23,906 nucleotides of DNA from a virus. Location: IMG/VR virus record IMGVR_UViG_3300033144_003201, positions 1 to 23,906 of that record; one strand, 5' to 3'. The notes below the pieces were generated by a model, which searched no databases, was not told where the DNA came from, and was given only the letters and a program-made list of their open reading frames with translations. Made by a program: the position numbers and the translations under genes. This document shows positions 1 to 23,906 of this stretch, piece by piece (the stretch's first letter is position 1; the number at the start of each line of letters is the position of its first letter).

Positions 1-1488
1 GTCGCAGACCTCTAATTGTTGTATTTTTTCGTTCCATACTTGAGTACAGACCGAATGCCTTAAGAGCCGCCTTTGTGCGGCCAAGATCCCTAATTTTTGG
101 ACGTGCTGGCTATCATGGACTAAGGGCATATTTAAGCAGTCTGAGGATATATAATCAGTGTTTGTTTTTGCGGCCACAAGTGCCTTATGCAACACTTCTT
201 GACATTCATCAGCTTCGCAATAAGCCACATACAAAGAGTCCTTCCGATCTTCAGCACCAACCCTATTTACTTTGTATTGGTCTTTAATCTGATTCCCGGA
301 CACAATGCCTTTGGTGTGATGTTTCTCAAGGGTGAGTTGTGATTCTTTGGTCAATACCTTCATGTAAATCTTATCTCTAACGATTAAGCGCATATGGCAC
401 TGAATGAGTAATTCGTTTAAAAGCTTGGTTTTGTCCCGCTTATACCAAAAGCCCCCAGACCAGACAAGGCCCCATGCGACATGTATGGCTGCTGCTGCTG
501 CTTGTGCCGTGGCATCAATCTTATCTGATGGTACGCCAAAATCCTCTAGAACATATTCGGTTACATCCGTGGGCGCTGTTTTGGATGAGGTATCACTACG
601 AGAGTATTTGCAAGGCACGTCAAGCATTTTGCCGCCAACCGGAAAATGTCCGGCAGCATCATTAGCGCAGATTATCCATTTGGTCGCCTTGTAATCATTG
701 CCGTCCGATCCGGTGATAGTATAGAACGAGCCACTATTATCCAGATCATAATCATCGTTCGACCATTCACTTCTCGACGGCCAATCCTTAGGGGATTTTA
801 TTTTTGTTATGGTGTAGGTGGGAGCATCCGGCCCCAAAATATAATACAGACAATCCGTACTATAAGCCGCACGAACAGGAATAAATGCCGTCCCGAATAT
901 CACAGGCACACATACATTATCCTTTTTTTCGTTTTCAAGATCGGACGGCCACAAGTCCTGAACTAATGGCGTGTTCGGCCAATCCCCTTTACAATACTTA
1001 TAGAGCCAATCCCTGCACTCCAATTTAAGTGTTTGGTTTACCTGGTAGGCATTTACAACCTCAAAACCAAAGGCCCTTATTTCCGCTTCCTGCTCATCGT
1101 CACCATTAATCGTGGTTGTCCCGTCGATGGTCCATGTTTCACCCGGCGCTCTTGTATGACCTAAATTCGCTTTCATTATTTCTCTGATAGTGACTTCAGC
1201 ACCTTTATAATCGGCAGGATCTAATGGATCGGAATCGGGGGAAGTTAGGGTAATGGTGACTTTGTTGGGGCGAATAATGCCAAACTCTGAACCTGAGCCG
1301 CCCATCACGATAGGGGTAAAATCAATTACCCTGTAAGTATATGAATTTCCTCCGGCAGGCCATGTTTTGGTTTTTCTGGCCCAATAATGAGTATTGCCAT
1401 TCTCCACTACTTCAAACAGCCAGGACCCTTCGGTCTTGACGTTTGCGTCCAAGATATGACTCTGTTGCAAGGTTAAGCCTGTATACAT
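1..1488 (-). CDS. Tail-tip / hub-like protein, 3' end cut off by window edge
   Basis: An open frame of 496 codons runs without a stop from an ATG at 1488 to the left edge, so the C-terminus is missing. The ATG lies 3 bases after the stop of the preceding tail gene, in the same operon orientation. The N-terminal 100 residues look beta-rich; around residues 175-200 there is a stretch of the kind VPVIFGTAFIPVRAAYS, reminiscent of the repeated 'PVvfG' segments in tail-tip and host-specificity proteins. The middle contains an Ala-rich helix (TAQAAAAAIHVAWGL). Its position after the tape measure and a small Dit-like gene is where siphoviruses encode tail hub or tail-tip proteins. The assignment rests on position and general character, not on a recognised catalytic or binding motif. 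Seen: long intact frame. Inferred: tail-tip role. Confidence 0.6.
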   Translation of the reverse strand, partial: MYTGLTLQQSHILDANVKTEGSWLFEVVENGNTHYWARKTKTWPAGGNSYTYRVIDFTPIVMGGSGSEFGIIRPNKVTITLTSPDSDPLDPADYKGAEVTIREIMKANLGHTRAPGETWTIDGTTTINGDDEQEAEIRAFGFEVVNAYQVNQTLKLECRDWLYKYCKGDWPNTPLVQDLWPSDLENEKKDNVCVPVIFGTAFIPVRAAYSTDCLYYILGPDAPTYTITKIKSPKDWPSRSEWSNDDYDLDNSGSFYTITGSDGNDYKATKWIICANDAAGHFPVGGKMLDVPCKYSRSDTSSKTAPTDVTEYVLEDFGVPSDKIDATAQAAAAAIHVAWGLVWSGGFWYKRDKTKLLNELLIQCHMRLIVRDKIYMKVLTKESQLTLEKHHTKGIVSGNQIKDQYKVNRVGAEDRKDSLYVAYCEADECQEVLHKALVAAKTNTDYISSDCLNMPLVHDSQHVQKLGILAAQRRLLRHSVCTQVWNEKIQQLEVCD

Positions 1489-1491
1489 TAT

Positions 1492-1905
1492 TCAGTCTGC
1501 TATTTTTCCTAAAACCTTAAACCTGACTACCGGTATGCCCCGATAAGCGGGGTACATTAGCTCTTCAAAATTGCAATCAAACCGGACAACGTAAGTATGC
1601 CCGTCGGGGTGATCAAATTTAAAACTATTAGTCATCCCGTCGCCATAATTCTCGTCATACCAAAACTCTGTTACTGTCCCAGCATCGGCGGCATCCAAGA
1701 CGTTATATTTAAGCCCTATGAAACATTCAACATTCCCGGCACCAGAAAAATTAATCCTTGTTTCTGATTTACCATCAACGGCTTTATGAATAACCACATT
1801 TTTTTTACCGCTGTTGCTCATTACCGCCTGCGGACTGACTGAAAGCGTCTGGTCCTTATCCGCTACGGCAACATCTACATAGTCGTATAATTCTTTTGCC
1901 GCCAT
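1492..1905 (-). CDS. Small tail protein, distal-tail / minor-tail-like
   Basis: The 137-residue product begins MAAKELYDYVDVAVADKDQT and looks all-beta with short strands. The C-terminal half has FKFDHPDGHTYVVRFDCNFE followed by VVRFKVLGKI, a pattern like the 'tVRF' region of small distal tail or minor tail proteins. It follows the tape measure gene in the same direction and stops 3 bases before the next tail-tip gene, so the two are likely co-translated. A ribosome site is present upstream as AGGTGAAG. Between it and the tape measure gene lies an oppositely oriented lipoprotein gene. The tail role is supported by position; the Dit-like label is a guess from length and strand pattern. Confidence 0.5.
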   Translation of the reverse strand: MAAKELYDYVDVAVADKDQTLSVSPQAVMSNSGKKNVVIHKAVDGKSETRINFSGAGNVECFIGLKYNVLDAADAGTVTEFWYDENYGDGMTNSFKFDHPDGHTYVVRFDCNFEELMYPAYRGIPVVRFKVLGKIAD

Positions 1906-1930
1906 AAGTCTTCACCTGCCTTAAATTTTG

Positions 1931-1960
1931 TTGACAGTTAATTTAATAAGTGTTTATTAT
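1931..1960 (+). promoter_or_regulatory. Sigma70-type promoter for the lipoprotein gene
   Basis: TTGACA (1931-1936) and TATTAT (1955-1960) are separated by 18 bases. The -35 is perfect and the -10 matches five of six consensus bases. The start codon at 1967 is only 6 bases past the -10, so the transcript would begin at or next to the ATG. Confidence 0.6.
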
Positions 1961-1966
1961 TTAAGT

Positions 1967-2113
1967 ATGAAAAAAATAATATTGTTTATATTGTGCTTAT
2001 GTTTTATTTTTGGTTGTGGTGGCGATATGGATACGCCTAATGATTATGTTGAACCCACTGCTATATATAAATGCCCGCCAAAACCCAAAGTTATCCGATA
2101 TTCTGACAATTAA
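1967..2113 (+). CDS. Small lipoprotein, moron in the tail module
   Basis: A 48-residue product beginning MKKIILFILCLCFIFGCGGD is a clear lipoprotein precursor: two lysines, a hydrophobic stretch and a lipobox IFGC that would leave a 32-residue mature peptide with Cys at its N-terminus. Gly at +2 suggests outer-membrane sorting under the enteric Lol rule. The mature part is Pro-rich and has a second Cys (YKCPPKPK). It is the only plus-strand gene in the tail region, has its own promoter, and its stop overlaps the tape measure stop (convergent). A longer reading from an ATG at 1928 would run through the -35 box and spoil the signal peptide. Small phage lipoproteins such as T5 Llp and TP-J34 Ltp block superinfection; a similar role here is inference. 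Confidence 0.75.
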   Translation: MKKIILFILCLCFIFGCGGDMDTPNDYVEPTAIYKCPPKPKVIRYSDN

Positions 2114-5100
2114 TTACCCACTGCGCTCTGGATAGCGCCTTGCACGTCCTCATTAGTCTCTATTACTTCCGCTATGGCCTGACCTAATTCATGACCGTCC
2201 AGGTATATATGACTTGTGACAGTCACTTGATTATTCACATATATTTCCTGTTGCTCTTGTGCTTGTTTTTCTTGTGCCTCTTGGACCCAAGGCATTGCCT
2301 GAGTATCAGAGATAACCCCGGCAACCGAGGGATCATACCCGCCATAGGCTTTCATGTAGTCTAAGTACCCAGACTTGGCAAAGCTGGCAAATTCACTGAA
2401 TGCGTCCGGGTCAAAGTATGCTGATTCGTATAATTTTTGGTATTCGGCTTGTATGCCTTCCAAGCTTACTGCCGGGGCGTATTGACCCACGGTTAATTCC
2501 CGCAAGAAGGATTCGACTGGGCCTAAGATTGCGGCTGTATTTTCACCAAGAGCGTCAACAGTAAGGCCAAGGGAATCGGTAACGGTATTCAGTGCATCTG
2601 TAACTTTATCAAAAACAGGTTCCATCTCTGCCAGGTATGCTGTTAGGTCCTCGTTAGCAGGAAATGCCTTCACGATATCAGATATTTCCAGCCCCCCCGA
2701 TGTGGCTAATTCAGACCATTGATTTCCTGTATATGTTCTCCCTCCGTAACTTATAGCAGCAGAGGGATTAGTCAAATTAGCCACTCGATTTTGTGCTGTA
2801 TAATATTCTTCAAGAGTGGGGTATTTGCCCCCAGTACTTCTAGTCCACCCCCATAATGGATATGTCGCATCTTTCACTTTATCCCCCAGGGTCACTATAT
2901 CCTGAGCTTTTTTAAGCTCATCAGTTTTGTATTGCTCAAATCCTAATGCTAATACTTTATCAGGTTGTGTATATTCGCTAACTTTAGAAAAAGCAGGTTC
3001 AAAAAGATTCATGAGGGGTTTTAAAGCATCAGTCGCCATAATTTTAGTAAATGCCTCAACCACACTGCCACCCATATCAGATTTGAAAGCATTTATAAAT
3101 GTTTGATATTCTTGGCTTTGGTATGCTTCTAAAAATCCGTTACTAATAGATGACCCCATGCTAGATGAAAAATCCTGCATAAAATCTTCTAACATGCTAA
3201 ACCATGCTTCATTTGCTATGGTCAATAATTGAGACTGCTGTTCACTTTGTTGGGCGTAAATTATTTCTTTAAAGTTTGGCCCATCATCACCACCAAATAA
3301 CCCACCCAATAAACCCCCGGCAATCATACCAATAGGCCCACCGAATGAGCCTAAAGCTGCTATACTACTCCCAAGTGCCATGCCGCCCATACTACCAACA
3401 GCACCACCAACATCACCCATACCATAACCCATGGCTCCAGCGCCGACGTAAGGCATCATAGCTGACCCCCTCACAGCACCTTCCGGTAATGGCCCCATAA
3501 AATTCGGTGAATAAAGATTGCCCATCATACCGCCTACCATCTGATTAACCATAGGCGATATAAATTTCTTTTTAGCGATATCTGCCGCAGTATCAGCAAA
3601 AATCCTGCTAATGGATTTGCCTAATTTTTTCCATGCTTCTTCCTGCCCCATAAGCAAATCTGCAAAAGCATCACCAAGAGTATCCGTGATCCCATCAGCT
3701 ACACTATGCCAAATTTCCATTGTTTCTTTGGCAAGCGTCTCTTGTGCTTCCAGATACTCACTGTTGTATTTAGCCAGCATCATGTCTTTGTAATTGGTGA
3801 GGTGGGCGAAATCCTGTTGCTCATGCATATATGTTTCTTTGGTTGTCTCATACCACCGCATGAGTTGATCAATTTTAAATTCTGTGGTGCCAAGGACTTG
3901 TTTTCTAATTTTTTTCTGAACTTCTTCTTCTAAGGCAACGAATTGCTCGGAGGGGGCTCTAGGATGTTTAGGTGTAGCGGCCTCTATTATTTGTGTTTGT
4001 GCGCCGAATGATTCACTGCCATACATTAAGGCCCCTAGCAAATTCGGCAAGATATTTGTCCTTGGATCTCTGTTTATGTTATAAGCAATATCATCTTGAA
4101 GGCTGATAAAGCTTTGCTTGATTGCTTCAAGCTTTTTAATAAACTTATTAGTGACTTTTTCATTTTCTTCAGGGCTACCAATAATCTTTTCTAATAAAGT
4201 CTTTGGTGTCGTGGGGGTTAAAGGTGCCAATGGCCCATGTTCAAAAGCATCACTTAAATAATCAGAATAATTTTTTCTTTCTTTTACTAACCTTTCCCAT
4301 TCCTTATTGTGTTCAGCCGCCTCTTTCAACCAATCTACAAATCTGTCAACCGTTTTAGCCACGGGGAATTTGTCCATTATCTCATCAAAAACAGGCCCAA
4401 TTTTTTTTACGGTAGGGATAAAAACCTCATCGACAAATGATACAACCATTTCAAATGCTGTAATCATCCCAATAGCACTGTCAATTACTCCTGTTGCTGT
4501 CTTTTTAGCCCACTCGTCCATCCTGCCTGATTTTTTAAATTCATCAAAAGCGGCATTAATACCTTTTATATTGGTGATTAACGCCTCTAATACGCCAGTC
4601 TTGACCATAATAGCGTTAAAAAAATCACCCATACGCTCTTTAGCTTCTTTCATCTGATCAGCGTATGCCTTCCAAGCTCCATAGCCCTCACGAATAGCCA
4701 TTACCTGATCTTGAACATGGTGTTCGACCTGCTCCAGAACCCCCTCAAACCCCTTCAACGCAAATATGGTTTTATCAATAGGAATAGCAAGACGCCGAAG
4801 CTCTCCTGTCATACCAAGAGATGCTTTACCGAAGATCCTGGCCGACTGCTCCATCGTCCTGCCGGTAAAGGCCGATAAATCCACCATGGCCTTAGTAACT
4901 CTTGGAACTAACTCTTCTGGGATACGGGTAAATGATAAAAGTGCTTTTTGGCCTTGGATAATAAATTCATCCCCAATGCCGGTTAATTGCTGGATGCTTT
5001 TGGCCATTTTTAAGGTGTCATCATAAAAGGATTGGGAGAACCTGTTGCTTGTCACCATAGCCTGTTTTAATTGCTGCTCGGCTATGGATTGAGCGCCTGA

Positions 5101-5359
5101 GAGTTTCATCCACCCGGCAATCATCCCCTCAAAGTTCATAGCCACACGGTAAGCTTTCCCTAAAAGATAAACTTTGGCGGCCAAATTAACGTAGGCGGAT
5201 TGGAGCCCTCCCATGGATTTAGTGTGCTTTTCCCACGCCTTCTCCATCTTTTGAACGGTAGAGGTTACGTCCTTATACAGTTTGCCTTTTTCTTTCAAAT
5301 ACTTAACGGTATCTAAATCTAGCTCAACAAAATATCGTTCCGACTGGCTTGCCTGCCAT
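2110..5359 (-). CDS. Tail tape measure protein, frameshifted near its start
   Basis: The long frame (to 5298) encodes over 1,060 residues typical of a tape measure: helical coiled-coil-prone N-terminal third, a Gly/Ala-rich hydrophobic segment in the middle (stretches such as GGAVGSMGGMALGSSIAALG and GMIAGGLLGGLFGG), and a long helical C-terminal part. It sets tail length during assembly and is expelled into the host envelope at infection. The best start is an ATG at 5359 with GGAGG 10 bases upstream, giving MAGKPVGTIF; one extra base in a T4 run (5329-5332) then shifts the frame, after which VELDLDTVKYLKEKGKLYKD continues. Removing that base gives 1,082 codons. As written, translation would have to restart at a weak TTG (5298) or similar. 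At the usual 1.5 angstrom per residue the tail would be about 160 nm. Confidence 0.88.
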
Positions 5360-6041
5360 TATCGGGGTCCCTCCTTTTGCAAGGCGGGTATTAAACCATT
5401 GCGACAGAAAGCCTTAAGTTTCTGCCGTAACTTTATAGGTCTAAATAATTCTTTCCACCAAACAATCAAAGTTTCATACCCGTATTGAGCAAAAAAATCT
5501 TTACGGGTTTTTTCTTCTTGTGGTTTGTGCCAAAATTTACCAAATAATTCAATAACTTGTAGCATATCCTTGTTTATAAAATCTGGAACTTTTCCATCTA
5601 TCACAACTTTACCGTCACCAACAAATTCCCATCCATCAGGCGATACTTCATTAATATATCCCATTAATTTTATTTCGCTTTTATTAGTTAGATCAATGAT
5701 TGGGCTTTTAAACCTTTTTCTTTTGATCCCTGGTTTGCTCCATGCTTGGCTTATTTTTTCGGAGACACGTTTTTTAAACTCAGGGTCCGCCCATTTTTTC
5801 TTCATCGCTTCAGTGCCAAAATGACCACACCCACAACTTTTTGTGCCGCCCGCCCTCAATGATTTACTATTTGCAATTTTTGTATTGCCACAGTCACATT
5901 TACATAGCCATAAAGTATTATGTTGTCTGTCTCTCCCTTTTATTTCTATAGTTTTAACTTTCCAAACCTTTGGCCGGTTAAATCAATTATTTGTGACGTC
6001 TTGCGTTTTGTATTTTTTTTTGCTAATGTAGGTTTAGCCAT
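5359..6041 (-). pseudogene. Vsr-like homing endonuclease with zinc-finger N-terminus, frameshifted
   Basis: The ATG at 6041 (AGGAG 10 bases upstream) starts MAKPTLAKKNTKRKTSQ, followed by IIDLTGQRFGKLK, the usual opening of phage homing nucleases. A stop then appears, but the -1 frame continues KTIEIKGRDRQHNTLWLCKCDCGN, SLRAGGTKSCGC (a Cys-rich DNA-binding module), a basic repeat EAMKKKWADPEFKKRVSEK, and a C-terminal nuclease: VPDFI, QVIELFGKFWH, YGYETLIVWWKEL. That last set of motifs fits the Vsr/EDxHD fold used by some homing endonucleases. The shift lies at an A4 run (5952-5955); one more A would restore 227 residues. The stop codon overlaps the tape measure ATG as TAATG. An in-frame 36-codon leader (6149-6042) also exists but the AGGAG site favours 6041. 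Either a true lesion or a -1 shift on AAA. Confidence 0.75.
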
Positions 6042-6160
6042 GACATCATATCTCCTATATATGAAGTTATTGGTTAGAGGGGGAAGCAAGCCCAATACTT
6101 GTTTCTCTCTCGTTAAGTTATACCCCATATCTTGTTGTAATTCAAGCATTTTCTTTAAAT

Positions 6161-6616
6161 TTACCTCACTCCTAAAATTGACCGCATTTCCGGTATTGAA
6201 GAATATAAAGCAGGCCGTAAAAATGATTGCCGTTCTGTCCTGCTGGTCCCAAACTCTACGAATCGAGCATAAAATACCCTAAAATTCCCTGCATATACGC
6301 GCACGTTATGGCTCTTTTTCCAATAATGGCCGCTTTTCGTTGTTAAAAATTTGCTGCCTTTATGCCTTGGCGTTAATCCCGCTTTCGTCTTTTTCCTTAC
6401 CACACGAATAGACCGCCTCAGACTCCAAGGTTCTCTTGCTGTCCATTCCTGACCAGCATGTTTACCTTTTTTATAGGGAGGTCTGCTGACTTCTCCGGCC
6501 GGACACTTAACCCTTGCCCAATCAGCCACAACCTCAGCGCACGCAGTCAGCCTTTGCATGGCTTCCTCGTTAAATTCGCCGTCGTATTTATCTGGATTCC
6601 AATTTTCCAAACGCAT
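6161..6616 (-). CDS. HK97 gp10-like tail completion protein
   Basis: The 151-residue product carries the hallmarks of the HK97 gp10 family: an N-terminal helix (EEAMQRLTACAEVVADWARVKCP), a basic middle, and the C-terminal NVRVYAGNFRVFYARFVEFG followed by TSRTERQSFLRPAL, where 'Y.rfvEfGT....a.PFlRPA' is the family signature. Such proteins help join tail to head or complete the tail. The ATG overlaps the stop of the chaperone extension as TAATG, so translation is coupled. The position, after the tail assembly chaperone instead of before the tail tube gene, is uncommon for this family. The 120 bases after it hold only a 36-codon frame leading into the endonuclease gene and no clear gene of their own. 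Confidence 0.8.
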   Translation of the reverse strand: MRLENWNPDKYDGEFNEEAMQRLTACAEVVADWARVKCPAGEVSRPPYKKGKHAGQEWTAREPWSLRRSIRVVRKKTKAGLTPRHKGSKFLTTKSGHYWKKSHNVRVYAGNFRVFYARFVEFGTSRTERQSFLRPALYSSIPEMRSILGVR

Positions 6617-7439
6617 TATTTTTGCTTCCCTAAGTCATTTGACTCCTTGTCTTTCTGGATTTGCTGGCATATATTAAATAGCTTTTGCACTTTTCTAAGG
6701 CATTCCTCTTGGTTCCTAATCTTACAAACACCCATAGCCTCTATAACAGCAAGTATATTGATATCAATAACGTCGCCCATCCCGGCTGTTATAACCTGAC
6801 GCCTACAAATCATAAATATCTTTACGGCGTCCTGGTTCTCTTCAAGTACATTCACCCGGCATTTATAACAAGGAGGATCTTGAGGTGGTCGCTTATCAGC
6901 CCATACAATCTTACATTCTGGACAGGTGGGGGCATATTCATCAAGCCACGCTGCCCATTCCTCTAGTTTTTTTCCGTTTTTTCTATCCTTTCCCTTTTTT
7001 CACCTTCTAAAACTTTCAGGCATTTATTGACAAAGCGATCAAACGGTGGCGACTTCTTCAGCTTTAATTTGTTTTCCTTTGTGCATTCTAAGACTTCGCC
7101 TTTAACTTTAAAGAACTCAAGGCCTGTGATGATGTAATCCCATGTATCATCAGCCTCTTTTTTTATCTCCTTCGGGGTTAAATCTTTGAAATACTCAATT
7201 CTTTCCATACTTCTTGTCTTTGTATTAAGAACGTGCTCAACGGCTTTTTTTCGTGCAAGATACCTCTCTTGTAAAAACGGATATGGCGACCTGACCCTGA
7301 CCCTCGCCTTGGGCGCAGGCTCCTCAAAAATCCATTCCTCTGTTTCTTTATCAAGATATGAATTTTGATAAGGGAACCATTCGCCCTCTTCTATACTTTC
7401 TATGTCAACCTCTACGCCTTCATAAATAACTTCCGACAT
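6616..7439 (-). CDS. Tail assembly chaperone, -1 frameshifted long form (GT-like)
   Basis: A -1 slip on A AAA AAC (6972-6966) moves ribosomes from the TAG-terminated frame into one that continues KKLEEWAAWLDEYAPTCPEC and onward for about 117 codons to a TAA at 6618-6616. The extension holds a zinc-ribbon-like pair, CPEC and CYKC, 18 residues apart, then a helical domain (ENQDAVKIFMICRRQVITAG). In lambda the T extension recruits tail tube subunits to the G-coated tape measure; this extension should do the same. An independent start inside the extension is unlikely, because the first usable ATG would come after the zinc ribbon. The stop overlaps the next gene's ATG (TAATG). This is the one frame change in the window that is almost surely programmed. 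Confidence 0.8.
6963..7439 (-). CDS. Tail assembly chaperone, short form (G-like)
   Basis: This 158-residue acidic-then-basic, helix-rich protein lies between the tail tube and tape measure genes, exactly where lambda G and its analogues sit. It has no catalytic motif. It ends ...KRERIEKTEKN with the stop TAG directly after the slippery A AAA AAC, so most ribosomes would make this short form. The chaperone coats the tape measure and recruits tail tube subunits during assembly; that is family knowledge, applied here through position and the frameshift architecture. Confidence 0.8.
   Translation of the reverse strand: MSEVIYEGVEVDIESIEEGEWFPYQNSYLDKETEEWIFEEPAPKARVRVRSPYPFLQERYLARKKAVEHVLNTKTRSMERIEYFKDLTPKEIKKEADDTWDYIITGLEFFKVKGEVLECTKENKLKLKKSPPFDRFVNKCLKVLEGEKRERIEKTEKN
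6966..6972 (-). promoter_or_regulatory. -1 ribosomal frameshift slippery site
   Basis: On the minus strand the zero-frame codons are GAA AAA AAC TAG, which contain the canonical heptamer A AAA AAC with the stop immediately after it. The -1 frame is open for over 115 codons beyond the stop and encodes a zinc-ribbon domain. Confidence 0.85.
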
Positions 7440-7478
7440 ATAAATTTCTACCTTTCTGCTTTTATCAAAGCATGTTAA

Positions 7479-7919
7479 TTAAGTTACTCTTTCTAATGCT
7501 GCTCCGGACACTTTCCCGTTAAAAGAAACCGTCCCGAGGCTATTTTTTTCCAGTGTGAACGCATTAAAGTTTGAAAGTTTAATATCCCCACCACTCGCAA
7601 CACGCCAAAAAGAATATGTTGTCCCTGCCGCACCGGCACCATATTGGTCATAAAAATATAGATTTGTGAGTCCTGAAGTAGTTGTTTTAAGAGCGTTTAA
7701 AGCTGCCTGCCCATTAGTATCATCAGGGTCATAATTACCGGAAAACGTTATTTCCCCAGCATCATCAATGCCAGCACGTGTCCATGTCTTAACCGTATCG
7801 CCAAAAGATGTATCTTCTAAAAGACCGGCGGTATAACCGCTTGCCGTTATTGTGCCGATATTTGCCACTGTATTTGCACCATACATTACACGAACTTTTC
7901 TTCCGCCAATACTGGCCAT
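7479..7919 (-). CDS. Major tail tube protein
   Basis: The 146-residue beta-rich protein begins MASIGGRKVRVMYGANTVAN and contains EITFSGNYDPDD and FNGKVSG, patterns common to siphovirus tail tube subunits (strand - acidic loop - strand, with a conserved 'f.G.v' near the end). It has a strong GGGAGGAAA ribosome site, as expected for an abundant structural protein, and lies directly upstream of the tail assembly chaperone. It would polymerise into hexameric rings around the tape measure. The order tube - chaperone - tape measure is the main support. Confidence 0.8.
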   Translation of the reverse strand: MASIGGRKVRVMYGANTVANIGTITASGYTAGLLEDTSFGDTVKTWTRAGIDDAGEITFSGNYDPDDTNGQAALNALKTTTSGLTNLYFYDQYGAGAAGTTYSFWRVASGGDIKLSNFNAFTLEKNSLGTVSFNGKVSGAALERVT

Positions 7920-7922
7920 AAT

Positions 7923-9422
7923 TTATTTCCTCCCTTCTTGGTCACTGGGGCATTCCCCAGGATTGAAAATATTCCCGTACGAACTAAACACCGTACTATC
8001 AATGCGTTTAGCGTTAGGGAATTGTTGTTTTATCCAATTTAGCCGATCATAAAAATCTTCTCCAGGATGCCAAGGGAATGGTCTTGTGCAGTGGTGATCC
8101 GCAAAAGCATCAATTATCCACGCACTCCCTCCCATCTCCTGCGCCTGTAATACTGCCAAAGTGCCATACAAATCAAAGCCGTCAAGCCGCGTATTAAACC
8201 GGAACTGGCTTTTTAAATTTACCAGGATGCAACACTCATCAAAACAAGATGCTTCAACAGGAAACGTATGTGATGAGCTAAAAATTAATGGCATCCTATG
8301 GTCCTGCAACCTTCCGCAAATATCTCCTTTCATGTCTTTCCCGATAATCCCGGCCACAACCCAACCATCGGGGAGTCGTTCAATCTGTGCCTTAACTGTC
8401 TCAGCCCACCCGCGCCGATAAAACATATCCTGGTGGGTAAGTACGCCTATATCAGCCCCGGCGTTTTGCATAATATCAAGCAGCTTATTTAGCCCTAATG
8501 TCGCGGAGGCAGGGTCTTTTACAAAATACATCTTCCCGTCAATTTCTGATTGCCGCAGAACCATCTCAAGCCGAATAGGATCATTAGCCAATACGCCAAA
8601 CCCCATTTTTATTTTGGGCTCAGGTCTGATATATTGCTTAACTATTTTTGATGCTTCGTGGTTGTCTTTAACGTAGTTATATAGATATGCCGAATGGTCC
8701 CGATTATATTTAGCCAATTCGCCCTCAACCCATTCTTTTGTAACTGTATTTTTAAATTGTCTGCCGGAAAAATTGCACCTGGCTATTGCCTTGATGTTTC
8801 CAGGAGACACATACCCATCACCGTAATTGCCTATATATGGCCTATTATCGGCCACCAAAACAGGCCTGCCATAAGACATGGCTTCCAGTGCCCCACGCCC
8901 AAGAGTGATACAAAGATCAGCCCACTTGATCTGTTCTTGTATAGGGATATTTAAATCACTATACCGTAAATTATATTTTTCTCCCAAGAAAGCAAAAGGG
9001 TCAAACCCGACCGCCTCCCGGCGAATGACAAGGATGTTCTTTAATTCTTTATTTGGATAGGAATGGTTAGGGATAACTATCGGCTGGCCTATAATTTCAC
9101 TGGGATATTTACGGTCAAGTTGAGCTTCCATAACCTCATCGCTAACTGAAATATAACGATCTGCCCCAGGGGAAAAGTATTCATCTGGAATAAGCCCATG
9201 GGAGATACAAATCTTCCTGGCAGGGTTATCTTTTATTTCTTTAAGTAAGTGACTACAGATAATAAGATCAAATTTTTCATTTATACATTGCCGTGGTGAA
9301 TTAGTCGTTGTTACATCATGCCCGAGGGTTGTAAGCGTATCGATAACACAGCGCATAAAACGCCCGGAACCTCCCTCTTTAGATGCTCCTGATATATATT
9401 TAGCTGTTACTAAGATTTTCAA
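7923..9422 (-). CDS. Two-domain glycosyltransferase inserted in the tail module
   Basis: The 499-residue product joins two transferase-like halves. Residues 1 to about 265 resemble a GT-B enzyme: MKILVTAKYI, a Gly-rich loop GASKEGGSGRFM, and TLGRGALEAMSYGRPVLVAD (about 173-192), the GT4-type EAM.xGxPVL donor site. Residues about 272-470 resemble a GT2-like domain: FGVLANDPIR, then GVLTHQDMFYRRGW, where HQD would take the DxD place. No signal or membrane segment is visible, so it is probably cytoplasmic. The start is TTG with AAAGGA 8 bases upstream; a terminator lies just before it and the tail tube gene starts 4 bases after its end. Candidate targets are a virion protein or the host's surface sugar; the sequence does not decide between them. 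Confidence 0.75.
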   Translation of the reverse strand: MKILVTAKYISGASKEGGSGRFMRCVIDTLTTLGHDVTTTNSPRQCINEKFDLIICSHLLKEIKDNPARKICISHGLIPDEYFSPGADRYISVSDEVMEAQLDRKYPSEIIGQPIVIPNHSYPNKELKNILVIRREAVGFDPFAFLGEKYNLRYSDLNIPIQEQIKWADLCITLGRGALEAMSYGRPVLVADNRPYIGNYGDGYVSPGNIKAIARCNFSGRQFKNTVTKEWVEGELAKYNRDHSAYLYNYVKDNHEASKIVKQYIRPEPKIKMGFGVLANDPIRLEMVLRQSEIDGKMYFVKDPASATLGLNKLLDIMQNAGADIGVLTHQDMFYRRGWAETVKAQIERLPDGWVVAGIIGKDMKGDICGRLQDHRMPLIFSSSHTFPVEASCFDECCILVNLKSQFRFNTRLDGFDLYGTLAVLQAQEMGGSAWIIDAFADHHCTRPFPWHPGEDFYDRLNWIKQQFPNAKRIDSTVFSSYGNIFNPGECPSDQEGRK

Positions 9423-9442
9423 AATTTATTCCTTTCCCTCCG

Positions 9443-9492
9443 GGCAACAAAAAAGGCAAACTGTGAGGGGTGTAGCCCTACACGGCTTGCCT
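9443..9492 (-). terminator. Rho-independent terminator before the glycosyltransferase
   Basis: On the minus strand AGGCAA ... TTGCCT forms a stem around an inner GTGTA/TACAC hairpin and is followed by TTTTTTG. It shares the 17-mer GGCAACAAAAAAGGCAA (9443-9459, plus strand) with the terminator in front of the large terminase gene. An A/T tract on the other side could make it work in both directions. Confidence 0.6.
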
Positions 9493-9506
9493 GATTTTTG
9501 CTAAAC

Positions 9507-9524
9507 CTAATCTGGCCGGATTAG
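9507..9524. repeat. Inverted repeat upstream of the terminator
   Basis: CTAATC and GATTAG flank TGGCCG, an 18-base near-palindrome. On the minus strand TAATCCGG also occurs twice about 16 bases apart (near 9519 and 9536). It lies in the 134-base gap between the tail terminator and glycosyltransferase genes. It could be a second hairpin or a protein site; nothing shows which. Confidence 0.4.
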
Positions 9525-9556
9525 ATCGCCCGGATTAAAATATATATAATTTTAAA

Positions 9557-9970
9557 TTAATCCCTTTCAAATATTACGTTATAGTCAATATGATAATGCC
9601 AAATCCTTTCTGCTGCCGATGAGGTTGGGCCATCTTCATGTTCCAACCCATCACTTAAACGATAAAAAGCCACCACAGTACCGCCCGAAACGGTTAGTAC
9701 ACAATCATCAAATAACGCTTTTAAATGCGTCATAGCATCAAGGATCTCAATTTCAGATGGGTTTTCAGAAAAAATACTGAATTGAATTACAATATCATCT
9801 ATACCATTAGAAAACGTATCGTCTTGGGTGTTTACTATATAGCTAAATGTTGCATACGGATAAGTAACATGTTCCGGTGCCTCGGCATGATAAAGTCTGC
9901 CACCAATAGCAGTTTTAAAATCATTCGCTACGTTAAAATATGTCATAAGTGCTGTGTAGAAAAGTTTCAT
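9557..9970 (-). CDS. Tail terminator-like protein (DUF3168 type)
   Basis: The 137-residue protein has the layout of the small tail-end proteins: an N-terminal helix, GGRLYHAEAPEHVTYPYATF (the 'p....pYv.f' motif), a middle strand with IVIQFSIFSENPSEIEILDA, and a C-terminal strand pair (WHYHIDYNVIFERD). These form a ring that caps the tail tube and contacts the head connector. The start ATG overlaps the stop of the preceding gene (ATGA), giving translational coupling. It is the last gene before the terminator and the inserted glycosyltransferase, so transcription of tail tube genes must pass or be restarted beyond that point. Confidence 0.7.
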   Translation of the reverse strand: MKLFYTALMTYFNVANDFKTAIGGRLYHAEAPEHVTYPYATFSYIVNTQDDTFSNGIDDIVIQFSIFSENPSEIEILDAMTHLKALFDDCVLTVSGGTVVAFYRLSDGLEHEDGPTSSAAERIWHYHIDYNVIFERD

Positions 9971-10164
9971 TCGGTTTCTTTAAGCTCGTATTTTTTTAAG
10001 ATTGGCATTAACTTTTTTAAATCCTCTTTATCTGGGTAGTATTTTGCTTCAATTCTGACTATTTCCCCTGGTTCCATAATAAGGTGAAAACTTATTACTC
10101 TTTTAGGCCCAAGTGCCGCACAAATTTCCCCAGCTACAGGGTCGTGAGGGGTAATAGCCGCCAT
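9967..10164 (-). CDS. Small conserved-looking phage protein, unknown function
   Basis: A 65-residue protein starts at the second of two adjacent ATGs (10164), which is 5 bases after AAGGAG; the first ATG (10167) is too close. It contains DPVAGEICAALGPKRVISFHL and a C-terminal DKEDLKKLMPILKKYEL helix. I do not recognise a domain. It lies between the second head-tail joining protein and the tail terminator and overlaps the latter's start by ATGA, so it belongs to the head-tail operon and may be a small connector-region protein. Confidence 0.55.
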   Translation of the reverse strand: MAAITPHDPVAGEICAALGPKRVISFHLIMEPGEIVRIEAKYYPDKEDLKKLMPILKKYELKETE

Positions 10165-10176
10165 CATTACTCCTTT

Positions 10177-10518
10177 TTATGACTTCTCAGTTTCTTTACA
10201 AAGTAATTCAATTTCCCTGTTCCCCTCATCCCCGTTAATTATTCCTCCAATAGTAAAATACCTGTCGCTATACCTATTGCTGTATTTAACCTTCCAATCA
10301 GACCTTAGTTCACTGTAAAAAGGTATTCTTACCCTATGTGTTACTGTCATGGCTCTTTGGTCGGATTGTATTCTCTCTTTCGCGCTTACGGGCCAAATAG
10401 CTGCATAGAAAGTGCGCTCGGTTGCATAGGTAGTGGTGAATCCACCCACACCATTCGCTGTTTTTGTTGGCTTTTGTAATTCTATTTTTTTATTTCTGGC
10501 GCCTATTCTCGTTCTCAT
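10177..10518 (-). CDS. Head-tail joining (head closure) protein, second paralogue
   Basis: The 113-residue protein has the full Phage_H_T_join layout: RNKKIELQKPTKTANGVGGFTTTY at the start, an Ala-Ile-Trp strand (YAAIWPVSAKER), then VTHRVRIPFYSELRSDWKVKY, and a closing IELLCKE. Such proteins close the head after packaging and give the tail a docking surface. The ATG lies inside the end of the preceding paralogue (28-base overlap). Together the two form a tandem pair; this one is intact. Confidence 0.8.
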   Translation of the reverse strand: MRTRIGARNKKIELQKPTKTANGVGGFTTTYATERTFYAAIWPVSAKERIQSDQRAMTVTHRVRIPFYSELRSDWKVKYSNRYSDRYFTIGGIINGDEGNREIELLCKETEKS

Positions 10519-10802
10519 TCGTTAAAACCTTTTTATCTTCCTTACAAAGTAAATCGAAACACGCCCCTGACGATGTTACTGAAATAATATTAAAATACCT
10601 CTCTCCTGAGCGTACCCGCCAACCTGCTCTTATTGGTTTTTTATGTACCAATTGAATCAGGTGTTTTTTTTGCCTGTTTTTTTATAGATGCGGAGATATC
10701 GCTATATTTAGTTTTATACGCGACAGTAAAACCCCCTTTACCATTAGATACCCTTGCCGGATATTGCACCTCAATTGTCTTTTTCAAATTGACAGATTTC
10801 AT
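10490..10802 (-). CDS. Head-tail joining protein, first paralogue, frameshifted at A8
   Basis: The ATG at 10802 overlaps the connector stop (ATGA) and starts MKSVNLKKTIEVQYPARVSN, then GKGGFTVAYKTKYSDISASI, the first half of a head-tail joining protein. After a run of eight A (10671-10678) this frame stops at 10641, but the next frame supplies the missing half: HLIQLVHKKPIRAGWRVRSG, ERYFNIISV, FDLLCKE. These match the 'tHrv.iry..gi....ri....r.f.I..v....... l.c.e' order seen in the intact paralogue downstream. With seven A the gene would read through about 103 codons. RNA polymerase slippage at A8 could make some full-length product; a sequencing error is equally possible. Confidence 0.65.
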
Positions 10803-11392
10803 TCAAACTCCTCCCGAAGAGTTGAGGAATAGAGTAAATTCTTAAAAAATGTATCTTCACGAACATCTTGGCCAACAAAATCATCCCCCCGGCTCATATA
10901 CATTTTGGCCCCAATCATCTTTACCGCCGTCCGAATCTTTGCCGGAACAAGTGCCGCCGTAGTCCACCCACACACAAACCGGCATACAATCGGGTTGCTT
11001 GGATATGCCGTAAAACTCGGCCAGGACGCCCCGTAAGGCAATACAATTCTTCCACATTGATCGCCGTTTGTTTCAACGATATAATCAGTGGTCACGGTCA
11101 TAGTGGTTTCGTCGCCGTCGCTATTGGTATACTTAAGATGTGTTACTGATGCCAAATTACCAAAGGGAAGTTTAAAAGAATCCCCTGGAGGAAACTCATT
11201 AAGGCAATAATCCCATGTTTGCGTAAGCAAAGCTCTGCTGGTAATATCCTCAACATACCCCCGCGCCGTCTCGATTTGATCATTGAACAAACTGTCCTGA
11301 GAATAATCACCCAGGTCCGCGCCTATATGAGTTTTATATGCCGTCAGTGTGACCGGTTCTAGTGTTGGTGCTGTAACCTGACTTACTTGCAT
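10799..11392 (-). CDS. Head-tail connector (gp6-like, phiE125 gp8 type)
   Basis: The 197-residue protein shows the connector pattern: PVTLTAYKTHIG near the start, DSLFNDQIETARGYVEDITSRALLTQTWDYCLNEFPP (a helix then 'R.L.tQtw....d.fP'), LPFGNLASVTHLKYTN, and a C-terminal helix with KIRTAVKMIGAKMYMSR. This is typical of the ring that binds under the portal and receives the head closure protein. GAGGT lies about 10 bases before the ATG. Its stop overlaps the start of the first head-tail joining gene. Family membership is recognised from the motif order. Confidence 0.8.
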   Translation of the reverse strand: MQVSQVTAPTLEPVTLTAYKTHIGADLGDYSQDSLFNDQIETARGYVEDITSRALLTQTWDYCLNEFPPGDSFKLPFGNLASVTHLKYTNSDGDETTMTVTTDYIVETNGDQCGRIVLPYGASWPSFTAYPSNPIVCRFVCGWTTAALVPAKIRTAVKMIGAKMYMSRGDDFVGQDVREDTFFKNLLYSSTLREEFE

Positions 11393-11406
11393 TTCATTTT
11401 AGACCT

Positions 11407-11487
11407 CTAAGAACACGTATGTTCATGCCAATCAATAAAAATAAAATGAGTATTTGCCGATGCTTCAGTATTTCTGTCTATAATCAT
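11407..11487 (-). CDS. Possible 26-codon ORF between capsid and connector genes
   Basis: In the 157-base gap an open frame runs from just after the upstream gene to TAG at 11407. From the only ATG (11487; AAGG 6 bases upstream) it reads MIIDRNTEASANTHFIFIDW; upstream in frame GGEISAPRIGITRFY also looks protein-like but has no good start. It could be a small gene or the tail of a gene with a missing start. Weak support. Confidence 0.2.
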   Translation of the reverse strand: MIIDRNTEASANTHFIFIDWHEHTCS

Positions 11488-11549
11488 ATAGAACCTTGTA
11501 ATACCTATGCGCGGGGCAGATATTTCACCACCCCACACACAAAAATATA

Positions 11550-12125
11550 TTAAATGCTAATCTCTTCCCACAAGAAAGAAAATTGAAACGCTGCCGAACA
11601 AGCCGTCGTCGTATACGTGCAAATACTTCTGCCCGGAGGCAAAACGATACTTCCGTCAATGTTGTAAACTTGAGGGCCTGCGCCCTGCCAGGTTGTAATC
11701 GCGCCGGTCCCGTAAGTAGATACAACTCGCTCAAGAACAGGCGACACGATAGTTGCCCCGTCATCGGCATAGGCAATACTGGCCCCAGCGCCATATCTTG
11801 CGCACCGGACAGTAAGCGCAGAGGCAAATCCCCCATCCGTTGCAGCCATAAGCCCCAAAATACCTTCATCGGGGCCGACAACAGAAAGAGCCCAGCCGAA
11901 CTGTAACAAGACAAGAAGTTTGCCTGATCCTGTGGGATTGGCAACACCTAGCCCCGTCCAAGTAGTTGCTGCTGCTGCCGTGGTAGCTACTGCCGCGCTA
12001 CTGGCAACCGAAAAAAGCCGCCCGTTAATGGCCGCATCTGCGATCCTTCCGCTCGGCTGTAGTAATATGCCATCTTCATCGGTAAGGACTGGTCGCCCCA
12101 CACCATCTCTATCTTTTCCATACAT
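11550..12125 (-). CDS. Capsid-region protein, possible decoration or fibre protein
   Basis: The 191-residue protein starts at the second of two ATGs, 7 bases after GGAGG. It is low in charge and rich in Ala, Gly, Thr and Val, with likely beta structure and runs such as SSAAVATTAAAATTWTGLGV. It ends WEEISI. I do not recognise a family. It is third in a row of small Ala/Thr-rich proteins after the major capsid gene, which is where phages place decoration and head-fibre proteins; that role is inferred only from place and composition. Confidence 0.55.
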   Translation of the reverse strand: MYGKDRDGVGRPVLTDEDGILLQPSGRIADAAINGRLFSVASSAAVATTAAAATTWTGLGVANPTGSGKLLVLLQFGWALSVVGPDEGILGLMAATDGGFASALTVRCARYGAGASIAYADDGATIVSPVLERVVSTYGTGAITTWQGAGPQVYNIDGSIVLPPGRSICTYTTTACSAAFQFSFLWEEISI

Positions 12126-12145
12126 CATTTACCCTCCATCAAAAT

Positions 12146-12325
12146 CTATACGGCCCCTAATGCCGCAATAAGTCTTAGATCACGTTCCCATGTGCCGTTA
12201 TAATAAACATACTCTTCGCCAGTGTCGATTACGTGAAATGTTGAGCCCTCAGTCGTAGAAGCCGGCTTTATATCAGTTGAAAGCCCTTGATATCGTGTAA
12301 TTGTAGCAACTAAGGTAACTGCCAT
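12146..12325 (-). CDS. Small capsid-region protein, 59 residues
   Basis: The ATG at 12325 has a very strong AGGAGG 5 bases upstream and starts MAVTLVATITRYQGLSTDIK; the product ends YYNGTWERDLRLIAALGAV. The central TFHVIDTGEEYVYYNGTWE resembles short phage segments that read 'yi.D.ge.yvYn.g.W', often found in head or fibre accessory proteins. It lies in phase with its neighbours' spacing: 12 bases after the upstream gene and about 20 before the next start. Real gene with good confidence, function unknown. Confidence 0.7.
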   Translation of the reverse strand: MAVTLVATITRYQGLSTDIKPASTTEGSTFHVIDTGEEYVYYNGTWERDLRLIAALGAV

Positions 12326-12337
12326 GGCGTCCTCCTC

Positions 12338-12880
12338 TTACACTAATGCCGTTGCATAAGCGCCTTCAGACATTGGGTAATAAAACAGATGTCCCGTCGC
12401 TGAAATAGTCTCCGCCGCTTGTGTAGCCGCTGCTGCCAGCATCCCGATAGTGCCTACTGTGTTCGCCCCTGCCGCTGTCTCTCCGCCCAGAATATGAATT
12501 TTTCCTGCCGCCTCAACATCGGTGAGACCGGCGGTATCGGTTAAGGTTAAAGCGGTTGCAACAGCCCCTCCGACAAACATAATTCGAGTATGCGCCCCCA
12601 AATTTGCAATGCTGCCGCAATCGGCTTGCATCTCATTTACTGCGATAACTGGGGTTGTGAAGGTACAGTTAAATGCTACAGTTGTGGCATTTGCATCAGC
12701 CGCCGCCGTTAGCTCAACAAAAAGCTGGACAACTGCAATCCGCCCAACGATAGTAAAAAGTTCGGTTTGCGCGGTATCAGTAAAATTGGCGTCCACAAGA
12801 ACAGCATCCGTGGTCTTAACGTGAATCCCTGTCATGAGTTCCGCAATACCCATTCTTTTACTCGGTGTGTAATAGTGCAT
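12338..12880 (-). CDS. Ala/Thr-rich capsid-region protein
   Basis: A 180-residue protein starting at the second of two ATGs (12880), 7 bases after AGGAGG, while the first ATG (12886) is only 1 base away from it. It opens MHYYTPSKRMGIAEL, continues with beta-prone Val/Ala/Thr-rich sequence (RIAVVQLFVELTAAADANAT) and closes with HLFYYPMSEGAYATALV. No domain recognised. Position and composition suggest a capsid decoration or head-surface protein. The gap to the upstream gene is short and without a promoter-like element. Confidence 0.6.
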   Translation of the reverse strand: MHYYTPSKRMGIAELMTGIHVKTTDAVLVDANFTDTAQTELFTIVGRIAVVQLFVELTAAADANATTVAFNCTFTTPVIAVNEMQADCGSIANLGAHTRIMFVGGAVATALTLTDTAGLTDVEAAGKIHILGGETAAGANTVGTIGMLAAAATQAAETISATGHLFYYPMSEGAYATALV

Positions 12881-12899
12881 TTTCATCCCTCCTGGATAT

Positions 12900-13388
12900 T
12901 TAGGTCAATGCGGTTACGGAACGATTGCTGGAGTATCGGGGTTCCAAAACAGCAAAAACGATTGCTTGTCCAGTTGCACCTGTGGCATCATCCGCAAAAT
13001 CCAATGTTAACCAATTTTCATCATTGGCTGTGTCCATCTCATTTGCTAATATATCAACAACCAACATATAATTATCGTAAGTCCCATGAGTGAGACTGAG
13101 TGCTGCCGAAGTTGACCACGCGGCCAAAACATCACAATTTGCAGACCCCGCAGCGGCACCACCAAAGGCATAACGAAATGTCAGAGCAGACGTACATGCG
13201 GCATCTGTAGCACCAGAATATACATACAATACAGGTGTCGCTGTGCCGATATCGGCAAGTTGAATAAGAAATGTGGCCCTGTGATACATAGCCATATTAA
13301 CTGAATCCGATAAATTGCTCGCTGCCGTAGAAAAATCAATATCGACCCCTAACGGCACGGGTTTAAATCTCTCTATAAAAGCATTCAT
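12900..13388 (-). CDS. Capsid-region protein directly after major capsid gene
   Basis: A 162-residue protein beginning MNAFIERFKPVPLGVDIDFS, with a beta-rich middle (ATFLIQLADIGTATPVLYVY) and a C-terminal part reading NWLTLDFADDATGATGQAIV then AVLEPRYSSNRS. AAGGAGG lies 9 bases before the ATG. It is the first gene after the major capsid protein, a place often taken by decoration proteins or head stabilisers. I do not recognise a defined family; a virion-structural role is likely from context only. Confidence 0.6.
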   Translation of the reverse strand: MNAFIERFKPVPLGVDIDFSTAASNLSDSVNMAMYHRATFLIQLADIGTATPVLYVYSGATDAACTSALTFRYAFGGAAAGSANCDVLAAWSTSAALSLTHGTYDNYMLVVDILANEMDTANDENWLTLDFADDATGATGQAIVFAVLEPRYSSNRSVTALT

Positions 13389-13423
13389 TTTCTTTTACCT
13401 CCTTAAAACATTTCAATACTTTA

Positions 13424-14761
13424 TTAGTTTGCTGCTACTGTTACAAAAGGACCCTGAGTTGCTGTTGAACCGCCCTTGAAAGGCGTCAAGGTTTTATTCC
13501 TGAGTGGTGCGCCATCAAGTCGGTAAACCCATTTAAGCGTCATTTCATCATAGATAAATCTGACATGAATAGAAGCCGACGCCTCAATCCCGCCTTTGGT
13601 GAACAGTAAATATTCGTTAAGGTCGGCCAGAATAATATCTCCGGCAGTTCCTGGTGCCTGGCATTGTTCGATAGGGATTATCGGTTTTCCCAGCAATGTC
13701 ATATACGGTCGCCCGGCTGCGCCATTCGGAGGAAGAAAAACCGCAGACCCCCCAAGTCCTTCAGGGATGGTCATTAGCATGATTTCCGGCAAAAGCGCCC
13801 TATTAACAAAAAAGGCCGCGTTAGCATCACTGGAGCTTAAAAGCCGTGCATTCATACGGACAATATTCTGGTAAAGAATTTTAGTATCAGCCCTATTTTG
13901 ACCAATCTCAACTGCTTGTTCAACTTTGCACCCAGAGGCAGTAATGCCAAGAGGCATCCCCGCGCCTGTCCCGTTAACAATCAGATCATCAATCTTAAAA
14001 CCAAATTCCATAGGGAACCATTTATTTACCACTGCGGTAAGCTTTCCGGCATCCCGAAGCAGGTCATTGGTTAAATACATAAGCCCCATACAGTCATTGA
14101 GATCCCATCTTGCCTCACGGAATTTTGGCTTTGTGGCTGTTACTGTATCAGCCTCGGCCTTCATATAAACCTGAATACCACCAAATCTTGAGCCGTTAGC
14201 CCTGCTTGACTCATCAATCAAGTTCAATTTCAGGCTGTCGCTGTTGCTTGATGCCGTTACATTGAAACATCTTTGTGAAAGCAGGCCGGTTGCAATAGTT
14301 CCTTTGTCAAGCATAGTCGCCTGATCGGTGTTTACGAGCCAGCCACCCTCTGACGGTATAGTCTCATTTGCCCCTGATGCCGCCGCCTGAACCTTCCCCA
14401 GCCTTTCCATGGCGGCTGCTTTGGCATTACTGCCGGGGTTTGGCGAGCCCATAGTAATAACGTCCAAAAGCTGATCACCAATAGCGTTTTTCCCGCTATA
14501 GACTTTTTCTGCCCCGTCTCCATCTCCGTTCCCGATACCTTTGGCTTCCATCTTCGCCACTGCGCCTTCGACAGATTCAAGTTGTTGTTTCATGGAGTCA
14601 ATGCTTGCAATGTCCCTGGCAATATTTTCAACCTTCTCGGTTAAGAGCGGGTCGCTATAGCCCTTTGCTTCGATTTCTTTCAGCCTCGTATCGTTCTCGG
14701 TTTTGAATGTATTAAACGCTTTGCCGAGATCCTCAACGAGTTCTTTCAATTCTTTAGGCAT
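13424..14761 (-). CDS. Major capsid protein, HK97 fold
   Basis: The 445-residue protein has an N-terminal coiled-coil region (about residues 1-70: PKELKELVEDLGKAFNTFKT and onward), the scaffold-like delta domain, then a linker rich in Gly/Asp, and the core with TIPSEGGWLVNTDQATMLDK, the usual HK97-type N-arm start, and FRFIYDEMTLKWVYRLDGAP-like closing strands. The prohead protease encoded just upstream would remove the delta domain. The start chosen (14761) is the second ATG, 8 bases after AGGAGG; the first ATG is only 2 bases from it. The gene overlaps the protease gene's end by 8 bases. It builds the icosahedral head. Confidence 0.9.
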   Translation of the reverse strand: MPKELKELVEDLGKAFNTFKTENDTRLKEIEAKGYSDPLLTEKVENIARDIASIDSMKQQLESVEGAVAKMEAKGIGNGDGDGAEKVYSGKNAIGDQLLDVITMGSPNPGSNAKAAAMERLGKVQAAASGANETIPSEGGWLVNTDQATMLDKGTIATGLLSQRCFNVTASSNSDSLKLNLIDESSRANGSRFGGIQVYMKAEADTVTATKPKFREARWDLNDCMGLMYLTNDLLRDAGKLTAVVNKWFPMEFGFKIDDLIVNGTGAGMPLGITASGCKVEQAVEIGQNRADTKILYQNIVRMNARLLSSSDANAAFFVNRALLPEIMLMTIPEGLGGSAVFLPPNGAAGRPYMTLLGKPIIPIEQCQAPGTAGDIILADLNEYLLFTKGGIEASASIHVRFIYDEMTLKWVYRLDGAPLRNKTLTPFKGGSTATQGPFVTVAAN

Positions 14762-15647
14762 TTTCATAACCTCCTGTTACGTTTGAAATAAGGTTTTCTA
14801 AACTGTCTGCGATCTCAGCATCCCGCTGATTATCCGGTTGGTTGTCTGGATCAGGGGCAACGCCATCCCAGCCTCTCGCAAGTATGGCCTTGGCTTTTGC
14901 CTGGGGGAACCTTGCATCCCGTAAGGCTCTCTCTGCGTCCCTGATGGTTAATTCATCATTACTGTTTAATATTTTTATATGGTCCGGCATCCCGGCAAAT
15001 ATAGGGATATCCAGCCTTGCTTTTACCTTGCCGCCCTCTTTTATTATGTTGTCAATAAATCCTTTTTCTTTGGCTTCCTTGGCAGTCATCCACGTTCCAT
15101 CCCGTTTATCTTTCCCGTCCATGATGGCCCTTATTTCCTTCTTCCCGATCGAGGCTTTGTCCGAATAAATATCAAGGATTTGAGCACCAAATTGCTTTAA
15201 TACGTCCCTCATTTCTGCCATCATAAATTCATTACCGATAGCAATAGACCAGGGGTTATGAATCATATAGGTAGAGGTTTTATAGGCGTTTACTTCAGAT
15301 CCGCCAAGGGCAATAAAGCTTGCGCTGCTGGCTGCAAGGGAATCGATTCTGACTGTGACCTTTGCGTCATGCCGCTTCATGGCCTGATAAATTGCAATGG
15401 AGTCCATTACATCTCCACCGGGACAATTTATCCCGAACAACAAAGGTCTGCCTTTATATTCATTCATTGTATTAACGAGGATATTGGCATCACACCAAGG
15501 CCAGCCCACAGCATCGTAGATAAGGATTTCAACTTCTTCATTAGATGCATCAGCGTTCACCTTGTACCACTCAGGCTTATCAAGGGGCTTGTCATATAAA
15601 GCACTCATTATTTTTGCATTTGTATTATTTCTGTATGATAATTTCAT
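14754..15647 (-). CDS. ClpP-like prohead protease (S14)
   Basis: A 297-residue protein with the ClpP fold signatures: INCPGGDVMDSIAIYQAM (about 73-90), the active Ser in DSLAASSASFIALGG (Ser about 107), the His in YMIHNPW (about 130), and DGTWMTAKEAKEKGFIDNII, where the Asp near 183 would complete the triad. It would cut the N-terminal scaffold domain of the capsid protein during maturation. AAGGAG lies 7 bases before the ATG at 15647, which overlaps the portal gene's 3' end by 23 bases. The C-terminal about 70 residues (from DDELTIRDAERALRDA onward) hold a short charged region often seen after the protease domain in phages. Confidence 0.88.
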   Translation of the reverse strand: MKLSYRNNTNAKIMSALYDKPLDKPEWYKVNADASNEEVEILIYDAVGWPWCDANILVNTMNEYKGRPLLFGINCPGGDVMDSIAIYQAMKRHDAKVTVRIDSLAASSASFIALGGSEVNAYKTSTYMIHNPWSIAIGNEFMMAEMRDVLKQFGAQILDIYSDKASIGKKEIRAIMDGKDKRDGTWMTAKEAKEKGFIDNIIKEGGKVKARLDIPIFAGMPDHIKILNSNDELTIRDAERALRDARFPQAKAKAILARGWDGVAPDPDNQPDNQRDAEIADSLENLISNVTGGYENA

Positions 15648-16881
15648 TATTTACTCCTTTATCTTGCTTCTTGGCTTCCTTGACCGTTGATGTTCTGGTC
15701 TGGTATTTATCCCCGCCCGGATCTGTTCTTTTATTCATATCAAGGAGTGCCCGACATTCATTAGGGTTGAATATTTCTTTGTCTATCCCTATTGCAAACC
15801 CTTCCATCTGTTCTTTAAAAGACCCACGGAGCAACCCCCGGACTTCAAATTTTGCATAATATTTTTTGCGCTCTTGTGGCGAGAGAAGATCCCTTCTAAT
15901 AGACTTTTCATAATTAACGCAATCAGGAACAATGCTGTGCTGCACAAAATTAATAGCGAACTGCTCTGCCGAGGCGTTTGTTTCAACCCTCTCCTGTGAT
16001 TGAATCAGCATATGGGGAACTCTAAAAAGCCCACAAATTTGAGATTCATTCATTTTTGATTGTTCAAGAAATTGGGCGTCTACCAGCTTAATTGTGGGGA
16101 ACACGATATCCATAGCTTCATCAATCAACATGAACTCATGCGATTTGCCAAGGCCCTCATATTTTTCCTTGAAGTTTTTCTTCATCCTGGCGTGTGCAGG
16201 GGCACTCATCGAAAGGGGGTGTTTAAGCACTGCGCTAGGGTGTAACCCCTTGCTAAAATACCTCCCGATAAATTGATTACTCGCCAAACCAATACCTATT
16301 GTCTCTCTTGCGTTTTCAATGGGATTTATGCCGATAATGCCGTTGAGGGTTAACCCCCGCAAATGCATGATTTTATTTCCTGACACAGGCTCAATGTCCC
16401 CGCCCTTCATTTTCAAGTGATAGGTAAGGGAAAAATCATCGTTTTGCTCAACTTTAGTAACAACGCCATCCTTAAGGGGGATCAGTTCTTGTATTGGTCG
16501 CCCTTCAAGCCCCATCTTGTAAACGTAAAAATTCCCTCTGAGGCAAATATACGCTTCCGCCATAGCCCAAAAATCAAAAGACGTCATCCAGGAGTTTGGC
16601 TGGCTATGGAGCTTTTCATACAAATAAAAATCTGTGGCCTGTGTTCTTTTATCCCCCTGCTTTTGCATGATATGGCAGGGGAGTTGCCCGATAGTAAAAG
16701 CCCTGACTCGGACGCAATTCTGAACAGTAATAAGCCTCATTGCCGATTCGGGACTGACCGCTACGCCTGAAGATGTTGGGCTGACACCCCCGTAATATGC
16801 GCCTCCGGGGGTATACCACCTGTCATCTACAGGCCCCCATGATGCGGCTTTAGGTCTTGCCATACGGGAGACAATGCCCAT
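15625..16881 (-). CDS. Portal protein, HK97 type
   Basis: The 418-residue protein has the standard HK97 portal pattern: an early AMRLITVQNCVRVRAFTIGQ, then LPCHIMQ and LLHSQPN-like YEKLHSQPNSWMTSFDFWAM, GNFYVYKM, PLKDGVVTKVEQNDD, and the conserved clip/stem region IMHLRGLTLNGIIGINPIEN, followed by RVPHMLIQSQERVETNASAE. It forms the dodecameric ring at one capsid vertex through which DNA enters and leaves and to which terminase binds. The ATG overlaps the stop of the small membrane protein gene (TAATG). Length is typical of the family. Confidence 0.9.
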   Translation of the reverse strand: MGIVSRMARPKAASWGPVDDRWYTPGGAYYGGVSPTSSGVAVSPESAMRLITVQNCVRVRAFTIGQLPCHIMQKQGDKRTQATDFYLYEKLHSQPNSWMTSFDFWAMAEAYICLRGNFYVYKMGLEGRPIQELIPLKDGVVTKVEQNDDFSLTYHLKMKGGDIEPVSGNKIMHLRGLTLNGIIGINPIENARETIGIGLASNQFIGRYFSKGLHPSAVLKHPLSMSAPAHARMKKNFKEKYEGLGKSHEFMLIDEAMDIVFPTIKLVDAQFLEQSKMNESQICGLFRVPHMLIQSQERVETNASAEQFAINFVQHSIVPDCVNYEKSIRRDLLSPQERKKYYAKFEVRGLLRGSFKEQMEGFAIGIDKEIFNPNECRALLDMNKRTDPGGDKYQTRTSTVKEAKKQDKGVNNEIIIQK

Positions 16882-17093
16882 TACTGTTTACCCCTCATGC
16901 TGTAGCCTGTAGCCATCAACAATGGGCCGCAAACCATAAATGCCAGCCATTGACCTTTCCACAAGTAAAGGCCGTACCAGGACATAAACAGACCGCCGAA
17001 ATAAAGAACGTCCCTGATATCAACAGAGAAAAAGCTTTTAACTCGTCGAACGGTTTTTTGTATAAAGGGTTTAATTTTCTGGCAGTATTTCAT
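16881..17093 (-). CDS. Small membrane protein upstream of portal
   Basis: A 70-residue protein with a charged N-terminal third (MKYCQKIKPFIQKTVRRVKS), then two hydrophobic segments, VLYFGGLFMSWYGLYLW and WLAFMVCGPLLMATGYSM, separated by KGQ, so a likely two-pass inner membrane hairpin. Similar short 'DIRD..fFGGL...GY.L......A....G' proteins occur just before portal genes in other prophages. No ribosome site is visible, and a -10-like TAAAAT lies 6 bases before the ATG, so it may be leaderless. Its stop overlaps the portal ATG. Function unknown. Confidence 0.65.
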   Translation of the reverse strand: MKYCQKIKPFIQKTVRRVKSFFSVDIRDVLYFGGLFMSWYGLYLWKGQWLAFMVCGPLLMATGYSMRGKQ

Positions 17094-17099
17094 GCAGGA

Positions 17100-17129
17100 A
17101 TTTTAACAAGGGATGTAAAGCATTGTCTA
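17100..17129 (-). promoter_or_regulatory. Likely promoter of the portal-capsid operon
   Basis: On the minus strand TAGACA (17129-17124) and TAAAAT (17105-17100) are 18 bases apart, each one base off consensus. The first gene's ATG (17093) lies 6 bases past the -10. The -35 and most of the spacer lie in the 104-bp repeat; in the other repeat copy the -10 is not preserved. Confidence 0.45.
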
Positions 17130-17206
17130 ATAAGGAACTAGACAGGATATAACGGTTGGACGTTTTTTTGTTGTGTTAGGGTTTAATGGGTGGTAAAATG
17201 ATGAAT
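17103..17206 (+). repeat. 104-bp direct repeat, copy 1
   Basis: Matches 17928-18031 over 104 bases with two mismatches (at 17174 and 17185). The unit holds the last codons of a gene (NKGCKALSNKELDRI and its stop) followed by a T7 run and an extended -10 promoter. In this copy the gene end has no gene body before it. Confidence 0.95.
17171..17199 (+). promoter_or_regulatory. Extended -10 promoter, repeat copy 1
   Basis: TGGTAAAAT gives an extended -10 (TAAAAT at 17194-17199), with TTGTGT (17171-17176) at 17 bases as a poor -35. It would drive the three plus-strand genes from 17226. Confidence 0.5.
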
Positions 17207-17225
17207 AAAAAGGGGTGGATACACC

Positions 17226-17519
17226 ATGTGTTTAGATATTGACCCAAACAAATACATAAACGCTGCACTAATAGAAGCATTAGAATTCACCACATTATCT
17301 GATTTGCATGATGATTTATTAAAGTGTCACCCTACACTTAAGACAGAAAAAGAAGCTAAAAAGAAATACCCCAAAATAACAATGGACCTTATTATGGAAA
17401 TTATAGATACAGCCGATGAATGCCCTGTCTGCTATAAAAGATTTCTTAAGTTTGGCGTAAAACATAGCAAATCATGTAAACTTGGGCCGTTATTACCGGA
17501 CGCAAATATATTTAAATAA
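17226..17519 (+). CDS. Small zinc-finger-like protein, moron cassette gene 1
   Basis: A 97-residue protein with AAGGGGTGG 7 bases before the ATG. The first two thirds are helical and acidic-basic mixed (MCLDIDPNKYINAALIEALE). The C-terminal third has ECPVCYKRFLKFGVKHSKSC, a Cys-Cys ... His ... Cys set that could bind zinc. It is the first of three co-directional genes between the two 104-bp repeats and opposes the phage's late genes, as morons do. No family recognised; a DNA- or protein-binding role is possible but unproven. Confidence 0.6.
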   Translation: MCLDIDPNKYINAALIEALEFTTLSDLHDDLLKCHPTLKTEKEAKKKYPKITMDLIMEIIDTADECPVCYKRFLKFGVKHSKSCKLGPLLPDANIFK

Positions 17520-17531
17520 CGGGAAGGTATC

Positions 17532-17810
17532 ATGAAAACTCCTAAGACGTTGCTCGGGTTTCCCATAAAAGAGGTCAGCGGTCCTTCATTAAAAGACGAC
17601 TGTATAAAATTTGGTGGGCCATTGATGGCGGGGCCAAGGACCAAAGAAGTTAAATTTATTGGCGGACCAGCGAATGACTGGGTAATGATTCTGTTTGAAG
17701 AAACCACCAAACTTGTTTTACGTGCTGTTGACACCCCTCTTCTCACGGAAGACGTTGAATACGAAATAAAGCAAGCCGAAAACGGGGAATGGGTTGGGGG
17801 AATAAAGTGA
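17532..17810 (+). CDS. Hypothetical protein, moron cassette gene 2
   Basis: A 92-residue soluble-looking protein (MKTPKTLLGFPIKEVSGPSL) with a Gly-Pro-rich first half (FGGPLMAGPRTKEVKFIGGP) and beta-prone segments ANDWVMILFEETTKLVLRAV, closing with YEIKQAENGEWVGGIK. GGGAAGG lies 5 bases before the ATG, 12 bases after the previous gene. Its stop overlaps the next gene's GTG start (GTGA), so the two are coupled. I do not recognise it. Confidence 0.6.
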   Translation: MKTPKTLLGFPIKEVSGPSLKDDCIKFGGPLMAGPRTKEVKFIGGPANDWVMILFEETTKLVLRAVDTPLLTEDVEYEIKQAENGEWVGGIK

Positions 17811-17977
17811 CAAGAAACGATTATGATAATATCGCAAAATGTATCCGTCGAAGAGGCACTAAGGGGCAGCGAAAAGCTTTAAAAGGGGCCATAACGGTAA
17901 ATGGGAAGAAGCAAAAACGCCACAAGCTTAACAAGGGATGTAAAGCATTGTCTAATAAGGAACTAGACAGGATATAA
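17807..17977 (+). CDS. Small basic protein, moron cassette gene 3, chimeric 3' half
   Basis: From the GTG at 17807 (coupled to the previous stop as GTGA) 56 residues are read: a helix-prone start (TRNDYDNIAKCIRRRG) and a very basic remainder. Its middle (AITVNGKKQKRHKL) lies in a 42-bp repeat that a neighbouring gene reads in another frame, and its end lies in the 104-bp repeat. The gene may therefore be a recombination product rather than an old gene. An upstream ATG (17789) exists but lies in the previous gene with no better ribosome site. Confidence 0.4.
   Translation: MTRNDYDNIAKCIRRRGTKGQRKALKGAITVNGKKQKRHKLNKGCKALSNKELDRI
17887..17928 (+). repeat. 42-bp direct repeat, copy 1
   Basis: Identical over 42 bases to 18156-18197. 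It abuts copy 2 of the 104-bp repeat with a shared base at 17928. Confidence 0.95.
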
Positions 17978-18031
17978 CGGTTGGACGTTTTTTTGTTGCG
18001 TTAGGGTTTGATGGGTGGTAAAATGATGAAT
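17928..18031 (+). repeat. 104-bp direct repeat, copy 2
   Basis: Second copy, 825 bases from the first. Recombination between them would remove 825 bp carrying the three small genes at 17226-17977 and leave one repeat and one promoter. Confidence 0.95.
17996..18024 (+). promoter_or_regulatory. Extended -10 promoter, repeat copy 2
   Basis: The same TGGTAAAAT element (TAAAAT at 18019-18024), with TTGCGT at the -35 place. The next ATG (18033) is 8 bases past the -10, so the message would have almost no leader. Confidence 0.5.
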
Positions 18032-18032
18032 C

Positions 18033-18218
18033 ATGAAAACTTTATATATGATTTATGCTATTTTATTTAAAGGGGTATCGGTTCTTAGAACTGCTGATGA
18101 TTTCGGAAAAAATATTATGTGGAACGCTCATGATGAACCTCAGGATGGATATGGAGGCCATAACGGTAAATGGGAAGAAGCAAAAACGCCACAAGCTGCT
18201 GTTTGGAAATTACGCTAA
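18033..18218 (+). CDS. Small hypothetical protein after repeat copy 2
   Basis: A 61-residue protein: a hydrophobic start (MKTLYMIYAILFKGVSVLRT), then FGKNIMWNAHDEPQDGYGGH and NGKWEEAKTPQAAVWKLR. The second half reads naturally for a soluble protein, so the 42-bp repeat is probably in its native frame here (GHNGKWEEAKTPQA). No ribosome site is seen and the ATG lies 8 bases past a -10, pointing to a leaderless start. The 3' end overlaps the opposing helix-turn-helix gene by 9 bases. Not recognised. Confidence 0.5.
   Translation: MKTLYMIYAILFKGVSVLRTADDFGKNIMWNAHDEPQDGYGGHNGKWEEAKTPQAAVWKLR
18156..18197 (+). repeat. 42-bp direct repeat, copy 2
   Basis: Second identical copy, 269 bases from the first, in the coding frame of the 61-residue protein gene. 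Confidence 0.95.
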
Positions 18219-18479
18219 CGAATCAAGCCTGCTCTTAAGCCTGAAAGAGAGAATGCTTTTCCGTGGTATTCTCATTGTAGCTTCGGTATATTTTTCTGTG
18301 CCGGGAAAGAGCCCATGACTAATCCATAGGTAAATAGTGGACCTCGCCACACCAAAATATGCCGATACTTCATCAGGGGTAAATGTATCTTTTTTTGGCA
18401 AATACGAATCGTCAACTACTGGGGTGGCCCCTGGTATTTCTATATTATTTTTATTGGCAACACTCTTTTTTTTAGCCAT
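18210..18479 (-). CDS. Helix-turn-helix DNA-binding protein (excisionase / MerR-like fold)
   Basis: An 89-residue protein with a basic, probably disordered N-terminus and a C-terminal HTH_17-type domain: TFTPDEVSAYFGVARSTIYLWISHGLFPG, then MRIPRKSILSFRLKSRL, the turn-strand-helix order of small winged-helix regulators and excisionases. AAAGGAG lies 10 bases before the ATG, 15 bases after the large terminase stop, so it is in the packaging operon. Possible roles are local regulation or a packaging accessory (winged-helix small terminase-like recognition); neither is shown. Its 3' end overlaps the opposing moron gene. Confidence 0.7.
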   Translation of the reverse strand: MAKKKSVANKNNIEIPGATPVVDDSYLPKKDTFTPDEVSAYFGVARSTIYLWISHGLFPGTEKYTEATMRIPRKSILSFRLKSRLDSLA

Positions 18480-18494
18480 TAGTTACTTTCTCCT

Positions 18495-20249
18495 TTAAAA
18501 AACTATTACCTCTGCATCTTCTTCTTCATAGGCTGATATTGTAGGCCCATGCCGTAACATAGCCCGACCAATACCCATAATTAAAGCCATGACGCCATCA
18601 ATTTTATTGTCTTCACAAGTTTTTGTCGGGTAATAAAATTTTACAGGTCCGCCCGACCGTCCTGGTTTCTTAACTACATTGCTCATCATCCATGCCAAAA
18701 CCGGGTCACCGTTATGATGAAATTTCTTATCATAAACAAGTCCCTCTAACTGCTTCATGGGTTCACTAATAAGCGCGGGGCCCTGGTTGATTTCAATACA
18801 CCTGTCTTCCCCTAACCATTGCATAAGATTATTTACTAGATAAGTCGCTTCGTGGGGGTCATACGCAAGCTCAAGGATGGTGTTTGTTTTATTAATTTTA
18901 CATATATCATCTTCAATGAACCTGTAATCAGTCATTGCACCGGGGGTTTTAATAATACGCACCTCCTTCACCCATTGCGGATACTGCCTGATCTTGGAGC
19001 GAATAATTGTTTCTTCGGGAAGATAATAACGGCCAAATGCGTACAGATTATTATCTCTATAAAACACAAGCACTAAAGCAGCTATATCAATTTTACTTGC
19101 AAGATCGAATGCTAAATAACAAGGCTCCCCGGCGAAATCCTCAAGACGTAAATTTTTATCAGCGCAAGCATTCCAAGCGTCTGCCGAGATCCATTTGGTG
19201 ATTGAATCAGTCCAAATATTGAAGTTTAATCTTTTGACAATATTTTCTTTCGATGGCATCCCTATTGCTTCTTTGACCTGCTTTCTGTAATAATCTTTAT
19301 ACGGTTCCCCCAAATATTCAATATTAGGGGATGATTTTACCCATACTTTTTCATCCCGCCAATCATCACAGTCGGGGCACCCGTCTTGAGGTATAGTTTT
19401 CCCCTCTGCCTCACACCGGGGACACACATCAAGTCCCGAAATAAGACCAAACCACTCATCGTTTTCGAGAATATTTTCTAAAATTTTCGTGGTATATTCA
19501 TGATGTTGATAACAGATTGATTGCCTGTTTACCCCACTATTGGTTATTTCAAATATAAGCGGTTGCCGTCTTGATTTGGTCCCTGCTGTCATTTTGTCCA
19601 CAACCAGTTCACTAGGATGCTCATGGATTTCATCTATGCACGCTATGTGTGGCTTTTTCCCATCTAACCCACTGTGCTCAGAGGAGATGGCCCTAAAAAA
19701 ACTATTATCTAATATATTTGCAATATTATGTTTGCTAACTTCAAGCATTTCCATCAATGCTTCAGATGCTTTAGCATAAAGACGGGCATCCCTGAACAAA
19801 ATACCCGCTTGCTCCTTTGTAGTCGCACACGAATATACTTCACTCCCTGGTTCGTCGTCAAAAGTTATGCCATACAAACCTATGCCTGCGGCTATAGGGG
19901 ACTTGCCCCCGCCTTTTGCGCTTTCCACATACGATGTCTTGAACCGCCGATATCCGTTAGGCTCCTTCTTCCACCCAAACACCGACCCCACTAAAAACTT
20001 TTGCCAGGGGGTTAATAAAAACGGGTGGCCGGCAAACGCTCCTTCATAAAAAACAAGAAACTCTTCAAAAAACCTAATGATATGGTTGGCCGCTCCCTCA
20101 TCAAAATATAGCCCCCTCTTACGGCCTTCTTTTAGATCGTCGAGATGGCGTTTCCCTGCAAGGCGGGTCCATTTATTAGCAAGGATATTACCCCTGGTTA
20201 TATCAAGGGCATATTGTGTGGTGGGGTGTATTATTTTATTTTTGGCCAT
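18495..20249 (-). CDS. Terminase large subunit (Terminase_1 family)
   Basis: The 584-residue protein has the ATPase motor: Walker A ESAKGGGKS (about 109-117), Walker B HIACIDEIHE with Asp 206 and Glu 207, and a following motif III-like FEITNSG. The nuclease half starts with LAFDLASKIDIAALVL (Asp about 382), and later acidic residues include EDD near 447 and IDGVMAL near the C-terminus. A CPRC ... CPDC quartet (about 276-294) between the two halves could bind zinc. It cuts and pumps phage DNA into the prohead. The ATG has only a weak GGATAAA site and a terminator hairpin stands upstream, so expression may be limited by design or damage. Confidence 0.92.
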   Translation of the reverse strand: MAKNKIIHPTTQYALDITRGNILANKWTRLAGKRHLDDLKEGRKRGLYFDEGAANHIIRFFEEFLVFYEGAFAGHPFLLTPWQKFLVGSVFGWKKEPNGYRRFKTSYVESAKGGGKSPIAAGIGLYGITFDDEPGSEVYSCATTKEQAGILFRDARLYAKASEALMEMLEVSKHNIANILDNSFFRAISSEHSGLDGKKPHIACIDEIHEHPSELVVDKMTAGTKSRRQPLIFEITNSGVNRQSICYQHHEYTTKILENILENDEWFGLISGLDVCPRCEAEGKTIPQDGCPDCDDWRDEKVWVKSSPNIEYLGEPYKDYYRKQVKEAIGMPSKENIVKRLNFNIWTDSITKWISADAWNACADKNLRLEDFAGEPCYLAFDLASKIDIAALVLVFYRDNNLYAFGRYYLPEETIIRSKIRQYPQWVKEVRIIKTPGAMTDYRFIEDDICKINKTNTILELAYDPHEATYLVNNLMQWLGEDRCIEINQGPALISEPMKQLEGLVYDKKFHHNGDPVLAWMMSNVVKKPGRSGGPVKFYYPTKTCEDNKIDGVMALIMGIGRAMLRHGPTISAYEEEDAEVIVF

Positions 20250-20264
20250 ATTTATTTTTATCCA

Positions 20265-20311
20265 GGCAACAAAAAAGGCAACTACAATGATTACGGCACC
20301 ATAATTGCCTT
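20265..20311 (-). terminator. Rho-independent terminator before the large terminase
   Basis: On the minus strand AAGGCAA (20311-20305) pairs with TTGCCTT (20281-20275), with an inner ATTATGG/CCGTAAT pairing, followed by TTTTTTG. The GGCAACAAAAAAGGCAA 17-mer (20265-20281, plus strand) is also found at 9443-9459. Confidence 0.6.
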
Positions 20312-20330
20312 AATTATTCTTTCGTTATTC

Positions 20331-20349
20331 AAGGGGAGCAACCCCCCTT
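20331..20349. repeat. Second hairpin upstream of the large terminase
   Basis: AAGGGG and CCCCTT flank a 7-base loop. It lies 20 bases from the terminator hairpin, in a 127-base non-coding stretch between the zinc-ribbon gene and the large terminase. Confidence 0.5.
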
Positions 20350-20376
20350 AAACAAACCTGGATTAAGTTTTATGTG

Positions 20377-20621
20377 TTATTTAGTCGATGTTATTTCACT
20401 CGGCTCCCATATTAAACCTAATTTCCTGGCTACCTCCTCAAACCCAAGAGGTAATCTTTTCTGTATTTAACGTCATAAGATAGACAACATTTTTTACATG
20501 CACCTTTTAACCCATCCTTATTTTTTTTAGCTTTATGGAACTCCTCAACATTCTTAACCACGCCACATTTAGAGCATTTTTTCTGAGTAACCAGCCTTCT
20601 CGTGTCTTCACTTTTAGCCAT
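20377..20621 (-). pseudogene. Small zinc-ribbon protein, C-terminus in another frame
   Basis: The ATG at 20621 overlaps the small terminase stop (ATGGCTAA). The frame gives MAKSEDTRRLVTQKKCSKCG, VVKNVEEFHKAKKNKDGLKG, ACKKCCLSYDVKYRK and stops at 20430. The Cys pairs CSKC and CKKC resemble the zinc-ribbon ends of small phage HNH-like proteins. In the -1 frame the reading continues RLPLGFEEVARKLGLIWEPS, EITSTK up to TAA at 20377, which looks like a natural helix and tail. One more A in the A4 run at 20457-20460 would join the two into about 81 residues. It may be a damaged nuclease or a packaging-associated zinc protein. Confidence 0.5.
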
Positions 20622-21126
20622 ACTTTGTCTGCCTAAATGCTTCATTTTTATCTGCTGCTTTTGTGGGTTTTTGGTTTGAAATCGACAGGCTTGCCCTTGA
20701 TGATGGGCTCATAGCCAATTCCTTCCCGATTTTTATTACCTGATCTAATGATTCTTTCTGGATCTTGACATAGGGGTTCGCCTTCGGAAACCCTTGTTTT
20801 GTAATATTCCCCGCATCGTCAAACTCTCTGCCAAAATATATAATCTCGCCCTCTTCCTGCACCTTGATTGTTGCATTTACCCACCGTGAATAGGCTTCAC
20901 AATAAGCAGCAAGGGTAGCCCTATCCAGCCCGGTCATTACACTTACGCCGGCAAGCAGTTTAACGGCCCGCTTCCATTCCTTTTTAGCCACCTTGTCAAG
21001 ATGCTTTGGGCAGGTAGGGATCTCGGGGGGAGGGCTTATTTCCTTTCTAGGGGCTCTATGCGTATGGGATCGGCCCCCTTTAAGGGCAAGAATTTTATTT
21101 GGGGTTGCTTTTCTGCCTTTACCCAT
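20614..21126 (-). CDS. Terminase small subunit (P27 / Terminase_4 family)
   Basis: The 170-residue protein shows the P27 family order: GRKATPNKILALKGGRSHTH at the start, 'P.cP..L....k.eWkr...' in IPTCPKHLDKVAKKEWKRAV, GLDRATLAAYCEAYSRW, and NPYVKIQKESLDQVIKIGKE followed by a Ser/Arg region. It binds the packaging site and recruits the large subunit. GAGAGGG stands before the ATG, which lies 4 bases after the upstream stop. Length is typical. The HNH gene about 700 bases upstream completes the usual HNH - small - large packaging set. Confidence 0.88.
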   Translation of the reverse strand: MGKGRKATPNKILALKGGRSHTHRAPRKEISPPPEIPTCPKHLDKVAKKEWKRAVKLLAGVSVMTGLDRATLAAYCEAYSRWVNATIKVQEEGEIIYFGREFDDAGNITKQGFPKANPYVKIQKESLDQVIKIGKELAMSPSSRASLSISNQKPTKAADKNEAFRQTKYG

Positions 21127-21129
21127 TAT

Positions 21130-21444
21130 TTACCCTCTCAAATACGCCTTATACTTGGTATGTTTCGGGTTTAATATAGCTCTTTTACACAGCCATCTAT
21201 ACTGGCTGATTTCAGGGAAGAGGAAGGGGTGAAAAAAAACCAATAAGTTTCGGCTGTCACCCTCTGATATTTGAGCCGTGAAAGATACCTCGAAAGGGGA
21301 TGAAATCGATTCCACATATTCCCCTAATTCTTCAGCATTTAAATTGTTCCCGCCAGGGACGTTAAAGCTGTAACCTATACCCCCCAAATCAATCCCTTCG
21401 CCGTCTATATAAATTCTTGCTTTACTCGCCTTTAGTGCCGCCAT
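21130..21444 (-). CDS. Small protein upstream of terminase, unknown
   Basis: The chosen ATG (21444) has AAAGGAG 8 bases upstream, and gives 104 residues starting MAALKASKARIYIDGEGIDL; a longer reading from 21495 lacks such a site. The body looks beta-rich with a Gly-Asn turn (GIGYSFNVPGGNNLNAEELG), then SPFEVSFTAQISEGDSRNLL and a C-terminal helix with KHTKYKAYLRG. The gene overlaps the preceding gene's end by 23 bases. No family recognised. Its place between the HNH nuclease and small terminase suggests a packaging or early head role, but nothing in the sequence proves that. Confidence 0.6.
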   Translation of the reverse strand: MAALKASKARIYIDGEGIDLGGIGYSFNVPGGNNLNAEELGEYVESISSPFEVSFTAQISEGDSRNLLVFFHPFLFPEISQYRWLCKRAILNPKHTKYKAYLRG

Positions 21445-21706
21445 CGCAAGGCTCCTTTTTATCGCCCAATAAATCCAGTGTTTTCCCGCAGCCATGGCAA
21501 ATATAAACGCCGACCTCTACAGGGATATTTTTCCGTGTTTCATTGCTTGCTGCAAACTCTGATATCAAGCCAACCTTAAGAACCTTGTCAAAGTAATCGG
21601 TCCCACATTCACACTGTTTCATTGTGACGTCTTTAATATCAAACATTGGCTGCTGGTTATTGATTACGGGGACTCTCATTGGTGTTATGTTTTTATATTT
21701 ACTCAT
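21422..21706 (-). CDS. Zinc-ribbon-like phage protein
   Basis: A 94-residue protein from the ATG at 21706 (GGAGAAAG 4-8 bases upstream), MSKYKNITPMRVPVINNQQP. It has CECGTDYFDKVLKVGLISEF and VGVYICHGCGK, two Cys pairs about 40 residues apart, the arrangement of a treble-clef or rubredoxin-like zinc ribbon found in small proteins near phage packaging genes. No signal or membrane segment. Function unknown. Confidence 0.6.
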   Translation of the reverse strand: MSKYKNITPMRVPVINNQQPMFDIKDVTMKQCECGTDYFDKVLKVGLISEFAASNETRKNIPVEVGVYICHGCGKTLDLLGDKKEPCDGGTKGE

Positions 21707-21792
21707 TTCTTTCTCCATAATTCTAATTTTTTTATCATTTCTTGGACCAATGATACATTGTATCTAAGTCTTTAACATGCAAAAGAGGACAT

Positions 21793-21819
21793 TGCTCTAA
21801 CCAACTGAGCTACCCCTCA
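21793..21819 (-). tRNA. tRNA 5'-half remnant
   Basis: The minus strand reads a 7-base acceptor-like strand, then TAGCTCAGTTGGTTAGAGC, a perfect consensus D arm with A box, and A. No matching anticodon stem, T arm or acceptor 3' strand follows. It overlaps the HNH stop codon. This looks like a broken or captured tRNA gene, not a working one. Confidence 0.5.
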
Positions 21820-22221
21820 GCTTAATTGCTTTTGTTTCCACCCGCCTTTCCTGTGGTGAATTGCCTCATGGCAGTCAAAGCACATGCTTTCGAGGTTACT
21901 TGGATCATTGTTTAACTCATTCTCGTCGATATGATGCACTAATACGGCCATTGTTTCTCTAGGAAGTAAAAGGCATTTTTCACATAAAGGATCTTGAGCA
22001 AGCTTTCTTCGTCTGATTTTTCGCCATTGGGGGGAATGAATGAATTTTCGTTCTGCTGTGAGATCCCTTTTCTGGTCATATGCCCTGTTACGCTTCCTTA
22101 AATCTTTTTTTGCATATTCAGCGCATACAGAACAATAGGACTCATTGCCCCTGATTAAATTTGGGCATGTATGGGTGTATGGTCCACGCCCTGGACATGG
22201 ACGACGGGGTTTGCGTGGCAT
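21817..22221 (-). CDS. HNH endonuclease of the packaging module
   Basis: The 134-residue protein has paired zinc Cys (CPNLIRGNESYCSVC at the start), a basic linker, and the HNH core: FIHSPQWRKIRRRKLAQDPL, CEKC, VHHIDENELNNDPSNLESMC and FDCHEAIHH. The His-His (VHHID), the Asn in NL and the final His fit the HNH metal site, with CxxC/CxxC zinc support, as in HK97 gp74. Such nucleases placed by the terminase genes take part in cutting the phage cos site. The stop lies at the edge of the tRNA remnant. GGTGATAA precedes the ATG. Confidence 0.85.
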   Translation of the reverse strand: MPRKPRRPCPGRGPYTHTCPNLIRGNESYCSVCAEYAKKDLRKRNRAYDQKRDLTAERKFIHSPQWRKIRRRKLAQDPLCEKCLLLPRETMAVLVHHIDENELNNDPSNLESMCFDCHEAIHHRKGGWKQKQLS

Positions 22222-22250
22222 TTATCACCATGCTTTCTTTTTGCAATGGT

Positions 22251-22514
22251 TCAAATAACTTCCTTGATTTCGTTTACCAATTTATCTAAATTGTGGTTTG
22301 GTGTTAGTTCAGCCCAAAGAGCCGATGAATAATCTTCTAAATGGTGTAAGGTTATCCTTAGCAAGGCGACCGCTTCCATAATACGCCGCCAATCACCCAT
22401 ATTTATTTCAAGAGGGTCCAAGCCGTGTTCATTAGCGGTTATCTTGACCGGCGTATCGTTCGGGAAGTCTTCGGTACCTTCATTAAATTCACAATCGTCG
22501 ATATCAAAAGCCAT
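22251..22514 (-). CDS. Small acidic hypothetical protein
   Basis: The ATG at 22514 (GGGGGAAG about 8 bases upstream) gives 87 residues: MAFDIDDCEFNEGTEDFPND, then a predicted helical region (WRRIMEAVALLRITLHHLED) and a final helix NLDKLVNEIKEVI. It overlaps the end of the upstream gene by 11 bases. No motif is recognised. The charge pattern, acidic at the start and helical at the end, is compatible with a small protein that binds a partner, but nothing more can be said. Confidence 0.55.
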   Translation of the reverse strand: MAFDIDDCEFNEGTEDFPNDTPVKITANEHGLDPLEINMGDWRRIMEAVALLRITLHHLEDYSSALWAELTPNHNLDKLVNEIKEVI

Positions 22515-22953
22515 TATTATTCTTCCCCCTCCAGAAAGCGGGGCCACCATAAAGACAGACGGCTGAAAAATATTTCTGTGCTCGACCCAATCTTAACCAC
22601 TTTATGATTTTAAATTTAGTCCAATACAAAATCCAGCGCACCAGGTTATTAAGGAAAATCCGGTCATGCTCGTTCTTATCTTCAATAGTTTCCCCAACAT
22701 AGTAACCAAAGTCATGAGGGTTCGCGCAAGGAGTAATATTCAGGCCCCAGATTCTATCCGGCACCGACCAGCCCCACCCTTTAGGGCCTGCACCGTTACA
22801 AATCTCTTTATGCTCTTTAAGGGTAAGTTTCCAATACTCGGGAGGCGCATAAAGGATTTCCCGCAGGTCAACACCTTTATGCATGTAAATAGCGGGGTTA
22901 TCGTCTCGGAGGAGGATTTCGTCAAGATCAAGTTTTAATTCAAGCTCGGCCAC
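22504..22953 (-). CDS. Phospholipase-A2-like phage protein
   Basis: The 149-residue product starts at GTG (22953) with AGAGGA 8 bases upstream. Residues 50-104 read EICNGAGPKGWGWSVPDRIW, GLNITPCANPHDFGYYVGET, IEDKNEHDRIFLNNL; the CxxxHDxxYxxG then D..F pattern matches the active His-Asp and Ca-site region of the phospholipase A2 fold (H80, D81, D97 here). Residues 105-135 form a Trp-rich, basic amphipathic stretch and the end reads YGGPAFWRGK. No signal peptide. A virion-associated or late membrane-acting enzyme is possible. The match covers the His-Asp site only; activity is inferred. Confidence 0.5.
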   Translation of the reverse strand: MAELELKLDLDEILLRDDNPAIYMHKGVDLREILYAPPEYWKLTLKEHKEICNGAGPKGWGWSVPDRIWGLNITPCANPHDFGYYVGETIEDKNEHDRIFLNNLVRWILYWTKFKIIKWLRLGRAQKYFSAVCLYGGPAFWRGKNNNGF

Positions 22954-22965
22954 TGCTTAATCCTC

Positions 22966-23700
22966 TTATAGCTTAACACCTACCCTGCATTTTGTGGCCC
23001 ATTGTGTTTTGTTCACGGCCTCCATATCAAAATAACCCCACTCATAACGAATCTCGGCGAAATAATCACCAACAACCTCAATGTCAATAGATGGGGAAAT
23101 ATTAATTTGATATTTTTCCAGGTTATCTATTTTATGAATGCCCTCGCAATCAATAACACCGGCAATGTCTAAATTTAAACTCACAGGGGCATATATTTCC
23201 CGTGTATAATCAACTTGCGCCTTTAACAAGCTTTGCTGGTCATAGGTGGTATTAAAATAATTGGAGGCCAAATAAAACCCCGCAGTTGCGACAAAAAAGC
23301 TATCTTGGTTTGGGTCGCTTCTGTGGCCGGCCCCTAGCCCAATTTCGGTTTTATTTATTTGCCATTCAGTATTTTGCTCATACAGCAATTCCCCAAACAA
23401 AAACCCTGGAGAATCGTCCAAATAGACATCTTCCCGGAGATCCGCCAACACGTTGAGCTTTTCTAATATGTCCCTATCTATTTGTGTATTCATCTCAAGA
23501 TCAATTTGGGTGCCCTTATCTTCCCCTTTGAGATATAAATTAAGGGCGAAATCCGTGTCTTCGGCCCCGAGGTAATCCTTCCCTGCACCAAAAGTAAAAG
23601 ATCCGGTTTTTGTATTTTCCGCCATACAAGTCGAGGCAACAAATAGCACAATAATAATGATAAAAATTAATGAGATTGTAGCGTTCCAAAACTTTTTCAT
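22966..23700 (-). CDS. Secreted outer-membrane barrel-like protein (DUF481-like)
   Basis: The ATG at 23700 with AAAAGGAG 10 bases upstream opens a signal peptide (MKKFWNATISLIFIIIIVLF then VASTCMA-EN), followed by about 215 residues of alternating strands: TGSFTFGAGKDYLGAEDTDF, KTEIGLGAGHRSDPNQDSFF, YQINISPSIDIEVVGDYFAE and a last strand ending CRVGVKL. The alternation and short turns suggest a small outer-membrane barrel, similar in feel to DUF481 proteins. The final residue is Leu rather than the usual aromatic. It stands first in the operon behind the repeat-rich promoter. A phage-borne surface protein that alters receptors or adhesion (compare lambda Lom) is one reading; a host gene at the edge is another. 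Confidence 0.65.
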   Translation of the reverse strand: MKKFWNATISLIFIIIIVLFVASTCMAENTKTGSFTFGAGKDYLGAEDTDFALNLYLKGEDKGTQIDLEMNTQIDRDILEKLNVLADLREDVYLDDSPGFLFGELLYEQNTEWQINKTEIGLGAGHRSDPNQDSFFVATAGFYLASNYFNTTYDQQSLLKAQVDYTREIYAPVSLNLDIAGVIDCEGIHKIDNLEKYQINISPSIDIEVVGDYFAEIRYEWGYFDMEAVNKTQWATKCRVGVKL

Positions 23701-23761
23701 GATAAATTGCTCCTTTTCTATTAAAAAGATTGCAAAAACGTAATAAATAGACAATTTTGTC

Positions 23762-23812
23762 GATGTAAACTTAGTTACTTATGATGTAAACATACTTTAC
23801 GTTTTTTGTCAA
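23762..23812 (-). promoter_or_regulatory. Promoter with operator-like repeats upstream of the barrel gene
   Basis: On the minus strand TTGACA lies at 23812-23807. Just inside are GTAAA-CATAC-TTTAC (23786-23800) and GTAA-ACTTAG-TTAC (23765-23778), two partial palindromes; GATGTAAAC occurs twice exactly 21 bases apart (23762-23770, 23783-23791). Further in, GACAA-TT-TTGTC is another inverted repeat (near 23750). The -10 is not clear (TTACAT at 17 bases is poor). The layout suits a regulated late or early promoter. Confidence 0.45.
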
Positions 23813-23906
23813 GCATTTTATTTTACAATGACATTCATTAATGTTTCGGAAATATTTTTTACAAAAATCCTAAAAATTTTTAATTTTGCGCTCGCGTGAG
23901 AGGGGC
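23813..23906. other. Right-end non-coding stretch
   Basis: AT-rich and without a coding frame of note. It contains ACATT-CATT-AATGT (a short inverted repeat), an AAAAATTTTT run, and CTCGCGTGAG at the edge. No gene or RNA recognised in it. Confidence 0.4.

Follow-up and report, generated by a model that had tools for sequence, protein, structure and literature searches.

In the late region of an uncultured phage we identify a block of four small genes, seated in a slot that varies among relatives, whose layout we read, at a probability of about 0.6, as the outcome of a tandem duplication of a unit running from a 104-nt repeat (R1) to a 42-bp repeat (D42), followed by complementary losses in the two copies. 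The sequence analysed (the window) is a whole IMG/VR virus record of 23,906 bp. Its late genes lie on the minus strand in the order TerS, TerL, HTH, the block in question, small membrane protein, portal and further head and tail genes (names other than TerL, HTH and portal were assigned by eye), and the late module is HK97-type siphophage-like. The HTH and membrane-protein genes are about 1.1 kb apart, and this interval holds four plus-strand genes, g1–g4 (Table 1). Searches of genome contigs with TerL returned only distant loci in proteobacterial genomes (≤46% identity), and with the portal returned no match. Among the tail genes, two adjacent minus-strand ORFs between a tape-measure-like gene and the next tail gene (5359–6149) resemble, by eye, the two pieces of a broken homing-endonuclease-type gene, neither of which was matched in Pfam, and a 499-aa protein encoded on the minus strand at 7923–9422 is by eye glycosyltransferase-like, with no Pfam match at E 0.01.

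Table 1 Features of the late-gene slot and its surroundings, in window coordinates.
Feature	Position	Strand	Remarks
Portal gene	15625–16881	−	
Small membrane-protein gene	16881–17093	−	upstream of portal; conserved in relatives
Leftward promoter-like site TAGACA-18-TAAAAT	17100–17129	−	TG one base before second hexamer
R1, repeat copy 1	17103–17206		nearly the whole intergenic divergent promoter region, membrane-protein gene to g1
Inverted repeat TGTCTA-N9-TAGACA	17124–17144		perfect; overlaps leftward −35; candidate operator
Extended −10 TGGTAAAAT	17191–17199	+	upstream of g1; consensus match only, weak −35
g1	17226–17519	+	97 aa; mostly helical low-confidence model; no relatives
g2	17532–17810	+	92 aa; no relatives
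g3	17807–17977	+	56 aa; GTG start overlaps g2 stop
D42 copy 1	17887–17928		in g3, read in a different frame; abuts R1′ (1-nt overlap)
R1′, repeat copy 2	17928–18031		2 mismatches; carries g3 end and rightward −10
Duplicate inverted repeat	17949–17969		in R1′
Duplicate extended −10 TGGTAAAAT	18016–18024	+	in R1′, upstream of g4
g4	18033–18218	+	61 aa; same strand as g1–g3; end overlaps HTH gene end
D42 copy 2	18156–18197		inside g4; probably the native copy
HTH_17/excisionase-like DNA-binding protein gene	18210–18479	−	right-hand neighbour of slot
Terminator-like site	18417–18436		downstream of g4, within HTH gene; chance expectation for the region 1.9
TerL gene	18495–20249	−	

Comparison of loci supports the HTH-to-portal interval as a moron slot that is variable among relatives. 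In four of them (L004, L005, L009 and L013) the HTH gene adjoins the membrane/portal genes with no cassette between them, and the flanking order of HTH, membrane-protein and portal genes in the window is that of the relatives. The block is thus inserted between genes that adjoin each other elsewhere, and this synteny, together with the orientation of g1, g2 and g3 against the late operon, bears out a preliminary description of these three genes as morons opposing the late genes. Other relatives fill the slot differently: L012 has three opposing genes, one encoding a ribbon-helix-helix protein, L027 has different content again, and in L002 an opposing module upstream of the membrane-protein gene encodes Csf1, a Cas11-Csf2 fusion, Csf3 and a CysH-like protein, the gene set reported for type IV-B systems (PMC8175902), and by these genes the module is a type IV-B-like CRISPR-Cas locus. 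The module (L002:647–5576, minus strand) opposes a portal gene that is 73% identical, its CysH-like protein is a PAPS reductase, and it also encodes a ribbon-helix-helix protein and two genes without assigned function; low-complexity, GCC-rich repeats of 5-bp periodicity lie beside genes without assigned function in this slot (L002:3970–4693), and the presence of a Cas11-Cas7 fusion among phage late genes may deserve separate study. Two relatives (L015 and L062) carry extra genes between TerL and HTH. In L015 a 32-bp direct repeat (97%; 3567–3598 and 3812–3843), covering the TerL end, the ribosome-binding site and the next start codon, encloses a 56-aa gene, and this junction duplication is a small parallel to the case described here. 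In two relatives TerL itself is broken up by intein-like stretches that keep the reading frame and end in HN or CN (L067:3132–3554 and 4245–5300; L066:about 6955–7917), with no Rfam intron match.

A repeat search and alignment confirmed the two 104-nt direct repeats of the preliminary description, R1 and R1′, which start 825 bp apart with 721 bp between them and differ at two positions (17174 T/17999 C and 17185 A/18010 G). Their similarity is far beyond chance, the longest exact run being 71 nt, whereas 40 Markov-shuffled versions of the window gave 13–16 nt. Each had been said to hold a gene end and an extended −10; the −10 does occur in both, but the gene end occurs in R1′ only, as the letters that end g3 there are intergenic in R1. 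Lying upstream of the membrane-protein/portal operon, R1 probably represents its native divergent promoter region, since a leftward promoter-like site lies at its left end (10/12 plus TG; P 0.007 against shuffles; −10 ending 6 nt before the membrane-protein ATG at 17093) and in the equivalent gap a late-strand promoter-like site at P ≤ 0.023 is present in 7 of 13 relatives. R1′ keeps the dyad and the rightward −10, but the leftward −10 is disrupted at the left edge of the copy, reading TAAGCT in place of TAAAAT. R1 and R1′ are probably not the ends of a cassette, but a native promoter region and its copy. Over the whole region, on the other hand, promoter-like sites show no excess, with five found against 4.6 expected in shuffles. 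The RNA fold of R1 was unremarkable on the plus strand (z −0.4) and stronger on the minus strand (z −3.1), the latter probably owing to the dyad, and an Rfam search gave no match.

A second repeat, D42, which the preliminary description did not contain, is exact over 42 bp, with its copies spaced 269 bp apart. The layout of the region is X-R1-M1-D42-R1′-M2-D42-Y, in which M1 takes in g1 and g2 together with the beginning of g3, and M2 consists of codons 1–41 of g4. The R1 and D42 pairs occur in the same order but at different spacings (825 and 269 bp), and D42 abuts R1′ exactly, at a joint where about one base is shared (CACAAGCT/TAACAAGG, compared with CACAAGCT/GCTG and AATTT/TAACAAGG). The earlier suggestion of a recent duplication gains from the count of differences, 2/104 in R1 and 0/42 in D42. 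No repeat comparable to either was found elsewhere in the record, other two-copy families being 77–82% alike over 30–33 nt. In the g4 frame D42 has a codon score of 0.29 bits/codon, like the late genes, whilst in the g3 frame it scores −0.08 (the R1′ part of g3 scores −0.06), and as D42 thus scores as coding in the g4 frame and not in that of g3, these short stretches suggest that the g3 copy is probably secondary and the g4 copy native. These scores led us to abandon an initial view that placed the native D42 in g3. Immediately past R1′, 10 nt (12 if the AT before them is counted) match the start of g2, CATGAAAACT (P 0.0018 for that end), as would be left by loss of g1 from the second copy; the match is no more than suggestive, this having been one of several ends examined and start-codon contexts being alike between genes.

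The genes themselves read as coding: g1, g2 and the first part of g3 have an in-frame codon bias like that of the late genes, with a GC content of 33% in g1 and 45% in g2 (window 42.5%). A plausible ribosome-binding site, AGGGGTGGA, precedes g1, which starts about 20 nt past the expected transcription start. The g4 ATG lies 2 nt past the end of R1′ with no Shine-Dalgarno sequence at the normal distance, so that translation of g4 may be leaderless or begin from a later start. About half of the 56 residues of g3, at its C-terminus, are read through the copied D42 and R1. No relatives of g1–g4 were found in IMG/VR, INPHARED phage records or family libraries, none that convinced in the fetched loci, and none of the region in a nucleotide search of plasmid records; PHROGs, Pfam, NCBIfam and PADLOC gave no significant match, and hence no known anti-phage or counter-defence family. 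Apparent matches to g4 in L003 and L006 fell within head-tail adaptor-like genes and were set aside as chance. The structure models were too poor for a fold search (pLDDT 63 for g1 and 46 for g2). From position and orientation, g1–g4 are most likely morons that would be expressed independently of the late genes.

We favour a tandem duplication of the R1-to-D42 unit because it gives both repeats, their order and their abutment at once. An accessory block on the opposite strand, in the slot flanked by the HTH gene and the membrane-protein/portal operon, would have been read from R1. In a recent ancestor an illegitimate joint would then have connected the D42 of g4, at its end, with the beginning of R1, producing a tandem duplication of the unit with D42/R1′ as the novel joint. 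As M1 and M2 differ, complementary losses are needed under this history, and we assume two that followed on: the first copy would have lost most of g4, keeping g1, g2 and the start of g3, and the second would have lost g1–g3, which would leave the second promoter fused almost directly to g4. As an outcome g3 would have gained a new C-terminus, and g4 a promoter of its own together with a copy of the candidate operator. Neither the pre-duplication arrangement nor single-copy relatives were found among the relatives searched. Illegitimate joining that yields a tandem duplication, later partly deleted, is a known process, which the locus resembles in its novel joint with so little shared sequence and in its near-identical ends; it departs from the usual tandem duplication in that the copies have lost complementary parts and only the ends are still recognisable.

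A three-gene cassette bounded by the repeats, as first proposed, is not the unit, because the duplication more likely ran from R1 to D42 and four genes are present. The proposal that recombination would delete the cassette cleanly and keep one promoter stands on paper as regards the clean loss: recombination between R1 and R1′ would delete 825 bp, taking out g1–g3, which may be dispensable, but the predicted product would retain g4 and both promoters. Recombination between the D42 copies would delete 269 bp and destroy g4.

We consider it unlikely that a foreign three-gene cassette was inserted beside the promoter region, with the latter duplicated as R1 and R1′ at insertion so that the repeats bound the cassette. 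R1 and R1′ do flank g1–g3, several relatives lack the cassette at the same place and the L015 gene is enclosed by its junction duplication, but such an insertion leaves unexplained why an internal stretch of g4 recurs directly against R1′ as an exact 42-bp copy. Neither a transposase or integrase domain in g1–g4 nor terminal inverted repeats were found, so the block lacks the marks of a transposable element. It is also rather improbable that a 145-bp patch between g3 and g4 was written in one repair or replication event whose template switched twice, D42 being taken from 269 bp downstream and then R1 from 825 bp upstream; the patch is compact (17887–18031) and near-identical to both sources, yet two long-range switches with very little homology would be required, and the match of the g4 start to the g2 start would be left unexplained. 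An assembly artefact or strain chimera, in which variants of one locus were joined through short repeats during metagenome assembly, appears quite improbable: the window is an IMG/VR virus record, and an exact 42-bp repeat can confuse short-k assembly graphs, but the two fixed differences between the R1 copies, the flanking gene order shared with relatives, and the intact ORFs with their coding-like codon bias all argue against it.

PeSL elements of T4-type phages (Arbiol 2010; Comeau 2014, as cited in PMC4503421) reportedly carry a promoter and a stem-loop between intergenic sites. The region is like them in having repeated short elements, with promoter-like sites and a potential stem-loop beside accessory genes, that could recombine, and unlike them in that R1 has two copies only, sits in an HK97-type siphophage-like late module and has a dyad that overlaps a promoter rather than forming a terminator. 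It is quite improbable that the duplicated divergent promoter/operator acts as a recombination module by which this phage group swaps or drops blocks in the HTH-portal slot; were it so, PeSL-like shuffling would extend outside T4-type phages and create protein ends such as that of g3. That R1 is itself a mobile regulatory element of the PeSL kind, shuffling modules by homologous recombination, is very improbable, as the promoter-like sites and perfect 6-bp dyad duplicated beside accessory genes are set against just two copies in the 23.9-kb record, a 33-mer of R1 with no exact match in other IMG/VR contigs, and a dyad that has no occurrence in the window outside the two repeats and no exact match in the other loci compared (L001 being the window itself).

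As a moron locus, the region has counterparts among known phages. In the late region of SPP1, a moron segment with ORFs 8–10 is described as bracketed between transcriptional signals (PMC6316719), and as there, small genes without assigned function break the conserved packaging, portal and capsid order; unlike in SPP1, g1–g4 oppose the late operon and the regulatory region itself is duplicated. In cyanophage S-PM2 a dispensable ORFan block of 9.5 kb is spontaneously lost in phage stocks (PMC4503421), whereas here 825 bp with obvious homology for deletion are concerned, and loss is a prediction from the sequence. This is ordinary moron biology and phage evolution with an unusually legible duplication history. 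The locus would offer a snapshot of accessory-locus remodelling, in which a promoter duplication, gene loss and a new protein C-terminus belong to one recent episode, and the slot, which in one relative holds a type IV-B-like CRISPR-Cas module, is a place to seek host-interaction genes.
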